Below are positions 1 to 64,000 of a stretch of DNA of 64,000 bases, piece by piece. Both the position numbers and the translations under genes were made by a program. Origin of the DNA: Chitinophagaceae bacterium PMP191F (lineage in GTDB: Bacteria; Bacteroidota; Bacteroidia; Chitinophagales; Chitinophagaceae); NCBI GenBank assembly GCA_001302245.1, contig LGYU01000005.1, positions 1-64,000 of the forward strand, read 5' to 3'. Every line of letters starts with the position of its first letter. The first letter of the stretch is position 1. The notes beneath the pieces are model-generated. The model worked only from the letters and a program-made list of their open reading frames with translations. It had not been told where the DNA came from and did no database searches.

Positions 1-1
1 G

Positions 2-712
2 CAGGATGCCAATATTGGCATCGCGGCCAAACGTATTGCCCTGGTAAAGTTTTCCAATGCAGGACAAATGTGCGTGGCACCGGATTATATACTGGTACAC
101 ACTTCGCAAAAAGAAAAATTGATCAGCGCTTTACAACAATGTATACAGCAATTCTTTTCCGGCGATCCTGCCACAGATTACCATTACGGCAAGATCATTA
201 ATGACAAACAATTTAACCGGCTCATCGGCTATCTGCAACAGGGTAAAATTGTGTATGGCGGTAAACATAACAACAACCAGTTATATATTGAGCCCACCAT
301 TCTGACTGATATTCCGGCTGATGCATCTGTACTGAAAGAAGAGATCTTTGGCCCCATACTACCCATACTAACTTTCAACACCCAACAGGAAGCACTGGAC
401 ATTATCCGGCAAAACCCTGATCCGCTGGCATTCTATGTGTATACATCCGATAGGGGGAAAGAAAAAGACTGGCTGGAAAAAGTGGCATTCGGCGGTGGTT
501 GTGTGAACAATTCAGCCTGGCACCTGTTGAACCATTATCTGCCGTTTGGCGGACGGGGTTTCAGCGGCATTGGCGCTTATCATGGACGGGATGATTTTGA
601 AATATTCAGTCATAGAAAGTCAATTATGAAAACGCCGGTCTGGTTCGACCCTGCGTTAAAATATCCGCCCTTTAAAGGAAAACTGAAACTGTTTAAATGG
701 CTGGTAAAATAA
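2..712 (+). CDS. Aldehyde dehydrogenase, class 3-like (C-terminal part, cut by window edge)
   Basis: NAD(P)+-dependent oxidation of an aldehyde to a carboxylate. The reading frame is open from base 2, so the N-terminal half lies outside the window. Visible are SNAGQMC, which carries the catalytic Cys about 24 residues into the fragment, the EEIFGPILP segment of the catalytic domain, and PFGGRGFSGIGAYHG, typical of short class 3 (fatty or aromatic aldehyde) enzymes. The C-terminus is basic and hydrophobic (KLKLFKWLVK), as in class 3 enzymes that associate with membranes. The natural substrate cannot be told. It is followed on the same strand by a peroxidase gene after 48 bases. Confidence 0.93.
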   Translation, partial: QDANIGIAAKRIALVKFSNAGQMCVAPDYILVHTSQKEKLISALQQCIQQFFSGDPATDYHYGKIINDKQFNRLIGYLQQGKIVYGGKHNNNQLYIEPTILTDIPADASVLKEEIFGPILPILTFNTQQEALDIIRQNPDPLAFYVYTSDRGKEKDWLEKVAFGGGCVNNSAWHLLNHYLPFGGRGFSGIGAYHGRDDFEIFSHRKSIMKTPVWFDPALKYPPFKGKLKLFKWLVK

Positions 713-760
713 ACCGGCAAAAACAGTTCTATTGTTCATTTCTTCTAATATCATCATGTT

Positions 761-1351
761 ATGACTTTCCGACAAAAAATAATGCAGGCTGTTTATCCGC
801 TGATACTGAGTCTTACCAAACTGATGGGTAAGAATACCAAAGTGCTCACCAACAACAAACCGGTTGCACCTCCATCGTCATTTTATCACTTGTCTATACA
901 ACAAAACAACGGACAATCGCTCTCCATGGAGCAATTCAAAGGCAAAAAAGTAATGCTGGTGAATACAGCTTCCGACTGTGGCTATACGCCCCAGTACAAA
1001 GAATTGCAGAAACTGTATGAAGCATACAACGACAAACTGGTCATCATCGGTTTTCCTGCCAATGACTTTAAAGCACAGGAAAAAGGTTCTGATGAACAGA
1101 TTGCACAATTCTGTGAAGTGAATTTTGGCGTTACTTTTCCGCTGGCTAAAAAAAGTGTGGTGATCAGGGATACCGCACAGAATCCTGTTTTTAGCTGGCT
1201 TACCCACAAAGTGCTCAACGGCTGGAATGAGCAGGAGCCTTCCTGGAACTTTTCAAAATACCTGGTGAATGAAGAAGGCATCCTTACACATTATTTCGAT
1301 CCTTCTGTTTCACCTACCAGTGATATCATTATCAAGGCTGTAGACGAATAA
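761..1351 (+). CDS. Glutathione peroxidase family thiol peroxidase
   Basis: Reduces hydrogen peroxide and organic hydroperoxides, probably with thioredoxin as electron donor, as is usual for bacterial members of the family. The 196-aa protein has the peroxidatic Cys73 in NTASDCGYTPQY, the conserved Gln106, and Trp162-Asn163 in the WNF motif, so the Cys-Gln-Trp-Asn tetrad is complete. The usual Cys of GFPCNQF is Ala100, but Cys118 in QFCEVNFG sits where thioredoxin-dependent members keep the resolving Cys. A hydrophobic N-terminal stretch (residues 9-22) adds about 40 residues compared with minimal family members; it could be a membrane anchor or a signal. Same strand as the upstream aldehyde dehydrogenase, so a shared detoxification transcript is possible. 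Confidence 0.93.
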   Translation: MTFRQKIMQAVYPLILSLTKLMGKNTKVLTNNKPVAPPSSFYHLSIQQNNGQSLSMEQFKGKKVMLVNTASDCGYTPQYKELQKLYEAYNDKLVIIGFPANDFKAQEKGSDEQIAQFCEVNFGVTFPLAKKSVVIRDTAQNPVFSWLTHKVLNGWNEQEPSWNFSKYLVNEEGILTHYFDPSVSPTSDIIIKAVDE

Positions 1352-1410
1352 AAACAAAACAGCCACAGAATAATTGAATATTCCGTAGCTGTCTGCAATA
1401 GTATTGTTGT

Positions 1411-1812
1411 CTACTTAATAAACCGGATGCTGAAAGGGTAGCGGTAAAATTCACCGTTATTGGCACGTATACCTGCCACAATAGCCAGGATCCATGCCAC
1501 CAGGTTGATAACAGCCAGGATGGTAAACCAGCCAAAGCCGCTGCCAATGGCAAAAATGGGATTGCCCCAGAAAATACCAACACCAAAAGTACCTACCAGT
1601 ATGATCCTAGCAATAATGTTAATGATCAGTATAGTCAACTGAAAATTCACGGAAGCTTTTCCGTGTTCATCAATTTCGGGCAGTTCGTTTTTCTTTATCT
1701 GCCATATAATCAATGGTCCCAGAATATTGCCCAGCCAGAAAAAGAATCCTGCCAGTGCGCCCAGGTGGCACAGCATTGACCATGTTCGTACCTGATTTGA
1801 ACGGGTTTCCAT
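1411..1812 (-). CDS. DUF4870 / Tic20-like small membrane protein
   Basis: A 133-aa integral membrane protein of unknown function. It has an N-terminal hydrophobic segment in WSMLCHLGALAGFFFW, the family signature GPLIIWQIKKNE followed by a soluble loop and VNFQLTILI, and then three closely spaced hydrophobic stretches ending near residue 118. This matches the DUF4870 family, which is widespread in bacteria. It converges with the peroxidase gene; the 59-base gap holds an imperfect ACAGC...GCTGT inverted repeat that may help termination. No role can be inferred from the neighbours. Confidence 0.85.
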   Translation of the reverse strand: METRSNQVRTWSMLCHLGALAGFFFWLGNILGPLIIWQIKKNELPEIDEHGKASVNFQLTILIINIIARIILVGTFGVGIFWGNPIFAIGSGFGWFTILAVINLVAWILAIVAGIRANNGEFYRYPFSIRFIK

Positions 1813-1870
1813 TTTTATATTGTTTTATTTAAGATATTATAAAAAACCAACCGGTGCAACTGTCGTTGCG

Positions 1871-2833
1871 CTACTGTAATTTGGTCTGTCTGTCCAGCAG
1901 CAACGCCATATCTTTTACCATGGTGCACACCTGGAAATAAAACTGTTTATTGATCTTGTCAAATGTATCGCTGGGTTTGTGATAATCCGGATGATCTTCT
2001 ACCCCGAAATAGATAAAGGGTATTTTTTTTCTATGAAATGAAAAATGGTCTGATTGATTAGTCCAGTCATCATGACGGCTTTTGGTGGAATCATCGTGCC
2101 CCATCAGCAGGTTAATGGGGGTAGCTTTTTTAATTTCCTCCACATATTTTTTCAGGTAAGGGTAATGGAAAAGACCTGATGCATATACCTGGTTGCTGTC
2201 GTTGCGGCTGATCATATCCATATTCACATTGATCATTACTTTATCCAGTGGCACAAACGGATGATCTACATAATACTTTGATCCCTGTAATCCCCTTTCT
2301 TCAGCATCAAAGGTGGCCAACACCAGTGAATGCAATGGCGGATGCTGTATAAAATATTTCGCCAGTGCCATTACACAGGCAGTACCGGAAGCATCATCAT
2401 CTGCACCGTAATAAATTTTACCATTGCGGTTACCAAGATGATCATAGTGGGCAGACAATACAATATAACTGTCAGGATATTTTGTGCCTTTTATAATGCC
2501 TACTACATTGGTACCATTGGTATTACCAAAAGTAAAAGACTGCAGATAGGTGCCTTCTGTTTTAAGCAAACCCAATGAATCGAATCTTTTGGCAATGTAT
2601 TGCTGAGCCAGCAGGTTGCCGGGTGTACCGGTTGCACGGCCCTCCGTTGCATCAGATGCCAGGAAAGCCAGGTCGTGTATCAGCAAAGCGCTATCCAGTT
2701 TAGCGGGAATAGCAGCTCTTTTAGGCTTCCGGGTATGCTGCGCTGTAGCAGTAACCGGCGTCATGAACAAATAAAAGAAGAGGCTGCTTACAGCAATCAG
2801 TCTGACTGTAGCAGATAAACGAAAAGAGATCAT
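1871..2833 (-). CDS. M28 family zinc metallopeptidase, exported
   Basis: Secreted or periplasmic di-zinc aminopeptidase of the M28 family. The 320-aa precursor begins with a signal peptide (hydrophobic residues 10-31, then AQ). Zinc ligands and catalytic residues are visible: His129 in SAHYDHLG, Asp145 in GADDDASG, the Glu178-Glu179 pair in FDAEERG, Asp206 in NMDMISR, and a C-terminal His in DHPDYHKPSDT. The set is complete, so the enzyme should be active. Substrate specificity within the family cannot be assigned. It is divergently placed to nothing; the upstream gene dusB lies on the same strand 34 bases away and may be co-transcribed. Confidence 0.92.
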   Translation of the reverse strand: MISFRLSATVRLIAVSSLFFYLFMTPVTATAQHTRKPKRAAIPAKLDSALLIHDLAFLASDATEGRATGTPGNLLAQQYIAKRFDSLGLLKTEGTYLQSFTFGNTNGTNVVGIIKGTKYPDSYIVLSAHYDHLGNRNGKIYYGADDDASGTACVMALAKYFIQHPPLHSLVLATFDAEERGLQGSKYYVDHPFVPLDKVMINVNMDMISRNDSNQVYASGLFHYPYLKKYVEEIKKATPINLLMGHDDSTKSRHDDWTNQSDHFSFHRKKIPFIYFGVEDHPDYHKPSDTFDKINKQFYFQVCTMVKDMALLLDRQTKLQ

Positions 2834-2867
2834 ACAGGAAAGAATTTAGCTGTAATGAAGATAGCAG

Positions 2868-3908
2868 TTAATAGGCACATTCCTCCAACTGACTTTGCTG
2901 AAATGTAGTAACAGGACGTTCGGGAACCATACCCGCGAATTTGACCTTTATTTCGTCCAGCACCACCTCTACTTCTTGCAAGGTTTTTACCGTTACCAGT
3001 TTTGTACGGTATTCTTTAATGTGCGGAAGTCCTTTAAGATAATTGGTGTAGTGTCTGCGCATTTCCAGTATGCCCAGTATCTCGCCTTTCCATTCTACCG
3101 ATTTGCGCAAGTGGATACGGCACACTTCCACCCTTTCATCTATCGCGGGCAGGGGTTGTATTTCACCGGTCTGTACAAAATGCTTGATCTCCCGGAATAT
3201 CCAGGGATAACCGATAGCAGCACGGCCTATCATAATGCCATCTACACCATACCGGTTCTTGTATTCCAGCGCTTTTTGCGGAGAATCAATGTCTCCGTTA
3301 CCAAAGATGGGGATCTGTATGCGGGCATTGTTCTTAACACGTGCTATGAGCGACCAGTCGGCTTCGCCTTTGTACAACTGGGCTCGTGTACGTCCGTGAA
3401 TGGTCAGTGCTTTGATGCCAACATCCTGTAAACGTTCGGCCACCTCTTCAATATTCCTGCTGTTGTCATCCCAGCCCAGCCGGGTTTTAACCGTTACAGG
3501 CAGGTCAGTGGAATCTACCACCGCTTTAGTAAGCCGGGTCATCAGTTCCACATCTTTCAAAACAGCGGCACCGGCACCTTTACACACTACTTTCTTAACC
3601 GGACAGCCAAAATTGATATCCACCAGGTCGGGTTGTACTGTTGCCACAATCCTGGCACTCATGGCCATGGCTTCTTCATCGCCACCAAAGATCTGTATAC
3701 CAAAAGGACGTTCAAATTCGGTGAAATCCAGTTTCTGCCTGCTTTTAATGGCATCGCGGATCAGTCCTTCGCTGGAAATAAATTCACTGTACATCAGGTC
3801 TGCACCGTTCTGTTTACACACATAGCGGAAAGGCGGATCACTCACATCCTCCATAGGAGCCAGGAGTAACGGAAAATCAGGAAGCGATATGTTACCGATC
3901 TTTACCAT
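2868..3908 (-). CDS. dusB: tRNA-dihydrouridine synthase DusB
   Basis: Flavin-dependent reduction of specific uridines in tRNA to dihydrouridine. The start at 3908 gives MVKIGNISLPDFPLLLAPM, which is how the family begins; the frame stays open upstream to 4019 but those 37 residues do not resemble the family. Catalytic Cys102 is in NFGCPVKKV, and FMN-binding segments GNGDI and MIGRAAIGYPWIF are present. The 346-aa length is normal. A CAAATTTA box on the plus strand at 4017-4024 (TAAATTTG on the coding strand) could be its promoter, shared with the divergent CPBP gene region. Confidence 0.95.
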   Translation of the reverse strand: MVKIGNISLPDFPLLLAPMEDVSDPPFRYVCKQNGADLMYSEFISSEGLIRDAIKSRQKLDFTEFERPFGIQIFGGDEEAMAMSARIVATVQPDLVDINFGCPVKKVVCKGAGAAVLKDVELMTRLTKAVVDSTDLPVTVKTRLGWDDNSRNIEEVAERLQDVGIKALTIHGRTRAQLYKGEADWSLIARVKNNARIQIPIFGNGDIDSPQKALEYKNRYGVDGIMIGRAAIGYPWIFREIKHFVQTGEIQPLPAIDERVEVCRIHLRKSVEWKGEILGILEMRRHYTNYLKGLPHIKEYRTKLVTVKTLQEVEVVLDEIKVKFAGMVPERPVTTFQQSQLEECAY

Positions 3909-4051
3909 ACAATATACCCCGGAAAAGCTATTAAGGGTATACAACTGCCCCCAGTTCTGTATACGGCACATTTTATCCTTATCTTGCAACGCATAGCTGC
4001 TTTCCGGGTAAAGCTGCAAATTTACGCACTAATATTTGTTTATACCAGTTT

Positions 4052-4972
4052 ATGACAAGCCATTTACGCATTAAATCTCCCAGGGCACAGCTGGGCCTGT
4101 TTCTGGGACTTTTTGGCTTATGCTACCTGTTTACAGGCATTCTTTCCGTAAACGTTTGCGATCACTACCATATTCCGGTGGTATCCTCTCAAATTGACTG
4201 GAATGATGCAAAAACCTTGCGTGTGTTAAAAACCATCCAGGCATTTTCCTCTCTCTCCATGTTCCTGCTGCCGGCTGTATTGTTTGCAGTATTTACATTT
4301 TACGATCATCATAGTCATTACCTGGGTTTTAAACCTGCCGAAAAGCCGCAGATGTATATCCTGGCGGTGCTGGGTATCTTACTGGCATTGCCATTGGTAG
4401 TATGGCTGGGCAAACTCAATGAGCAGATCCCATTGCCCTCCTCACTGAATCAACTTGAAAAAGAAGCCGGTGATCAGATACAGGCTTTTCTGAAAATACG
4501 CCACCGTTATGATGTATGGCTGAACGTCTTCATCATAGCCCTGCTGCCCGCCATTTGCGAAGAAATGTGTTTCCGCGGTGCGTTGCAACGCATCTGTATC
4601 AATATTTTTAAAAATGCATGGGTAGGTATTATTGTTACAGGTATTTTATTTTCCGCATTACACTTCCAGTTCCAGGGCTTTCTGCCCAGGATGTTCTTAG
4701 GCATTTTACTGGGTGCGTTTTACTGGTACAGTGGCAGTTTGTGGACAAGTATACTGGCTCATTTTGCCAATAATGCCCTGCAGGTCATCATGGCCTCTTA
4801 TGCCACCCGGTATGTAAAAGAGAATCCCGATGCTCCCATGCTAGCAGCACTGGGTTGCACACTGGTGGTAGCAGCTATTATCTGGTATTACAGAAAACTA
4901 TCCACCGTGTCTTATGCCAGGGTATACGGATCAGATGAACATACACCTCCATTTAACCACCTCCGGGCATAA
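4052..4972 (+). CDS. CPBP family intramembrane glutamic protease
   Basis: Integral membrane protein of the CAAX protease/bacteriocin-processing (Abi) family. Motif 1 is complete at residues 170-175 (EEMCFR), motif 2 contains His204 in SALHFQF, and motif 3 is ILAHFANN near residue 237. About seven or eight hydrophobic segments span the 306 residues. The family covers prenyl-protein proteases and self-immunity factors; the substrate here is unknown. It is 34 bases upstream of cdsA on the same strand, so it is probably co-transcribed with phospholipid synthesis genes, a useful hint of envelope function but not proof. Confidence 0.9.
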   Translation: MTSHLRIKSPRAQLGLFLGLFGLCYLFTGILSVNVCDHYHIPVVSSQIDWNDAKTLRVLKTIQAFSSLSMFLLPAVLFAVFTFYDHHSHYLGFKPAEKPQMYILAVLGILLALPLVVWLGKLNEQIPLPSSLNQLEKEAGDQIQAFLKIRHRYDVWLNVFIIALLPAICEEMCFRGALQRICINIFKNAWVGIIVTGILFSALHFQFQGFLPRMFLGILLGAFYWYSGSLWTSILAHFANNALQVIMASYATRYVKENPDAPMLAALGCTLVVAAIIWYYRKLSTVSYARVYGSDEHTPPFNHLRA

Positions 4973-5006
4973 GCGCTAAACATTTTCATCCTTTATTCTA
5001 TTCACT

Positions 5007-5891
5007 ATGGCGTTGAACCTTGCCACTTTCAGAACAAGAGCCCTTACTGCACTGGTATTTGTTGCGGTGATCTTTACGGGACTGTTGTGGAACCAGTGGA
5101 GCTTTTTTATCCTGTTCAGCATTATTCATTTTGGCTGCTGGGTCGAATTTCAGAAACTCATCGGTCGTATTGATCCTGTATACACCACCATCAGCAATGT
5201 GCACAAGTACGGTGTAATGATCGCCGGATGGTGTTTTATGTTGTGGTGCAGTAATGATGAATTGGCCATTGGCAGTATTTCACTGCATGCTATTGGCTGG
5301 TGGGCCGGACTGATCTGCATGTTCCTTCTACCTGTTTCAGAACTGTTGTTCGCCCGTACCGTAGAACTGAAGAATATCAGGTATTCTATATTGGGACTAC
5401 TGTACATTTCTCTCAGTTGGGGACTGATGATACACCTGCGTGCAAAAGGCATTGCCAATCCGGTACAAACAAGTATTGATCCGGGTATCATCATCCCGGT
5501 GGGTCTCATCTGTTCTATCTGGATCAACGACACCATGGCTTATATCGTAGGATCACTGATAGGCAAAACACCTTTTTCAAAAATATCTCCTAAAAAAACC
5601 TGGGAAGGTACGGCGGGTGGTGCGATACTTTGCGTGGTTGCCATTGCCATTGCCGGTCATTATATATCACCGTTCAACATACTTCCGGTACAGCACTGGA
5701 TAGTGATCGCTTCCATCGCTGCTGTGATCGGCACTGCGGGCGATCTACTGGAAAGTAAGCTGAAACGCATGGCCGATGTGAAAGACAGTGGTTCCATCAT
5801 GCCCGGTCACGGTGGTTTTTTAGACCGTTTTGATTCATTGCTGCTGGCAACGCCTTTTGTATGGCTGTACGCAACATTGTTCATATACTAA
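5007..5891 (+). CDS. cdsA: Phosphatidate cytidylyltransferase
   Basis: Makes CDP-diacylglycerol from phosphatidic acid and CTP in the inner membrane, the entry point for phosphatidylethanolamine and other phospholipids. The 294-aa protein has about seven or eight membrane segments, the KISPKKTWEGTAGG cytoplasmic motif, and the C-terminal signature SKLKRMADVKDSGSIMPGHG followed by GFLDRFDSLL. Length and motifs are typical of the family. The downstream psd homolog acts later in the same pathway, so the order protease-cdsA-psd makes sense as a phospholipid locus. Confidence 0.96.
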   Translation: MALNLATFRTRALTALVFVAVIFTGLLWNQWSFFILFSIIHFGCWVEFQKLIGRIDPVYTTISNVHKYGVMIAGWCFMLWCSNDELAIGSISLHAIGWWAGLICMFLLPVSELLFARTVELKNIRYSILGLLYISLSWGLMIHLRAKGIANPVQTSIDPGIIIPVGLICSIWINDTMAYIVGSLIGKTPFSKISPKKTWEGTAGGAILCVVAIAIAGHYISPFNILPVQHWIVIASIAAVIGTAGDLLESKLKRMADVKDSGSIMPGHGGFLDRFDSLLLATPFVWLYATLFIY

Positions 5892-5931
5892 TGTTTAGCG
5901 CATAAATCCCTGTAACTGTAACACAATTTTG

Positions 5932-5939
5932 TAGATTTG
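5932..5939 (+). promoter_or_regulatory. Promoter -7 box for psd (TAGATTTG)
   Basis: TAGATTTG matches the Bacteroidota -7 consensus TAnnTTTG exactly and lies 17 bases before the psd start codon. No clear TTG is seen at the -33 position. It suggests psd can be transcribed separately from cdsA. Confidence 0.45.
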
Positions 5940-5956
5940 TAACTTAATCTGATTCA

Positions 5957-6613
5957 ATGACCATTCACAAAGAAGGGTATAAAAGTATCCTGATAACCGC
6001 CATTGCATTTGCTGTTATTAACCTGGTATCTTTTTATTTTATCAGTTTCAGCTTACCCTGGTTAAGCTGGCTGATCTTTATCATTACACTGGGACTGTTA
6101 TTGTTCATCATGTCTTTTTTCCGCGTACCCAAACGCGCCCTTACTACCGGTGAAAACGTGATCGTTTGCCCGGCTGATGGCAAAGTAGTAGTAATTGAAG
6201 AAGTGTTTGACGAAGAGTATTTCAAAGGCAAACGCCTGCAGTTGTCTGTATTTATGAGCCCGGCCAACGTGCACCAGAACCGCAATCCTATCAGCGGCGA
6301 AGTGGTATACAATCAATACCACAAGGGTAAATACCTGGTAGCATGGCATCCTAAATCATCTACTGAAAACGAACGTCACTCTGTGGTGATCCGCAATGCA
6401 AAAGGCGAAGTACTGGTAAAACAGATTGCCGGCGCACTGGCTAAACGTATTGTGAACTATCTCAGCGTAGGACAGAAAGTAGAACAGAGTGCGGAAATGG
6501 GCTTTATTAAATTCGGCTCCCGCGTAGACCTGCTGTTACCTGTTGGTACCAAAGTAAATGTACAACTGAACGAAGTAGTAAAAGGAGGCGTTACCGTACT
6601 GGCAACCTGGTAA
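5957..6613 (+). CDS. psd: Phosphatidylserine decarboxylase, short (archaeal-type) family
   Basis: Decarboxylates phosphatidylserine to phosphatidylethanolamine. The 218-aa length, two N-terminal membrane segments (residues 10-33 and 34-53) and the C-terminal GFIKFGSRVDLLLP motif are those of the short Psd family. Cleavage is expected between Gly187 and Ser188, with Ser188 becoming the pyruvoyl group. CPADGKVV, VFMSPANVHQNR and HPKSSTENER are other family landmarks. It follows cdsA in a phospholipid locus and is followed by a clear terminator. Confidence 0.95.
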   Translation: MTIHKEGYKSILITAIAFAVINLVSFYFISFSLPWLSWLIFIITLGLLLFIMSFFRVPKRALTTGENVIVCPADGKVVVIEEVFDEEYFKGKRLQLSVFMSPANVHQNRNPISGEVVYNQYHKGKYLVAWHPKSSTENERHSVVIRNAKGEVLVKQIAGALAKRIVNYLSVGQKVEQSAEMGFIKFGSRVDLLLPVGTKVNVQLNEVVKGGVTVLATW

Positions 6614-6635
6614 TTCTTTTACTGTTATTATATTG

Positions 6636-6669
6636 ATCCCGCTTCGGTGTATTCCGGGCGGGATTTTTT
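6636..6669 (+). terminator. Rho-independent terminator after psd
   Basis: ATCCCGC (6636-6642) pairs with GCGGGAT (6658-6664) and is followed by a T run. The loop is 15 bases long and partly self-complementary. It lies 23 bases after the psd stop codon. Confidence 0.75.
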
Positions 6670-6756
6670 ATGGAAAGCTGATAAGGTAAAAGCTGTGAGC
6701 TGACAAGTAGCAATCATCAGTCGCATTACATATCGCGACGATCAATTGCAGAGTTT

Positions 6757-7452
6757 CTACAGGATATTCTCCAGTTCTTTCAGTGAATATACTGTGTAAG
6801 TAGGTTGTATCGGTATAGATGCATTGATATGGTTTACATATATATGATCAATACCTGCATTGATAGCTCCCTGGATATCTGCTTCATAACTATCACCTAC
6901 CATAATGCTGTGTGCAGGTAGCGCATTGGTTTTCTGAAAAGCGTACTCAAAGATCTCTTTGTGAGGTTTTAAACTGTTACTGCCTTCGGAAGTAATCACC
7001 TCCACAAAATATTTATCGATACCAGAATTCCTGATCTTGTGGTGCTGCGTGATCTCAAAACCATTGGTGATCAGGTGCAGCTTATAGCCTTTGTCGTTTA
7101 GGTAAGTAAGAATTTCATGGGTATAAGGGAACAACAATGTGCGGGAAGGCAGCAGGGTCAGGAAACGATCCCCCATATCACGTGCCAGCTTTTCATCGCC
7201 AATTTTAAAATCGAGCAGGGTACGCCACATGCGTTTCCAGCGTAATTCATCTACTTTAATAAATCCGTTGCGATAACGGTCCCACAACACTTCATTGTGT
7301 ACCAGGTATTTTTTATGGAATAGGTCAAAGTCATCTACTCCTTTATCTGCCAGTTGTAGTGTATGATAGAGGTCTTCCAGTGTCTGGCGGCTGTTTGCTT
7401 CAAAATCCCACAGGGTATGATCCAGGTCAAAAAAGATGTGCTGATACTTCAT
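6757..7452 (-). CDS. YjjG-type noncanonical pyrimidine nucleotidase (HAD family)
   Basis: HAD-superfamily phosphatase that dephosphorylates (non-canonical) pyrimidine nucleoside monophosphates. Motif I FFDLDHTLWDF supplies the nucleophile Asp9 and Asp11, motif II is LITNGFE, motif III the Lys in LKPHKEIF, and motif IV MVGDSYEADI. The 231-aa length is typical. The start codon sits only 4 bases from a CAAAAATA box on the opposite strand, so the message is probably leaderless. The gene stands alone between psd and a divergent SDR gene. Confidence 0.9.
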   Translation of the reverse strand: MKYQHIFFDLDHTLWDFEANSRQTLEDLYHTLQLADKGVDDFDLFHKKYLVHNEVLWDRYRNGFIKVDELRWKRMWRTLLDFKIGDEKLARDMGDRFLTLLPSRTLLFPYTHEILTYLNDKGYKLHLITNGFEITQHHKIRNSGIDKYFVEVITSEGSNSLKPHKEIFEYAFQKTNALPAHSIMVGDSYEADIQGAINAGIDHIYVNHINASIPIQPTYTVYSLKELENIL

Positions 7453-7456
7453 GGTG

Positions 7457-7464
7457 CAAAAATA
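7457..7464 (-). promoter_or_regulatory. Promoter -7 box for the yjjG-like gene (TATTTTTG)
   Basis: Read on the minus strand this is TATTTTTG, a perfect TAnnTTTG box, ending 4 bases before the ATG at 7452. A TTG on the coding strand (plus 7489-7491) lies 24 bases further upstream. Transcription would begin at or very near the start codon. Confidence 0.5.
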
Positions 7465-7546
7465 CGAAAGTCAGGGCGATCGAAGTCCCAAACCAAACTG
7501 TTGATAATTTAATAAGGATGCAGGAATTAGATATTAGTTACTAAAG

Positions 7547-7645
7547 GGAGTATTGACCATTCACAGGAAAATACGAAGTTAGAACTACGGATCGCAGCAT
7601 TGACTATTGACCACTCACAACTCACCATTCACATCTCATGCCTGC
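7547..7645. repeat. Degenerate intergenic repeats of the TTGACCATTCAC type
   Basis: TATTGACCATTCACA occurs at 7551-7565, and CTATTGACCACTCACA runs directly into ACTCACCATTCACA at about 7603-7632. Related copies lie at 8464 (TGACCATTCAT) and around 12669-12713. They occur only between genes. Function unknown. Confidence 0.55.
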
Positions 7646-7717
7646 TCTCATTAACAGCAAATTGCCAACAACCAACTCTTAACTTTTAATACCTTCGTGT
7701 TCCTAATATCGTATTGC

Positions 7718-8425
7718 ATGAATATTGTTATTACAGGCGGATCTAAAGGATTGGGAAAGGCTATTGCTGAAAAGTTTGCAAGTGATAAACAAGGACATAC
7801 CATTTTGTTGTGCGCCCGTAACAAAGAAGTGCTGGAAGCAACCGGTATTGAACTGCAAGGCCGTTTTCCCCGTACCACCATCAAAACAATGGTATGTGAT
7901 ATGAGCAGTAAAGCCAACGTACAGGAATTTGGCGCGTGGGTACTGGAGCAGGTGGATAAAATTGATGTGCTGGTGAACAATGCAGGCATCTTTATTCCCG
8001 GTAGCGTATACAATGAAGACGACGGAGCGCTGGAAACCATGATGGCTGCCAACCTGTACAGCGCCTATCACCTTACCCGTTGCCTGGTTCCGCGCATGAT
8101 AGCACAGCATAACGGCCATATTTTCAATATGTGTTCTATTGCGTCATTACAGGCTTACAACAACGGGGGAGCTTATAGCATCAGTAAGTTTGCGCTGGCA
8201 GGATTTTCCCGGAACCTGCGTGAAGAAATGAAACCCCACTCCATCAAAGTAACTTCCGTTTATCCCGGAGCCGTATATACGGATTCGTGGGCGGGCAGCG
8301 GCGTAGATCCGCAACGTATTATGAAAGATAAAGATATTGCCGACATGATCTATGCGGCAGCACACCTGTCGCCACAGGCCTGTGTGGAAGAGATTGTGAT
8401 CCGCCCGCAACTGGGCGACCTGTAG
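7718..8425 (+). CDS. SDR family NAD(P)-dependent oxidoreductase
   Basis: Short-chain dehydrogenase of 235 residues. The Rossmann motif TGGSKGLG is at residues 6-13, NNAG in VLVNNAGIF, and the catalytic residues are the Ser in MCSIAS and Tyr/Lys in YSISK. The ATG at 7718 places the first beta strand correctly at residue 2; a GTG 21 bases upstream is in frame but unlikely. SLxFS-type conservation beyond the active site does not reveal a substrate. The gene is isolated, with repeat-rich spacer upstream and BatD downstream. Confidence 0.9.
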   Translation: MNIVITGGSKGLGKAIAEKFASDKQGHTILLCARNKEVLEATGIELQGRFPRTTIKTMVCDMSSKANVQEFGAWVLEQVDKIDVLVNNAGIFIPGSVYNEDDGALETMMAANLYSAYHLTRCLVPRMIAQHNGHIFNMCSIASLQAYNNGGAYSISKFALAGFSRNLREEMKPHSIKVTSVYPGAVYTDSWAGSGVDPQRIMKDKDIADMIYAAAHLSPQACVEEIVIRPQLGDL

Positions 8426-8529
8426 TTTTCCTGACATACATTTTGCACATGATTACCCTGCCATGACCATTCATATCCTTTAACTGACATTTAACGGAGA
8501 AAATCTGCGGATTGCCAGCCTGCAAAATT

Positions 8530-8537
8530 TATATTTG
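8530..8537 (+). promoter_or_regulatory. Promoter -7 box for batD (TATATTTG)
   Basis: TATATTTG matches TAnnTTTG. A TTG at 8512-8514 is 15 bases upstream, shorter than the usual 17-23 spacing, so the -33 element is uncertain. Confidence 0.4.
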
Positions 8538-8573
8538 TTGAAACCTGCACAACTGGTTGACCGTTAAATTTTA

Positions 8574-10409
8574 TTGATTATCAGACACCATCTTTACACA
8601 GTAATACTTTTTCTGCTCTGTTACCTGCCCCTGCATGGTTTCGGACAAACCCGTTTTTATACCAGCGTCAGCGAACAACGTGTGGCACAGAACCAGACCT
8701 TCCAGGTTCAATACACTGTAGAAGGTGCCGGAGAGATCAGGGACTTTACCCTGCCACGCTTTAACGACTTCAAAGTAGAAGAAGTTTTTGACATGCATAA
8801 CACTGTAGTGCTGGGGCAACAGAATATGCAGCCGGTAAGAAGCTACTCCAAGATCATTGTGCTTTCTCCCAAAAAGAAAGGCCGGTTTGTAATAGACGGT
8901 GCTTCTGCTTCTATTGATGGAAAACTGCTGCACTCCAATTCGGTAACAGTTACAGTACAGGCATCTAATCTTTCAGCGCCATCATCACCTTCTGTTTCCG
9001 GCATTCCCGGAATGCCACATTTTTTTGAAGAAGAAGAAATTGATACGGAGAACGAATCTGTGCTGCGCCCGGGTGAAGATGTTGCGAAAAAAGTACATAA
9101 GAATTTTTTCCTGCGTATTGAAGCCAGCAAAACCTCCTGCTATGTGGGCGAACCGATAATGGTGGTATATAAAGCTTATTCAAGACTGAATGCCAATTCG
9201 CAGGTAGTGAGGCGTCCTTCATTTACCGGTTTCAGTGTACAGGAAATGGTAGACAGCTATGACAGTAAGCCGGTAATAGAAAAGCTGAATGGCATCCCTT
9301 ATTACTCTATCATTATCCGCAAAGCACAATTGTTTCCTTTGCAGGAAGGCGATTTTACGCTGGATGCTGCGGAAATAGAAAGTGTGGTTCATTTTATAAA
9401 ACCAGATTATTCCGGCAATTCGATGCTTGGAGGCACCCGTTACGATTATAACACTACCCTGCGTACAGATCCGCTTACCATCAAGGTAAAACCTTTGCCT
9501 GCAGAAGGACAACCGGCCGATTTTTCAGGAGCAGTAGGAGAACTTTCTTTATCTATTGTTCCCCCTAATACTTCTATTCATCGTGGCGACCTGGTAACCA
9601 TACAGGCCATAGTAAGCGGCACCGGCAATCTTTCACTGATCACAGCGCCACATGTAAACTGGCCCCGGGGTGTAGATACGTCAGAGCCGATAGTTAAGGA
9701 GAACGTTAATAAATATGTGTATCCTTTATCCGGCAACAAGACCTTTGAGTATTCTTTTGCTGCATCTGATACCGGCAATATTGTTATTCCCGCAACAGCA
9801 TTCCATTATTTTGATCCGGCAGAAAAACGATATAAAACCGCTACCAGTGAACCAGTTACACTACGTGTATTACCTGGTATGTCAAAAGACAAAGAAGACT
9901 CGCTGAAAACAGCCATGCAGACTGCAGGTAACAAATCAACTGTTCCTTTACATTACTATTATTTTGGCCTGGTAGTACTGATCATTGTAAGCCTCGTGAT
10001 CTATCAGGTGGTACGCTTAAGAAAACCGAAAAAAGCCATTGCCGCGCCTGTTGTAACTGTGGTATCCAGTGAACCGGTTAAGGAAACACCACCACCGGCC
10101 GGTGATCTGTTGATGAAAGCAGGCTGGGCACTGGAGCACAATGATCACCTGTTGTTCTATCGTGAGATACAGGACAACCTGTGGAAAGTAGCAGCTGCTA
10201 AATGCAATGTATTACCTTCTGCACTGAATAAACAGAATATAGCGCGTGAGCTATTGCTCAGAAATACTTCACCCGATACTGTACGTGAATTGTCTGATGC
10301 ATTGCAGGAATGTGAATGGGCGTTGTATACACCATCTGCCGACAGACAGAATATGAGCATCCTGCTGGGCAAAACTGAAAATTTGATCACCGAATTACAA
10401 AAGGTATAA
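8574..10409 (+). CDS. batD: BatD family protein (aerotolerance-type membrane protein)
   Basis: Exported, membrane-anchored protein of the BatD (Bacteroides aerotolerance) family, 611 aa. It has a signal peptide (hydrophobic residues 8-22, cleavage near GFGQ), a large region of immunoglobulin-like beta domains (QTRFYTSVSEQRVAQNQTFQ onward, with FLRIEASKTSCYVGEPI as a second family landmark), and a transmembrane helix near residues 462-484 followed by a cytoplasmic helical tail. No ATG precedes the signal peptide; an in-frame stop at 8565 leaves TTG at 8574 as the best start. Bat genes usually form batABCDE clusters with a MoxR ATPase; here batD is alone, so the partners must be elsewhere. It converges on the response regulator gene with only 19 bases between. 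Confidence 0.9.
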   Translation: MIIRHHLYTVILFLLCYLPLHGFGQTRFYTSVSEQRVAQNQTFQVQYTVEGAGEIRDFTLPRFNDFKVEEVFDMHNTVVLGQQNMQPVRSYSKIIVLSPKKKGRFVIDGASASIDGKLLHSNSVTVTVQASNLSAPSSPSVSGIPGMPHFFEEEEIDTENESVLRPGEDVAKKVHKNFFLRIEASKTSCYVGEPIMVVYKAYSRLNANSQVVRRPSFTGFSVQEMVDSYDSKPVIEKLNGIPYYSIIIRKAQLFPLQEGDFTLDAAEIESVVHFIKPDYSGNSMLGGTRYDYNTTLRTDPLTIKVKPLPAEGQPADFSGAVGELSLSIVPPNTSIHRGDLVTIQAIVSGTGNLSLITAPHVNWPRGVDTSEPIVKENVNKYVYPLSGNKTFEYSFAASDTGNIVIPATAFHYFDPAEKRYKTATSEPVTLRVLPGMSKDKEDSLKTAMQTAGNKSTVPLHYYYFGLVVLIIVSLVIYQVVRLRKPKKAIAAPVVTVVSSEPVKETPPPAGDLLMKAGWALEHNDHLLFYREIQDNLWKVAAAKCNVLPSALNKQNIARELLLRNTSPDTVRELSDALQECEWALYTPSADRQNMSILLGKTENLITELQKV

Positions 10410-10418
10410 AAGCAGCGC

Positions 10419-10432
10419 GTAAACCAGTTTAC
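10419..10432. other. Short inverted repeat between convergent genes
   Basis: GTAAAC-CA-GTTTAC, a 6-bp perfect inverted repeat, sits between the batD stop and the response regulator stop and overlaps the latter. It may mark the end of both transcripts but lacks a T run. Confidence 0.3.
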
Positions 10433-11130
10433 TCAGTATACTTATATCCTACCCCTCTTACTGAATGGAAGTAGCGGGGGTTACGGCTGTCTTCTTCAAA
10501 GTATTTGCGGAAATTCAGAATAAAATTATCAATGGTACGTGTGGTAGGGTATACATTATAGCCCCATACGGTTTGCAGTATCTTTTCACGTGTTACTACC
10601 TCGTTCTTATTTTCAATCAGTAGTTTCAGCAGCATTACTTCCTTCTTGCTCAACTGAATACGTTCACCGCCTCTGGAAAATGCTTCCTGTGCTTTGAAGT
10701 CAATATTGTTGTCACCAAAACGATACGTATCACCAATAGTTTCCTTTTGTTGCAGTTTTTGGTTTTTGGCTATCAGTTTGTGTACACGCAACAACAGCTC
10801 TTCCAGGTTAAAAGGTTTGGTCAGGTAATCATCAGCACCTTTTTTTAGCCCCAGTACTTTATCCGAACTGGCATTGCGGGCGCTCAGTATCAGGATAGGC
10901 ACATCATTATTCTGTACCCGTATGGTTTCTGTAACAGCTATACCATCAATGCCTGGCAGCATTACATCCAGCACTATCAGATGAAAATATTCCTCCTGAA
11001 TCTTCTGCAGGGCTTCATTGCCGGTAAAGGCAGAAGTAACTTCATACCCTTCCAGCTCAAGATTCAGCTTTAATGCTTCATGCAGATTTTCTTCGTCTTC
11101 TACCAGTAAAATAGATGGTTTGGTGCTCAT
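10429..11130 (-). CDS. OmpR/PhoB-family response regulator (RprY-like)
   Basis: Cytoplasmic transcription factor of 233 aa. The receiver domain (residues 5-118) has the acidic pair EDE at 11-13, the phospho-acceptor Asp55 in VLDVMLPG and the conserved Lys in DYLTKPF. The C-terminal winged helix (about 135-232) contains LSKKEVMLLKLLIENKNEVVTRE-type helices, then a winged segment with VRGVGYKY. It lies 9 bases downstream of the cognate kinase gene, so the two form an operon. In Bacteroidota such pairs resemble RprXY, but targets cannot be read here. Confidence 0.93.
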   Translation of the reverse strand: MSTKPSILLVEDEENLHEALKLNLELEGYEVTSAFTGNEALQKIQEEYFHLIVLDVMLPGIDGIAVTETIRVQNNDVPILILSARNASSDKVLGLKKGADDYLTKPFNLEELLLRVHKLIAKNQKLQQKETIGDTYRFGDNNIDFKAQEAFSRGGERIQLSKKEVMLLKLLIENKNEVVTREKILQTVWGYNVYPTTRTIDNFILNFRKYFEEDSRNPRYFHSVRGVGYKYTE

Positions 11131-11139
11131 ACTTTTCTT

Positions 11140-12114
11140 TTAAACCGTAAACCTGATGGTAAAAGTACTGCCCACCGGCGAATTATCCGTTACGCGAATG
11201 GTTGCGTGATGATCTTTTGCAATCTTTTTACAAAGGTATAACCCAAGACCTGTTCCTTTGGCCGTTCGGGTTGCCTCATTGCCTACCCGGTAAAACTTAT
11301 CAAAGATTTTTGTCTTCTCGCCATCAGGCACGCCCGGTCCTTCGTCAGACACTTCCAGCAACACATGTCGCTGTTGCTGATGCAGCCTGCACCGGATAGT
11401 ACTTTGCCGTGGTGAGTATTTAACAGCATTATCCAGCAGGTTATTCACCAGTATCTGTAATAACAACGTATCGCCTACTATCACAATATCCTCTTCCACC
11501 GCTGCATCCCAATGCCTGTCAGGAAAACGATTGGCTGAATCCTGTATGCATTGTTTCACCAGTTTTGAAAAGTCCTGTTCCTCACGGGCAAAATGATACT
11601 TACCACCTTCCAGTTGGGAAGATACCAGGATATTACTGGCCAGTGTATCCAGTCGTTTGGTTTCCTGTAAAGTGATCTGTAACAGCTTTTCTCTTTTGGC
11701 TTCATCCAGCGAGTGTTTTAATAATGTTTCCAGGTTCAGGCGCGCTACTGCAATGGGTGTTTTCAGTTCGTGGGTAACAGCCATCATAAAGTTTTGCTGT
11801 TGTTGCTGCAGTTTTACCTGTTTACGTACAGCCTGGTATACAAATAAGGAACCCAGTAAAGTAAGAATAAGAATTACACAACCTTCCCCGATGTATTGAG
11901 CTGTTTTACGTTGCCGCTCGCCCATAATGCGGTCGTAGGATGCCTGGTAAGTAGGTTCGTCCAGCTTTATTTCACTGATCTTGTAGTTAGCCATCTGGCG
12001 GTTCTGCTTTTCCAGCGCAATAAACCACCATACCAGTGCCGCAATAATGTACGCCAGTAAGATCCAGTATGCTACGGATGCAATAACAAGCCGTTTTTTT
12101 ACAGAAACTTCCAT
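11140..12114 (-). CDS. Sensor histidine kinase (RprX-like)
   Basis: Inner membrane sensor kinase of 324 aa. Two membrane helices (residues 8-33 and 76-95) flank a short periplasmic segment of about 40 residues, too small for an independent sensing domain. There is no HAMP domain; a Gln-rich linker leads to the H box with phospho-acceptor His115 (THELKTPIAVARL). N box (NNLLDNAVKYS), G1 (DEGPGVPD), F and G2 (GTGLGLYLCKKI) are all present. First gene of the two-gene operon with the response regulator. Confidence 0.93.
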   Translation of the reverse strand: MEVSVKKRLVIASVAYWILLAYIIAALVWWFIALEKQNRQMANYKISEIKLDEPTYQASYDRIMGERQRKTAQYIGEGCVILILTLLGSLFVYQAVRKQVKLQQQQQNFMMAVTHELKTPIAVARLNLETLLKHSLDEAKREKLLQITLQETKRLDTLASNILVSSQLEGGKYHFAREEQDFSKLVKQCIQDSANRFPDRHWDAAVEEDIVIVGDTLLLQILVNNLLDNAVKYSPRQSTIRCRLHQQQRHVLLEVSDEGPGVPDGEKTKIFDKFYRVGNEATRTAKGTGLGLYLCKKIAKDHHATIRVTDNSPVGSTFTIRFTV

Positions 12115-12142
12115 ACAATTCTTAACAATCGCCCGGATATTA

Positions 12143-12637
12143 TCAGTTTACTTTTTCCAGGCGTATACCCACATTCATCACATGTTGCAGCGGGTCTTCA
12201 CGCATAATATTTTCCAGGGTAAATTGATAGGCGCCTGCGTGCAGTCGCTGCGCAGGCATGATCAGAATGCGGTGTTCAAAAATATCATCCATGCCACGGC
12301 CCAGCCACCCTTTTTCATCGGTAGCCAGTTTCAGATCCAGCGACTGGCTATGCGTTTCGCCGGTTGGCGGTTGTGTGGTCACATTGATCCAGATGTTCTT
12401 AAACCGGTAAGCATCTGTATGGCGTATTACCACATACATAGCGTAACTGGCAGTGGAGTCTTTAATATTAAAGGTGATCTGTGGCTTGAAAGAACTGCTC
12501 CATGCATGGGCGGGAATAGGAATGTTCTTTTCAAAGGTATTAACGGGTGGGGTGCAGGCAGAAAACGAAAACAGGTATCCAACCAGCAATACCAGTGAAG
12601 CAATATAAAAGCTGCTGATTCTTTTCAAGGGAAACAT
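12143..12637 (-). CDS. gldH: Gliding motility lipoprotein GldH
   Basis: Outer- or inner-leaflet lipoprotein required for gliding and for type IX secretion in flavobacteria. The start at 12637 gives MFPLKRISSF, a hydrophobic signal and the lipobox-like FSFSAC, with Cys28. Family landmarks are HAWSSSFKPQITFNIKDS and the strongly conserved RHTDAYRFKNIWINV. The 164-aa length is typical. It lies 75 bases after yicC on the same strand, as part of a minus-strand run that also contains the two-component system. Together with the T9SS tail on the amylase, it indicates a working type IX secretion apparatus; the organism may or may not glide. Confidence 0.9.
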   Translation of the reverse strand: MFPLKRISSFYIASLVLLVGYLFSFSACTPPVNTFEKNIPIPAHAWSSSFKPQITFNIKDSTASYAMYVVIRHTDAYRFKNIWINVTTQPPTGETHSQSLDLKLATDEKGWLGRGMDDIFEHRILIMPAQRLHAGAYQFTLENIMREDPLQHVMNVGIRLEKVN

Positions 12638-12663
12638 ATTTATGCAAATATAGTAAGTGGTGA

Positions 12664-12713
12664 ATTTTGAATGGTCAATGCAGGCAACCTCCACTGACCG
12701 CTCACCATTCACT
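12664..12713. repeat. Intergenic TTGACCATTCAC-type repeats, both orientations
   Basis: GAATGGTCAATG (12669-12680) is the reverse complement of CATTGACCATTC, and ACCGCTCACCATTCAC follows at about 12697-12712 in the direct orientation, so the two copies can form an imperfect hairpin. Same family as the copies near 7551 and 7603. Confidence 0.5.
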
Positions 12714-13588
12714 TAAAGAACGTTCAACACTTGTTCCTTAGCTTTTTCCAGCTCGTCTTTCATCAGCACCACCGATTTCTGGATAGATGAATCGTAGGCT
12801 TTGGCCCCGGTTGTATTTATCTCACGACCGATCTCCTGTAAAATGAAGGATAATTTTTTGCCTTTGCTTTCTTCAGGCTCTTCCAGGATAGACTTAAAGT
12901 ATTCGCAGTGATTTTTCAGACGCACCTGTTCTTCGCTCAGGTCAATCTTTTCAATATAATATATCAGTTCCTGCTCCAGGCGGTTGGGATCATAGTTTTC
13001 CTTGCCTACATTATCTTCCAATACTTTCACCAGACCTTCGCGGATCTTCTGTTTGCGAAGCGGCTCCAGTTCCAGCACAATATCCTGTTGTTTGCGGATA
13101 TTGCTGATACGCAGCAGCAGGTCTTTCTCCAGCATCTTACCTTCTTCTTCACGATGCTGGTTCAGGTTATCAATAGCCGCTTCAATCACTTTCTGGAATA
13201 TCTCCCACTCCGCAGGAGTAAGGGTTTCACCGGTTGGGGTGATCACTTCCGGCAATTTCAGCAGGGTGCTTAAAATACCTGCCGGATCCAGCTTCAGCGC
13301 GTCAGACAGTTCGGCAATGGGTTTATAGTATGCTTTGGCAAGGTCAGTATTAATACTTACCGGTTTTGCAGCTCCGCTTTCTTTCAGACTGATGTTACAA
13401 TCTACAGAACCGCGACCCAGTTTTTTAGATAACAATGCACGGATATCGAATTCAAACGGTTTTAGAAAAGCAGGTAATCGTAAAGAAAGCTCAAACTGTT
13501 TTCCGTTGAGAGATTTAATATCTACCAGGAAAGTTTTATCGCCTACTACCTGTTCTACTCTTCCAAAGCCAGTCATTGATTTAAGCAT
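12713..13588 (-). CDS. YicC/YloC family endoribonuclease
   Basis: Conserved bacterial protein of 291 aa, with members reported to be endoribonucleases. The N-terminus MLKSMTGFGR is the family signature, followed by VDIKSLNGKQFELSLRLP, and the C-terminus has KKLSFILQEIGREINTTGAKA, also invariant in the family. A coiled-coil-rich middle region (about 130-230) is usual. Located upstream of gldH on the same strand. Confidence 0.93.
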   Translation of the reverse strand: MLKSMTGFGRVEQVVGDKTFLVDIKSLNGKQFELSLRLPAFLKPFEFDIRALLSKKLGRGSVDCNISLKESGAAKPVSINTDLAKAYYKPIAELSDALKLDPAGILSTLLKLPEVITPTGETLTPAEWEIFQKVIEAAIDNLNQHREEEGKMLEKDLLLRISNIRKQQDIVLELEPLRKQKIREGLVKVLEDNVGKENYDPNRLEQELIYYIEKIDLSEEQVRLKNHCEYFKSILEEPEESKGKKLSFILQEIGREINTTGAKAYDSSIQKSVVLMKDELEKAKEQVLNVL

Positions 13589-13666
13589 AGATCTCTTTAT
13601 TTACAGCAAGGTAACAAATTAGTTTAGTTAGCGGTAGTTTATCATCCGTAAATATCGTTCTGGTGA

Positions 13667-13676
13667 AGCTGTGAGC
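13667..13676. repeat. AGCTGTGAGC intergenic motif
   Basis: The decamer AGCTGTGAGC occurs between genes here, at 6691-6700 and at 38669-38678. Three identical copies in 64 kb, all non-coding, suggest a dispersed repeat. Confidence 0.4.
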
Positions 13677-13709
13677 CCATCGCTCCATATACACTGTTCA
13701 AACGATACT

Positions 13710-14300
13710 CTATTGTTCACCAAACAACCGGCTATATAGTTGTTGCCTGTTCAGCTCGCGCATATCACCAGGCTGTAAGCCATCCGTGGTGATCTGTACA
13801 ATCCGGTGACGGATAAGCCGAAGGGTAGGAAAACCCACTTTGGCGGTCATCTTCCTCACTTGCCTGTTCTTACCTTCTGTCAACATCAGTTTTATCCAAC
13901 TGGTAGGAATGTTCTTCCTGAAACGGACCGGCGGATTTCTTTCAGGTACGGCAGGTGGCTGTATAAATTTTTCAGCCTTGCATGCACGGGTGTTATAAGG
14001 ACCATTGGCAAGTGAAATGGTAACCCCTGCCCGCAGGCTGTTCAACGCAGCCTCATCAATAGCCCCATCTACCTGTACCCAATACTCACGTTCATGTGTC
14101 CACTGAGGATTCAGCAACCGGTGATTGAGTTGTTTATCATTGGTAAGTATCAGCAGTCCTTCACTATCATAATCCAACCGTCCTACAGGATATACGTCAT
14201 TCGGCACATTGAAGATGTTCTTCAATGTTTGTTTGCCTTCTTCCGGCGAAAACTGTGATAGTACCTGGTATGGTTTGAAGATGATAAAATAGCGTAGCAT
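13710..14300 (-). CDS. Pseudouridine synthase, RluE-like (RsuA/RluE family)
   Basis: Isomerises a uridine in rRNA to pseudouridine. The 196-aa protein has no S4 domain, like RluE. The catalytic Asp43 lies in VGRLDYDSEGLLILTND, and later motifs include the REYWVQVDG strand and KNRQVRKMTAKVGFPTLRLIR (residues about 140-160), a signature of the family. The exact target site cannot be read. A terminator-like hairpin ends only 10 bases before its start codon, which is unusual. Confidence 0.9.
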   Translation of the reverse strand: MLRYFIIFKPYQVLSQFSPEEGKQTLKNIFNVPNDVYPVGRLDYDSEGLLILTNDKQLNHRLLNPQWTHEREYWVQVDGAIDEAALNSLRAGVTISLANGPYNTRACKAEKFIQPPAVPERNPPVRFRKNIPTSWIKLMLTEGKNRQVRKMTAKVGFPTLRLIRHRIVQITTDGLQPGDMRELNRQQLYSRLFGEQ

Positions 14301-14309
14301 ACAAAAACA

Positions 14310-14335
14310 AAATCTCCCGGTGAACCGGGAGATTT
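14310..14335 (-). terminator. Strong terminator-like hairpin just upstream of the rluE-like start
   Basis: A 12-bp perfect stem (AAATCTCCCGGT / ACCGGGAGATTT) with a two-base nominal loop. Read on the minus strand it is followed by TTTTGTTTTTG and then by the ATG at 14300. No gene lies on the minus strand upstream of it for over 600 bases, so it either ends a non-coding transcript or attenuates the pseudouridine synthase gene. Confidence 0.6.
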
Positions 14336-14473
14336 ATTATGTGGATGGGTTAGTAAGTACCGGGAAATAAATTTCCCTACACAATATTAAAAATAATTTT
14401 TTCTATCCAAAAAAATTTTAGGGTAAATTTTATTCACATTTTTTTTGAAGCTGTGGAAAAGCGGTGTCTTTTT

Positions 14474-14489
14474 TGATAACATGTTATCA
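14474..14489. promoter_or_regulatory. Perfect 16-bp palindrome
   Basis: TGATAACATGTTATCA reads the same on both strands. A symmetric dimeric regulator could bind it. It lies midway between the divergent rluE-like and lpxD-like genes but is not close to either promoter. Confidence 0.4.
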
Positions 14490-14551
14490 TCTTTTGCATG
14501 CAATCAATCATATACAGATGTGTTGTTAATGATGTATACTTCTTTTAATCA

Positions 14552-14589
14552 TCTTCTGAAACATGCATGAAAACAGGTGTTTCAGAAGA
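14552..14589. repeat. 12-bp inverted repeat with 14-base loop
   Basis: TCTTCTGAAACA at 14552-14563 and TGTTTCAGAAGA at 14578-14589 are exact reverse complements. The stem is not followed by a T run on either strand, so it is not a simple terminator. It could be a structural part of a non-coding RNA. Confidence 0.5.
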
Positions 14590-14924
14590 CAATGCTTTTC
14601 TTCACATAACATATTTGACACAAAGCAGCAGCTGATATCATCCCCTTTTTAATGAAAAAAATCTGTAACAAAATATCTACACGCCGCCGGTCTTGCCCGG
14701 CACCCTTTAAAGGCTTTTAACCATCCTTTATATCTTCTTCAGACCCGGCAGGGCATTACCCGGAGGCTTCCATAATAGCCTGTAGATGTTTTATACACGT
14801 AACAACAACTATAGCTTATCATGTATAACAACTATTGCAGAGATAGTATAAACCGGTTTACTGCCATCCATACAGCCGTCGCAGAATAATTACAGTTACC
14901 TGCACAAACCATTCAGCCTTCCTT

Positions 14925-14932
14925 TACTTTTG
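14925..14932 (+). promoter_or_regulatory. Promoter -7 box for the lpxD-like gene (TACTTTTG)
   Basis: TACTTTTG matches TAnnTTTG and lies 16 bases before the ATG at 14949. No convincing TTG is seen at -33. Confidence 0.45.
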
Positions 14933-14948
14933 TGTAAATTTTTTAGCT

Positions 14949-15896
14949 ATGAAATTTCCATCTCCCGTTTCTATACAATGGATAGCAGAGCTGATTGGTG
15001 CGCAGGCAAAAGGTAATATTACGGCATCCGCTACCGGTATCAATGAGATCCATAAAGTAGAACCCGGCGACCTGGTATTTGTTGACCATCCCAAGTACTA
15101 TAGCAAGTGTATCAACTCTGCAGCCTCCTTTATCATTATCAACCAGGTTACAGACTTCCCCGAAAGCAAGGCCCTGCTGGTGGTAGATCAGCCTTTTGAA
15201 GCATACCAGAAAATAGTAAAGCACTTCAGACCTTTCGAACCAGCTACCCAACCCATCAGCGCTACAGCATTGATTGGTGAGGGCACTTATATTGCCCCGA
15301 ACGTATTTATCGGTCATCATGTAACCATTGGCAAAAATTGTACAATACAACCCAACGTAACTATTCTTGATCATTGTGTACTGGGCGATAACGTAGTGAT
15401 ACAATCCGGTACGGTTATCGGCTCTGACGCCTTTTATTACAATACCAAAAAGAACCGTGATGTATGGTATGTAAAGATGCAAAGCGGTGGCCGCGTGGTT
15501 ATTGAAGATGATGTAGAGATAGGTGCTAATTGTTCCATCGACCGGGGTGTTAGCCACGATACACGCATTGGCAGAGGCACTAAAATGGACAACATGGTAC
15601 ATATCGGGCACGATACCGTAGTAGGTAATAATTGTTTGTTTGCTGCACAGGTAGGTATTGCCGGTGCTACTACCATTGGCAATGGTGTAGTATTGTGGGG
15701 ACAGGTAGGCGTATCCAAAACTCTCTCTATTGGCGACAATGCTGTGATACTGGCACAAAGCGGTGTTCCGGCTTCGCTGGAAGGCAACAAAATATACTTT
15801 GGTTCTCCTGTTGAAGATGCCTCGGTTAAAAAACGCGAACTGGTATGGCTGAAACGTATCCCCGAAATATGGGATCGTATCAAACACCTGAAATAA
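14949..15896 (+). CDS. LpxD-like UDP-3-O-acylglucosamine N-acyltransferase
   Basis: Predicted lipid A acyltransferase or close relative, 315 aa. An N-terminal uridine-binding-type domain (residues 1-100, ending in [19 protein letters not shown]) is followed by about nine left-handed beta-helix hexapeptide turns ([19 protein letters not shown] onward) and a C-terminal helix. The active-site His is in [11 protein letters not shown]. It is somewhat shorter than canonical LpxD (about 340 aa). Bacteroidota often carry a second LpxD-like gene, and no lpxC/fabZ is adjacent here, so this may be that paralog. Ends at a bidirectional terminator. Confidence 0.85.
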
Positions 15897-15927
15897 TCGT
15901 TACAGATCCGGAGATTGAATAAAATTG

Positions 15928-15964
15928 AAAAGGCCGCATGTTTACAGTAAACATGCGGCCTTTT
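15928..15964. terminator. Bidirectional terminator
   Basis: An 18-bp perfect inverted repeat, starting AAAAGGCCGCATG and ending CATGCGGCCTTTT, gives a hairpin with an A run on one side and a T run on the other. It serves the convergent lpxD-like gene and the secreted-protein gene at 15995. Confidence 0.9.
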
Positions 15965-15994
15965 GATATATTTTACCGGGTACCGGTTTACACG

Positions 15995-17080
15995 CTATTC
16001 ATACACATAATCATACGGCAGCAGTTCGGCCAGCTTTTTCCACGCCCAGTATCCGGAATTGACCACTTCATACTGTTCATAGAAATAACCATTGGGTTCT
16101 ATAAAGAAGCCGTCTGTTGTAACCGATACTACTGTGATCTGGTAACGCGTATTTTCCGGCAACTTAAATTCCTGTAGGAATTTTTTATCCGGCAGCACCG
16201 GTTTAAAACTTACCCGGTATTGTCCCTGCCAGTTGATCACGGCAATACCACTGTCTTTTTCATACAGGTCTTCACTATACAGGTTTTTAACAGGTGTACC
16301 CTGTATATTTTTAGGATTGTTATCATCCAGTTTCTCTACAATGAACCCCTCAGACGCTACCGTACTGTCGTATAAGGAACGCATAAAATGTAAACGGGAT
16401 CCCAGGTAGGTACGTGCACGGTTCTTTTTCCATGCGGCTTTCACAGCTTCAGTAGTATCAATTTCCGTAAACAGGGGCGATCCTGTGTATTGAGAAATAT
16501 TGGTATTATAATCGTAGCTGAACGAATCAAGCTGGTAACGAATGATGTATCCCAACGCATAGTTCTGGATAATGAGATCTTCATGCGCTGTTACTTTCAA
16601 CCGGTTTCTTTTTTTGGTATAAAAGAAATGCAGTGCTTCAGGATTTTTCACCACGCATTGTCCGGCAAAAGGAGTAGTACCAATAAAATTGTCCATAAAA
16701 AAGTTTCCATACTTAGCCAGGCCGTCTGCCACTTCACTGGTAGCTACTACTGCCACCTCAGTCATAGATTTATCTTCTTTTGTAAGGGCCAGCAGCAATG
16801 TATCGCCAAGGGTTTGTGTATTGCTGATACGCAACATTGCTTTCTGGTAACCGGTATAAGAAACAACCAGGTCGTAACCGCCATTCACCAGTTTGAGAAA
16901 GAACAATCCTTTGTCATTGGTAATGGTGCCCTGGGTAGTGTTCTGGCAAAAGGCTGATGCACCGGTTAATGGCTGACCGGTTGCCGAATCAACTACTTTC
17001 CCCAAAACGGTAAATTCTTTCTGGCTGAATGCGTTGGCAACAATGCCCAGTACCAGCAACAAAGCAATAATATTTTTCAT
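15995..17080 (-). CDS. Exported protein with N-terminal carboxypeptidase-regulatory-like domain
   Basis: A 361-aa secreted or outer-membrane-associated protein. The signal peptide covers residues 1-19 (cleavage near AFSQ). A CarboxypepD_reg-like beta domain (about 22-105) starts with VLGKVVDSATGQPLTGASAF, the same fold found at the N-terminus of SusC proteins. The rest (about 120-361) is soluble, beta-rich and not recognised; it includes YTKKRNRLKVTA and NYALGYIIRYQLDSF, reminiscent of Bacteroidota DUF5686-type proteins but without their barrel. The gene is monocistronic. Function unknown. Confidence 0.75.
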   Translation of the reverse strand: MKNIIALLLVLGIVANAFSQKEFTVLGKVVDSATGQPLTGASAFCQNTTQGTITNDKGLFFLKLVNGGYDLVVSYTGYQKAMLRISNTQTLGDTLLLALTKEDKSMTEVAVVATSEVADGLAKYGNFFMDNFIGTTPFAGQCVVKNPEALHFFYTKKRNRLKVTAHEDLIIQNYALGYIIRYQLDSFSYDYNTNISQYTGSPLFTEIDTTEAVKAAWKKNRARTYLGSRLHFMRSLYDSTVASEGFIVEKLDDNNPKNIQGTPVKNLYSEDLYEKDSGIAVINWQGQYRVSFKPVLPDKKFLQEFKLPENTRYQITVVSVTTDGFFIEPNGYFYEQYEVVNSGYWAWKKLAELLPYDYVYE

Positions 17081-17165
17081 GTAAGGAATTTGGTTTGTAC
17101 AACTTTAGAAACGCTTTTATATGCGGAAAATTATCCCGGAGTGATGTATAGCAATTTCTTTGCCG

Positions 17166-18167
17166 CTATAGCGGCTGTAACTGTGCTAAATATTGTCCGC
17201 AGGCTTTTTGTATGGTATTTGTGAGTGGAGTAAAGGTAAACCCGGGAATTGCCTCCATAATTTTGCTGTTATCAAAATGGCTTCTGCTCTGGGCAATAAT
17301 AGCCGTTTGCCGGGTAAGCAATGGCTTTTTACCTGAAAAGAATGAACGTAGTTTTTCCATCCGCCACGCAATTTGTCCCAGGAAAGCAGTAGCTTCTTTA
17401 TGCGGATGTTTTTTATGAAACCCGTCTGCAATCTGGTTAAACAACTGTCTGAAAGACCAGTTATCACCATTTACAATATACCGTTCGTTGGTATGGCTGG
17501 TTTGCAGCAATAATACTGCGGCACGTGCCACATCTTCCACATCTACAAAACCATTTTCACCATTGGTATACCAGGGAAATTCACGGTACACATTTTTAAA
17601 AATACTGCAACTGGAAGTATTCCAGTCGCCATAACCAATAATAGTACTGGGATTTAATATAACGGCGTTCAGTCCTTCGCCAATGCCACGCCACACTTCC
17701 ATTTCACCTTTGTACTTGCTGATGGCATAAGGTGTGTTCCATTTTCCGCTCTGCCATTTCTTTTTTTCGGTCACCATTTCATTTGTTCCTGTACGACCGA
17801 TAGCTGCAACAGAACTGATATGTATAAATCGCTGAATATTTTTTTCCAGGGCAATGTTCACCACATTGGCAGTGCCCTCAATATTGATCTTATACATGGC
17901 CGCTTTATCCGCTGCATGAAAAGACACTTTACCTGCAGCGTGGATCACTGCATCCATTCCCTCCATGGCATCTTCCAGTGATATAATGTCCAGTACATCG
18001 CCTTCCACCCATTCTACCTGGGCTGTAATAGCAGGATCAATAAAAAAGGGTGCTGTATGCTGACGACGGATAGCCCTGACTGTGTAGCCACTTTGTACCA
18101 ACTGCCGGATGATGTATGCACCAGCAAAACCAGTACCTCCTGTAATTAATATCTTTTTCCCGGGCAA
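17166..18167 (-). CDS. NAD-dependent epimerase/dehydratase family protein (extended SDR)
   Basis: Extended short-chain dehydrogenase of 333 aa resembling dihydroflavonol-4-reductase/ 3-beta-HSD-like enzymes. The nucleotide motif ITGGTGFAGAYII is at residues 7-19, with DAVIHAAGKVSF downstream, and the catalytic Ser-Tyr-Lys as HISSVAAIG and YAISKYKGE. VILNPSTIIGYGDW is the conserved post-catalytic strand. The substrate is not evident. It lies 77 bases downstream of the hydroxyacyl-CoA dehydrogenase gene on the same strand. Confidence 0.87.
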   Translation of the reverse strand: MPGKKILITGGTGFAGAYIIRQLVQSGYTVRAIRRQHTAPFFIDPAITAQVEWVEGDVLDIISLEDAMEGMDAVIHAAGKVSFHAADKAAMYKINIEGTANVVNIALEKNIQRFIHISSVAAIGRTGTNEMVTEKKKWQSGKWNTPYAISKYKGEMEVWRGIGEGLNAVILNPSTIIGYGDWNTSSCSIFKNVYREFPWYTNGENGFVDVEDVARAAVLLLQTSHTNERYIVNGDNWSFRQLFNQIADGFHKKHPHKEATAFLGQIAWRMEKLRSFFSGKKPLLTRQTAIIAQSRSHFDNSKIMEAIPGFTFTPLTNTIQKACGQYLAQLQPL

Positions 18168-18244
18168 AACGATTTTCTAAAAATGATTGCGAAGATAACC
18201 CTTCTGTATTAATACGATGCAGGGTGGATTTTGTTCATTTTATC

Positions 18245-19090
18245 TTACTGATATTCGTAATATCCTTTGCCTGATTTTCTTCCCAATGCACCCGCTTCTA
18301 CTTTCTGTTGCTGAACAGGCGAGGGTTGCAAGCGTACCGGCTGTCCCATAGCTTCATATACCGAACAGCTCACGGCATAATTAATATCATTACCGATCAG
18401 GTCCATCAGTTTAAACGGCCCCATTTTAAATCCTGTAGCTTCCAGCAGGCGGTCAATCGCTGCAAAATCACTCATCCCCAGCTCTACCAGTTTCAATGCT
18501 TCCAGGTAATACGGGCGCGCCACATGGTTGACAATAAAACCTGGTGCATCCTTGCACAATACAGGTATTTTGCCCAGTTGTTTGGCCAGTTGTACAATGG
18601 TATCTGTAACCGCAGGAATGGTATGTGGTGTATTCACTACTTCCACCAGTTTCATTACCGGTGCAGGATTGAAAAAATGCATGCCGATCACTCTTTCGGG
18701 ATGTACCACTTTTTCTGCAATGGCGGTAACAGACAATGAAGATGTATTGGTAGCCATTACTACTTCGCTATGGTTCACTTCGGCCAGTTGGTTCAGCAAC
18801 CCTGCCTTCACATCTGTCTTTTCCACAACTGCTTCTATGATCACATCGGCAATACAGTCATTTACGGCAGACACAAAATTCAACCGGCTAAGCATATCCG
18901 CTCTATCTGCCTGGCTGATCTTGTTCTTTGTTACCAATGCCTGCAGGTCCAGCTCAATTTTTTCTGATGCTTTCTGCAACATGCCGGTATTTACATCATA
19001 CAGTAATGCGTGAAATCCGCTTTGTACAGCAGCCTGCGCAATACCACTGCCCATAGTGCCTGCACCACAAATACATATTGTCTGAACCAT
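18245..19090 (-). CDS. 3-hydroxyacyl-CoA dehydrogenase (3-hydroxybutyryl-CoA dehydrogenase type)
   Basis: NAD-dependent oxidation of an L-3-hydroxyacyl-CoA to the 3-ketoacyl-CoA. The 281-aa stand-alone protein has the N-terminal Rossmann motif CGAGTMGSGIAQAA, the catalytic His in GMHFFNPAPVMKLVEVV, the Glu partner in VNTPHT-region and the C-terminal dimerisation domain starting DAPGFIVNHVARPY, ending in GRKSGKGYYEY. It could act in fatty acid or butyrate metabolism, or as PaaH in phenylacetate breakdown, since a paa locus begins 43 kb away; that link is only an inference. Confidence 0.92.
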   Translation of the reverse strand: MVQTICICGAGTMGSGIAQAAVQSGFHALLYDVNTGMLQKASEKIELDLQALVTKNKISQADRADMLSRLNFVSAVNDCIADVIIEAVVEKTDVKAGLLNQLAEVNHSEVVMATNTSSLSVTAIAEKVVHPERVIGMHFFNPAPVMKLVEVVNTPHTIPAVTDTIVQLAKQLGKIPVLCKDAPGFIVNHVARPYYLEALKLVELGMSDFAAIDRLLEATGFKMGPFKLMDLIGNDINYAVSCSVYEAMGQPVRLQPSPVQQQKVEAGALGRKSGKGYYEYQ

Positions 19091-19199
19091 AGTGAAATCG
19101 TTAGAATGCTAAGATACAGGATGTGGTGGAATATGAGTTGCAGGTTGTAAGTTATCCTCGCTGTAGCTGCTGTAACAAATGAGCCATCCAATTAGTAAC

Positions 19200-19265
19200 A
19201 TCTATCCAATCTAAAGACCTTAAGCGTTACACTTTAAACTTTACACATAAACCTTAAACGTTGCA
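19200..19265. repeat. Degenerate CCTTAAACCTT-type intergenic repeats
   Basis: GACCTTAAGCGTTACAC, TTTAAACTTTACACATA and AACCTTAAACGTT follow one another in the spacer between two minus-strand genes. A matching block is at 20470-20535. Confidence 0.5.
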
Positions 19266-19320
19266 AAAAAATACCCACCACAAAGGCAGGTATCAGTTAT
19301 GTGTAAAAAGATCATTATCG

Positions 19321-20364
19321 TCACACGGCTCCGGTAAACTGTCGCAGAAAGCGAACATCGTTTTCACTGAACAGACGGATATCATTGATACCGTATTTCA
19401 GCAATGCCGGGCGTTCAATACCCATACCAAATGCAAAGCCGGTGTATTTATTGGGGTCAATATGGCAGTTCTCCAATACTTTGGGATGCACCATACCACA
19501 ACCCAGGATCTCCAGCCAGCCGGTACGTTTACAAACCGCGCAACCTTCCCCGTGACAGATCTGGCACTGAATATCCATTTCAGCACTTGGCTCGGTAAAC
19601 GGGAAATAAGAAGGACGGAAACGTATTTTGATATCCTTGCCATACATTTCCTGTACAAAGAAGTACAGTGTTTGTTTCAGATCGGCAAAGGAAACATTTT
19701 CATCTATATACAAACCTTCTATCTGGTGAAAGAAACAGTGGCTGCGGGCACTTACCGTTTCATTGCGGTATACACGGCCGGGACAAATGATACGGATAGG
19801 CAGAGAACCCTTTTCCATTGCACGGATCTGCGTATTGCTGGTATGTGTACGCAATAACCAGTCGGCACCGCCGGTAGTAGGGTGCTGAATATAGAAAGTA
19901 TCCTGCATGTCGCGCGCGGGATGGTGCTCCGGCAGGTTCAAGGCAGTAAAGTTGTGCCAGTCGTCTTCAATTTCAGGTCCTTCGGCTACAGAAAAGCCCA
20001 GACGCTGAAAAATGCTGATAACATGATTCAGGAACAAATTGATGGGGTGACGTGTACCCACAGGAACAGCATCGCCGGGCAACGTTACATCAATAGCAGC
20101 AGCGGAAGATGTATTAGTGCTTTCAACAGACTCTTTCCATGCTTCGTATTTACCTTCTGCCAGTTGTTTAAACTCGTTCAGCACCTGTCCGAACTCTTTC
20201 TTTTTGTCGGCAGGCACATTTTTCATTTCAGCAAACAGGTTCTTTACAATCCCCTTCGTTCCCAGGAACTTAATACGGTAGGCTTCCAGCGAATCGGCTC
20301 CGTTGGTGGTCAGTGCTTCTATCTCCTGCTTATACGCAGCTATCTGTTGTAACAATTGATCCAT
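19321..20364 (-). CDS. pheS: Phenylalanine--tRNA ligase alpha subunit
   Basis: Catalytic subunit of the alpha2-beta2 phenylalanyl-tRNA synthetase, 347 aa. An N-terminal coiled-coil (residues 1-85) for tRNA contact is followed by the class II core: motif 1 near GTRHPINLFLN, motif 2 FRPSYFPFTEPSAE upstream of a four-Cys segment (CQICHGEGCAVCKRTGW), and motif 3 GFAFGMGIERPALLKYG. The Cys cluster looks like a small zinc site. pheT is not adjacent in this window. The start codon is 4 bases from a perfect -7 box, so the mRNA is probably leaderless. Confidence 0.96.
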   Translation of the reverse strand: MDQLLQQIAAYKQEIEALTTNGADSLEAYRIKFLGTKGIVKNLFAEMKNVPADKKKEFGQVLNEFKQLAEGKYEAWKESVESTNTSSAAAIDVTLPGDAVPVGTRHPINLFLNHVISIFQRLGFSVAEGPEIEDDWHNFTALNLPEHHPARDMQDTFYIQHPTTGGADWLLRTHTSNTQIRAMEKGSLPIRIICPGRVYRNETVSARSHCFFHQIEGLYIDENVSFADLKQTLYFFVQEMYGKDIKIRFRPSYFPFTEPSAEMDIQCQICHGEGCAVCKRTGWLEILGCGMVHPKVLENCHIDPNKYTGFAFGMGIERPALLKYGINDIRLFSENDVRFLRQFTGAV

Positions 20365-20368
20365 ACCG

Positions 20369-20376
20369 CAAAGATA
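20369..20376 (-). promoter_or_regulatory. Promoter -7 box for pheS (TATCTTTG)
   Basis: Read on the minus strand this is TATCTTTG, a perfect TAnnTTTG box, 4 bases upstream of the pheS ATG. This leaves almost no 5' untranslated region. The -33 element is unclear. Confidence 0.55.
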
Positions 20377-20469
20377 ATGGAAAGTCGGGGTTAGTGACCA
20401 GTTTTACCAGATACCACGTGCCGGCTACAGGTTTCAGAATTCCCCTTCCCACAGCTTATATTTTTTATC

Positions 20470-20535
20470 TTAACCTTTGCACTTGTCCCTTATACCTTAA
20501 ACCTTATGCCTTACACCTTGAACCTTCCCCCTTTA
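20470..20535. repeat. Degenerate CCTTAAACCTTATGCC-type repeats
   Basis: The run ACCTTTGCAC, CCCTTATACC, TTAAACCTTATGCC, TTACACCTTGAACC and TTCCCCCTTTATGCC consists of related 12-15-base units upstream of the arginase-like gene. Similar to 19200-19265. Confidence 0.5.
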
Positions 20536-20552
20536 TGCCTTATCTTGCGCCC

Positions 20553-21689
20553 ATGTCAGACAGCTTGCATATTGCGGATTTTCTCCACCCCGTTCATCTG
20601 GGAATGTTGTCGGGTGATGAAGGATATAAGGACGGACAACTTGGAAAAAAAATAGATGTATACGAAGAACAACTTCCGGATGTGTTACAGGCAGATATTG
20701 TACTGGTAGGATGCGCAGAACAACGTGGCAGCGGTATCGGCAAAAAAAGCAGTAATGCCCCGGATGCTATCCGCGAACAGTTCTATGCCCTGTATGGCTG
20801 GCACGACAATATCCGGCTGGCCGATATAGGCAATGTTAAAACCGGTGCTTCACTTACAGATACGTATGCTGCCTTAAAAACAGTGATCACCGAACTGATC
20901 GCGATTGATAAAACAGTTGTGATACTGGGTGGTTCGCACGATCTTACCCTTGCACAATATGGTGCCTACCGCGATCGCAAACAGGTTATTGAGGCAGCGT
21001 GTATTGACTCACTGATTAACCTGGATATAGATTCACGCAAACGCGACCTGAATTTCCTGATGGAAATGCTTACCGGTGAGCCCAATTTTATCCGTCATTA
21101 TAATCATATCGGTTTTCAGAGCTATTATGTACATCCCGGCATGCTGGAAACCATGGACAAATTGCGGTTCGATTGTTTCCGGGTGGGACAGATCCGTGAA
21201 AACATCGAGGAAATAGAACCTGCTATACGCAGTTGTGAACTGGTAAGTTTTGATATCGCTTCATTGGCCAATGCGTACGCGCCTGCCAATATAGTTACAC
21301 CCAATGGTTTTACCGGAGAAGATGCCTGTGTCCTGATGCGTTATGCTGGATTGAGCCCGCACATGAATACATTGGGTATCTATGGTTACGAACCTCAGCG
21401 CGATCAGCATAACCTTACTGCCAAACAGATCAGTCACATGCTATGGTACCTGGTAGATGGAAGAAGTCGCGCCAAACGCGAAGCCAGCCTTGAACAACGC
21501 GAGTTCTTCAACGAATTCCATATTGCCTTTGCAGAAATAGATACCATGTTTCTTCAAAGCAAAAAAACAGGCCGCTGGTGGATGCAGTTGCCGGATAAGA
21601 AATTCATCCCCTGCTCATATAAAGATTACATGCTGGCCAGCAGCAACGAAATTCCTGAAAGATGGTTCAGGGCGCAGGAGCGGGATTAA
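20553..21689 (+). CDS. Arginase/formimidoylglutamase-fold protein with eroded metal site
   Basis: A 378-aa ureohydrolase-fold protein (a start 18 bases upstream at 20535 is also possible). Nucleus of the fold is visible as VILGGSHDLTLAQYG, INLDIDSRKRD and VSFDIASLANAYAP. In active arginases these read GGDHS, DAHxD and SxDxD. Here His129, Asp158 and Asp234 remain, but the DAH His is Asp160, the DAHxD Asp is Arg162 and the second Asp of SxDxD is Ala236, so the two-metal centre looks incomplete. Bacteroidota homologs are commonly annotated formimidoylglutamase; catalysis should not be assumed. No histidine-degradation genes are nearby. Confidence 0.82.
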   Translation: MSDSLHIADFLHPVHLGMLSGDEGYKDGQLGKKIDVYEEQLPDVLQADIVLVGCAEQRGSGIGKKSSNAPDAIREQFYALYGWHDNIRLADIGNVKTGASLTDTYAALKTVITELIAIDKTVVILGGSHDLTLAQYGAYRDRKQVIEAACIDSLINLDIDSRKRDLNFLMEMLTGEPNFIRHYNHIGFQSYYVHPGMLETMDKLRFDCFRVGQIRENIEEIEPAIRSCELVSFDIASLANAYAPANIVTPNGFTGEDACVLMRYAGLSPHMNTLGIYGYEPQRDQHNLTAKQISHMLWYLVDGRSRAKREASLEQREFFNEFHIAFAEIDTMFLQSKKTGRWWMQLPDKKFIPCSYKDYMLASSNEIPERWFRAQERD

Positions 21690-21862
21690 TGTGCAGATTT
21701 GCCAATGTGGGGTTGATGGTTGCTTTTTTATTTCTTGTTTTAATTTTTTTCACCGCAAAGAACGGCTACCCAAGCATCAGGCGTTCAGCGTTCAGCAGAT
21801 TCTCTGTGATAGGCCCTCACATTACGCACCATTTAATTTGCACATTATCTTATATTGCTGGT

Positions 21863-23209
21863 ATGAAAAGGAATACCACACTCCCGGTACTGTTTGTATT
21901 GTTTCTGGCAGCCTGTTCACCACAGCAATTCATCAGTAAACAGGCCAAACAATCCATACTTACCGATGCTGCATTGACACGTGCGCATGTCGGGATCAGT
22001 GTATACGATATTGCCGATAATAAATACCTGTACAATTACCAGGGCGATCATTATTTTGTTCCTGCTTCCAATACCAAAATTGTTACCTGCTATGCAGGTA
22101 TGAAATACCTGGGCGATAGTTTGCCCGGCATTCAGTACTGGCAGGAAAAAAACAATATTTACCTATTGCCCACCGGAGATCCCAGCCTGCTGCACCAGGA
22201 CTTTACCCGTCAGCCGGTCATTGATTTTCTGAAAAAGACTACGGCCAAAGTTTACATTACAGATGCTACCTGGAAAGATGAAGCACTTGGCAATGGCTGG
22301 AGCTGGAACGACTACAATGATTACTACATGGCCGAGCGTAGTCCACTGCCGGTTTATGGTAATGTACTGCACTGGATCCAGGAAAAAAACGAAACTGCCG
22401 ACCAGGATACCAGTACCGGTTTTGACCAGTCTGTACTGATCTACTCTATACCAGAAGTAAACTGGAATGTTCGCTTTACCCCGGAAGGGGGTAAAAAAGT
22501 TTTTTTTGTACAACGCAATTATGCAGACAATACTTTCAACATCACACAGGGTACAGAAAAGAAAAAAGACCAGGAAGTACCTTTTGTTACCAATGGTCTG
22601 CAATCGGCACTGGAACTACTACCCGATACCATTGGCAAAAAGATCGCTGTTGTAAACAAAGTACCCGCAGCAGGCACTCCGTTGAATACTATTCACTCGC
22701 AGCCCACTGATTCATTGTTCAAACCAATGATGTACCGCAGCGATAATTTTTTTGCAGAACAAACATTGCTGATGGTAAGTGCTGCGAAACTGGGTGTGCT
22801 GAGCGACCGCAGGATCATAGATACTTTATTAAAAACCGATCTGCTTGATCTTCCTCAACAACCACGTTGGGTAGATGGGAGCGGCCTGAGTCGTTTCAAC
22901 CTGTTCTCTCCACAGGATTTTGTAGTGATCCTGCGCAAAATGCAACAGGAAATAGGCATGGATCGTATTAAAAAGATCTTCCCGACAGGTGGTTCTGGAA
23001 CATTAAGCAATTACTACAAACAAGATAGCGGCTTTATTTATGCCAAAACCGGTTCTCTTTCCGGCGTACTGGCATTAAGCGGCTACCTGTATACCAAAAA
23101 GAATAAACTGCTGGCATTTTCAGTGCTGATCAACAATCACCAGGGCAATGCAACTGCTATCCGCAAACAGGTAGAAACATTCATTACACAGATCAGGGAA
23201 CAATACTAA
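21863..23209 (+). CDS. dacB: D-alanyl-D-alanine carboxypeptidase/endopeptidase (PBP4 family), lipoprotein
   Basis: Peptidoglycan-trimming serine peptidase of the S13 (PBP4/DacB) family, 448 aa. The start at 21863 gives a lipoprotein signal ending in the lipobox LAAC, so the protein is anchored to an envelope membrane. Active-site motifs are complete: SxxK as PASNTK, SxN as YRSDNFF, and KTG as YAKTGSLSG. The frame remains open upstream to 21662, overlapping the arginase-like gene, but that part lacks sense as protein start. It is 173 bases downstream of the arginase-like gene on the same strand. Confidence 0.93.
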   Translation: MKRNTTLPVLFVLFLAACSPQQFISKQAKQSILTDAALTRAHVGISVYDIADNKYLYNYQGDHYFVPASNTKIVTCYAGMKYLGDSLPGIQYWQEKNNIYLLPTGDPSLLHQDFTRQPVIDFLKKTTAKVYITDATWKDEALGNGWSWNDYNDYYMAERSPLPVYGNVLHWIQEKNETADQDTSTGFDQSVLIYSIPEVNWNVRFTPEGGKKVFFVQRNYADNTFNITQGTEKKKDQEVPFVTNGLQSALELLPDTIGKKIAVVNKVPAAGTPLNTIHSQPTDSLFKPMMYRSDNFFAEQTLLMVSAAKLGVLSDRRIIDTLLKTDLLDLPQQPRWVDGSGLSRFNLFSPQDFVVILRKMQQEIGMDRIKKIFPTGGSGTLSNYYKQDSGFIYAKTGSLSGVLALSGYLYTKKNKLLAFSVLINNHQGNATAIRKQVETFITQIREQY

Positions 23210-23627
23210 AAGCAGCATCAGCACCAGAATTATCATTTTCCGGCAGTTTCATATTAAAAATATTCAACCTGGAATAGCGTATTGACGGTAACCCCTGGTC
23301 AGCCCGGAAAGCAACTTCATAGATTTTTGGCAAAAAAGGTACCTGCGCTCCCAACGCCCGGCTCTCTTTGTGGCGTATATTAGTTGTATTGTGCTATATG
23401 GAAAAAATAAGTAAACTTTAAGAAAGGCGCTTATCTTCCTTATAACCTTATATATGAAAACATTAACAGACCTACAACCTGTTGCCGGCCTGTGCCTACC
23501 ATTCGGGATCTCATGCAAGCAAAATAATCCTGTCTTTGTAACCGTTGATGTACAAGGACCGTTTTTGCACACATTTACCTGAAAGAGCAGCACAGCATTT
23601 TGCCCCGACAGGCCACTTAAAATAACG
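23210..23627. other. Spacer upstream of the sigma factor gene
   Basis: No recognised gene. One short frame from ATG 23454 to TGA 23582 encodes 42 residues (MKTLTDLQPVAGLCLPFGISC at its start, containing two Cys), but nothing supports its being translated. A near-consensus TGTCTTTG at about 23531 could be a promoter box. The opposite strand has a longer open frame running into the sigma factor gene which looks like a shadow. Confidence 0.4.
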
Positions 23628-24173
23628 GTGTATTTGGCGTTAAGTGACGATGAAATAGCATTGGTAAACGGTTGCATCAGCAATAGCCGTAAGGCCCAGG
23701 AAGTACTGTACAAGCAGTTCTATGGACCAATGCTCTCTATTTGCCTACGCTACACCCGTAATGAAGAGGATGCGATTGAAGTGTTGCATAACGGTTTTTT
23801 GAAAGTGTACAAAAACATACATACCTACAATGCCGCCAAGGCATCATTGTATACCTGGATACGTACCATTGTTGTACATACTGCCATTGATTTCATCCGA
23901 CAAAAAGGCAAATTTCAGACAATAGAACTGGAGAAAGCAGAAGAACCTGCCATTGACGCAGATGCCATACAACGTATGTCATCACAGGAGTTGCTGCAGT
24001 TGGTTCAGCAGTTATCGCCCGCCACCCGCACCGTTTTTAATCTGTATGTAATCGAAGGATATAACCATCGTGAAATAGCTAACCTGATCGGCATCAGCGA
24101 AGGCACCAGCAAATGGCACCTGAGTGAAGCCCGTAAACAACTGAAACAATTATTACAAACATTGCAAGTGTAA
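23628..24173 (+). CDS. ECF-type RNA polymerase sigma factor
   Basis: Sigma-70 family group 4 factor of about 181 aa. Region 2 contains LYKQFYGPMLSICLRYTRNEEDAIEVLHNGF (residues 27-60), and region 4 has SPATRTVFNLYVIEGYNHREIA followed by the HTH IGISEGTSKWHLSEARKQL. There is no ATG; GTG at 23628 or TTG at 23634 (giving MALSDDE, the commoner beginning in the group) are the candidates. The next gene starts 4 bases after its stop, so the two are translationally linked; its product has a transmembrane segment and may be the anti-sigma factor. Confidence 0.92.
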   Translation: MYLALSDDEIALVNGCISNSRKAQEVLYKQFYGPMLSICLRYTRNEEDAIEVLHNGFLKVYKNIHTYNAAKASLYTWIRTIVVHTAIDFIRQKGKFQTIELEKAEEPAIDADAIQRMSSQELLQLVQQLSPATRTVFNLYVIEGYNHREIANLIGISEGTSKWHLSEARKQLKQLLQTLQV

Positions 24174-24177
24174 CGTA

Positions 24178-26043
24178 ATGAATGAACGGCAACCATACGA
24201 GAAACACTTGGCAGATAAACTGCAGCATCTTCCGGCACCGTCAGGCGCCAATCGCTCGTGGGAGCAGATGCGGGCAATCCTGGATAAGGAATTGCCGCGT
24301 GGCGGAAGTAGTGGTGGAAGCGGCGGAGGCGGGCGCTGGTGGATATTCGGCGCCATGACAGCCCTCGTATTCCTGGGTACCTGGCTTACAGGTAAACAGT
24401 TTTCCCCGCCCAATCACCGGCGTTCTGCTACAGCGGCCGCATCTGCCAACGACAGTAGTGTCAGGGCAACCGGGTCACCACCCATGGCGTCACTACCAGT
24501 TACAGCGCCTGAAAGCACTGCAGCCAAACCGGTATTGTCATACAATGAACAACCGTCAGCTAAAAACAACAATAAACCCCTTGCGGATGATTCTATTCTA
24601 CACAACAACCCTTCTTCAGACAATACTGTAACCAATACTGCCGGTGCAGGAAAAACACCCGGCAACAATCATACAACAACTGGTAACAGCACAGGTGACC
24701 ATACCGTTATCTCAGAAAATGCTGCCGGGAATAACAGTGTGCCTGCCGGGAATGCAGCTACTGCATCCAAACCCGGCAACAACACATTGCCATCGAACAA
24801 AACACCTGTATCGCACAGCAATCCATCGCGTACATCCCATTCGCGTACACGAAGCCGTGGAGACAATACCAAACCTTCCACTGCGGATGTTGCCCGTAAT
24901 AACAGATCACCCAAAAACAAACCCGGTAATAACCGTAACAGTACAGCCATCACATCCAACCATCCGGACAGATCGCGTTACACACAGTCAAACAACCGTT
25001 CCAATACAGGACGTGGTGCCGGAAATATTGCAGCTACCAATAAAAAGCAGCAGGGTAACAACCAGCAAAAAACCGGATATAGTGCAGGCAAAGAAGCACC
25101 TGTATCCAGCAATAATAACGCTGTTACAACTCCTGTACAAAGACCATTGAACAGTTCGCTGGTGGCAGTACCATCTGTTGCCGGTATTGTTCCGGAGCCA
25201 GCTTCAGTACTGGAAGATTCCGTTACAGCCAATTACAATGATTACGTAAATACCATGTTCCCAGCACCACCTGTTGCTGCAACTGCCAACAGGAAAAAAG
25301 GCCGTTCATTTGGAGAAGGAGCGCCCGGTACTTTTGCAATAGGCATTACGCTTCCCATGAATTTACCTATCAACGACCAGGTAGCACTTGGACTTAACAG
25401 GAATGCAAGACCCAATACGTTGTCAGATTTTCTACCATCGCTGAACCTGCAATACCGTTTGACCACCCATGCATTTGTACAGGCTGAAGTACAGTTTTCT
25501 TCACCACAGTACATCAGCCCGCTATTGATGTACCAACGCAAACAGGATTTGCCTTTCACAGCCTCGTATGCCTATACATCCATTTCAGCACGCAAACTAT
25601 ATTATTTCAACCTGCCGCTTACAGTGCACTACAGCCCGGTACCTGGTTTGTACCTGGGAGCGGGTATACAATACTCAGCATTGCTGAGTGGGGTTGCGTT
25701 ATCAGAAAAGAAACAATCCTGGGGCGGTGGCCCTGGTGGTGGTCCGCGTGAAATGACGATCAAGTATGAGTACAGCAAGTTCAGTCACGATTCATTATCA
25801 TGCATGCTCAAAAGCACCGACTGGCGCCTGGTGCTCGACTTTAATTATTACTGGAATCGCTTTACGGTAGGTTTCCGTTATAACCAGGGGTTATCAGATT
25901 ATGCAGATTTCCGCATTGCCAACAGCCCTTATGCTGTGCGTGACAAGAACAAGGCAACACAATTCTATGTGCGTTACAATATCTGGGAAGATCGCAAACG
26001 CAATAACAGAAAAAGCAATAAAAACCTGTTAACGTTTAAATAG
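24178..26043 (+). CDS. Trans-envelope protein: cytoplasmic segment, TM helix, Asn/Ser/Thr-rich linker, outer-membrane barrel domain
   Basis: A 621-aa protein made of four parts. Residues 1-42 (MNERQPYEKHLADKLQHLP, NRSWEQMRAILDKELP) are a cytoplasmic segment of the type found in Chitinophagaceae proteins encoded next to ECF sigma factors. Residues 54-71 (WWIFGAMTALVFLGTWL) form one transmembrane helix. Residues 80-375 are low complexity, rich in Asn, Ser, Thr, Gly and Lys/Arg, with hardly any hydrophobic residues. Residues about 385-610 look like an outer-membrane beta-barrel (PorT/OmpA-like) domain with alternating aromatic strands. The arrangement could join cytoplasm, inner membrane and outer membrane in one chain. 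It lies 4 bases behind the sigma gene; its last 15 bases overlap convergent mutL. Confidence 0.8.
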   Translation: MNERQPYEKHLADKLQHLPAPSGANRSWEQMRAILDKELPRGGSSGGSGGGGRWWIFGAMTALVFLGTWLTGKQFSPPNHRRSATAAASANDSSVRATGSPPMASLPVTAPESTAAKPVLSYNEQPSAKNNNKPLADDSILHNNPSSDNTVTNTAGAGKTPGNNHTTTGNSTGDHTVISENAAGNNSVPAGNAATASKPGNNTLPSNKTPVSHSNPSRTSHSRTRSRGDNTKPSTADVARNNRSPKNKPGNNRNSTAITSNHPDRSRYTQSNNRSNTGRGAGNIAATNKKQQGNNQQKTGYSAGKEAPVSSNNNAVTTPVQRPLNSSLVAVPSVAGIVPEPASVLEDSVTANYNDYVNTMFPAPPVAATANRKKGRSFGEGAPGTFAIGITLPMNLPINDQVALGLNRNARPNTLSDFLPSLNLQYRLTTHAFVQAEVQFSSPQYISPLLMYQRKQDLPFTASYAYTSISARKLYYFNLPLTVHYSPVPGLYLGAGIQYSALLSGVALSEKKQSWGGGPGGGPREMTIKYEYSKFSHDSLSCMLKSTDWRLVLDFNYYWNRFTVGFRYNQGLSDYADFRIANSPYAVRDKNKATQFYVRYNIWEDRKRNNRKSNKNLLTFK

Positions 26044-27951
26044 CTGTTCTAAATAATCTTTTTTAAACTCGATGTAAGTGGGATTGCCTGACGCAGTAAT
26101 ATTTGGCTGACGGCAATTGAACAGTTCCGTGATGAGGCTGCGCATTTCCTGTACTGCCAGCATACGGCCTGGTTTGATAGCCTGTTGCCATGCCAGAGAA
26201 CGGATCACTTTTTCACGACGTGAATATTTAAGATCACTGCTGAAATGCTTAAACTGTTCCAGCAGATTTTCTATCACTACTTTTTCATTGCCGGGTTCCA
26301 CATCAGCCGGTGTTCCCTGTATTACAAAAGCATTGCTGCCAAAGGGTTCAATAATATATCCCAGCTGTTGCAGATCAGGTACCAGTTCTGTCAGCAATAC
26401 GGCATCCTGTGCAGCCAGTTGCAGGGTTACCGGGAACAGGCTGCTTTGCGCAGCCATGGCTTTCCCCAGCGTAGCACTCATAAAGCGCTCGTACAAAATA
26501 CGTTCGTGGGCCAGTTGCTGATGTACCAATATAAACCCACGGTTGCTGGGCACTACGATATAAGTATTGTGCAATTGCGAGCACACAGCATCTTCATCGA
26601 TGGTAAGTGCATTGAGGGAGGAACGTGGAACAGTATAGGAAAAATCCTGCACCGGCTCTTCCTTTTTCAGTTTATCCAGCAGCGATTCAAATTTCTCTTC
26701 ACGTTGGCCAGTGCCTGTTAAATCACCACCTGTTTGCCGGTTTTCAGTCTGCTGACCGGAAGGTTCAAAAAAATCTTTCCAGTGCTTCAGTTCACTTTTA
26801 TTGTCGGCAGGTTGTATAAAGTGCGACTGGTGTTTTTGTGTAAAATTCTTGTACAACGAAGAATCGCGGGCTGCCGCCTGCTGTTGTTCTGTAAAAGGTT
26901 TGCTTACCGCATCCAGTTGCTGAATAGAGGGATCAAGATCAAATTCCAGCGTAGGTGTTACACTGAACTGTGCCAGCGCATGTTTTACAGCAGCCTGCAC
27001 AAATGCGTACACGATCTTCTCATCTTCAAACTTGATCTCCTGTTTGGTGGGATGCACATTGATATCCACCTGCGCAGGATCAAGATCAATGAACAACACA
27101 TACAGCGGAAAACTGTCAGCTGCGATCATTTCCTGGAATGCATTCATCACTGCGTGATGCAGGTAACCACTGCGGATAAACCGGTTGTTCACAAAAAAAT
27201 ATTGGTCGCCACGTGTTTTTTTTGCAGTATCCGGTTTGCCTACAAAACCATAAATATTGAGATAATCCGTTTTTTCCTGCACATTTACCAGTCGTGCATT
27301 GTAATGATTGCCCAGCACCTGAACAATACGCTGTTTCAGGCTGCCTTTTTCCAGGTGAAAAACTTCCTGTCCGTTGGTAGTAAGCGAGAAAAAGATATTG
27401 GGGAACGACAATGCTACGCGGATAAACTCTTCCACAATATGCCTGGTTTCCGCCGCATTGCTTTTCAGAAAATTACGTCGTGCAGGTACATTGAAAAACA
27501 GGTTTTTCATGGCAATGCTGGTACCATTTACAGTAGCCACCGGCTCCTGCCGGATTACCACGCTGTTTTCCACTTCAATATAAGTACCAGTCTCATCTTC
27601 CGCCCTTTTGGTTTTCAGCTCTACCTGTGCTACCGCAGCAACGGATGCCAGTGCTTCGCCACGAAAACCCATGGTGCGGATCTGGAAAAGATCGTCAATA
27701 TTGCGGATCTTGGAAGTGGCATGGCGCTCAAAACACATACGTGCATCCGTTTCACTCATGCCCTTGCCATTATCGATCACCTGTATCAATGCCTTACCGG
27801 CATCGCTAATAATCAGTTTAATTTCAGTTGCGCCTGCATCCACAGCATTTTCCAGCAACTCTTTTACCGCACTGGCCGGACGCTGTATCACTTCTCCTGC
27901 TGCTATCTGGTTAGCAATATTATCGGGCAATAATTGTATAATATCTGGCAA
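26029..27951 (-). CDS. mutL: DNA mismatch repair protein MutL
   Basis: ATPase that links MutS to downstream strand removal. The GHKL ATPase domain (residues 1-330) is complete: ELLENAVDAGATEI, DNGKGM, TMGFRGEAL and the NVHPTKQEIKF strand. A poorly conserved linker (340-440) leads to the C-terminal dimerisation domain. There the endonuclease motif DQHAxxE appears as LVHQQLAHERILYE, with the Asp replaced by His and the His by Gln, and the later Cys motifs read LAWQQAIKPG and CRQPNITASGNPT. The nicking site is therefore degenerate compared with B. subtilis-type MutL. Length 640 aa is normal. Confidence 0.96.
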   Translation of the reverse strand: MPDIIQLLPDNIANQIAAGEVIQRPASAVKELLENAVDAGATEIKLIISDAGKALIQVIDNGKGMSETDARMCFERHATSKIRNIDDLFQIRTMGFRGEALASVAAVAQVELKTKRAEDETGTYIEVENSVVIRQEPVATVNGTSIAMKNLFFNVPARRNFLKSNAAETRHIVEEFIRVALSFPNIFFSLTTNGQEVFHLEKGSLKQRIVQVLGNHYNARLVNVQEKTDYLNIYGFVGKPDTAKKTRGDQYFFVNNRFIRSGYLHHAVMNAFQEMIAADSFPLYVLFIDLDPAQVDINVHPTKQEIKFEDEKIVYAFVQAAVKHALAQFSVTPTLEFDLDPSIQQLDAVSKPFTEQQQAAARDSSLYKNFTQKHQSHFIQPADNKSELKHWKDFFEPSGQQTENRQTGGDLTGTGQREEKFESLLDKLKKEEPVQDFSYTVPRSSLNALTIDEDAVCSQLHNTYIVVPSNRGFILVHQQLAHERILYERFMSATLGKAMAAQSSLFPVTLQLAAQDAVLLTELVPDLQQLGYIIEPFGSNAFVIQGTPADVEPGNEKVVIENLLEQFKHFSSDLKYSRREKVIRSLAWQQAIKPGRMLAVQEMRSLITELFNCRQPNITASGNPTYIEFKKDYLEQLFKR

Positions 27952-28091
27952 AACGCTTCTCCTTATTTTATCTGCGAAAATACGGGAATAATCCCGTGCT
28001 ACCGGTATTCAAAAACATACTGTTTATCAATCCGTAAACACCTATATTACTGTTTCTTCTTAATTTGTGCACTAAGCTGATACACAAAGTT

Positions 28092-31031
28092 ATGATGATG
28101 AAAAAACTACTGACGGTTATTGCCATGGTTACGGGTTTTGCCGCCTATGCACAGCAAACCAGCGATCCCTATGCTGATAAATGGGTAGACAGTGTATTTA
28201 AAAGTCTTACCAAAGAACAGAAGATCGCCCAGTTAATGGTGGTCAGGTTATCCACACTGGGGCCCAACAAAAGCGTAGTATGGCTGGATAAGGAAACTGA
28301 AGAAGCGATCCGCAAATACAATATCGGTAGCATTTGCCTGTTCCAGGGAGGACCCGTTAAACAGGCAACACTCATCAATTACTTTCAGCAGATTGCACAA
28401 ACTCCTTTGCTGATTGCCATTGACGGTGAAACCGGTGTTGGCATGCGCATGGACAGTGTAATGGCATTATCCCGGCAAATGACGCTGGGCGCCATGCAGG
28501 ATGCTACCCTGGTATATGAGTACGGTAAACTGGTGGGTGAACAGTGTAAACGCATCGGCATCCAGGTAAACTACGCTCCGGTAGTAGATATCAATAACAA
28601 TCCTGCCAACCCAGTTATCAACGACCGTTCTTTCAGCGAAGACAAATATCGTGTGGCAACTTATGGCATTCAGTATATGCGCGGTTTGCAGGACGCCGGT
28701 GTAATGGCCTGCGCCAAACACTTTCCCGGGCATGGTGATGTGGCTGTTGATTCTCACCTCGATCTGCCTGTGATCAACAAATCCATGCAGCAACTTGATT
28801 CACTGGAATTGTATCCCTTCCGCGAGATAATCAAAGCAGGTGTAGGCAGTATGATGGTAGCACATCTTTCTATTCCTGCCATCGACAATACGCCCAATAA
28901 ACCAACTTCTATCTCTTACAACAACGTTACCAAACTGTTGCGCAACGATCTGAAATTTGACGGACTGACCTTTACCGATGCACTCGAAATGAAAGGGGTC
29001 AGCAAGTTCTATCCTGATGGTGATGCATCGGTAGAAGCATTGATTGCCGGTAATGACATGCTGTGTTTGCCTGGCGATATTCCTGCCAGCATTGATAAGA
29101 TCCAGAAAGCGATCCGCAAAAAGAAACTGAAATGGGCAGATATTGATGCACATGTAAAACGTGTATTGTATGCCAAATACAAATATGGACTGGCTAATTG
29201 GCACCCTATTGAACTGGAACATCTTACAGAAGACTTAAACAATAAAGTAGCAGATATGCGCAGACTGGTAGCAGAAAACGCCATTACCCTGTTGCGCAAT
29301 GATGATCCGTTGATCTATCCGCTTACCCGTCGCAAACGCATTGCATACGTAGGATTTGGTCTTACGGAAGACAATACATTCTCCAGGCTGATGCGTAAAG
29401 AGTTCAATGCACAGGTGTATTATTTTGATTACACGCTTGACAGCAGTAAAGTGCCAGCCATGCTGGAATTGTTCCGCGGACGTTATGATGTGGTGATCCT
29501 GGGTGTGCACAACTACTCACGCTATCCGGCTAACAACTTCGGTATCAGCGCTGCCGCACAGTCATTGATAGAAAGTCTGCAGCACCAGCAAAAAACCATT
29601 ACGGCAGTATTTGGCAACCCATATGTTATCAAAAACATGTGTAGTTCACCAGTACTGGTAGCCTGCTATGAAGATGATAGTGTAACACAAGCTACAGCAG
29701 CTAATTTTATCAACGGACGTTTTACCGCCAAAGGCAAATTGCCCGTTACAGTATGTGAATCGTTCAAATATGGCGACGGTATTATTGCCCAGCGCCTGCT
29801 GCCTGCCACGCCGGCTGCACAACTGGGTTTCAAACAGGCGCAACTGACCAATGCTATTGACTCCATTGTTACAGACGCCATTGCCAAACAAGCTATTCCC
29901 GGTGCAGTGGTGCTGGTAGCCAAAGATGGTAAGATTGCCTATGAACGGGCATTCGGTTACCTGACCTATGATAGTACGGAACCTGTTTATCCTGAAACCA
30001 TTTATGATCTGGCATCTGTTACCAAAATCATGGCCACTACATTGTCTGTAATGAAGTTGTATGATGAAGGTAAACTGGATCTGCAAAAAACACTGGGTGA
30101 TTACCTGCCCTGGGTACAGGGTTCTAACAAAGCTGGTTTGAAATTATGGGATGTGTTACTGCACCAGGCCGGTCTGAAAGCATTCATTCCTTTTTACAGC
30201 GAAACGCTGGATAAAACAAAACCCAACACACCGCCACTATACAGCATATACGCACGGTTCCCGGACAGCACCCACAGCATCCGCGTGGCAGAAAACCTGT
30301 ACATGCGCAATGACTGGACAGACACATTGTACAAAAGAATATTACAAAGCGAGCTGGGACCGCAAGGTAAATATGTATACAGCGACAATGACTACATTTT
30401 CCTTGGAAAGATCGTGGAAGCTATTACCGGCATGACGCTGGATCAGTATGTAAAGAAAACTTTTTATGATAAAATGGGACTTGCCACTACCGGTTTCAAA
30501 CCACGTGACAGGTTTCCGTTAAATTATATTGCACCTACAGAAAAAGAAATTGCCTTCCGCCAGCAACTGTTGCAGGGTGATGTACATGATCCGGGAGCAG
30601 CCATGTTTGGTGGCGTGGCAGGTCATGCCGGTCTGTTCAGCAATGCATACGACATTGCTGTAATAGCACAGATGTTACTGAATGGTGGCGTAATTGGCGG
30701 ACAGAATTACCTGCGCAAAAGCACCATTGATTATTTTACAGAATACCATAGTGACAATAGCCGCCGTGGACTGGGTTTTGACAAACCGGAGAAAGACAAT
30801 GCAACCCGTAAAGATCCGTACCCCACATTATCAGCATCGCCTCTTACTTACGGACACACCGGCTTTACGGGCACTTGCTTTTGGGTTGATCCGCAATACA
30901 ACCTGATTTATATTTTCCTGTCCAACCGTGTGAACAGTCCCAACACCAATAAGTTTTTACAAATGAACGTACGTCCCAAAGTGCACGAAGCTATTTACAA
31001 TGCACTGGGCATACCTTCTTATAAGCCCTAA
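28092..31031 (+). CDS. Fusion of GH3 beta-N-acetylglucosaminidase (NagZ-like) and beta-lactamase-type serine hydrolase, exported
   Basis: A 979-aa exported enzyme starting at one of three consecutive ATG codons (28092, 28095, 28098), with signal peptide ending AYAQ. Residues about 30-370 are a GH3 domain of NagZ type: AKHFPGHGDVAVDSH holds the characteristic Asp-x-His dyad (Asp220, His222) and TDALEMKG the nucleophile Asp296. Residues 385-570 fit the GH3 C-terminal domain. Residues about 585-970 are a class C beta-lactamase/DD-peptidase-like domain with Ser642-x-x-Lys645 (SVTK), a YSD in place of the usual YxN, and HTG. The pairing suggests muropeptide processing in the periplasm by removal of GlcNAc plus peptide or ester hydrolysis. 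It is monocistronic and followed by a strong terminator. Confidence 0.9.
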   Translation: MMMKKLLTVIAMVTGFAAYAQQTSDPYADKWVDSVFKSLTKEQKIAQLMVVRLSTLGPNKSVVWLDKETEEAIRKYNIGSICLFQGGPVKQATLINYFQQIAQTPLLIAIDGETGVGMRMDSVMALSRQMTLGAMQDATLVYEYGKLVGEQCKRIGIQVNYAPVVDINNNPANPVINDRSFSEDKYRVATYGIQYMRGLQDAGVMACAKHFPGHGDVAVDSHLDLPVINKSMQQLDSLELYPFREIIKAGVGSMMVAHLSIPAIDNTPNKPTSISYNNVTKLLRNDLKFDGLTFTDALEMKGVSKFYPDGDASVEALIAGNDMLCLPGDIPASIDKIQKAIRKKKLKWADIDAHVKRVLYAKYKYGLANWHPIELEHLTEDLNNKVADMRRLVAENAITLLRNDDPLIYPLTRRKRIAYVGFGLTEDNTFSRLMRKEFNAQVYYFDYTLDSSKVPAMLELFRGRYDVVILGVHNYSRYPANNFGISAAAQSLIESLQHQQKTITAVFGNPYVIKNMCSSPVLVACYEDDSVTQATAANFINGRFTAKGKLPVTVCESFKYGDGIIAQRLLPATPAAQLGFKQAQLTNAIDSIVTDAIAKQAIPGAVVLVAKDGKIAYERAFGYLTYDSTEPVYPETIYDLASVTKIMATTLSVMKLYDEGKLDLQKTLGDYLPWVQGSNKAGLKLWDVLLHQAGLKAFIPFYSETLDKTKPNTPPLYSIYARFPDSTHSIRVAENLYMRNDWTDTLYKRILQSELGPQGKYVYSDNDYIFLGKIVEAITGMTLDQYVKKTFYDKMGLATTGFKPRDRFPLNYIAPTEKEIAFRQQLLQGDVHDPGAAMFGGVAGHAGLFSNAYDIAVIAQMLLNGGVIGGQNYLRKSTIDYFTEYHSDNSRRGLGFDKPEKDNATRKDPYPTLSASPLTYGHTGFTGTCFWVDPQYNLIYIFLSNRVNSPNTNKFLQMNVRPKVHEAIYNALGIPSYKP

Positions 31032-31050
31032 CACTAAATTTTCTATTGTC

Positions 31051-31088
31051 AAAAGGATGACATCTTATTGAACAGATGTCATCCTTTT
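31051..31088. terminator. Bidirectional terminator
   Basis: AAAAGGATGACATCT (31051-31065) and AGATGTCATCCTTTT (31074-31088) are perfect reverse complements with an 8-base loop, flanked by A and T runs. It serves both the GH3 fusion gene and the convergent deacetylase gene. Confidence 0.9.
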
Positions 31089-31106
31089 TTATTGATATCA
31101 ACCGGT

Positions 31107-32000
31107 TTACTGACCTTTCTGGCTTACCTGTGTTACCTGGCTATTTCCTTTACTTCCACTTCCAACACCCGGGTAATTACTGGCCACCATCAGTTCATAC
31201 TCTTCCCGTTGCTTCAGCATTTTGATCAGTCTATGCAATTCCGCAGAATCATCAGCACGTTTATATACCTGGTCATGTGCCAGCAGCACCAGGTTTTCGG
31301 GTGAACGTGTTTTATTGTATGCAAATACGCTGTCAATCTGTTGCAATAACTCGTCGGAATTATTTTTCAGGGTAAATGTTTTATGATCATAATGCCATTC
31401 CAGATCCCAGCCAATGATGGTAAATCCTGCCTGCTGTAATGAATCTGCTGCAGCAGCACTCTTTTTCAGATCTGTGTACGACACCGTATCAATACGCCAG
31501 ATATTACGTCCTGGTGTGCGGGCAATATTATTGGTTAGCCCAAGGGTATCACGGCATTGTTCAAAATCATTCACAACAGAATCGGCATTGCTGTAAAACT
31601 TATCGTACCGGTTATGGGCGTGTGTCAGGCTGTGGTTGCACAATTCAATCATCGAGTCCTGGCGCAGACTATCCCAGGTAGCACGTTGTGTGGTACTGGC
31701 AAACACATGTTCACCCACAATAAAGAAAGTTACCGGCACCTGTTCCTGTTGTACAATCCGCAGTACGGTTGGCGTGCCCCTGTTAGGACCATCGTCAAAA
31801 GTGAGGAAGATCTTTTTCTTCTTCTTTTTAGGAGGTGGACTTTTTACTTCTGTAATAGCAACGGCAGCCGGATGAGAAAGTTGTTGCCTGTATTTACTCT
31901 CCCTGGTTATTTTGCTACAAGCCATGCAAATTACCAGCAGCATAAGAGGGCGTAAAAAAGTTCCCGGAGAAACGGAACTTTCGCCTGTTTTGGGATGCAT
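31107..32000 (-). CDS. Polysaccharide deacetylase (NodB homology, CE4), exported
   Basis: Metal-dependent deacetylase acting on N-acetylated glycans (peptidoglycan, chitin oligomers or a surface polysaccharide). The 297-aa protein has an N-terminal hydrophobic segment (residues 19-27) ending in MACS, a possible but irregular lipobox, then a Lys-rich stretch of six Lys around residue 58. CE4 motifs: motif 1 TFDDGPN, motif 2 NHSLTH (metal His pair), motif 3 RTPGRN, motif 4 GWDLEWHYD and motif 5 LLAHDQ. The C-terminus is a low-complexity Ser/Gly/Gln tail. Substrate unknown. Confidence 0.9.
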   Translation of the reverse strand: MHPKTGESSVSPGTFLRPLMLLVICMACSKITRESKYRQQLSHPAAVAITEVKSPPPKKKKKKIFLTFDDGPNRGTPTVLRIVQQEQVPVTFFIVGEHVFASTTQRATWDSLRQDSMIELCNHSLTHAHNRYDKFYSNADSVVNDFEQCRDTLGLTNNIARTPGRNIWRIDTVSYTDLKKSAAAADSLQQAGFTIIGWDLEWHYDHKTFTLKNNSDELLQQIDSVFAYNKTRSPENLVLLAHDQVYKRADDSAELHRLIKMLKQREEYELMVASNYPGVGSGSKGNSQVTQVSQKGQ

Positions 32001-32218
32001 AAAATTTGGGGGATTTACTCTATGAATTTACATACACGTATAATCGAAGTGCAAATTATTTTGGTTAAAGAAAGGATAAAACCGATAAAAGCTTCGGCCG
32101 GGATATGTGAAAAACATGAACGCATAATCGTTAAGAAATTATAAAAAGTGCTTTTTGACAATTATCTCTGCAACGCTATCGACCATTGCCATGTCAACGG
32201 AGCATAAACCATAACTGA

Positions 32219-32755
32219 ATGAGAAGTTTTTTATCCGTTGCGGGATGTTTCCTGCTGCCAGCCATTATTGGCTGCAATTCCAAAACCAACGAATATATTC
32301 CAGACACGGTAGAAGGTTATGTACCGGTATATACACAACCCGTAACACTGGGTACTACCATACAGGTAGCAGCAGCTAAGTCCACAGAAAAAGCCGGCAA
32401 GATATACGCTTACGGCAAATACATTTTTCAGAACGACATTAACCAGGGCATCCACATTATTGACAATACAGATGCCGCCAATCCGCACAAGGTCGGTTTT
32501 CTGAACATTCCTTTTAACTCTGACTTTGCTATCCGCAACGGCTATTTATATGCCAATGTCATTAACGATCTGGCAGTTATTGATATCAGGAACATTAACC
32601 AACCGGTAATTGTAAAAACAGTAAAGAATGCATTTCCGCTTATTGATCAGCAATATCCACCAAACCCGGGTTATTTCATTTGCCCCGACCCTTCCAAAGG
32701 AATTGTTATTGACTGGGAATTAAAGAAGATATCCACACCACATTGCCGCCGTTAA
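32219..32755 (+). CDS. LVIVD-repeat lipoprotein
   Basis: A 178-aa lipoprotein (lipobox AIIGC, Cys19) first in a three-gene operon. It contains beta-propeller-type LVIVD repeats, for example QGIHIIDNTDAANPHKVGFL and DLAVIDIRNINQPVIVKTV, preceded by the pattern I-x-x-GYLYANVIN. These repeats occur in bacterial surface proteins of unknown role. The protein is too short for a whole propeller; it may complete one with its neighbour. It is 12 bases before the next gene. Confidence 0.75.
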   Translation: MRSFLSVAGCFLLPAIIGCNSKTNEYIPDTVEGYVPVYTQPVTLGTTIQVAAAKSTEKAGKIYAYGKYIFQNDINQGIHIIDNTDAANPHKVGFLNIPFNSDFAIRNGYLYANVINDLAVIDIRNINQPVIVKTVKNAFPLIDQQYPPNPGYFICPDPSKGIVIDWELKKISTPHCRR

Positions 32756-32767
32756 AAACTACACCAA

Positions 32768-33511
32768 ATGAAAAAAATACTACACATACTAACTTTTGCA
32801 TTGGTTTCATTTACAACATTGCGCTGTAATAAAGAAACGGCAGCCAGCATAACCAATACCGGCACAGGCGGCTCTATGGCTCGTTTTACTATAGTGGGCA
32901 ACTACCTGTATACAGCAGACAATACTTCACTAAAGGTCTTCGACATTGCAGACCCCGTTAACCCAATTCTTAAAAAAATGGTAAAGGTGGGTTTTAACAT
33001 TGAGACCATTTATCCGCTGGCCGATAAACTGTTCCTGGGTTCATCCAGCGCAGTATACATCTTTTCCATTGCCAATCCCGAGCAGCCACAACAACTGAGC
33101 ACAGCTATTACTCCTGAAGTACTTCGCCGCTGTGACCCCGTTGTAGCAAAAGATACAGTGGCTTATGCTACCCTGCGTACCAATGGTCCATGCGGGGGCA
33201 CCCAAAGTGTTCTTGCTACTTATAATATCAAGGATATTACCAAACCTGTTTCAGTCAGCGCACAACCTGTTCCTGAACCGTACGGGCTGGGTTATGCAGA
33301 TTCTGCCTTATATGTGTGTACTAAAAAAGGGTTGCTGGTATATAACATCAAAAATGCCTTTAATCCACAACAGAACAGTACTTTAGGTACTGAGTTCTAT
33401 AAAGATGTGATCCCCTATGGCAATACACTGATATGCTGGGTTGAAAGAGGAATATTACTGTATAACATTGCCGATCGTTTTTCTCCACAGTTTATTGCAA
33501 AAATCAATTAA
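32768..33511 (+). CDS. LVIVD-repeat exported protein
   Basis: A 247-aa exported protein with an N-terminal signal and Cys at TLRCNK (a lipobox with an unusual Arg at -1). At least four LVIVD-like repeats are visible: TSLKVFDIADPVNPILKKMV, AVYIFSIANPEQPQQL, VLATYNIKDITKPVSV, and LLVYNIKNAFNPQQ, giving a small propeller. The stop codon overlaps the next start (TTAATGA-type), so the genes are translationally coupled. Function unknown. Confidence 0.75.
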   Translation: MKKILHILTFALVSFTTLRCNKETAASITNTGTGGSMARFTIVGNYLYTADNTSLKVFDIADPVNPILKKMVKVGFNIETIYPLADKLFLGSSSAVYIFSIANPEQPQQLSTAITPEVLRRCDPVVAKDTVAYATLRTNGPCGGTQSVLATYNIKDITKPVSVSAQPVPEPYGLGYADSALYVCTKKGLLVYNIKNAFNPQQNSTLGTEFYKDVIPYGNTLICWVERGILLYNIADRFSPQFIAKIN

Positions 33512-34167
33512 TGAAAAAAGGATGTCTTGCAGGCCTGTTATGCATGCTGATATGCATACAAACCGGCTTTGCACAAAAAAAACAACCAGTTGCGGGTGGT
33601 AAAGTATTTATACGCATGTATCTGCCCGGACTAATAGATCCTATGGACAACAATATTACTGCCGGCTTCGAATACAAACTTAGTCCTCGGTGGTCTGTAA
33701 TGATGGATGCCGGATTGGTTTTTACATCTTTATATTATAATGAATACAAGAGTTATCGTACTTCCGGTTATATTTTACGCCCCGGAATACGCAGGTATTT
33801 CAGCGAACAGAATAAGTGGTTTCTAGAAGCACAGTTTCATTACAAACAGGTTATTTATAAAGTAGAAGACTGGGTAGATCGTGGCATGGTGAATGGCGTT
33901 TCCGCTTACGAAGAGTTTACTACATTCCATTATCGTAAAAATGCGGCAGGAATAAACATAATAGGAGGTATCAAAAAAAATGTGGGGAAACGGAAAAAGG
34001 CATTTTTTGAATTTTATGCCGGAGCTGGCATCAGATATAAAGAAGAAGGAGCATATCATGCGCCTGAAGATATGCGGATCCGGGACTCTGGCATAAAAAG
34101 GACTTTTGGGGGCAACATCTTTCCAGCATTGCCTGTTGGTGTCAGGTTTGTATGGCGTTTGAATTAA
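33511..34167 (+). CDS. Putative outer-membrane beta-barrel protein (operon partner of LVIVD proteins)
   Basis: A 218-aa exported protein (signal peptide ends FAQ). Alternating polar/aromatic strands such as KVFIRMYLPG, ITAGFEYKLS, RWSVMMDAGLVF, WFLEAQFHYKQVIY and FFEFYAGAGIRY, and a C-terminal strand ending in VRFVWRLN, are those of a small outer-membrane barrel of about 8 strands. No family is named with confidence. Its start codon shares one base with the upstream stop, so it should act with the two LVIVD proteins, perhaps as their outer-membrane anchor. Confidence 0.65.
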   Translation: MKKGCLAGLLCMLICIQTGFAQKKQPVAGGKVFIRMYLPGLIDPMDNNITAGFEYKLSPRWSVMMDAGLVFTSLYYNEYKSYRTSGYILRPGIRRYFSEQNKWFLEAQFHYKQVIYKVEDWVDRGMVNGVSAYEEFTTFHYRKNAAGINIIGGIKKNVGKRKKAFFEFYAGAGIRYKEEGAYHAPEDMRIRDSGIKRTFGGNIFPALPVGVRFVWRLN

Positions 34168-34646
34168 CGGGCTTTTGTCTTCCTACTGAGTCTCATTACG
34201 CGTTTTGTACAAAAAAGTCTGCAAGCGGGTGTTAATTCAATTTCCTTCAGGGTAGATTTTTTTCCTTGTATCGCGTCACCGGGATTTTTCACACATAATT
34301 TTAATTTTAGCAATCTCAACCAGCTATCCTGCATGCAAAAAAGTATACGATCTTTACTACCAATGTAACCGATCTGTATCCATTGAATGGGCCGGTAGTA
34401 ATTCATTATTTTAAGTTTAGTGTACGGCCAGTTACAGTGGTTTTTATTTTTTAAAGGCAGAAATTCCCGAATTAGTTCCACAGGGTTTGACGATCATTAT
34501 CCATATTTCCCATTATAACTATATTTATTAGCACATCGTCAGCTTTTATACCCACGCTAATTATCAAACAATCAAGCCATTCCATTATTATTATCAAATT
34601 CGTTCCTTATCTCAACATGTGTTAATTTTGCGGGTTCAATTCCTTA
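34168..34646. other. Spacer upstream of korA
   Basis: No convincing gene. A 105-codon minus-strand frame (34164-34481) has no recognisable protein features and is probably chance. The right end holds the korA promoter box at 34624-34631. No hairpin terminator for the LVIVD operon was found. Confidence 0.4.
34624..34631 (+). promoter_or_regulatory. Promoter -7 box for korA (TAATTTTG)
   Basis: TAATTTTG is a perfect TAnnTTTG match 15 bases before the start codon at 34647. A -33 TTG is not evident. Confidence 0.5.
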
Positions 34647-36506
34647 ATGATCATGAGTCGAACAGAAACGACCCTGCAGGACATTGTTATTAAGTTTGCC
34701 GGCGATTCCGGCGATGGTATGCAATTGACCGGCAGCCAGTTTACCAACAACACAGCCCTGATGGGCATTGACCTGGCCACCTTTCCTGACTTTCCGGCCG
34801 AAATACGTGCTCCGCAGGGTACTTTACCCGGTGTGAGTGGCTACCAGCTACGCTTTTCCAGCGATCATATATTTACTCCCGGCGACGAATACGATGTATT
34901 GGTGGCCATGAATGCCGCGGCCCTGAAGGCCAATCTTAAAACACTGAAGAAAGGCGGTAAGATCATTGCCAATACCGATGGCTTTGATGCCAAGAATCTT
35001 CGTCTTGCCAACTACCCGGATGGCATCAATCCATTGGAAGAGAGCAGCCTGGACAATTACGAGGTGATCAAAATGGATGTTACCAAAATGACCCGCGAGG
35101 CATTGAAGGACATTACCATGGGCACCAAGGAAAAAGACCGCGCCAAAAACATGTTTGTACTGGGCTTCCTGTACTGGATGTATAACAGGGACATGGAAAA
35201 CACCATCCAGTTCCTGCAGGACAAATTTGGCAAGAAAGCAGAGATCCTTGACAGTAATATCCGCGCACTGAAAGCCGGTTATAATTATGGCGATACTACA
35301 GAAACCTTTACTACCCGCTACCGTGTAGAAAAAGCACGTATGGAACCGGGCGTTTATCGAAACATCATGGGCAACCAGGCGGTAGCCATTGGCTTGATAG
35401 CAGCATCACAGAAAAGCAACCTGCCGTTGTTTCTCGGTACCTATCCCATTACGCCGGCATCAGATATCCTGCACGAACTGAGCAGATACAAATCCTTTGG
35501 TATAAAAACGTTCCAGGCTGAAGATGAAATAGCCGGTATCACTTCTGCTATAGGCGCTGCTTATGGTGGTGCGCTGGGCGTTACTACCACTTCCGGCCCG
35601 GGTATGGCGCTCAAAACAGAAGCTATGGGCCTGGCAGTGATGCTGGAAATCCCCTTGGTGATCTGTAACATCCAGCGTGGTGGTCCTTCTACCGGTTTGC
35701 CTACCAAAACAGAACAAAGCGATCTGTTGCAATCTTATTACGGTCGTAATGGAGAATGCCCCATGCCTGTAGTAGCAGCGGCTACACCCAGCGATTGCTT
35801 TCACATAGTATACGAAGCCGTGCGCATTGCAGTACAACACATGACCCCGGTAATATTTTTAAGCGACGGATATATTGCCAATGGTGCAGAACCCTGGAAA
35901 TTTCCTTCCAGTGATGATCTGCTTCCCATAGAAGTAAAATTTAAAACAGACCTGGGCGATGGCGAAGAAAAGTTCATGCCTTACCTGCGTGATGAAAAAC
36001 TGGTACGTCCATGGGCTGTGCCCGGCACACCCGGACTGGAGCACCGCATTGGTGGACTGGAAAAACAGAATATCACTGGTAATGTGAGCTATGAACCGGA
36101 AAACCACCAGCTCATGATCAAGATACGCCAGGAGAAAGTAGATAAAATAGCACAGTATATTCCGGATCAGAAACTGGACAGCGGTCCGGAAAAAGGGAAG
36201 ATACTGGTACTGGGCTGGGGAAGTACTTATGGGGCTATTAAAAGCGCAGTAGCTGAAATACAGGCACAGGGACATGCAGTAAGTCATGCACACATCCGTT
36301 ATCTCCGGCCGTTCCCGAAAAACCTGGGAGACATGCTGAAAAATTTCGATGAGATCCTGATCCCTGAGATCAACAATGGTCAGTTGATAAAAATTATTCG
36401 CGAACAGTTCCTGGTAGATGCCAAAGGTTATAATAAAATGATGGGCATTCCTATTACCAAAACAGAGCTGGTTATGAAATTACGCGAAATGCTGAGTGAA
36501 GAATAA
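34647..36506 (+). CDS. korA: 2-oxoacid:acceptor oxidoreductase, fused gamma-alpha subunit
   Basis: Large subunit of a ferredoxin-dependent 2-oxoacid (probably 2-oxoglutarate) oxidoreductase, which oxidatively decarboxylates the acid to acyl-CoA. The 619-aa protein has an N-terminal gamma domain (residues 12-190, GDSGDGMQLTGSQF) and the alpha (pyrimidine-binding) domain from about 235 (GTYPITPASDILHEL, TTSGPGMALKTEA, GPSTGLPTKTEQ, LSDGYIANGAEP). The start may also be 34653. The TPP-binding beta subunit KorB, needed for activity, is normally the next gene but is absent here: a terminator follows and then tsf on the other strand. Confidence 0.93.
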   Translation: MIMSRTETTLQDIVIKFAGDSGDGMQLTGSQFTNNTALMGIDLATFPDFPAEIRAPQGTLPGVSGYQLRFSSDHIFTPGDEYDVLVAMNAAALKANLKTLKKGGKIIANTDGFDAKNLRLANYPDGINPLEESSLDNYEVIKMDVTKMTREALKDITMGTKEKDRAKNMFVLGFLYWMYNRDMENTIQFLQDKFGKKAEILDSNIRALKAGYNYGDTTETFTTRYRVEKARMEPGVYRNIMGNQAVAIGLIAASQKSNLPLFLGTYPITPASDILHELSRYKSFGIKTFQAEDEIAGITSAIGAAYGGALGVTTTSGPGMALKTEAMGLAVMLEIPLVICNIQRGGPSTGLPTKTEQSDLLQSYYGRNGECPMPVVAAATPSDCFHIVYEAVRIAVQHMTPVIFLSDGYIANGAEPWKFPSSDDLLPIEVKFKTDLGDGEEKFMPYLRDEKLVRPWAVPGTPGLEHRIGGLEKQNITGNVSYEPENHQLMIKIRQEKVDKIAQYIPDQKLDSGPEKGKILVLGWGSTYGAIKSAVAEIQAQGHAVSHAHIRYLRPFPKNLGDMLKNFDEILIPEINNGQLIKIIREQFLVDAKGYNKMMGIPITKTELVMKLREMLSEE

Positions 36507-36532
36507 GATACAGCTTTTGCTTACAGATATAG

Positions 36533-36558
36533 GCCCTGCACTTGTGCGGGGCTTTTTT
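36533..36558 (+). terminator. Rho-independent terminator after korA
   Basis: GCCCTGCAC (36533-36541) pairs with GTGCGGGGC (36544-36552), one G-T wobble, followed by six T. Confidence 0.85.
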
Positions 36559-36680
36559 ATGTAGTGGTAACTACTACCAATTACGTATTGAAAACCCGGC
36601 ATTAGTTCATGAACTTTATTATGCTGTAACACGGTAGTGGTTACAGCGGTTTTTTCGTGTAGATTCCCTTAAACAAAATA

Positions 36681-36706
36681 AAACCCCGCCTGTCTAGGCG
36701 GGGTTT
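36681..36706 (-). terminator. Rho-independent terminator after tsf
   Basis: AAACCCCGCCT and AGGCGGGGTTT (11-bp stem, 4-base loop) with a T-rich stretch on the minus strand side. It ends the rplM-rpsI-rpsB-tsf transcript. Confidence 0.88.
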
Positions 36707-36731
36707 ACTATAATTCAGTGATATTATACTA

Positions 36732-37571
36732 TTAACCTAAAGCTACACGCTTAAATTCAGTAACCACCAGGCTGCTATCAACACTTTTCAGGTAATCGCC
36801 AACAGTTTTACCGTTGTCTTTTACAAATGCCTGGTTCAGCAGGGTGCTTTCTTTGAAGAAAGCATTCAGTTTACCTTCAGCGATCTTAGCGATCATCTCA
36901 TCAGGCTTACCAGCCATTTTAGGATCGTTTTTGATCTGCTCAGTAACGATAGCTCTTTCACGCTCAATAGCGGCTGCAGGAACTGCATCAGCGCTAACAG
37001 CTACAGGATTCATAGCAGCGATCTGCATCGCTACATCTCTTCCTGCTTCAGCAGCAGCTTTATTCATACCTACCAGTACACCGATACGGTTTGCACCGTG
37101 AATGTAAGAAGCAACGTAATCAGCGTCAACTCTTTCAAATTTGCTGATACCGATCTTCTCACCAATACTTGCCAGTTTATCGTTTACCAGGTCTGCAATT
37201 TTTGCACCATTGATAGCTACATTGTTCAGTTCATCAACGTTTTTCACGTTGTTGGCAATAGCAGCATCAGCAATGCTCTGTGCAAAAGCAACAAAGTCAG
37301 CATTTTTGCTCACAAAGTCAGTTTCGCAACTGATGCAAACAGCAATACCTGTTTTGTTATCAGCAGTTGTTTGTGCAATTACCACACCTTCTTTCGCCTC
37401 ACGGTCGCCACGTAAAGCGGCAACTTTAGCACCTTTTTTACGTAACCAATCTACAGCAGCTTCAAAGTCACCGTTGGTTTCTGTTAAAGCCTTACGGCAA
37501 TCCATCATACCTGCACCGGTCATCTGGCGCAGTTTATTAATATCAGCGGCTGTAATAGCAACAGTTGACAT
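36732..37571 (-). CDS. tsf: Translation elongation factor Ts
   Basis: GDP/GTP exchange factor for EF-Tu, 279 aa. The N-terminal UBA-like domain contains ADINKLRQMTGAGMMDCRKAL and DWLRKKG; the core has the TDFV-type motif CETDFVSKNADFVAFA that contacts EF-Tu. The C-terminus is the usual LNQAFVKDNGKTVGDYL. It is last in the ribosomal protein transcript, 142 bases after rpsB, the usual bacterial arrangement. Confidence 0.98.
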   Translation of the reverse strand: MSTVAITAADINKLRQMTGAGMMDCRKALTETNGDFEAAVDWLRKKGAKVAALRGDREAKEGVVIAQTTADNKTGIAVCISCETDFVSKNADFVAFAQSIADAAIANNVKNVDELNNVAINGAKIADLVNDKLASIGEKIGISKFERVDADYVASYIHGANRIGVLVGMNKAAAEAGRDVAMQIAAMNPVAVSADAVPAAAIERERAIVTEQIKNDPKMAGKPDEMIAKIAEGKLNAFFKESTLLNQAFVKDNGKTVGDYLKSVDSSLVVTEFKRVALG

Positions 37572-37713
37572 AATTAATTCGGGATTTAATGATTTTTAAA
37601 ATGTGAAAATGTACATCGGTTTCCCGTGTACATTTTCAATATAGCGATATAAACAGTTACACTAATGATGCGGTCCGGGAAATAATACCAACTTAACGCC
37701 GGGATCCCATTCC

Positions 37714-38619
37714 TTATCTTCTGCCTCCGCCGGGACCACGGAAGTTACCACCGCCGCCACCAGGACGACGTTTAGCTTGTCCGCCACCGCCGCTGTTGTT
37801 GTTACCGCCACGACCTCTGCCGCCGCCACGACGACCGCCTTCAGCCTCAGCTTCAGCCAGCAAACGCTCTGCTTTCTTTTCTTTTTCATCATCGCCTACT
37901 TCTTCTACTTCTTCATCTTTAGCAGCTTGTCTTTCTGCCAGACCTTCAGCAATAGCAGCAGTAATGTATTGAGTGATGATAGCGATAGATTTGGTAGCAT
38001 CATCGTTTGACGGGATAGCAAAATCTACCTTGTTAGGATCACAATTGGTATCAACCATACCGAAAGTAGTGATGCCAAGACGTTTTGCTTCAGCCAGTGC
38101 AATATGCTCATGACCAATGTCAATAATGAACAGAGCAGCAGGTACACGGCCCAGTTGAGCAATACCACCCAGTACTTTATCCATTTTATCGCGGTCACGA
38201 CCCAGGGTCAGACGCTCTTTTTTAGTCAGGCTTTCAGCCGTGTTATCGTTCAGCATTTTGTCGATGCTCTGCATCTTCTTCACACTCTTACGAACGGTGT
38301 TGAAGTTGGTAAGCATACCACCCAGCCAACGCTCAGTAGCGTAAGGCATGTTGATTTTTTTAGCGCACTCAGTAACGATCTCTTTCGCTTGTTTTTTAGT
38401 ACCAACGAACATGATCTTTTTACCGCTGCGTGCAATCTGTTTCAAAGCAGCTGCAGCTTCCTGCAGGTGCTCGGTAGTTTTATTCAGATCGATGATGTGA
38501 ATGCCTTTCTTTTCAGCAAAGATGTAAGGCAACATCTTGGGGTTCCACTTCTTCCGCAGGTGACCAAAGTGTACACCAGCTTCCAGTAACTGCTGTTGCA
38601 ATGAAGTGTTATTTTCCAT
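37714..38619 (-). CDS. rpsB: 30S ribosomal protein S2 with Gly/Arg-rich C-terminal tail
   Basis: S2 protein, 301 aa. The conserved core (residues 1-232) is typical: LLEAGVHFGHLRKKWNPKM, FVGTKKQAKEIV, ERWLGGMLTNF, VDTNCDPN and IPSNDDATKSI. After a short acidic stretch (DEEVEEVGDDEKEKKAERL) it has an extra tail of about 45 residues rich in Gly, Arg and Asn (GGRRGGGRGRGGNNN, ending NFRGPGGGRR). Such an RGG-like tail is not part of ordinary S2 and could bind RNA; it is encoded by GC-rich, repetitive DNA. Confidence 0.97.
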   Translation of the reverse strand: MENNTSLQQQLLEAGVHFGHLRKKWNPKMLPYIFAEKKGIHIIDLNKTTEHLQEAAAALKQIARSGKKIMFVGTKKQAKEIVTECAKKINMPYATERWLGGMLTNFNTVRKSVKKMQSIDKMLNDNTAESLTKKERLTLGRDRDKMDKVLGGIAQLGRVPAALFIIDIGHEHIALAEAKRLGITTFGMVDTNCDPNKVDFAIPSNDDATKSIAIITQYITAAIAEGLAERQAAKDEEVEEVGDDEKEKKAERLLAEAEAEGGRRGGGRGRGGNNNSGGGGQAKRRPGGGGGNFRGPGGGRR

Positions 38620-38668
38620 TTTCTAACTGTATAATTAATTTTTACAATGTTGTTTGCTAGGAGCCTTG

Positions 38669-38678
38669 AGCTGTGAGC
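38669..38678. repeat. AGCTGTGAGC intergenic motif between rpsI and rpsB
   Basis: Third identical copy of this decamer. It sits within an imperfect palindromic stretch (CTTGAGCTGTGAGCTTCGAGC is near symmetric), so it may fold in the rpsI-rpsB spacer RNA. Confidence 0.35.
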
Positions 38679-38735
38679 TTCGAGCAAAAAAGCCAGATGG
38701 CCCGTAGCCCGCAGCTGCATGCTCGCAGCATACTG

Positions 38736-39125
38736 TTAACGTTTGCTGAACTGGTAGCTGCGACGAGCTTTTTTGTGACCGAATTTCTTACGTTCAACAG
38801 AACGGGGATCACGTTTCAGCACACCAACTGCTTTTAAAGCAGGGCGGAACTCAGCATTCAGTTCTACCAATGCACGGGCAATACCCAGTTTGGCAGCTTC
38901 AGCCTGACCTTTAACACCACCACCGGCAGCGTTAATTTTTACATCGTATTTATCGAGAGACTGAATCGCTTTCAACGGCAGTTCTACCTGGTTCTGCAGG
39001 TAAACCAGTGTAAAATATTCTTTGTAGTCTTTGTCGTTAACGGTAATCTTACCGGCGCCGCGAGACAGGAAAATTCTTGTCACAGCTTCTTTACGACGAC
39101 CAACTGCATTTTTTTGCTTTTCCAT
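38736..39125 (-). CDS. rpsI: 30S ribosomal protein S9
   Basis: S9, 129 aa. Contains AVGRRKEAVTRIFLSRGAGKI at the N-terminus, the GGGVKGQAEA loop, and the universally conserved basic C-terminus ending in SYQFSKR, which reaches the P-site tRNA. It begins 10 bases after rplM ends. Confidence 0.98.
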   Translation of the reverse strand: MEKQKNAVGRRKEAVTRIFLSRGAGKITVNDKDYKEYFTLVYLQNQVELPLKAIQSLDKYDVKINAAGGGVKGQAEAAKLGIARALVELNAEFRPALKAVGVLKRDPRSVERKKFGHKKARRSYQFSKR

Positions 39126-39135
39126 CTATGCTTAA

Positions 39136-39579
39136 TTAGAAAGTTAATGGTTGAGGTTTCTGTGCAGTATGCTCGTGCTTATCGCCGGCATACACAAACA
39201 ATTTCTTGAACATTTTGCGACCAAGACGATTCTTAGGCAGCATACCTTTTACAGCTCTTTCAATCACTGCTTCGGGTCTGCGTTTCAGCAGATCTTTTGC
39301 AGTTTCGGCTTTCTGACCGCCGGGGTAACCGGAGAAGGTCAGGTATTCTTTGTCTTCCAGCTTGTTACCGGTAAACTTAACCTTGTCTGCATTAATGACG
39401 ATAACGTAATCTCCGCAATCAACATGTGGCGTATAATAGGCTTTGGTCTTACCACGAAGAACCGCTGCTATTTTCGCACACATACGTCCCACGGTTTGAT
39501 TGGTACCATCTACAACATGCCACTGATGTTGCACGGTAGCCGCATTCGCATGCTTTGTAGTGAAATGTAATTTGCTCAT
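39136..39579 (-). CDS. rplM: 50S ribosomal protein L13
   Basis: L13, 147 aa. Contains [19 protein letters not shown], the [14 protein letters not shown] strand and the [15 protein letters not shown] motif. First gene of the rplM-rpsI-rpsB-tsf transcript. Its leader has a small hairpin at 39604-39621 and a consensus promoter further upstream. Confidence 0.98.
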
Positions 39580-39603
39580 TATATAAACTTTTGTTTGTTA
39601 AAC

Positions 39604-39621
39604 CCACCGCCAACCCGGTGG
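39604..39621 (-). other. Hairpin in the rplM leader
   Basis: CCACCG (39604-39609) and CGGTGG (39616-39621) form a 6-bp stem with a 6-base loop between the promoter and the rplM start. It could be a ribosomal protein autoregulatory site; there is no direct support. Confidence 0.35.
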
Positions 39622-39635
39622 AAATTTTAGGAGCG

Positions 39636-39667
39636 CAAAGATAGGTCTATTCTTTTCCATAAAACAA
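39636..39667 (-). promoter_or_regulatory. Promoter of the rplM-rpsI-rpsB-tsf operon
   Basis: On the minus strand: TTG (plus 39665-39667), 21-base spacer, TATCTTTG (plus 39636-39643). Both elements match the Bacteroidota consensus TTG-N17-23-TAnnTTTG, about 57 bases upstream of rplM. Confidence 0.7.
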
Positions 39668-39910
39668 GTTTTTACCCACTCTTTTTCAATCGCACTTTTA
39701 CAATAGATTGATTTTCAATAAAAATTTTGACTATTTTTTTATATTATCATCTTTAATGCAGATACACAGCCGGTTTTCAGTGTTCTTAAGCACAAAAACA
39801 GAGGGGTAAAACCACTAAAACTGACCAGGGTTCACATCTTTTCCTTCTTCTTTGCGCCCCGGCGTCTTTGCGCGCATTATCACAAACTTTACGATATTTA
39901 CGCCTTACCT
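39668..39910. other. Spacer between rplM and the HD protein gene
   Basis: No gene seen. AT-rich, then a pair of CTTTGCG units (TCTTTGCGCCCC and GTCTTTGCGCGC at about 39849-39875), a type of intergenic repeat common in Bacteroidota. No clear promoter for the plus-strand HD gene. Confidence 0.4.
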
Positions 39911-40510
39911 ATGACACACGCACTCAACCGCACCACCTTTGGTGATCCGAAAAATACCGGCCATCTTTTATCACTGGAAGAAGCACATGCTTTACTGAAC
40001 AATTGGGTTCCCAACGAACGCCTGCGCCTGCATATGAAACAGGTAGCAGCTGTAATGAAAGCCTGGGCCATTGAAAAAGAAGGAGCCGACGAGCAAACCG
40101 CCCTGAAATGGGAACTCGCCGGCCTGCTGCATGATGCCGATTGGGAAAAACATCCCAACGATCACTGCCGTGTAATTATTGAAGAATTAGAGCGCCAAAA
40201 TATTGATCCTGAAGTTATCCATTGTATCGCTTCACACGGACCCCGTTATTTTGGCGTGGAACCTGTAAGCACCATGGATAAGATGATCTATATGTTTGAT
40301 GAGTTGTCCGGCTTTATTCATGCAGCCGCGCTGATCCGTCCTGCGCGATACGAAGGCATGGATGTAAAAAGCATCCAGAAAAAACTAAAAACAGCTTCTT
40401 TTGCGGCGCAGGTAAGCCGCGATGATATCAATGATGCATTGTCACGCATTGATACACCACTGGAAGAGATCATTCAGTTCATTATTATACACCAGAAAGA
40501 CGTTCAGTAA
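39911..40510 (+). CDS. HD-domain phosphohydrolase family protein
   Basis: A 199-aa cytoplasmic HD-domain protein. Metal ligands are visible as His41 (RLRLHMKQV), His74-Asp75 (LLHDADWE), His109 (ASHGP) and a later Asp in DKMIYMFDELSGF. This set is that of HDIG proteins sometimes called predicted hydrolases; YGK1-like or nucleotide-related substrates are possible, none demonstrable. It converges with the Nudix-like gene, 4 bases apart. Confidence 0.85.
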   Translation: MTHALNRTTFGDPKNTGHLLSLEEAHALLNNWVPNERLRLHMKQVAAVMKAWAIEKEGADEQTALKWELAGLLHDADWEKHPNDHCRVIIEELERQNIDPEVIHCIASHGPRYFGVEPVSTMDKMIYMFDELSGFIHAAALIRPARYEGMDVKSIQKKLKTASFAAQVSRDDINDALSRIDTPLEEIIQFIIIHQKDVQ

Positions 40511-40514
40511 AATA

Positions 40515-41237
40515 TCAGGCAACCGTTTCAGTCTGTTTGCGGGCAGCATCACCAGAGAATTTAGCTGCATTGAAACGGTACAGTTTTCCGGGACGATGAG
40601 GCACATCCTGCTCCAGCTCGTTCACATCTTCCAGCCAGTCCATCAGGAAAAACTTCTTGCGGAAGTTTCTTCTGTCGAGCCTTACACCCAAAATAGCTTC
40701 ATACAGGGTTTGCAGTTCGCGCAGCGAGAACTTTTCGGGCAACAGGTTGAATACAATAGGATGGTCTTCTATTTTTGACTGCAGTTGTTTCAGACAGGTA
40801 TCAAGTATCTTTTTATGGTCGAAGGCCAGGTTGCTGATCTCGTTTACCGGGTGCCAGTGCAGTTCATTATGCTCCAACGCCAACTGGTGATCTTTAATAT
40901 TGATCAGTGAGTAATAGGCTGTTGTAATAACACGTCCTGCCGGATGGCGATTTACCTCACCAAAGGTATACACCTGTTCCAGGTACACATCATCCAGCCC
41001 CGTACGTTGTTTCAATACACGATAAGATGCGTTGTCAAGATTTTCATCAGGACGTACCAGATCTCCCAGTAATGACCACAACTCATTGTATTCTTCCAGG
41101 TCCGATTTGATCAGTAATACTTTCAGTTCATTATTATCAAACCCAAAGATCACGCAGTCCACAGAAATAGCTATCTGGAAAAACTCGCGGTTCTCGGAGC
41201 GAAGCTGTTCAATCGTTTTTTGCAATGCGGTTCCCAT
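40515..41237 (-). CDS. Nudix-fold transcriptional regulator (NrtR/AraR-like)
   Basis: A 240-aa protein with an N-terminal Nudix domain (residues 20-150) and a C-terminal winged-helix domain (160-235; FSLRELQTLYEAILGVRLDRRNFRKKFF). The Nudix box at residues 58-80 (G-x5-E..., then RVLKQRTG) has lost the REUxEE glutamates (REUxEE is RVLKQR here), so it should bind but not hydrolyse a ligand. Bacteroidota use such proteins (AraR/NrtR type) as sugar-responsive repressors. It lies 121 bases downstream of the amylase gene on the same strand, at the end of the starch locus, which makes it the best candidate local regulator. Confidence 0.85.
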   Translation of the reverse strand: MGTALQKTIEQLRSENREFFQIAISVDCVIFGFDNNELKVLLIKSDLEEYNELWSLLGDLVRPDENLDNASYRVLKQRTGLDDVYLEQVYTFGEVNRHPAGRVITTAYYSLINIKDHQLALEHNELHWHPVNEISNLAFDHKKILDTCLKQLQSKIEDHPIVFNLLPEKFSLRELQTLYEAILGVRLDRRNFRKKFFLMDWLEDVNELEQDVPHRPGKLYRFNAAKFSGDAARKQTETVA

Positions 41238-41358
41238 AAAACAAGCAATAAATGTTGAGGAATGATTTATGGCCGTTACAATATGGCCGGATTATATTTT
41301 CTCCGTTATAATCAATACACGCCAATCATGACCCTAAATCGTTTGCAATATATAAAGG

Positions 41359-44235
41359 TTATTCTATTACGATCTTTTGTACCAGGCGGGAACTGCCACG
41401 CAATAACTGAACCAGGTAAATTCCGGCGGGTAATTGCTGTGCATTCAAGGATAGTTTGTACGTTCCTTTAGCCTTAAAACCACTGTACAAGTAACGCAGT
41501 GTTTGCCCATATATATTCAGTAAAGATATATTGATCGTTGCATTTGTTCCTAATTCATATTCAATCACCGAGTTTTTAACAGGATTAGGATATATGGATA
41601 ACCGCGTTACAGTACCATCATTTGCCACTTCCGTTACCGGTGTTGAAACACCTGTTATATTCCTGTTCAGATACACATGGAACTCTCCCGGCTGCAGGGT
41701 AATACTTTGTGCAGAGCCGGTAGCAGTAATGGTACCGTTGCCCAGGTAATCGTACCAGGTACCTGATTTCTGAAAGGTTACACTTCCGGTGGCAGAGACT
41801 ACATCAAAATTGCCAATTACCATTACATTGGAAGTATCGGTGGTAACAGTCAGCCATTTAAAACCACCAGACAGATTTTTATCTACACGGTTAGTAGTGA
41901 ATGCATCCTTATACAAAGCATGCCCGCGCAATTTCAATAATGACACATAGGTATCATGCAGATGCTTCCTGTTCGCATTCTGCAGATAATCCCACTTGAT
42001 GGGTTTGGCATCGGTACGGCAGTTATCATTGATCGTACCGTTCTGACAATAATTGATTGAATAATCATATCCGGCTTCACCAAACTGCCACAACATTTTC
42101 GGGCCAGGCATTGCAAAACAGAATGCCGCTGCCATTTCATTACGCAACAAACCTGTATTCAGATCCTTTATGCTATAACTTCCGGAAACGTTGCCGTAGT
42201 TAATATTTTTATACATCAGCCTTTCTTCATCATGGCTTTCCATATATGTTACCAGGTAAGGATTGTTCCATCCGCGTACTGTAGACAAACCCTGTTCAAA
42301 ATTAGAGTTTGATACATACCCCATAGTTGCTTCATTGAAAGCATAGTTCAGGTTGCCCCACAACATCATGCCATAATCAGAAAGTTCTTTTTCTTCAGAG
42401 TTGTCAGCAAAATGTTCCAGTATCACATAACTGTTAGATGATTTTGACTGTACAGTATCATAATATTTTTTCCAGATGGCAACACGGCTTGCATCATAAG
42501 CACTCCATTGGTTCACATTACAATTATTACCGTTATTATCGCAGGTTTGCGTTTGTGTAAATCCTTTAGAAAGATCAAAACGAAAACCATCCAGTTTATA
42601 TTCTTTCAGCCAATGCTCCACCACACGGCTTACCAGGTATTGCGTGGCGGGACTTTCATGATTCATATCATACCCCACATTAAAGGCATGCTTAGCCACC
42701 GGGTTAAACCATGGATTATCTGCCGCTGGGCGATTGTTGACAGCATCAAAATATAACTGCACCATGGGCGACTGGCCAAAAGAATGGTTCAGGGCAATAT
42801 CCATCACCACAGCTATACCTTGTTTATGGCATTCATCCACAAATGCTTTCAATGTATTTTTAGGACCATAATATTTATCAGGAGCAAAATAAAAGGATGT
42901 ATTGTATCCCCAACTGATGTTGCCTTCAAATTCATTGAATGGCATCACCTCGATGGTATTCACTCCAAGTGACTTAAAATAGCTGACTGTATCTTTCAGC
43001 GTTTTCCAGTCGTGCGCAGCCACAAAATCACGCACCAGCAGTTCATAGATCACCAGGTTGCGTTTATCGGGACGAACAAAATTGTTCACCTGCCATGTAT
43101 AGGCTGGTTCGGCAGTCTGCAACACACTCACAATACCGGTTGCTTTGCCGGTAGGATAGGCTTTAAGATTGGGATAGGTGGTATTACTGATATAGGGATC
43201 GTTATCAGGATCCAGTACTTTCTGTGTATAGGCATCTGCTATTTTAAGACTATTATCCACGTAGTACTGGTAGGCATACTCCGTTCCCGGTGTTAATCCT
43301 TTTATACGAACCCAGAAACGCAGGCCGTCAGGTGTTTTATTCATCTGGTATGCTACATTCTCTGTCCAGTTATTAAAATCGCCCAGAACTGTGACCTTTG
43401 TTTTATTCGGTGCATACAATACCAGAACTACCGAAGTATCACCCTGCTCATAATTAATACCATCACGCACACCGGCCGGTAAAGGAGCAGTTGTAACCGA
43501 AGCAGATACAAAGAAATTAATGGTATCTGCCAGCGATGTGGTACCATCTGTACCTTTTACCACTACCTGTTGGTTGCCTGCTACTGTTATCAGTGGACTA
43601 TCAATAATGGCAGTTGCAGCGTTTTCGGTGTGGATCTGTGTTCCATTAAAGAAAAGCTGCAGATTTGCCGGGTTGTTTGTCTGATAGTTGATCCGGATCT
43701 TATCTCCCACCACTTTGGTGATACTTTCCGGTACAGGCTTATAACGTGGCTCTAAAAAGGGTTCTATATATTTTCCTGCCAGCATACTGGTATACACCGG
43801 AAGATACATGTCACTGCCATCACTGTTACGTTGTACAGTACTGCCACTGCCGTTGCGCAGCAGAATAGCTATCTTCTGAATGGTTTCACCGGCAGGTACA
43901 CCAAAAAAAGTGCGTGGATTGCTGATCACATACTGATACTTATTATTGCCCAGCGAAGTGGCTTTTGCAGCAGCATCTGTAGTACCCCAGGTAAACTTTA
44001 CATATTTCCAATCCGATGAACCGGTACTTGCGCTGGTGATCACTCCCACATGCACATATACATCATTGATATTAGAATAGTTCAGCAGGGCCTTATTACC
44101 ACGACTACAATCTGCTGTAATGGTAATGACCGAAGTCTCAGAAGGAAAGGACGGATCAGTAGTAAGCAGTTGTGCCTGCAGATCTGCCGAGCACCACAAT
44201 ACACTTACCATTAACAGGAAGATCAGTCTGCGCAT
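41359..44235 (-). CDS. GH13 alpha-amylase family enzyme with T9SS C-terminal sorting domain
   Basis: Secreted starch-degrading enzyme of 958 aa; the start at 44235 gives a signal peptide ending LQAQ. Domains: an N-terminal starch-module-like domain (about 23-142), a second beta domain (165-245), a CBM48/E-set domain (257-342, GDFNNWTENVAYQM), a GH13 catalytic barrel (387-770) and a type A T9SS domain (about 880-958, LSIYPNPVKNSV ... GIYLVQLL ... KIVIE). GH13 regions: MDIALNH, GFRFDLSKG with nucleophile Asp554, LEHF with Glu607, and ESHDEERL with His668-Asp669. The T9SS tail predicts export across the outer membrane. It lies downstream of the sus genes after a 156-base gap, perhaps with its own promoter. 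Confidence 0.93.
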   Translation of the reverse strand: MRRLIFLLMVSVLWCSADLQAQLLTTDPSFPSETSVITITADCSRGNKALLNYSNINDVYVHVGVITSASTGSSDWKYVKFTWGTTDAAAKATSLGNNKYQYVISNPRTFFGVPAGETIQKIAILLRNGSGSTVQRNSDGSDMYLPVYTSMLAGKYIEPFLEPRYKPVPESITKVVGDKIRINYQTNNPANLQLFFNGTQIHTENAATAIIDSPLITVAGNQQVVVKGTDGTTSLADTINFFVSASVTTAPLPAGVRDGINYEQGDTSVVLVLYAPNKTKVTVLGDFNNWTENVAYQMNKTPDGLRFWVRIKGLTPGTEYAYQYYVDNSLKIADAYTQKVLDPDNDPYISNTTYPNLKAYPTGKATGIVSVLQTAEPAYTWQVNNFVRPDKRNLVIYELLVRDFVAAHDWKTLKDTVSYFKSLGVNTIEVMPFNEFEGNISWGYNTSFYFAPDKYYGPKNTLKAFVDECHKQGIAVVMDIALNHSFGQSPMVQLYFDAVNNRPAADNPWFNPVAKHAFNVGYDMNHESPATQYLVSRVVEHWLKEYKLDGFRFDLSKGFTQTQTCDNNGNNCNVNQWSAYDASRVAIWKKYYDTVQSKSSNSYVILEHFADNSEEKELSDYGMMLWGNLNYAFNEATMGYVSNSNFEQGLSTVRGWNNPYLVTYMESHDEERLMYKNINYGNVSGSYSIKDLNTGLLRNEMAAAFCFAMPGPKMLWQFGEAGYDYSINYCQNGTINDNCRTDAKPIKWDYLQNANRKHLHDTYVSLLKLRGHALYKDAFTTNRVDKNLSGGFKWLTVTTDTSNVMVIGNFDVVSATGSVTFQKSGTWYDYLGNGTITATGSAQSITLQPGEFHVYLNRNITGVSTPVTEVANDGTVTRLSIYPNPVKNSVIEYELGTNATINISLLNIYGQTLRYLYSGFKAKGTYKLSLNAQQLPAGIYLVQLLRGSSRLVQKIVIE

Positions 44236-44391
44236 GAAATTTTTTTTACAGATGTACACAAGCTTTGCGGTGTGGAAATCACCGGCTCAGAACAGTGTTT
44301 AACAACTACTGCAATGAACCGGTGACAATACCGCTCTTTTTATCTCTCTCTAAATCCTGCAACGCTCTGTTGCAATTATTTCAGGCAATTA

Positions 44392-46215
44392 TCAGTTAAA
44401 TGTTACAGTACCTGCATATTCATCCAGTGTAATGGTATAAGTACCACCTCCGGGTGTATTAAAGTTGTCATTTCCATCGTAACGGATTTTTCCTCCACCG
44501 GCATCTTCATAATCAAAAGCACCCCACGCATTTCCTGCCAGGAATTTGACCTGTTTACCGGCTATTAGGGTTAAAGTGATCTGCCATTTACCATTCCCCA
44601 TGTAAGTCATTTGTGGAGATGTTCCGGGATCCCATGCATTTACACCCTGAATACCGTCACCTACCACACGCATCTCATTGGCAGGATTGAATACATATTT
44701 AATATCATTTACATTAGAGCCATCCCATATTACACGATAACGGCCCGCAGTGGATATATTCGGCATGTTGTCAGCGTTGATAACCATACTGGTGCCGTTT
44801 CCACTGCCATCGGTAGTGGCTCCATAGCTCCTGGTATCAGAAATAGAGATCGGGCCACTGTTCCAGTCGTTGTTATCAATCAGCTTCCAGCCACCAACAT
44901 TAAAATTGGCAATACCGATAAACTTATCCCTACCCAGCAGAGTCATCTGAGCTGCAGGCGTACTGAACGTAGCGGAAGGACTCCAGCCAACACCTGGTAT
45001 GGCATCACCCACAAAACCCATACGGCCGGTACGGATGTCATAAGTCATATTAACCCTGTCCACACTAACCCTGTATATTCCGGCGGAAGCAATTTTAAAG
45101 TTGTTAGAAGAGCCTAATGCAAGTATTCCGCTTGTACCGGTTGTGCTGGTAGAAGGTCCATAGTTCACATCCCATGCACGTCCCTGTGTTGTTTTAAATT
45201 CAGTATTGGCAGGCAGCGATACATAAGTATAGTAAATACTGTTTACACCACCGCCAGATCTCATATCACGCACCATTTCAGGTGCAGTGGGAGGATCCCA
45301 GGACGGTGTAGTATAACTGCCCGGCATATACAACCTTACTTCACGCAGAGCAACAAATGTGTTTACATAATCAGACCACTGTGTCCATGTTCCACTGGTT
45401 GCAGCAACGGTCCATCTCAGTTGTGCCGGTTGTGCCAGATTGTTTTGCTCATGTGCATTAAGGCTATCACTGATTGCTTTATAGGTAAAAGTGAGGACAC
45501 TATCATTGCCACCATTGTCAGATGCAATACTAAATAATGGAGCTGTAAAATCAACCGCCAGATCATTGCCATTCGCATCTGTTTTTCTGAGTGCAAAAAA
45601 CACCCTGTATTTAACCGCAGGACTACCTGTTGCCGGTGCTGATTTTGTCCAGTTAAACTTTACGCTGCTGGTAGTGGAGCCCGGGTCCATAGCAATGGGG
45701 GTTAGTGTAGAAGATGGACCAAGCAGCAAAAAAGGTTTGGCTCCGTTTTGAAAACGTGTAATCGTAATAAAAAAGATGTTGGATGCCAGTATCTGCGCAC
45801 TTCCGTTATCGGCCAGCACGCTCCATTGTAGTTCTGTTTTAGCGCCGGTGGCAATGCCTTTAGCAGCCAGCGCATCATCAATCTGCTTATAGGTCAGCGT
45901 AAGCTTAGTATCTTTTCCATTACTGTTGGCAGGGATAGAGATCAAGGGGTTGTTAAGGTCTCCGCCTGTTTTTAAGGCTGCCACCCACTTATAGGTAGGC
46001 TGTGCATACAAACCAGGTTTGGATGCATTCCACGTGATAGTAACAGTAGAGTCGGGCAAGGCAGCATTCAGTACCAGATTGGTGCTGGAAGCGGGTGATA
46101 CTAATGTAAAACCAACCAAACCCTCGCCGGTAATATTATTGTTCGCCAGATCTGGCTTTTTGCAATAAGCAAAAGCCAGCGCGATGATGAACGACAAGCA
46201 AAATATTTTTTTCAT
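44392..46215 (-). CDS. SusE/SusF-family outer-membrane starch-binding lipoprotein
   Basis: Surface lipoprotein of 607 aa that binds starch or related glycans to feed the SusCD transporter. The signal ends AFAYC (lipobox-like, Cys18). The N-terminal half carries two SusE-type Fn3-like domains (about 35-150 and 165-290; FTLVSPASSTNLVL and PFLLLGPSSTLTPI). The C-terminal half has three related starch-binding modules, recognisable by repeated phrases VRLYMPGSYTTPSWDP, MGFVGDAIPGVGWSPS and MRVVGDGIQGVNAWDPGT. Gap to the previous gene is 10 bases, so they are co-transcribed. Confidence 0.9.
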   Translation of the reverse strand: MKKIFCLSFIIALAFAYCKKPDLANNNITGEGLVGFTLVSPASSTNLVLNAALPDSTVTITWNASKPGLYAQPTYKWVAALKTGGDLNNPLISIPANSNGKDTKLTLTYKQIDDALAAKGIATGAKTELQWSVLADNGSAQILASNIFFITITRFQNGAKPFLLLGPSSTLTPIAMDPGSTTSSVKFNWTKSAPATGSPAVKYRVFFALRKTDANGNDLAVDFTAPLFSIASDNGGNDSVLTFTYKAISDSLNAHEQNNLAQPAQLRWTVAATSGTWTQWSDYVNTFVALREVRLYMPGSYTTPSWDPPTAPEMVRDMRSGGGVNSIYYTYVSLPANTEFKTTQGRAWDVNYGPSTSTTGTSGILALGSSNNFKIASAGIYRVSVDRVNMTYDIRTGRMGFVGDAIPGVGWSPSATFSTPAAQMTLLGRDKFIGIANFNVGGWKLIDNNDWNSGPISISDTRSYGATTDGSGNGTSMVINADNMPNISTAGRYRVIWDGSNVNDIKYVFNPANEMRVVGDGIQGVNAWDPGTSPQMTYMGNGKWQITLTLIAGKQVKFLAGNAWGAFDYEDAGGGKIRYDGNDNFNTPGGGTYTITLDEYAGTVTFN

Positions 46216-46225
46216 ACAGCAGTTT

Positions 46226-47014
46226 TTATTTCAGTACCGTAAATACAATTTCTGATTCAGATGACGACACATTCACCGGGACACCGGATGTATTGAGCAC
46301 GGTACCGTTGAACTTGTAGTGAAACTTGTTGAGTTGATGGCCTGTTGATGGTGTAAATGACATCGATGGAATAAAAGATGCCGACCAGATCGTATTATCT
46401 GTTTTTTTCACCGTTAACGTAAGCGGGCTGCCTACCTGCATATTCGTTTCGTCATACATAGTAACTGTAACAGATACAGGTGTCATTCGCTGTTCATCAA
46501 CAGTACCACCCAGGCTTCTGTCAAAGTTCAAAGTGATCACATCATCTTTATCCACTTTGGCAGGGAAGATGCGTAACATAGAAGGGATGAACACCAGTGG
46601 ATCAAAATTGAATACCTGGTAATTGGCTGTTTGTTTGGAACCATCTTTTGCTTTTACCAGGAAACCAAATCCATGCGTCAGATCTGCTGGCGTTAAACCA
46701 AACAGCACCGTACCACTGGTAAATCCAAAGCGCCATTTATTACTGCCCAGGCTGGTCATTTTACCGGAAGCATTTGAGTTAGTCCAGCTACCGTTTACAA
46801 AACCGTCAGTTGCAGCACCGGAAGGGTCAGCAGTCTTAAAGGCAAAGATCCAGATATACGCCTCTGTTTGCCCGGCCATTGGTGTACCGGTTACATCCAC
46901 CGTAATGGTAACAGAATCTTCTGCCGTGAAAGTGGCAGGAGAAAAGGATGGATTCTGTGCGTGTACATTTACACACAAAACCAGTGATAAAATTATCGTT
47001 GCAATTATTTTCAT
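46226..47014 (-). CDS. Exported protein with the N-terminal module of the amylase
   Basis: A 262-aa exported protein (signal ending VHAQ). Its first 120 mature residues resemble the N-terminal module of the amylase encoded 3 kb away: both begin with a P-x-F segment followed by EDSVTITVDV/ETSVITITAD, both contain MTSLGSNKW/ATSLGNNKY, and both have LFGLTPADLT/FFGVPAGETI followed by an IAILL/FGFLV strand. The second half (about 140-262) is another beta domain (ITLNFDRSLGG). It probably binds the same glycan as the amylase, as a surface accessory of the starch locus. No family name can be given. Confidence 0.75.
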   Translation of the reverse strand: MKIIATIILSLVLCVNVHAQNPSFSPATFTAEDSVTITVDVTGTPMAGQTEAYIWIFAFKTADPSGAATDGFVNGSWTNSNASGKMTSLGSNKWRFGFTSGTVLFGLTPADLTHGFGFLVKAKDGSKQTANYQVFNFDPLVFIPSMLRIFPAKVDKDDVITLNFDRSLGGTVDEQRMTPVSVTVTMYDETNMQVGSPLTLTVKKTDNTIWSASFIPSMSFTPSTGHQLNKFHYKFNGTVLNTSGVPVNVSSSESEIVFTVLK

Positions 47015-47026
47015 AATGAGTTGGCT

Positions 47027-47533
47027 TTATTGTTTTGTAAAAACATAACTGTAAGAGACCATCACTTTTCCCGAAGTCGCATCCTTTTTGCTTAAACTGA
47101 TCGCCAGGTTTTTATTGGCTCCCACAGGATACGAACCCAGTGTTACCAATGCCGTATCCGTGGCATTGGTCAATGTAAGTACCTTGGGATATTTGGGATC
47201 GTCTACTTTCCAGTTTCCGCTGGCCAACCTGATAATTTTAGGCGAGTTGCCCGGTGTTGTCGTAAATGTTGTGGGCGTAGTGCCATTCATATTCAATGTC
47301 AGCCTGAAATCAGTATAGGCAAACAATGTGGTCAGGTCCATCGTTTTGTAAGGGAATCCCTTACGGGCGGCATCTTCATCCGTTTGCGTAACCTGTGTCA
47401 GCTTCCAGGTACCGGCTAATGGTGTAAGCGTTGAAGCCTGGTCTCCAATTGATTTATAACTATCTTTTCTGCAACCATACAGCACAATGGCCAGCAACAG
47501 AAAAGGTAATAATGACTGAATATTCTTTTTCAT
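47027..47533 (-). CDS. DUF5004-like lipoprotein of the starch locus
   Basis: Lipoprotein of 168 aa from the ATG at 47533 (lipobox LYGC, after MKKNIQSLLPFLLL). The region LAGTWKLTQVTQTDEDAARKG with following antiparallel strands (LTLNMNGTTPTTF, GNWKVDD, VLTLTNATDTALVTL) is a lipocalin-like beta fold seen in Bacteroidota polysaccharide loci (DUF5004 or DUF4923 type). Role in the transporter complex unknown. Spacing of 29 and 12 bases to its neighbours puts it in the same operon. Confidence 0.8.
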   Translation of the reverse strand: MKKNIQSLLPFLLLAIVLYGCRKDSYKSIGDQASTLTPLAGTWKLTQVTQTDEDAARKGFPYKTMDLTTLFAYTDFRLTLNMNGTTPTTFTTTPGNSPKIIRLASGNWKVDDPKYPKVLTLTNATDTALVTLGSYPVGANKNLAISLSKKDATSGKVMVSYSYVFTKQ

Positions 47534-47562
47534 ATAACAATTCATTTAATGGTGCAGCTTAA

Positions 47563-48957
47563 TTAAAAACATCCTCCTTCAGTGTTCATAATAAATGCGC
47601 TGTTGGCATCCTGTTCTGCTTTCGGGAATTGCAATATGAACCCGTTACAATTCCACGGTGAGCCGCGCCGGTCAACATTGGTACCGTTTCTCGCGCCAAT
47701 GCGTTTAATTTCCTGCACACGATTGCCCTCGCCCACCATCTCCAGCTCGCGTTCTGTACGCGTAGTGCTGATAACAGATGCAGCACTGGCAGTGCCAGGC
47801 AGATTACTACCTGTACCACCATAGGCGCGTGTAAGAATATCGTTAATATCTTTAATAGCACCGGTTAAATAGGCACTACCGAGTTCTGCACCGGCCTCTG
47901 CACGTATCAGTTTAATTTCAGTCAAATGCACGATGGGCAGTTCAAAGAAATCTTTATTGTATTTGGTCAATACATTATAGCCGGCCTGCAACGTATTGCT
48001 GTACCATGCCTTTCTTACATCTGCCGCCTTTGCAGTAGCATAATTGTAGAAGAAATCGGTAAAGTTCATTCCGGGGATACCTTTATCAGAACGGAAATTG
48101 TCGCGCAAACCACCACCAGGTGTAAAGTGGTTCACTTCATTGGCAATACGCAAAATGGCCTCCTTGGTATTACCCAGTGAAAACCTATCGCTGTAATTGG
48201 CATCCAGTTGGAACTTTCCGCTTTTAATGATGGTGTCTGCATAAGCAAATGCTTCGGCAAACTTATTCATCTGGAAATACACTTTTGCCAGGTAAGCTTT
48301 GGCAATCCATTTTGAAGCTGTATAGAATTTGCCGTTACTGGTATTATCCGGCAAGAGTGTATCTGCACGTTTCAGGTCTGCAATGATCTGGTCATATACC
48401 TGCTGTACAGTTGACCTTTGAACAGATTCCACTGAGGTGGTAAGACGTAAAGGAATACCTAACTGTGAATTATCTCCACTATACCCATAAGGCTGGCCAA
48501 ATAATCTTACCAGTTCAAAATGAGCTACTCCACGGAAAAATTTTGCCTGTCCTTCAAATGAGTTTCTCACAGCATCAGACGATGCTTTTCCCAGGTTGTT
48601 CAATACAATATTTGAAGTAGCGATGATCTTGTATCCTTTCTTATACATATCATCTCTTGTACCACCAAAAATAGAGTTCTGTCTTTTATAAATCTCTGCA
48701 AAATCGCCGGTAAACTTATCCCCCTTATACTCATCTCCCAGCAATTCACTAACCACCTGTACACGTCCGCCCATAAAGTCGTTATCGGCCAGGTAGGTAT
48801 AGTTGCCATTTAAAAATGAGGCCACTCCAGCTTCATCTTTCAGCGCATCCTCTTCCGTTAATTGTCCCTGCGGCGGCCTTTCCAGAAATTTACTACAGCC
48901 GGCAGCAAATAGCAGTGTGCCTGCAAACAGTAAACGAATTATATTGATACGTTTCAT
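47563..48957 (-). CDS. susD: RagB/SusD family nutrient-uptake lipoprotein
   Basis: Outer-membrane surface lipoprotein, 464 aa, that captures glycans and covers the SusC barrel. The lipobox is FAAGC with the family start KFLERPPQGQLTEEDALKD. TPR-like helices appear in FRGVAHFELVRLFGQPYG (a SusD hallmark), KWIAKAYLAKVYFQMNKF and the C-terminal RTERELEMVGEGNRVQEIKR. It lies 19 bases behind susC, the normal order. Confidence 0.96.
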   Translation of the reverse strand: MKRINIIRLLFAGTLLFAAGCSKFLERPPQGQLTEEDALKDEAGVASFLNGNYTYLADNDFMGGRVQVVSELLGDEYKGDKFTGDFAEIYKRQNSIFGGTRDDMYKKGYKIIATSNIVLNNLGKASSDAVRNSFEGQAKFFRGVAHFELVRLFGQPYGYSGDNSQLGIPLRLTTSVESVQRSTVQQVYDQIIADLKRADTLLPDNTSNGKFYTASKWIAKAYLAKVYFQMNKFAEAFAYADTIIKSGKFQLDANYSDRFSLGNTKEAILRIANEVNHFTPGGGLRDNFRSDKGIPGMNFTDFFYNYATAKAADVRKAWYSNTLQAGYNVLTKYNKDFFELPIVHLTEIKLIRAEAGAELGSAYLTGAIKDINDILTRAYGGTGSNLPGTASAASVISTTRTERELEMVGEGNRVQEIKRIGARNGTNVDRRGSPWNCNGFILQFPKAEQDANSAFIMNTEGGCF

Positions 48958-48976
48958 GTATTGACAATGTTTTGAA

Positions 48977-51900
48977 TTAGAAATTCACGTTTAACACAAA
49001 TACCACTGTACGCTGTGTAGGTGCAGTAAGGTAAGTTACATTCGGGCTCAGGTTCCTGTCCTGCGCATTCTCAAAGTCGCGGGTAATTTCAGGATCACCA
49101 CCAGGGTATTTACTGAAGGTGAGCAGGTTGGTACCGGTTACGGCCACCCTGAGTCCTTTCAGTTTATACTTCGACAGCACCTTGGGAGAAATAGTGTAAC
49201 CCAATGTTAACTCACGCATACGCATGTAAGATGCTTTATAAAGGAACATGGTTGAGTTAAACTGATCTTCGCTTGGTACACCAGGATAGTTGGTGGCATC
49301 ACTTGTCATGCGAGGATATTTTGCCTGGTCACCCGGTTGTTTCCATCTGTCCAGGAAATCCCTGCGTACATTCCAGAATTTTTTAGAAGCTCCCAGGAAC
49401 TGGTATTTACCGGAGTTATCATAAATATTACCCCCGATAACAAAGGTGAAGAGTGTAGAAAAATCGAATCCTTTATAATATACCGAAGTATTAAAACCAC
49501 CTACATAATCCGGCATTACTGTACCGGCGTACACCCTGTTGTCCAGGGAGAAGGTTTTGGTCTGCTTTCCGGTTTTATCCAGCCATATTGGTAAACCGTC
49601 ATTGGCATCCACACCTGCATATCTTACCAGGTAGTTTACACCAACAGGCAATCCTCTTACAATACGTGTATCATTGGTTCCACCACTTACAGCATCCGGA
49701 CCCAGTTCGTATTGTAATACTTCGTTATAGTTCCTGGCAATGTTGCCTCCTATTGACCAGGTGATACCTTTTTTGTCTATAATTTTATAGTTAGCACTGA
49801 TCTCAATACCCTCGTTCAGAATTTTACTGTTTGAAAGGTTTCTCCATACTTTATCATTTCCATTTGATGGAGCAATACCAGGTTGCAGCAATATGTCTGT
49901 GGTTGCTTTATGATAATAGGCTACCTCACCGGTCAGCTTATTATTGAATGCAGCAAGCTCCAATGCCAGATCAAGGTTGTGCAGGGTTTCCCATTTCAGA
50001 TTGGGATTACCAATGCTGTTAAGATATAAAGTGGGATTACCATTATAATTATTTCCACCACGCTGATAGTTGTCGTAATAACTACCGGATGGAATATTGG
50101 CATTGCCTACAATACCATAACTGGCACGTACTTTCAGGAAATTGATAAAAGTGAGGTCTTTCATGAAATCTTCATCGCTGATAGTCCATGCAGCAGCAGC
50201 AGCCGGGAAGAAACCATGTTTATTATTGGTACCAAACTTAGAAGATCCGTCTATACGTGCACTCAACTGCAACGCATATCGCCCGTTGAACACATAATTG
50301 ATACGACCGAAGAAGCTGTTAAAAGTCCATGCATCTTTCTGACGTTTGGAAATAACACTATCATTGACCAGTTTATCACGTAAACTTCTGTAGTCGCCGG
50401 GATGCTTATAAAAAGGTTGGCTGGAGAACTGGCCGATATCGCCCGTATACTCACTCAGCTTGCTTTGTTGTGCCTCACTTCCCAACAGGAAATTAAAACG
50501 ATGTTTGGTGGTAGGCTCCCAAAGATAATTGGCAGTATAGGTAGTGGTCCAGTTAGTACCCCAGTAAGGATAGCGTTTGGCATAACCAGAGTCTGGTGTG
50601 GATTTCTGTTGCCACAGGTATGATTCAAACTGATCGTCGAATGAATTAATATATTCCAGTGAACCCTGTGCCTTCAGGTAAAGATTTTTAACAAGCTCGT
50701 ATTCAATAGATAAACCTGTCAGCAGCCTGTTATCAATTTCACGACGCTTGGTTTCATTTGTTTTACGCACCGGGTTGGCACCATCAATAAAATAGGTACC
50801 GTCTGCATTGTATACAGGATAAATAGGCAAAGCACCAGACATCGCATCACCAATACCTCCATCCCAGGCTGCAGATACACGTTTGTTCACACCACGGTTA
50901 AAGCCTGCATTCAGCGATATCTTTAATTTCTCAATCGGTTTATAGTCAGCATTAAAGCGCGCACTCAGTCTTTCATACGCATTGCTTTTAATATATCCCT
51001 GGTCATTGCTGTAGGTAAGATTGGCAAAAGTTCTGAGTTTTCTGTTGCCCTGAGTCATAGAAAGGCTGTGCTCGTTAATAAAACCAACCTGTGTCAGTTT
51101 ATCCCACCAGTTGGTATTATTATTCTGCGCCTGTGCCCATGTTAATTTACCCGGCAGATCTGCATAACCGGTCTTGCCATCATTTACCCAGCCTTCCTGG
51201 CGTAGTTGCAACCACTCTGCACCATTCACAAAATCAACTTTCTGTGCATAGGTAGCGGCACCTAATTTTGTATTGTATGTAAATGAAGGCTTACCTGTTT
51301 TACCTCTTTTGGTTGTAATAAGAATTACGCCATTGGCACCACGGCTACCATAAATACCGGTAGCACCGGCATCTTTCAGTACCTCTACAGACTCAATATC
51401 GTTGGGGTTAATAGAAGAAAGCGGGTTTTGGTTCATGGCACCACCATTGCCTCTCAGGAACGGATCAGCAATAATGGGAATACCATCTATGACGTATAAT
51501 GGATCACCCCCTGCAGAGATGGATCCGATACCACGTATACGCACAACCGATCCGGAACCAGCCAGACCATTACCCTGAATGATCTGTACACCAGGAGCTT
51601 TACCTTGCAAAGCAGCTTCAAAACTGGGTACAGGTGTAGCAGAGATCTTATCACCACTCACTTTGGCAATAGCACCTACTGCATCTCTTTTACGTTGTAC
51701 ACCATAACCAATTACCACCACCTCGTTCAGGTTCGATTGGTTGGAAGCAAGGGATACATTCAGTGCTGCATTGTCAGTAACCGGTACGTCCTGGCTCAGA
51801 TACCCAACAGATGTAATAGTAAGTACTTTAACGTCGGCAGAAATTTTAAGAGAGAAAGCTCCGTCTAAATTGGTGGAAGTTCCGCTTTTACTTCCTTTCG

Positions 51901-52042
51901 GCAGAACAGATGCCCCGGTTATGGGAGAACCATCTTTAGCATCTGTAACCCTTCCGGTAACAACCCGCTCCTGTGCCAGCAAAGCCATAGGCAGGCATAA
52001 GAATAGGAATGCTATTCCGGCAAACAATCGTTTTCGAGTCAT
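48977..52042 (-). CDS. susC: SusC/RagA family TonB-linked outer-membrane transporter
   Basis: Outer-membrane barrel importer for oligosaccharides, 1021 aa, energised by TonB-ExbBD. Start at ATG 52042. After the signal peptide (ending LLAQ) comes the CarboxypepD_reg-like domain (about 25-105; VTGRVTDAKDGSPITGASV), then the plug domain (GYGVQRKRDAVGAIAKVSG, GDPLYVIDGIPI, NPNDIESVEVLKDAGATGIYG) and the barrel, ending in the aromatic strand RTVVFVLNVNF. First gene of the starch operon; two GTGTA-N5-TACAC palindromes lie in its promoter region. Confidence 0.97.
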   Translation of the reverse strand: MTRKRLFAGIAFLFLCLPMALLAQERVVTGRVTDAKDGSPITGASVLPKGSKSGTSTNLDGAFSLKISADVKVLTITSVGYLSQDVPVTDNAALNVSLASNQSNLNEVVVIGYGVQRKRDAVGAIAKVSGDKISATPVPSFEAALQGKAPGVQIIQGNGLAGSGSVVRIRGIGSISAGGDPLYVIDGIPIIADPFLRGNGGAMNQNPLSSINPNDIESVEVLKDAGATGIYGSRGANGVILITTKRGKTGKPSFTYNTKLGAATYAQKVDFVNGAEWLQLRQEGWVNDGKTGYADLPGKLTWAQAQNNNTNWWDKLTQVGFINEHSLSMTQGNRKLRTFANLTYSNDQGYIKSNAYERLSARFNADYKPIEKLKISLNAGFNRGVNKRVSAAWDGGIGDAMSGALPIYPVYNADGTYFIDGANPVRKTNETKRREIDNRLLTGLSIEYELVKNLYLKAQGSLEYINSFDDQFESYLWQQKSTPDSGYAKRYPYWGTNWTTTYTANYLWEPTTKHRFNFLLGSEAQQSKLSEYTGDIGQFSSQPFYKHPGDYRSLRDKLVNDSVISKRQKDAWTFNSFFGRINYVFNGRYALQLSARIDGSSKFGTNNKHGFFPAAAAAWTISDEDFMKDLTFINFLKVRASYGIVGNANIPSGSYYDNYQRGGNNYNGNPTLYLNSIGNPNLKWETLHNLDLALELAAFNNKLTGEVAYYHKATTDILLQPGIAPSNGNDKVWRNLSNSKILNEGIEISANYKIIDKKGITWSIGGNIARNYNEVLQYELGPDAVSGGTNDTRIVRGLPVGVNYLVRYAGVDANDGLPIWLDKTGKQTKTFSLDNRVYAGTVMPDYVGGFNTSVYYKGFDFSTLFTFVIGGNIYDNSGKYQFLGASKKFWNVRRDFLDRWKQPGDQAKYPRMTSDATNYPGVPSEDQFNSTMFLYKASYMRMRELTLGYTISPKVLSKYKLKGLRVAVTGTNLLTFSKYPGGDPEITRDFENAQDRNLSPNVTYLTAPTQRTVVFVLNVNF

Positions 52043-52071
52043 AAACAAGCGTTCGTTTTAGGTTATCAAAA

Positions 52072-52111
52072 GTGTACTATGTACACAAAAGCAATGTGTA
52101 ATTTATACACA
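52072..52111 (-). promoter_or_regulatory. Two tandem palindromic sites upstream of susC
   Basis: GTGTA-CTATG-TACAC at 52072-52086 and GTGTA-ATTTA-TACAC at 52096-52110. Both have identical arms and 5-base spacers, start 24 bp apart, and lie 30-68 bases upstream of the susC start codon. A symmetric dimeric regulator is the natural reading; the Nudix-like protein at 40515-41237 is a candidate. Confidence 0.65.
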
Positions 52112-52266
52112 ATATTATATGATTTTATTTCATTTGAAAAAAATAATTGCCTGCTTTTTGTCAAAAACCAGCTACTTGTACCGGCGTTTTTTTGCCATTT
52201 TTTGCATTACCGGCTGAAAATCAGATTAAAATCAAAGTACCTTTAGCCCGGTAAAGCCATTATTTT

Positions 52267-54366
52267 ATGTACGCTCCCGAACAAACCAAAGCACTGCAGC
52301 AGCAAAGTACCAGCCTGCTGCACAAAGTGACCAGCCATCAGATATCAGTCAGTGACCTGCAACAACTTCGTGAAGTATTGCGCTTTCACGAATACCGCTA
52401 TTATATAATGAATGATCCGCTGCTGGCCGATGCAGAATATGATCAATTGTATAAGGCACTTGAAGGTATTGAAAAGGATCACCCGGATCTTGTAACTCCG
52501 GATTCACCTACACAGCGCGTAGCCAAAGGGCTTACCAAAGAGTTTGCTAATGTACAGCATCTTGTTCCGATGTTATCGCTTGAAAACTCGTACAATGCCG
52601 ATGACCTGATTGACTGGGATCGTAAGGCAAGAGAAGCAGCCAAACTGGACACAATTGAATATTGCGTGGAACCCAAGTTTGACGGCGCCAGCATTTCACT
52701 GATCTATGAAGACGATATACTGACACGTGGTGCTACCCGTGGCAATGGTGTGGCCGGTGATGATATTACTACCAATATCAAACAGATACGATCCGTTCCT
52801 TTACGTGCAGCTATCAGTCAGTACGGTTTGCAACAAATTGAAATACGTGGTGAGGTATTGATGAGTAAAGGCAATTTTAAAAAATACAATGAACAACTGG
52901 CAGAGCAGAACCTGCCACCGTTGGCCAATCCACGCAATGCTGCAGCAGGTACCTTACGCATAAAAGATCCCAAAGAAGTTGGACGCCGTAATCTTGAAGC
53001 ATTTCTGTACAACGTAAGCTATATATCAGCTTTACCGGCCAATCAGCCATCATCTATGCTGAATACGCATAGTGGCAGCCTGGAAATGTTGTGGAACCTG
53101 GGTTTCAGAAGCCCTTTGAAAGAAAAGAAAGTTGTGCAGGGTATTGATGCCGTGATTGCCTATTGCAACAATTTTGAAGAACAACGCGATAACCTGCCGT
53201 ATGAAATTGATGGTATGGTAATAAAAGTGAATGATGTGGAACTACAGGACAAACTGGGTATGACCACACACCATCCACGCTGGGCCATCGCTTACAAATT
53301 CAAAGCAAGGCAAGCTACCAGTAAATTAAGAGCTGTAGAGTTCCAGGTAGGACGTACTGGTTCTGTAACACCCGTGGCAAAAATAGAACCTGTGCCTATC
53401 GGTGGTGTTACGGTAGGTTCTATATCTCTTTTTAATGAAGATGTGATTAAAGAAAAAGACCTGATGATAGGCGATACAGTGCTGGTGGAAAGAGCCGGTG
53501 ATGTAATTCCTTATATTGTTAAGTCCATGCCGGAATTAAGAACCGGAAATGAGCAAACTATTATTTTTCCCAAAACATGCCCTGTATGCAATCACCCATT
53601 GGTAAAGCCGGAAGAAGAAGCTGTATGGCGCTGTGAGAACCCTGCCTGTAAAGCACAGGTGGTTGAGCGTATCATTCACTTTGCCAGCAAAGATGCCATG
53701 GATATACGTGGACTAGGAGAAGCTAACGTTCATAAGTTTTTTGAGCTTGGCTTTCTGAAAGATGTACCCGGCATTTACAGGCTGCCGTTCAATGACATTC
53801 GTCAACTGGAAGGTTTTGGTGAAAAAAGCATAGCCAATCTGCAGAACGCTATTGAGACTTCCAAAAAACAACCTTTACATCGTTTAATCTTTGCGTTGGG
53901 TATTAGGTATGTTGGTGAAACAACAGCCAAGGTACTGGCACATGCAGTAAAACACTTATTCGATTTTAAAGAGTATTCTATCGATGATTTACAGAAACTG
54001 GAAGATATAGGACCCAAAGTAGCAGGTAGCATTCACCGTTTTTTCCAGAATGCTGACAACATCAATCTGTTAAAAGAATTAGAAATATTAGGGTTAATCT
54101 TAAAGAATGAACACAAAGACCTTAGTACACAAGGCAACCTGACGGGGCAAACGTTTTTGTTTACAGGAACCCTACCCACGCTTAAACGCAGCGAAGCCGA
54201 AGCAATGGTAGAATCCAATGGGGGCAAGCTTCTTGGCAGTGTAAGTGCTAAGTTGAACTATCTTGTAACGGGAGAAGATGCAGGTTCAAAACTGGAAAAA
54301 GCAAAGAAAATAACTTCCATTAAAATAATCAGCGAAGCAGAGTTCATACAACTTATTTACCGTTGA
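52267..54366 (+). CDS. ligA: NAD-dependent DNA ligase
   Basis: Seals nicks in DNA during replication and repair. The 699-aa protein contains the Ia domain (HEYRYYIMNDPLLADAEYDQL), the adenylation motif with nucleophilic Lys in VEPKFDGASISL, OB fold, the four-Cys zinc site (CPVCNHPL ... CENPACKAQ), HhH repeats (LEGFGEKSIANLQNAI, LEDIGPKVAGSI) and a C-terminal BRCT domain (TGQTFLFTGTLPTLKRSEAE). Complete and normal length. Confidence 0.97.
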   Translation: MYAPEQTKALQQQSTSLLHKVTSHQISVSDLQQLREVLRFHEYRYYIMNDPLLADAEYDQLYKALEGIEKDHPDLVTPDSPTQRVAKGLTKEFANVQHLVPMLSLENSYNADDLIDWDRKAREAAKLDTIEYCVEPKFDGASISLIYEDDILTRGATRGNGVAGDDITTNIKQIRSVPLRAAISQYGLQQIEIRGEVLMSKGNFKKYNEQLAEQNLPPLANPRNAAAGTLRIKDPKEVGRRNLEAFLYNVSYISALPANQPSSMLNTHSGSLEMLWNLGFRSPLKEKKVVQGIDAVIAYCNNFEEQRDNLPYEIDGMVIKVNDVELQDKLGMTTHHPRWAIAYKFKARQATSKLRAVEFQVGRTGSVTPVAKIEPVPIGGVTVGSISLFNEDVIKEKDLMIGDTVLVERAGDVIPYIVKSMPELRTGNEQTIIFPKTCPVCNHPLVKPEEEAVWRCENPACKAQVVERIIHFASKDAMDIRGLGEANVHKFFELGFLKDVPGIYRLPFNDIRQLEGFGEKSIANLQNAIETSKKQPLHRLIFALGIRYVGETTAKVLAHAVKHLFDFKEYSIDDLQKLEDIGPKVAGSIHRFFQNADNINLLKELEILGLILKNEHKDLSTQGNLTGQTFLFTGTLPTLKRSEAEAMVESNGGKLLGSVSAKLNYLVTGEDAGSKLEKAKKITSIKIISEAEFIQLIYR

Positions 54367-54435
54367 TATGATTATCGTCAATGTTTTTGATATTCGCATA
54401 TCTTTTTTCGTAACTTTATCCAAAAGGAAAAGGCG

Positions 54436-54999
54436 ATGATAAAAAAACTCCCCAACGAGGTGTGGAAACCTTTGCAGTTTCCAGGCTGGAAACACCTTAG
54501 AAAAAAGTATGCGTTATCCTCACATGGACGCATAGCCAGCTACACAAATGATGTTGTTGAAGATGGAAAGTTGCTGCAAGGCTCCCTGACCACCGGTTAC
54601 AGAACCTTGAACCTGCACCGTCCCGGAAACAATGGCACTTTGTACATTCACCGCGAAATTGCCCGCTTATTTTTAAAGAAAGCTTCTCCCAAGCACAAGT
54701 ATGTGATTCATCTGAATCATAATAAACTTGATAACGGAGTTAAGAATCTTAAATGGGCAACTCTCGAAGAGATGATCGAGCACCAGCAACACAGCCCTGC
54801 CAAGATTGCCTACAAAAAAGTGCAGGCCAATCGTACAGTAGGTCTGAAGCTGAATGCCGGACAGGTGAAGAGCATCAAAAAAATTCTGACCGACAAAAAC
54901 AGGAAAATCACCATCAAACGCTTAGCGGAGAAATACGGCGTCAGTGAAATGACAATGTACCGTATTAAGAGTGGTGAAAACTGGGGCAGAATCAAGTAA
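54436..54999 (+). CDS. NUMOD4/HNH endonuclease-type DNA-binding protein
   Basis: A 187-aa protein with the architecture of a homing-endonuclease relative. Residues about 7-55 match NUMOD4 (VWKPLQFPGWKHLRKKYALS), residues 65-120 an HNH-like fold (YIHREIARLFLKK ... VIHLNHNKLDNGVKNLKWAT), and residues about 137-182 a helix-turn-helix segment (KITIKRLAEKYGVSEMTMYRIKSG). In homing enzymes the segment reads vHhiDgnk.NN..NL; here the HNH core LNHNKLDNGVKNL keeps His and two Asn, so nuclease activity is possible. It sits 69 bases behind ligA with its own strong terminator, not inside a gene, an intron or a prophage, so it may be domesticated. Confidence 0.85.
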   Translation: MIKKLPNEVWKPLQFPGWKHLRKKYALSSHGRIASYTNDVVEDGKLLQGSLTTGYRTLNLHRPGNNGTLYIHREIARLFLKKASPKHKYVIHLNHNKLDNGVKNLKWATLEEMIEHQQHSPAKIAYKKVQANRTVGLKLNAGQVKSIKKILTDKNRKITIKRLAEKYGVSEMTMYRIKSGENWGRIK

Positions 55000-55018
55000 A
55001 GGCTCATGAACCTACTAC

Positions 55019-55065
55019 AAAGTGGTGTGAAGTGATTTCGGCGGTCATATTCACACCACTTTTTC
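55019..55065 (+). terminator. Terminator after the NUMOD4/HNH gene
   Basis: AAAGTGGTGTGAA (55019-55031) and TTCACACCACTTT (55050-55062) form a 13-bp perfect stem with an 18-base loop, then a T-rich tail. Confidence 0.85.
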
Positions 55066-55117
55066 TTTTGCATTAACTTATCATTACCTTCCTTAATTTG
55101 CTTCCAAAACGTTCCTT

Positions 55118-55789
55118 ATGTTGCAACAGGCTACTTTAAAATTTCTGAAAGACCTTAAGAAGAACAACGACAAATCCTGGTTTGATGCACATCGCAAACA
55201 ATACGAAGAAGCACGCAAAGATTATATCGCCTTTATACAAACTGTTATCGATCAGCATGGCAAACTGGACAGCAGCATCAGAGAGTTGAATGCCAAAGAC
55301 TGTCTTTTCCGTATCAATCGTGATATACGCTTTTCAAAGAACAAAGCTCCTTACAAAACCAACTTCGGCGCCAGCATTGACAGAGGTGGCAAAAAATCTA
55401 TCTATGCTGGTTACTATATTCATATTGAGCCCGGTGGACAAAGCTTTGTGGGTGGGGGCCTGTGGATGCCCATGCCTGCTGAAATGAAGAAAATAAGACA
55501 GGAAATTGATTATTGTTTTGATGAATTTTCAAAGATCATTAAAACGAAAAAGTTCACCAATACATTCGGCAAACTATACAAGGGAGAAGATATAAGTCTT
55601 GTGAAAGTGCCACAGGGTTTTGAAAAAGACAATCCTGCTGCTGAATACCTGAAGCTGAAAAGCTGGCTGGCAATGGCCTCGCTGAAAGATGATGAGATCA
55701 CATCTAAAGACTTTGCCAAAAAAGTATTGACTGCTTTTGAAGCATTGCAGCCACTACTGGATTTTTTGAACAGGGCACTGGATGAATAG
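55118..55789 (+). CDS. DUF2461 domain-containing protein
   Basis: A 223-aa cytoplasmic protein that matches the DUF2461 family over its whole length. Landmarks are FLKDLKKNNDKSWFDAHRKQYEEAR, CLFRINRDIRFSKNKAPYKTNFGA, YYIHIEPGGQSFVGGGLWMP and KSWLAMASLKDDEI. The family is widespread in bacteria and fungi and has no established function. Monocistronic. Confidence 0.9.
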   Translation: MLQQATLKFLKDLKKNNDKSWFDAHRKQYEEARKDYIAFIQTVIDQHGKLDSSIRELNAKDCLFRINRDIRFSKNKAPYKTNFGASIDRGGKKSIYAGYYIHIEPGGQSFVGGGLWMPMPAEMKKIRQEIDYCFDEFSKIIKTKKFTNTFGKLYKGEDISLVKVPQGFEKDNPAAEYLKLKSWLAMASLKDDEITSKDFAKKVLTAFEALQPLLDFLNRALDE

Positions 55790-55861
55790 CCTGTAAAAAA
55801 CAGTTAACAAATCGATCACAAAGAACTAAGACTTTGCAATCAGCAGACTTAACATTCCATA

Positions 55862-55904
55862 ATAAAAAAAATCATGGCACAAGGCTATATGCCCCGGCCA
55901 TGAT
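55862..55904 (-). terminator. Terminator after asd
   Basis: On the minus strand ATCATGG (plus 55898-55904) pairs with CCATGAT (plus 55871-55877) across a GC-rich internal loop that can also pair (CCGG...), followed by a long T run (plus AATAAAAAAA, 55861-55870). Confidence 0.7.
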
Positions 55905-55928
55905 CATCATTTGTAACAAACCATATAC

Positions 55929-56936
55929 TTACAATAACCCCTTTTCCTGAAGGTATTCAGCTATCTGAACAGCATTGGTTGCAGCACCCTTACGCAAGTT
56001 ATCGCTTACAATCCACATGTTCAGGGTGTTAGGCTGCGTTTCATCTCTGCGTAAGCGGCCTACGAACACCTCATCTTTATCATGCGCATCCATCGGCATA
56101 GGATAAGCCTGGCTTGCAGGTTCATCCACAACTACAACACCGGCAGATTTTTGCAGCAGGCTTTTTACCTCATTCAACTCGAAATCATTGGCAAACTCTA
56201 CATTCACACTTTCACTGTGACCGCCCATCACAGGTATACGCACCGTAGTAGCAGTAACGCGGATGTTGTCATCACCCATAATTTTGCAGGTCTCTTTCAC
56301 CATTTTCATTTCCTCTTTGGTATAACCATTGTCGAGAAACACGTCAATCTGCGGGATCACATTTAGATCAATGGGATATTTATACGCCATGGGATATTCT
56401 CCACTGGCACCTTTTACAGCTTTATCACGCTCACCCATTAACTGATCAACAGCTTTTTTCCCGGTACCGGTTACACTTTGGTAAGTAGAGACCACTACAC
56501 GTTTGATACCATACTTTTTATGCAGCGGCTGCAATGCCACCACCATCTGGATAGTAGAACAGTTGGGGTTGGCAATCACTTTATCCTCTTTGGTAAGCAC
56601 CTCCGCATTTACTTCAGGAACCACCAGCTTTTTGGTAGGATCCATACGCCATGCAGAAGAATTATCAATAACAGTGATGCCTGCTTCAGCAAATTTGGGA
56701 GCCCACTCCAGTGACGTGCTTCCACCAGCTGAAAAGATAGCAACAGCAGGTTTGGCGGCAATAGCATCAGTCATGCTAACAATTCTGTAGCCCTTACCCT
56801 TGAAGGTAATCTCTTTACCTACAGATCTTTCAGATGCTACGGGAATCAACTCCGTTACAGGGAAATTACGCTCAGCCAATACCTGTAACATTTTGGTGCC
56901 TACCAGGCCGGTGGCCCCTACTACTGCAACTTTCAT
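55929..56936 (-). CDS. asd: Aspartate-semialdehyde dehydrogenase
   Basis: NADPH-dependent reduction of aspartyl-phosphate to aspartate semialdehyde, the branch point to Lys/diaminopimelate, Thr, Met and Ile. Start at ATG 56936 gives MKVAVVGATGLVGTKML, the usual beginning. Catalytic Cys in ANPNCSTIQMV, His in MGGHSESVNVEF, and the SGGSTSLEWAPKFAEAG strand are present; length 335 aa. The frame stays open upstream to 57140, but that part covers the regulatory leader described separately and is not the protein start. Attenuation by a leader peptide is likely. Confidence 0.96.
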   Translation of the reverse strand: MKVAVVGATGLVGTKMLQVLAERNFPVTELIPVASERSVGKEITFKGKGYRIVSMTDAIAAKPAVAIFSAGGSTSLEWAPKFAEAGITVIDNSSAWRMDPTKKLVVPEVNAEVLTKEDKVIANPNCSTIQMVVALQPLHKKYGIKRVVVSTYQSVTGTGKKAVDQLMGERDKAVKGASGEYPMAYKYPIDLNVIPQIDVFLDNGYTKEEMKMVKETCKIMGDDNIRVTATTVRIPVMGGHSESVNVEFANDFELNEVKSLLQKSAGVVVVDEPASQAYPMPMDAHDKDEVFVGRLRRDETQPNTLNMWIVSDNLRKGAATNAVQIAEYLQEKGLL

Positions 56937-56971
56937 GTTTGTGTTAATCGTTTTTAGGTTGAATAAATAAT

Positions 56972-57007
56972 AAAACAAAAAAGCCTCCCCGCTATGGGAA
57001 GGCTTTT
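56972..57007 (-). terminator. Attenuator terminator in the asd leader
   Basis: On the minus strand the stem is AAAAGCCTTCCC (plus 56996-57007) with GGGGAGGCTTTT (plus 56979-56990), 12 bp with one G-U wobble and a 5-base loop, followed by TTTTTTGTTTTA. It lies between the asd promoter and the asd start codon, so it must be read through for asd expression. Confidence 0.85.
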
Positions 57008-57037
57008 GGAATATATTCTGACATACGCATTGGTTTC

Positions 57038-57100
57038 CTAACCTTCCCTGTTGACGGAACGCATCTTGGTAACCTTGGTATGTTTCTTTATCTGTTGCAT
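57038..57100 (-). CDS. asd leader peptide (20 aa), predicted attenuator ORF
   Basis: ATG at plus 57100 to TAG at plus 57038 encodes 20 residues beginning MQQIKKHTKVTKM and ending RSVNREG. It has four Lys, two Thr, one Ile (rare ATA codon) and one internal Met, amino acids whose synthesis starts at Asd. A perfect -7 box lies 9 bases upstream, so the ORF starts right behind the transcription start. GGGAAGG near its stop codon (plus 57042-57048) is complementary to the 5' arm of the terminator (plus 56996-57002), giving an antiterminator. Too short for normal gene finders. Confidence 0.7.
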   Translation of the reverse strand: MQQIKKHTKVTKMRSVNREG

Positions 57101-57109
57101 TAACGAGTT

Positions 57110-57141
57110 CAAAAATACTCTGCAAATGCGTTACCCCCAAA
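57110..57141 (-). promoter_or_regulatory. asd promoter
   Basis: On the minus strand: TTTG (plus 57138-57141), then TATTTTTG (plus 57110-57117), with a 20-base spacer between TTG and the -7 box. Both elements fit the Bacteroidota consensus exactly. Transcription should begin close to plus 57103, immediately before the leader ATG. Confidence 0.8.
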
Positions 57142-57237
57142 TTTTTTATTTACGGAGACTTTGTGCACTGCATACGTAGCCATTTTACGATAGTGGTGCA
57201 TTTACAAAGTGATTATTTTAGCCAATTAACCATTGCC

Positions 57238-58965
57238 ATGACAAATATCCTACGATCAACCGGGCTTGCGAGCCTGCTACTGCTATGTATTGCAACGTGC
57301 TATGCACAGACACCCCAGCGCTTTGATGTAGTAATAGATGAGTTATTTCCTGATCCTACACCCGTTATCGGGCTTCCCAACAATGAGTTTGTAGAGCTTA
57401 AAAATGTTTCTGCTACTGCCTTTAATCTGCGTGGCTGGAAACTGAGCGATGGCACCAGCACCGCCACTATTAATGTAAACTTCATATTGCAGCCTGATAG
57501 TTTTGTAATTGTATGCCCTAATTCAGCAGTTACTGCTTTTGCAGCATTTGGTACCACATTGGGTGTAAGCAGCTTTCCTTCCCTGAACAATGATGCCGAT
57601 GTAATTACATTATATGGACCCAATGGCAGCATTATTCACTCTGTAGCATACAACACCTCCTGGTATCACAATGATGTAAAAAGTGACGGAGGCTGGACGC
57701 TTGAAATGATCGACACGCACAATCCCTGCAGCGGCAGCAGCAACTGGACTTCCAGTAACCACCACAGCGGGGGCACACCCGGCAGAAAAAATTCTGTAGA
57801 TGGGATTAACAAAGATGAGCAACCACCGGTTCTGTTACGCACCTATACTATCAACGACACTACCATAGTAGCAGTTTTTGACGAACCGGTAGACAGCGTT
57901 ACTGCCGCTTTAATTACCAGTTACAGTATAAACAATGGCATTGGATATCCATTATCAGCATTGCCGGTGGTACCATCTTTTACCGAAGTAAGACTACGAC
58001 TATCTACTCCACTAAACGGCAATATGATCTATCAGCTATCCGTCAGCAATGTACAGGATTGCAGCAACAACAAGATTGGCAGTATGAGCACTGCCCGTAC
58101 AGGCTTACCCGTTACAGCCGATAGTTTTGATATCGTTGTCAACGAACTGCTTTTTGATCCGGTAAAAGATGGTTACGATTATATTGAGTTATATAACCGC
58201 AGTAATCATATCATTGACCTGAAGCAACTCAACATCTCTAATCGCAATACAGCTGGCAATCTTACCAATATCAAACAGCTTGCACCTGATCCCTACCTGT
58301 TCTTTCCCGGAGAGTACCTTGTTTTTACTGCCGGCAAACAATGGGTACAACAAAATTATGTTGTTAAGCGTCCGGACAATATTTTAGAACTGCCGTCATT
58401 GCCTTCTTTTCCAGACGATAAGGGCATAGCAGTACTTACCAACCTGCATGGCCGGGTAATTGATGAGTTAAGTTATGAGGCAAAATGGCATTTTTCACTT
58501 ATCAGCAACAGGGAAGGTGTGGCACTTGAACGCATCAGCTATGAACAGCCTACACAGCATCTGCATAACTGGACCTCTGCTGCTTCCACTGCAGGATATG
58601 GCACACCGGGGTATGTTAATTCACAACTGGGCGCTGCATTTTCCGTACAGGGCCAACTGGAAGTAACGCCAAGGATTTTTTCACCAGACAATGACGGTAT
58701 AGATGATTATATTACCATCAGCTATCGGGTTACCGGAACGGAGCATATGGCCAATGTTACTGTTTATGATGTACAGGGCAGACAAGTGCGTTACCTGGTA
58801 AAAAATGCCTTGCTGGGCACATCGGGCAGTTTTCGCTGGGACGGTCTTGATGAAAAGGCGAATAAACTTCCCCTGGGTATTTACATTATTGTTTCAGAAA
58901 TATTTAACCAGCAGGGACAGAAACAAAAATTTAAAAATGCGGTTACACTGGCACGCAGGCTTTAA
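57238..58965 (+). CDS. Secreted protein with two lamin-tail domains and a C-terminal FlgD-like Ig domain
   Basis: A 575-aa exported protein (signal peptide ending CYAQ; start at ATG 57238). Lamin tail domain 1 spans about 28-175 (VVIDELFPDPTPVIGLPNNEFVELKN ... NLRGWKLSDG), an Ig-like domain 205-300 (TINDTTIVAVFDEPVDSVTA), lamin tail domain 2 about 305-450 (DIVVNELLFDPVKDGYDYIELYN), and a C-terminal FlgD-like/CHU_C-type domain about 480-575 (RIFSPDNDGIDDYITISYRV ... FRWDGLDEKANKLPLGIYII). Such proteins are surface or secreted, probably type IX substrates. Role unknown; divergent from asd. Confidence 0.85.
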   Translation: MTNILRSTGLASLLLLCIATCYAQTPQRFDVVIDELFPDPTPVIGLPNNEFVELKNVSATAFNLRGWKLSDGTSTATINVNFILQPDSFVIVCPNSAVTAFAAFGTTLGVSSFPSLNNDADVITLYGPNGSIIHSVAYNTSWYHNDVKSDGGWTLEMIDTHNPCSGSSNWTSSNHHSGGTPGRKNSVDGINKDEQPPVLLRTYTINDTTIVAVFDEPVDSVTAALITSYSINNGIGYPLSALPVVPSFTEVRLRLSTPLNGNMIYQLSVSNVQDCSNNKIGSMSTARTGLPVTADSFDIVVNELLFDPVKDGYDYIELYNRSNHIIDLKQLNISNRNTAGNLTNIKQLAPDPYLFFPGEYLVFTAGKQWVQQNYVVKRPDNILELPSLPSFPDDKGIAVLTNLHGRVIDELSYEAKWHFSLISNREGVALERISYEQPTQHLHNWTSAASTAGYGTPGYVNSQLGAAFSVQGQLEVTPRIFSPDNDGIDDYITISYRVTGTEHMANVTVYDVQGRQVRYLVKNALLGTSGSFRWDGLDEKANKLPLGIYIIVSEIFNQQGQKQKFKNAVTLARRL

Positions 58966-59068
58966 TGATCATCACAACAGTTTTAAGAATCCCATAACGC
59001 TGTAGCACAGGTTTTAGTAGTACTTTAATTTTCGCTTTTATTCAACACGTACATACCAAATACCTGCT

Positions 59069-59968
59069 ATGCGCCATTCAAGATCATATCTGTTGCACCC
59101 CTTGTTCATTGCGGGGTTGCTACTGCTTATACTCAACGATCATTGGTTAAAATATACTTACCACAATGCCATCACTGGTAAACTATCAGATTTTGCCGGC
59201 GTATTTGTATTGGCTATTTTCTTAACAGCCTGTTTACGCGGACAAAAAACAACGGCATCCGTTATTACGGCAATCCTGTTTATTTACTGGAAACTACCGG
59301 TATCACAGCCTCTCATCAATTGGAGCAATAGTATATTGCCAGTTACGATACACAGGGTTGTTGATTACACCGACCTTGCTGCATTGACCATGCTTATACC
59401 CGCATACAGACTTCAGCCTTTTCAACACGGCCTATCGCCGGTAATAAAATGGACAAGAACTACAGCCTTTATCATCACCATTGCAGCAATTTGTGCTACC
59501 TCCGCGCGATACAATCCACCAGATTATACTTTTCCCGACGGCTATATACCAATAGGAGAAACTTATAAAACACGGCTCACCACAGATAGAATATTATACA
59601 AGCTGGATAGTATGCAGATCAGTTATTACACAGATTCTGTAATGTACTTCCCCGCATGGACCAGGAATTATTTTTTACGCTACCAGGTACCGGGTGATAG
59701 CGCTGTAAAATGGCAGGCATTAAATACTTTAAAGGATACCGCAGTGCTATACAGAAAAGAGGAAATACCTTTCTATGTTATACCGTCCTTTATACTGGAA
59801 AAAGATACCGTTCAGAATATACGGTTTCGCATAACAGACAGTGGCAAAAAAAGAGAGATAGAATTAATATCCCTGTGCTGGTCCAAATCAAAACAATACA
59901 AAACTTACGAACTGATACCTATACTCAAAAAATATAACAAGTTGCTTAAATCACTCCTGCTCGAATAA
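59069..59968 (+). CDS. Membrane protein of unknown function with NDHWLK/TGKLSDFAG motif
   Basis: A 299-aa protein. Four hydrophobic segments (about residues 8-25, 43-58, 63-75 with a nearby stretch, and 128-147) form an N-terminal membrane domain, followed by a soluble, extracytoplasmic-looking domain (150-299) rich in Tyr and Thr. The phrase LNDHWLKYTYHNAITGKLSDFAGVF is conserved in membrane proteins of many bacteria, but the family has no assigned role. The soluble part has no recognised relative. Ends in a strong bidirectional terminator. Confidence 0.75.
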   Translation: MRHSRSYLLHPLFIAGLLLLILNDHWLKYTYHNAITGKLSDFAGVFVLAIFLTACLRGQKTTASVITAILFIYWKLPVSQPLINWSNSILPVTIHRVVDYTDLAALTMLIPAYRLQPFQHGLSPVIKWTRTTAFIITIAAICATSARYNPPDYTFPDGYIPIGETYKTRLTTDRILYKLDSMQISYYTDSVMYFPAWTRNYFLRYQVPGDSAVKWQALNTLKDTAVLYRKEEIPFYVIPSFILEKDTVQNIRFRITDSGKKREIELISLCWSKSKQYKTYELIPILKKYNKLLKSLLLE

Positions 59969-59998
59969 AAAAGAGGTCTCTTGCGAGACCTCTTTTTT
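59967..59998. terminator. Bidirectional terminator
   Basis: AAAAAAGAGGTCTC and GAGACCTCTTTTTT form a 14-bp perfect stem with a TTGC loop. Serves the membrane protein gene and the convergent kinase gene. Confidence 0.92.
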
Positions 59999-60016
59999 TA
60001 TAAATTATTATTGAGT

Positions 60017-60940
60017 TTAAACCAGCTCAATATCAAAATTCACCAGGTTTACAAACTGCTGAATACGTGCGTCAATATCAGCTCTTTTGATTTCTTTCAA
60101 ACGCTCGGGGCCAAATTTTTCTACACAGAAAGAAGCCATAGCAGAACCAACAATAATACCGGTTTTCATATTTTCAAAAGAGATATCTTTTGTGTGTGCA
60201 ATATGACCAATAAAGCCACCGGCAAAAGTATCGCCTGCACCGGTAGGATCGAATACTTCATCCAGGGGTAATGCAGGCGCAAAGAACACTTTATCTTCAT
60301 GGAACAACAATGCACCGTGCTCACCTTTCTTAATGATCAGGTACTTAGGTCCCATTTTCATGATCTCTTTCGCAGCTTTTACCAGCGAGAACTGGGCGCT
60401 TAACTGGCGTGCTTCACTGTCATTCACCATCAGCACATCTACCATTTTCAGTACATCTTCCAGCTCAGGCATTGAACTTTCCATCCAAAAGTTCATAGTA
60501 TCCATTACAATCAGCTTGGGACGTTTTTTCAACTGAGTGATCACTTTTTTCTGGATACGGGGATCGAGATTACCCAGCATCAGGAATTCTGCATCCTGGT
60601 AGCTTTCAGGGATCACGGGGTCAAAATCCAACAGTACATTCAGATCGGTCACCAGGGTATCACGGCTGTTCATATCCAGGTGATAACGGCCACTCCAGAA
60701 AAAAGATTTCTTGTCAGCTACTACTTCCACACCTTCCAGACGAACTCCTCTTTTAGACAGCTCATCCATTTCTTCTTTTGGAAAATCAAATCCTACAATG
60801 GATACCTGCTCAATAGGCTTTACAAAATTGCTGGCTGCATAAGCTGCATAAGTTGCAGAACCACCAATAATCCTGTCAGTTTTACCAAAAGGAGTTTCGA
60901 TTGCATCAAAGGCCATTGTGCCCACAACGATCAAAGACAT
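60017..60940 (-). CDS. PfkB-family carbohydrate/nucleoside kinase
   Basis: ATP-dependent kinase of the ribokinase/PfkB family, 307 aa. The first signature IIGGSATYAAYAASNF is near residue 25, the second DPTGAGDTFAGGF has catalytic Asp237. The sequence SLIVVGTMAFDAIETPFGK and the FWSGRYHLDMNSRDT segment resemble Bacteroidota 'sugar kinase' proteins of the adenosine/ribokinase branch, whose substrate is not established. Its promoter region is shared with the divergent TetR gene. Confidence 0.9.
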   Translation of the reverse strand: MSLIVVGTMAFDAIETPFGKTDRIIGGSATYAAYAASNFVKPIEQVSIVGFDFPKEEMDELSKRGVRLEGVEVVADKKSFFWSGRYHLDMNSRDTLVTDLNVLLDFDPVIPESYQDAEFLMLGNLDPRIQKKVITQLKKRPKLIVMDTMNFWMESSMPELEDVLKMVDVLMVNDSEARQLSAQFSLVKAAKEIMKMGPKYLIIKKGEHGALLFHEDKVFFAPALPLDEVFDPTGAGDTFAGGFIGHIAHTKDISFENMKTGIIVGSAMASFCVEKFGPERLKEIKRADIDARIQQFVNLVNFDIELV

Positions 60941-61046
60941 ACTTGTAAGGGGGAGTTTTAATATTTGAATGATTAGAAATTACGGTAAAGAACTATGGCC
61001 GCCGATAACACACTTGCTTTCCGGTATGCCTTTTTATTTCCGCGTG

Positions 61047-61073
61047 CAAAACTACACGAATTTTTGGAGGCAA
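61047..61073 (-). promoter_or_regulatory. Promoter of the PfkB kinase gene
   Basis: On the minus strand: TTG (plus 61071-61073), 16-base spacer, TAGTTTTG (plus 61047-61054). The -7 box is a perfect match; the spacer is slightly short. Confidence 0.5.
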
Positions 61074-61164
61074 TAAAACCTTAATACCATCCCCTGTAAA
61101 TACCGCCGGATACGATTGTTAGCATTTTCCGGGGCAGTACTCAGCATATGTCATACTTTTTTCG

Positions 61165-61193
61165 CTAACAGCTGTTAGTTTTCCATATCTTTG
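61165..61193 (+). promoter_or_regulatory. Promoter and operator of the TetR gene
   Basis: CTAACAGCTGTTAG (61165-61178) is a perfect 14-bp palindrome that lies 7 bases upstream of the -7 box TATCTTTG (61186-61193), inside the space where polymerase binds. This is an autorepression arrangement. A half-site, GATTGTTAG, is at 61114-61122. The same arms recur before paaA. Confidence 0.75.
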
Positions 61194-61214
61194 AACACTA
61201 TCATCTGACCTGAT

Positions 61215-61805
61215 ATGGCAAAAATCAAACGAAACAAGAATGGCACCCGTAAGGATGTGATCATTTCCAAAGCAGCCAAACTGTTCCGCGAAAAGGGGTA
61301 CAATGCAACTTCTATGCGCGACCTGGCCGAACATGTAGGCGTGGAAGCTGCTAGTCTGTACAATCATATCAGCTCCAAATCGGAAATATTGCAGGAGATT
61401 TGTTTTAAAGTAGCTAATGAATTCACTTCTCACATTGAAGAAGTATATGCTTCCAGTACAAATTCTATAGAGAAAATAGAAGCGATACTCCGGTTCCACA
61501 TTCGCCAGATGGTAGATAATTACGAAGAAGTATATGTGAACGACCGGGAATGGAAACACCTGTCTGATCCTTATTTGTCCAATATTCAAAACCAGCGCAG
61601 GTCTTACCGTCAACGTATTGCACAGATCATTGAGGAAGGCATCCGTAAAGACGAAATCAAATCCATTGATGCACCCACAGCCGTACTAATCATGCTGCAT
61701 GCCGTCAGCGGTATAGAATCGTGGCACCGCAGCAAACGGAAAATTCCAGGTGCATTGCTGGAAGACAATATGATCATGATACTGGTAGATGGCCTGCGCC
61801 GTTAA
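61215..61805 (+). CDS. TetR/AcrR family regulator, likely of phenylacetate genes
   Basis: A 196-aa repressor-type protein. The helix-turn-helix covers about residues 16-55: VIISKAAKLFREKGYNATSM, then LAEHVGVEAASLYNHISSKSE. The C-terminal domain (60-196) would bind an acyl-CoA such as phenylacetyl-CoA. It lies 29 bases before paaE on the same strand. Palindromes with arms CTAAC/GTTAG in front of this gene and of paaA agree in form with the consensus known for PaaR of Thermus (CNAACG..CGTTNG). It is therefore probably the local PaaR-type regulator. A charged N-terminal stretch MAKIKRNKNGTRKDV precedes the HTH. Confidence 0.88.
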   Translation: MAKIKRNKNGTRKDVIISKAAKLFREKGYNATSMRDLAEHVGVEAASLYNHISSKSEILQEICFKVANEFTSHIEEVYASSTNSIEKIEAILRFHIRQMVDNYEEVYVNDREWKHLSDPYLSNIQNQRRSYRQRIAQIIEEGIRKDEIKSIDAPTAVLIMLHAVSGIESWHRSKRKIPGALLEDNMIMILVDGLRR

Positions 61806-61834
61806 TTCAACTCTTACCCATTCAAAATATTTTT

Positions 61835-62917
61835 GTGGCTACACATTTTCACCGGCTTACTATAGCAGATATCCGCAGAGAAACTCCCGATTGTATTTCC
61901 ATTGCGTTTCATATTCCGGAATCGCTTAAAAAAGAATATCTCTTTACACAGGGACAGAACATTACTCTAAAAACGATCATGAATGGCGAAGAGCTACGCC
62001 GGTCTTACTCTATCTGTAGTAGCCCGCTGGATAATGAGCTGCGTGTTGCCGTAAAGAAAACCAATATGGGCAGGTTCTCCACCTGGGCCAATGAACAATT
62101 AAAGGCCGGGGACTCCATTGAAGTGTTGCCACCCACCGGCAAGTTCTATACAGCACTAGAGGCTGCGCAAAAAAAGAATTACCTGGCCTTTGCTGCAGGT
62201 AGCGGTATTACACCGGTGATCTCGATCATTAAAACAACGCTGGCCACCGAACCGGAAAGTACTTTTACACTGGTATATGGCAACCGCAGCCGCGGCAGCA
62301 TTATTTTCAAAGAACAACTGGAAGCACTGAAAAACCGTTACACCAGCAGACTGGCTGTACACCATATTCTGAGCCGTGAACAAACAGATACCCCTGTTAA
62401 CTATGGTCGTATTGATGCTGAAAAATGCAGCCAGCTAGATAACAGGCTGATCCAGGCCGAAACAGCCGATGAAATATTTATTTGCGGCCCTGAAGCAATG
62501 ATCTTCAGCGTAAAAGATTGGCTGGAACAAAAAGGTATTGAAAGAAAAAAGATCCATTTTGAACTATTCACTACACCGGGACAAAAAACAGAGATCCCTG
62601 ACCATGCAACAGGCACCACTGCTTTCAAAGGTAAAACCAGCCAGGTAAGCATCCGGCTGGATGGGGTGACTTTTGACCTGGAGATCCCTTTTGACGGACC
62701 TACCATACTGGATGCTGCATTAGAAGAAGGTGCAGATCTGCCTTTTGCCTGTAAAGGTGGCGTATGCAGCACCTGTAAAGCAAAGCTGCTGCAAGGGAAA
62801 GTGGAAATGGACAGCAATTATGCGCTGGAAGATGATGAAACAGCAGCAGGTTTTATACTTACCTGCCAATCGCACCCACGGTCAGAAAAGATCATTGTAG
62901 ATTTTGATGTGAAATAA
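61835..62917 (+). CDS. paaE: 1,2-phenylacetyl-CoA epoxidase subunit PaaE (reductase)
   Basis: NADPH-dependent flavin/iron-sulfur reductase that feeds electrons to the PaaABC di-iron epoxidase. The 360-aa form begins at GTG 61835 (MATHFHRLTIADIRRETPDC). FAD-binding motif RRSYSICSSP, NAD(P)-binding AAGSGITPVISI and ICGPEAMIF, and a C-terminal plant-type 2Fe-2S domain with Cys in FACKGGVCSTCKAKL and a later Cys in ILTCQSHP. It is separated from paaA by a lipoprotein gene on the other strand, unlike the common paaABCDE order. Confidence 0.94.
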   Translation: MATHFHRLTIADIRRETPDCISIAFHIPESLKKEYLFTQGQNITLKTIMNGEELRRSYSICSSPLDNELRVAVKKTNMGRFSTWANEQLKAGDSIEVLPPTGKFYTALEAAQKKNYLAFAAGSGITPVISIIKTTLATEPESTFTLVYGNRSRGSIIFKEQLEALKNRYTSRLAVHHILSREQTDTPVNYGRIDAEKCSQLDNRLIQAETADEIFICGPEAMIFSVKDWLEQKGIERKKIHFELFTTPGQKTEIPDHATGTTAFKGKTSQVSIRLDGVTFDLEIPFDGPTILDAALEEGADLPFACKGGVCSTCKAKLLQGKVEMDSNYALEDDETAAGFILTCQSHPRSEKIIVDFDVK

Positions 62918-63751
62918 TTACCAGCCGGTAACCAACAGGTTGGAGGCAGCCTTAATGCCACAATGCTGATATTGATCGTATGCCTTTGCGGCACGCATCC
63001 TGATCTGCTGCGGTGTTTCCTGTAACAACCAGCCTTCAACCGCTGCTTCCAGGGTGTATGCTTCAGGACTCATTAAACCTGTGCTCCACAACAAGGGCGA
63101 AGCACCTGCTTTCCTGATACCTTCATTGAAAAATCGCTTACTCATACAGGCCAGGATGATCGTTTCCCGCAATGCTTTATTCTGTTGTGCAGGGCATTGC
63201 TGCAATGAAAAATCCATCAGTCCGTTGTGCCCTGTATAGGCTACAATGTTGGCAGAGCCTCCGATAGCAATACGATTACTATCTACCTGTAACACTTCAT
63301 TTTTACTACCGGCAGCGGCTGTAAAAAAATCAACAGTACATTGCCGGATAGCAGCACCATCATAGGCGTCGGCCACCAGCCAGGCATTGGAAACCCTATG
63401 CTTAAATACACATCGTTCATAGATATTGACAGCTGGTTGCCGGATAGTTTTAACCAGTTGCCAGGGCGATGACTTTCTTTTCAGAAACCCCTTTACACCA
63501 CCTGCACATCCCCAGTAAAGGTTAGCAGCAGGGTCCTGCCCATTGCCAATGCGTACGGGAACCGGTACAATCCCCTGGTTCTTATTGTCGCACAAAGCCA
63601 CCAGTACATGGATCACCTTTGCTGTATTGGTAATCAGCGTATCATGCGCAATACCTATGGGCTGATATACAATGTTTGCAGGTGTACCCGCATTACTGCC
63701 GCAACCGGCAGTGATAAAAACCAGTAAAAAGAAGTTTATACATCGCAACAT
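62918..63751 (-). CDS. Lipoprotein with caspase-like His/Cys dyad, within the paa locus
   Basis: A 277-aa lipoprotein (ATG 63751, lipobox ITAGC, Cys17). The body looks like an alpha/beta fold: VIHVLVALCDN (strand), then SNAWLVADAYDGAAI, SANIVAYTGHNG and RETIILACMSKRFF. His175 follows one hydrophobic strand and Cys202 another, the spacing and setting of the catalytic dyad in clan CD peptidases (caspase, clostripain, gingipain), though His is followed by Asn-Gly instead of Gly. Later segments LLWSTGLMSPEAY and EAAVEGWLL are unfamiliar. The gene is convergent with paaE (0 bases between the stops) and divergent from paaA. No function known. Confidence 0.6.
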   Translation of the reverse strand: MLRCINFFLLVFITAGCGSNAGTPANIVYQPIGIAHDTLITNTAKVIHVLVALCDNKNQGIVPVPVRIGNGQDPAANLYWGCAGGVKGFLKRKSSPWQLVKTIRQPAVNIYERCVFKHRVSNAWLVADAYDGAAIRQCTVDFFTAAAGSKNEVLQVDSNRIAIGGSANIVAYTGHNGLMDFSLQQCPAQQNKALRETIILACMSKRFFNEGIRKAGASPLLWSTGLMSPEAYTLEAAVEGWLLQETPQQIRMRAAKAYDQYQHCGIKAASNLLVTGW

Positions 63752-63824
63752 GCTCTTATCCAGACGCAGAAGGTACATTAATCCATAGCATATCGCCACA
63801 TAAATATGACAATCATATTTTTAA

Positions 63825-63865
63825 CTAACGATTGTTAGCTTCGTCGGGAAGAATAATTATCTTTG
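63825..63865 (+). promoter_or_regulatory. Promoter and operator of paaA
   Basis: CTAAC-GATT-GTTAG at 63825-63838 contains the -33 TTG (63832-63834); the -7 box TATCTTTG is at 63858-63865, a 23-base spacer. The operator thus covers the -33 element, consistent with repression of paaA by the TetR protein. The ATG follows at 63887. Confidence 0.75.
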
Positions 63866-63886
63866 GAACAGTTAAAAACGGTTGTT

Positions 63887-64000
63887 ATGTCTGTACAGGA
63901 ACTGGAAAAGATTTTTCAGGATAAAATTGATAACGAGATACGCATTGAGCCAAAAGACTGGATGCCCGATCAATACCGTAAAACATTGATCCGCCAGATC
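63887..64000 (+). CDS. paaA: 1,2-phenylacetyl-CoA epoxidase subunit PaaA (N-terminal part, cut by window edge)
   Basis: Catalytic large subunit of the ring-epoxidising oxygenase for phenylacetyl-CoA. Only 38 residues are present; [18 protein letters not shown] followed by [19 protein letters not shown] matches the beginning of PaaA, including the DWMP-x-x-YR-K sequence. The downstream paaBCD genes would lie beyond the window. It is the first gene after the operator-overlapped promoter. Confidence 0.88.

Follow-up and report, generated by a model that had tools for sequence, protein, structure and literature searches.

A cytoplasm-to-outer-membrane anti-sigma factor of the Dma/Reo kind predicted beside an ECF sigma factor gene in Chitinophagaceae

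Background

Can a single polypeptide connect the outer membrane to a sigma factor in the cytoplasm? The question is raised by two adjacent genes of Chitinophagaceae bacterium PMP191F, which lie in a stretch of 64,000 nucleotides (assembly GCA_001302245.1, contig LGYU01000005.1, positions 1 to 64,000 of the forward strand) that is called the window here. A first, sequence-only reading had placed an ECF sigma factor gene and its partner at 23628-26043. It had described the partner as a short cytoplasmic motif, one transmembrane (TM) helix, about 300 disordered residues rich in Asn, Ser and Thr, and an outer-membrane β-barrel. In the FecI-FecR system, as in this reading, a TM anti-sigma factor holds the sigma factor and control comes from the outer membrane. 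However, FecI-FecR needs a separate TonB-dependent receptor, whereas in the window the barrel is part of the presumed anti-sigma chain.

Results

Both open reading frames are found at these positions and the first encodes the Pfam domains of a sigma factor. The features of the locus are:

21662..23209, + strand: dacB-like D-Ala-D-Ala carboxypeptidase, upstream, a gene of its own (PF02113, 1.2e-51), conserved upstream in many relatives
23350..23377, + strand: predicted ECF-type promoter of the operon, from the conserved upstream motif CCCAAC[CG]N16-17CGTA
23634..24173, + strand: ECF sigma factor gene, 179 aa (Pfam Sigma70_r2 and Sigma70_r4_2; start from start-codon comparison)
24178..26043, + strand: predicted Dma/Reo-like anti-sigma factor gene, 621 aa, 4 bp after the sigma stop (pairing in 26/26 relatives)
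24178..24297, + strand: residues 1-40, predicted cytoplasmic sigma-binding head (two AlphaFold helices, conserved motif)
24337..24393, + strand: residues 54-72, predicted single inner-membrane TM helix (AlphaFold; hydrophobic at the same place in homologues)
24394..25329, + strand: residues 73-384, predicted disordered Asn/Ser/Thr/Pro/Gly-rich tether of 312 aa (low pLDDT)
25330..25989, + strand: residues 385-604, predicted eight-stranded outer-membrane β-barrel (PF13568, AlphaFold, Foldseek)
26029..27951, - strand: mutL, downstream and convergent (MutL domains), conserved in most relatives

The 3' ends of the anti-sigma gene and of mutL overlap by 15 bp (26029-26043). Further downstream, at 28065-31031, a protein of 988 aa was read by eye as a GH3 hydrolase with a serine β-lactamase-like domain; it belongs to the conserved neighbourhood.

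The sigma product matches regions 2 and 4 in Pfam (Sigma70_r2 at 4.5e-15, Sigma70_r4_2 at 7e-14), only the ECF superfamily lies above the cut-off in NCBIfam, and its orthologues are 39-82% identical to it. TTG at 23634 is more likely the start codon than the GTG at 23628 with which the reading frame is listed, because its position is kept in relatives. ECF promoters generally have AAC in the -35 and CGT in the -10 element. In the window a CCCAAC (23350-23355) and a CGTA (23374-23377) are separated by 18 bp and followed by a leader of about 257 bp up to the likely sigma start. Of 27 orthologous loci, 15 have the motif CCCAAC[CG]-N16-17-CGTA in the 400 bp ahead of the sigma start, where 0.05 would be expected (elsewhere there are 3 matches in 676 kb); because these loci also served to define the motif, the figure is descriptive, although the margin is large. 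Such a conserved ECF-type motif ahead of the sigma gene suggests that the operon is autoregulated. A regulon beyond the operon itself is not claimed because CCCAACSN16-17CGTA is not in excess in the own genome (12 matches versus 11 for the reversed control), and many of the genome-wide matches are inside coding regions. Scans for sigma-70 promoters and terminators were no better than those of shuffled sequences, and the Rfam search gave no match.

Structure prediction had been proposed as a check on the partner, and an AlphaFold model built from an alignment of 27 sequences (window and 26 homologues) reproduces the expected order of head, TM helix, tether and eight-stranded barrel. The head consists of two helices (residues 7-16 and 25-38) and carries the motif PYE..LA.KL..LP.P......W..M...LD..MP. 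After 53 residues follows the TM helix, whose hydrophobicity is modest in the window (Kyte-Doolittle 1.33; 1.2-2.7 at the same place in homologues) and which has positive charges on both sides, so that neither topology is favoured. The tether is about as long as had been estimated (312 aa) and is disordered, with a pLDDT mostly below 50 over residues 75-353 and 79% disorder-promoting residues, and it contains no Cys. The strands of the barrel are modelled with a pLDDT of about 95 in an OmpA/OmpX-like arrangement. PF13568 (OMP_b-brl_2) is the sole Pfam match of the partner (36.9 bits, cut-off 27), and the top Foldseek matches among solved structures include the eight-stranded outer-membrane barrels OmpA, OmpX, Ail and OmpW. 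When the full partner alignment was used as a profile against solved structures, only low-complexity tethers were matched.

Among 200 genomes searched within the family, 30 have a match to the partner at E <1e-10, the own genome counted. Judged by gene order, its pairing with the sigma factor is not chance, because in all 26 relatives with flanks read it directly follows an orthologous sigma gene, usually at a distance of a few bases. The arrangement of an agmatinase-like gene, dacB, sigma factor, partner, convergent mutL and GH3 is preserved as a whole or in part at most loci. W28, M31 and L35 of the head and several positions of the barrel are invariant in the 27 sequences, and none of the 26 relatives has lost the barrel. 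The mean pairwise identity among the homologues is 42% for the head and 35% for the barrel but 12% for the tether, which varies between 150 and 362 aa (median 234) and never contains Cys. Such free variation beside a conserved head and a conserved barrel is what is expected of a spacer. Because pairing, ends and gene order are conserved while the tether diverges, the locus is old and vertically inherited, its two stable ends being joined by a spacer that changes fast. Allowing for mutL, the distances of the sigma factor correlate with those of the barrel (partial r 0.76) and of the head (partial r 0.57) across 15 related taxa, which fits co-diversification but is not proof of contact.

The own genome contains 70 Sigma70_r4_2 matches. 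Barrel-type partners accompany three further sigma genes, one on contig C34 and two on contig C66, giving four such pairs with the window. These three are the clear paralogues among 52 other sigma-partner reading frames, to which a few shorter proteins with a similar head can be added. The view that short cytoplasmic segments of this type are common beside sigma genes in Chitinophagaceae therefore finds little support. In most of the other sigma partners examined the TM helix begins about 70-110 residues into the protein, which is a FecR-like layout. A reading frame of 508 aa on contig C30 with a long barrel match has a signal peptide and is of plain OmpA type; it was rejected as a sigma partner.

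When 84,980 species genomes were scanned with the alignment of the sigma factor, 80 loci were obtained, three of them on contigs already in the family set, and 76 partners, the one in the window included, were scanned for domains. PF13568 was found in 24, PF13505 in six and PorP/SprF in two. One of the partners, L230:4551-6083, combines head and TM helix with a fused PorP/SprF barrel (PF11751, 1.2e-17). Nineteen partners are short and have no recognised outer-membrane module. L221:4519-5106, L232:4483-5154 and L247:4543-5145, as well as the Mucilaginibacter loci L237, L259, L269, L276 and L293, encode partners that retain this head and TM helix but lack such a module and are about 200-265 aa long.

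Five of the 76 partners contain PKD together with CHU_C, the T9SS type-B sorting domain, at E <0.001; CHU_C scores above the Pfam cut-off in L241, L267 and L277 and below it in L291 and L266. The same head and TM helix are followed by PKD and a T9SS type-B end in L241:4556-5905, L267:4538-5803, L277:4569-5843 and L291:4518-5801, while L266:4542-5921 is a weaker fifth sigma-adjacent case. A head profile trained on the barrel-type and other long partners, with these five left out, recovers four of the five at 26-36 bits, whereas 2000 shuffled heads reach 9.7 at most; L266, with 2.7 bits, is missed. In the model of the L291 partner the two head helices and the TM helix recur, at low confidence, and are followed by a tether, PKD folds and a domain at the C-terminus. 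Directly after the sigma gene and the T9SS-type partner of L266 lies a gene for a large PKD-like surface protein (L266:5932-8523), whose product is a candidate target or ligand of this sigma system. A phylum search with a T9SS-type protein returned unrelated PKD proteins only, the head being too short to dominate such a search.

Discussion

The idea of one chain that links a sigma factor to the outer membrane thus stands with respect to architecture and pairing but not with respect to its novelty. In Bacteroides thetaiotaomicron, Dma1 and Dma2 are encoded next to the genes of their ECF21 sigma partners Das1 and Das2 and consist of an N-terminal anti-sigma domain, one TM helix, a long disordered tether and a C-terminal β-barrel (PMC13088901). 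The phenotype of a dma2 deletion requires the sigma factor das2 (PMC13088901). In Phocaeicola vulgatus (M0N98_03761/03760) a barrel-containing anti-sigma factor that is predicted to span the periplasm is encoded downstream of the sigma gene; its disruption turns the regulon on, so that the sigma factor is restrained by it (PMC9308784). Expression of the sigma gene rises 33-fold upon exposure to a toxin that binds the lipid A-core, and many of the genes induced also respond to a BamA inhibitor (PMC9308784). The Phocaeicola pair was later named EcfO-Reo, a pair also of Bacteroides fragilis, with outer-membrane stress proposed as the signal (PMC13114119). The statement of the sequence-only reading that the coupled function is not established is therefore out of date, given that genetics of Dma and Reo in Bacteroides and Phocaeicola show both restraint of the sigma factor and induction by envelope damage.

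Head, single TM helix, disordered tether, barrel and adjacent ECF sigma gene, the features by which Dma is described, are all found in the window pair, the likeness being one of description. The pair is a member of the Dma/Reo kind, which is already known in Bacteroides and Phocaeicola, and is new to this bacterial lineage. It differs from Dma in lineage and neighbourhood, dacB and mutL being those of the window; a regulon, a role in vesiculation and the ECF21 group go with Dma, and the NigD targets and gut setting of EcfO-Reo are features of Bacteroidales.

It is unlikely, although it deserves consideration, that the partner is an ordinary inner-membrane anti-sigma factor from which tether and barrel are split off by constitutive cleavage, leaving the two ends linked neither mechanically nor informationally. 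The tether is a likely protease target, and the short partners beside related sigma genes (L221, L232, L247), which share head and TM helix, imply that the head can work without a barrel. A barrel of so little consequence does not agree, however, with its retention in all 26 relatives and its diversification with the sigma factor, nor with Phocaeicola, where the toxin response and the barrel-containing anti-sigma factor are functionally tied (PMC9308784).

That the two genes are accidental neighbours and the partner has no anti-sigma function is very improbable: the binding of the head to the sigma factor rests on prediction, but the sigma gene stands directly upstream in every one of the 26 relatives, the predicted operon promoter is shared, and the same genome holds four such pairs. 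Surface signalling of the FecR type, in which the signal would arrive through a separate TonB-dependent receptor, would be in line with the abundant FecR-like TM positions among the other sigma partners of the genome. Yet the partner has no FecR domain in Pfam or NCBIfam, its TM helix follows 53 residues and not about 90, and no TonB-dependent receptor adjoins the pair, whose neighbours are dacB and mutL and whose barrel is fused on. The FecR/TonB identity was rejected on the domain content (Pfam, NCBIfam), and this mode of signalling is hardly credible here.

A single-chain anti-sigma factor reaching from the cytoplasm to the outer membrane, with predicted binding and topology, is the best reading of the partner. 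We give a probability of roughly 0.8 to the window pair being an ECF sigma factor and an anti-sigma factor of the Dma/Reo kind that is tethered to the outer membrane and releases the sigma factor upon stress. The first 40 residues would keep the sigma factor bound at the inner membrane, and the TM helix would lead into the disordered tether of about 310 residues that crosses periplasm and peptidoglycan to the eight-stranded barrel, placed in the outer membrane. At 0.36 nm per residue, even the shortest tether among the homologues (150 aa) reaches a contour length of about 54 nm, which is enough for a periplasm of 25-30 nm. From the relatives we infer that the sigma factor is inhibited and that outer-membrane stress is the signal. 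By analogy with Dma and EcfO-Reo, disturbance of the barrel or the outer membrane should free the window sigma factor: misassembly, loss or disturbance of the barrel, or damage to the outer membrane, would inactivate the anti-sigma factor, most likely by proteolysis that cuts the tether first and the TM helix next, which is a guess from other anti-sigma systems. The freed sigma factor would then act on its own operon through the CCCAAC-N17-18-CGTA promoter and on further targets.

The partners with other far ends point beyond this scheme. In those of the T9SS type, possibly anti-sigma factors, the T9SS would carry the C-terminal end out to the cell surface; in the literature searched, with partial coverage, no description of T9SS-sorted anti-sigma factors was found. 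PorP-like outer-membrane proteins are binding partners of proteins sorted by the type-B route (PMC9143113), and therefore all three partner types could end at the outer membrane. A tentative idea, to which we give slightly less than even odds, is that the outer-membrane anchor is interchangeable, which would couple a sigma factor to the condition of the T9SS or of the T9SS-decorated surface.

Conclusions

The system in the window is not of a new kind, and the more novel lead is provided by the partner types outside it. The conserved locus of dacB, sigma factor, Dma-like gene and mutL together with its predicted promoter would make a ready reporter. Natural tethers of 150-362 aa, and partners that end in a barrel, in a T9SS-sorted domain or in no such module, may offer a direct route to the part of the chain that senses the outer membrane. 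With the window pair, the Dma/Reo principle would extend from the gut Bacteroidales to a large environmental family.

Follow-up and report, generated by a model that had tools for sequence, protein, structure and literature searches.

A predicted ribosome-mediated attenuator with a Lys/Thr leader peptide upstream of asd in Chitinophagaceae

Introduction

In enterobacteria, the thr operon attenuator (Thr_leader, Rfam RF00506) and the ilv, his and trp leaders share one design: a peptide with codons for the end product, an antiterminator that competes with a terminator, and a stop codon at which the ribosome occludes the antiterminator arm. The thr leader reads two end products. Most of what is known of lysine control in bacteria concerns riboswitches and regulator proteins, and the lysine riboswitch (RF00168) gives lysine-responsive control of lysine and diaminopimelate (DAP) genes in E. 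coli, B. subtilis and others. To our knowledge, no leader-peptide attenuator for lysine has been proven. Asd opens the pathway to lysine, threonine, methionine and isoleucine; dapA is the next step to lysine and serves only lysine and diaminopimelate. For F. psychrophilum, excerpts of one report mention leader-peptide attenuation as suspected before amino-acid operons (PMC9723704), and excerpts of another describe 5' UTRs bearing sORFs in Bacteroides thetaiotaomicron (PMC7366714). In Corynebacterium, the ilvB-II motif, an RNA motif from comparative genomics, proved to be a regulatory uORF of ilvBNC (PMC10272879).

Here we followed up a first-pass annotation that had proposed an attenuator upstream of asd in Chitinophagaceae bacterium PMP191F. 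The window is the whole stretch analysed, 64,000 nucleotides of contig LGYU01000005.1 (positions 1 to 64,000).

Results

Reading the minus strand directly, we found the promoter, the 20-codon ORF, the GGGAAGG segment, the terminator and the asd ATG all at the coordinates first reported for them. The leader and its gene comprise the following features:

57138..57141, minus strand: TTTG at -33 of the leader promoter (sequence; TTTG(G) stands at the equivalent place in the family alignment)
57110..57117, minus strand: -7 box TATTTTTG, sigma-A, TAnnTTTG (sequence)
57038..57100, minus strand: leader peptide ORF MQQIKKHTKVTKMRSVNREG with its stop, 20 codons, ATG at 57100 (sequence; inside a listed ORF)
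57071..57083, minus strand: arm a (segment 1), ACATACCAAGGTT, inside the regulatory codons (pairs with a')
57041..57048, minus strand: arm b (segment 2, 5' part), GGGAAGGT, adjoining the stop codon, 5' arm of the antiterminator (pairs with the terminator 5' arm)
57021..57035, minus strand: arm a' (segment 2, 3' part), AACCAATGCGTATGT (pairs with a)
56996..57003, minus strand: arm b' (segment 3), GCCTTCCC, common to antiterminator and terminator (sequence, cognate pairing, pair counts)
56979..57007, minus strand: intrinsic terminator hairpin (segments 3:4), 12 pairs, then a T tract to about 56972 (sequence)
55929..56936, minus strand: asd, aspartate-semialdehyde dehydrogenase, the regulated gene (profile matches)

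The spacer between TTTG and TATTTTTG is 20 nt on the minus strand, and GGGAAGG (57048-57042) lies immediately 5' of the leader TAG stop. The asd product scored 454 bits with NCBIfam NF011456 and 440 bits with TIGR01296 asd_B, in each case more than the model's cut-off. The leader RNA folded at -38.6 kcal/mol, compared with -24.9 ± 3.5 kcal/mol in shuffled sequences (z = -3.9, 0 of 200). From 5' to 3', arm a lies within the codons and arm b at the stop, followed by a', b' and b''. Pairings a:a' and b:b' cross and are thus mutually exclusive, and the antiterminator b:b' and the terminator both use b'. The divergent neighbour of asd (57238-58965, plus strand), which shares the intergenic region with the leader promoter, encodes a lamin-tail-domain protein with a CHU_C type IX secretion signal.

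Related genomes were then compared. We located asd in 143 of 150 of them, and upstream DNA was read for 110. The leader unit lay 5' of asd in 63 genera, all Chitinophagaceae (one genome per genus, first collection). A covariance model, R1, was built from 59 of these 63 leaders, and after a search with it the asd leader was present in 67 of 100 Chitinophagaceae genera. The unit conserved in the 67 consists of a sigma-A promoter, an ATG, a peptide of 14-21 codons, a GGGAAGG arm at the stop and a terminator. Carriers include Niastella yeongjuensis (L222), Sediminibacterium roseum, Limnovirga soli and species of Flavihumibacter and Filimonas; among the 87 Chitinophagaceae genera whose DNA upstream of asd could be read, about 24 lack this leader. 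R1 gave no match at the asd loci examined of Mucilaginibacter, Pedobacter, Sphingobacterium, Hymenobacter and Flavobacterium, nor in order-level relatives without a visible unit, and the other families of the order had no asd leader. From these sequences, the asd leader looks like a family-level trait.

We next asked how the leader ORF varies. The core K-H-T-K-R-T-K-K (pattern K-x-T-K-x-T-K-K) shares the reading frame of the ATG in 62 of the 63 genera aligned; in these 62 the ATG-to-core distance is 12, 15, 18 or 33 nt, always a multiple of 3. At codon 5, mostly Thr, the third base is maximally variable (2.00 bits, four bases equally used) and the first nearly fixed (0.44), which is the mark of a translated frame. 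At the four Lys positions, 24 of 35 changes go to Thr, Ile or Met, which like Lys are end products of the pathway opened by Asd. None goes to Arg, Glu or Asn, yet Arg and Glu are one transition away from Lys codons. Codon 2 is Thr or Ile in 59 of the 63 genera. Lys and Thr together make up 0.38 of the leader peptides; shuffling the codons lowers this to 0.24, and 60 of 63 genera exceed their shuffled share. Base pairing and A-richness could be behind part of this bias and of the nucleotide conservation. Peptide length and C-terminus vary among genera; the stop codon stands directly before or directly after arm b in nearly all of them.

The pairing arms were analysed sequence by sequence in a duplex test and on a realignment guided by the model; a first MAFFT alignment had mis-registered a' by two bases. 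When cognate arms were compared with arms swapped between genera, z was -11.5 for a:a', -7.9 for b:b' and -12.4 for the terminator, and the control duplexes a:terminator and b:a' gave -0.3 and +0.7. In alignment A3, which was fitted to the structure as the arm-swap test was not, a:a' and the terminator together had 138 double-changed cells, compared with 46.7 ± 7.7 in shuffles (0 of 500), and a covariation score of 0.314 that fell to 0.03-0.11 when slid. Within the family, 10 of the 12 terminator pairs have changes on both sides. The antiterminator helix was paired in 91% of cells, with 27 double changes against 14.4 (1 of 500 shuffles); this weaker covariation is expected because one of its arms must match b'' too. 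An additional small hairpin, a':a'', which lies beside the terminator, was paired in 80% of cells and would stiffen the antiterminator. These results support the pairing of a GGGAAGG antiterminator arm with the CCTTCCC terminator arm that the first-pass annotation had seen by eye, and also its possible pause hairpin between ACATAC (57083-57078, minus strand) and GTATGT (57026-57021), whose helix shows compensatory changes. The alignment of Chitinophagaceae asd leaders that it had suggested thus revealed both a conserved short Lys/Thr ORF and compensatory changes in the arms, and the family genera that carry the leader keep ORF and terminator alike.

To relate the arms to translation, we folded the leaders of the 63 genera in three states with a ribosome footprint. 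Without a ribosome, a:a' and the terminator formed in 61 of 63. With the ribosome on the core and the last arm not yet transcribed, the antiterminator formed in 63 of 63; with the ribosome at the stop it formed in none, and the terminator formed in all 63. When the complete RNA was folded to its energy minimum with the core masked, the terminator still prevailed in 39 of 63, the leader of the window among them. Antitermination must therefore be kinetic, the antiterminator forming first.

The start of the leader RNA was predicted from the promoter. The sigma-A box begins 15-17 nt 5' of the leader ATG in 46 of 63 genera, and in F. psychrophilum this box spans -12 to -5 (PMC9723704). With that spacing, transcription is predicted to start at about 57105, 5 nt 5' of the ATG, so that the leader ORF would be almost leaderless; across genera the predicted untranslated region is 3-5 nt. 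Leaderless mRNAs amount to 5.5% in F. psychrophilum (PMC9723704), and in B. thetaiotaomicron UTRs of <10 nt amount to 3.7% (PMC7366714). Given this rarity in both species, the predicted near-leaderless start looks like a selected feature.

A search of the bacterium's own genome with R1 returned only two strong matches, the asd leader (91.1 bits) and a leader at dapA (85.6 bits); the next scored 32. The second copy is:

5174..5305 of contig C29 in the own genome (G000:C29:5174-5305; L112:1501-1632, minus strand): second leader copy directly 5' of dapA, peptide MLMIKKNTKRSKKHSQCTEG with its stop (R1 match)

Leader copies at dapA were also found in four other genera (L148, L149, L150 and L151). 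They are not general: R1 matched at 4 of the 30 nearest dapA loci, and one genus (L150) was added by the genome search; other dapA loci often stand behind another gene and had no leader. As dapA leads to nothing other than lysine and diaminopimelate, the signal shared by the two genes is lysine. Of the Lys/Thr/Ile/Met signal originally proposed, the dapA copy thus favours lysine, which is probably the main signal, with a probable contribution from Thr, Ile and Met. In the own genome no Lys/Thr-type leader was seen at the bifunctional thrA, the second homoserine dehydrogenase or ilvD. Most R1 matches of 34-40 bits elsewhere were discarded as ordinary gene-end terminators.

Weaker R1 matches and direct inspection of loci pointed to further leaders, of which those with Trp, His and Cys codons follow the design of the asd leader. 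The own genome has a candidate Trp attenuator (G000:C4:73296-73429, minus strand; L114), with leader MNVNNQNKHWWWHTNLVRGL (WWW) and a terminator before trpE. It also has a candidate His attenuator (G000:C5:304300-305300, minus strand; L309), whose leader MNLFAHIHHHHTYPSR follows TATTTTTGCCCCGCAATT and precedes hisG; it has the run HIHHHH, and similar His-run leaders occur in relatives L160, L162, L169 and L184. In another family of the order, a Cys-run leader, MKINNYNHSNNNTSFSPCCCTCCCCCVPIREG, with a terminator precedes a sulfite/nitrite reductase gene (L221:1511-1610, plus strand) and carries CCCTCCCCC. Lys-rich leaders (for example MTRKLHKSKKHLPNR) in L154, L159 and L182 have a different terminator (GCTTACC) and stand before a class I aminotransferase gene. 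In L163 and L165 (MSTIYTHTNCWKKHRYSEGYGIY-type in L165), leader-like ORFs ending SEGYD... with terminators precede a hotdog thioesterase gene, and L176 has a leader similar to these that contains Cys and Trp.

We also searched for known regulatory RNAs. No Rfam family, the Thr, His, Trp, Leu, Phe and other leader families included, matched at gathering level in a scan of the window or in a permissive scan of the leader, the best being Phe_leader (25.5 bits against 55), and the all-Rfam scan of the window gave no T-box (RF00230) match at its gathering threshold. The lysine riboswitch RF00168 was found neither in the window nor in 100 Chitinophagaceae genomes, and four control genomes gave matches.

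Discussion

Read from sequence, every structural hallmark of a ribosome-mediated attenuator is present at this locus. A predicted short ORF carries codons for pathway end products, as frame and coding-type variation attest. A predicted terminator, visible in the sequence and conserved, lies between that ORF and the structural gene; duplex tests and pair counts support a mutually exclusive antiterminator and a 1:2 hairpin over the regulatory codons; and, by position and folding, the stop is placed so that a terminating ribosome would mask the antiterminator arm. What the sequences support directly is the anatomy of the leader, its conservation and frame, the identity of its codons, the covariation between competing arms and the copy at dapA. 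Hence the attenuator of asd that the first-pass annotation had claimed is supported by the conserved Lys/Thr ORF and the covarying arms. We are confident that this leader is a ribosome-mediated transcription attenuator tying asd to the supply of charged tRNA-Lys, and probably to that of the Thr, Ile and Met tRNAs too.

Stalling, termination or read-through and the amino-acid response are steps that we infer. The RNA would begin about 5 nt upstream of the ATG of the leader and take up a ribosome at its 5' end. When amino acids are ample, the ribosome would reach the stop codon and cover arm b (GGGAAGG), or else be released and let a pair with a'; as b could not hold b', the terminator would form and the RNA would end near 56972. 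When Lys (or Thr, Ile or Met) is short, the ribosome would stall in the KKHTKVTKM codons and cover arm a. This would leave a' and b free, and b:b' would form the antiterminator, with the small a':a'' hairpin inside it in most genera. No terminator could then form and asd would be transcribed.

Other explanations were weighed against this attenuator. An arrest peptide or metabolite sensor similar to TnaC, in which free lysine or another molecule acts with the nascent chain in the tunnel to stall the ribosome and uncharged tRNA does not, would fit the conserved, basic peptide core. However, core positions accept exchange to Thr, Ile, Met, Asn or Ser, the substitutions follow the amino acids made from the Asd product as codon sensing predicts, and sister leaders with runs of His, Trp and Cys codons suggest codon-based sensing, which makes an arrest peptide improbable. 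We consider it slightly less probable still that the unit is a conserved gene for a small protein or an sRNA which happens to lie upstream and ends in an ordinary gene-end terminator, asd having a promoter of its own. Although in some genera the terminator stands 117-211 nt before asd and leaves space for a second promoter, in 22 of 63 no more than 50 nt separate the start of the T tract from the asd ATG, which is too little for a -33/-7 promoter and a UTR. Arms b and a' would have no function if this were just the end of a gene, but both covary with their partner arms; nor does such a gene agree with a peptide of variable length and C-terminus or with a leader unit that also stands 5' of dapA. 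That the ORF arose by chance beside an ordinary hairpin, with no regulatory element at all, is scarcely credible: AT-rich spacers often contain motifs that resemble promoters and terminators, but conservation, covariation and in-frame evolution over more than 60 genera already refute it.

If the attenuator acts as proposed, it would provide Chitinophagaceae, which yielded no lysine riboswitch, with a direct sensor at the gene that opens the branch and, in some members, at dapA. Leader-peptide attenuation works only if the first ribosome closely trails RNA polymerase. A covarying attenuator in dozens of genera, together with the His, Trp and Cys sister leaders, is therefore evidence for transcription-translation coupling in a phylum whose translation does not depend on Shine-Dalgarno sites. 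A broader reading could equally well turn out right or wrong: attenuation typical of the phylum, with the leader ORF a few nucleotides from the RNA 5' end and no Shine-Dalgarno sequence, the first ribosome loaded as the RNA emerges, and the mixed Lys/Thr/Ile/Met string of asd reading the joint supply of the aspartate family. If true, it would imply close coupling in Bacteroidota. The predicted near-leaderless start allows a direct test of how ribosomes are loaded.

A full-text literature search found no description of an asd or dapA leader. A comparative survey of attenuation by Lopatovskaya et al. (2010), cited in PMC4833913, could contain an earlier prediction. Four traits appear to be new within the literature searched: control of asd and dapA, codons of the Lys type, arms that covary and a start that is nearly leaderless. 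The novelty for Bacteroidota claimed at first may hold for an asd attenuator; it does not extend to attenuation itself, which the own genome's His and Trp leaders would also represent and which excerpts on F. psychrophilum already name as suspected (PMC9723704). The asd leader shares the phylum and the proposed principle with that case (PMC9723704); in the excerpts of that report and of the B. thetaiotaomicron report (PMC7366714) there is no mention of a leader at asd or dapA, of Lys specificity or of arms that covary. The asd leader differs from the Corynebacterium ilvB-II motif in phylum, gene and codons, and from the lysine riboswitch in that it would sense through translation, whereas the riboswitch binds lysine. 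Its kinetic antitermination, deduced from folding, resembles that of known attenuators. The asd leader would work like the thr, ilv, his and trp attenuators, with the same logic of codons, competing hairpins and stop placement. In contrast to those enterobacterial leaders, it serves other genes (asd and dapA) and uses other codons (Lys with Thr, Ile and Met), and it has a Bacteroidota promoter, no Shine-Dalgarno sequence and a predicted ORF that is nearly leaderless.
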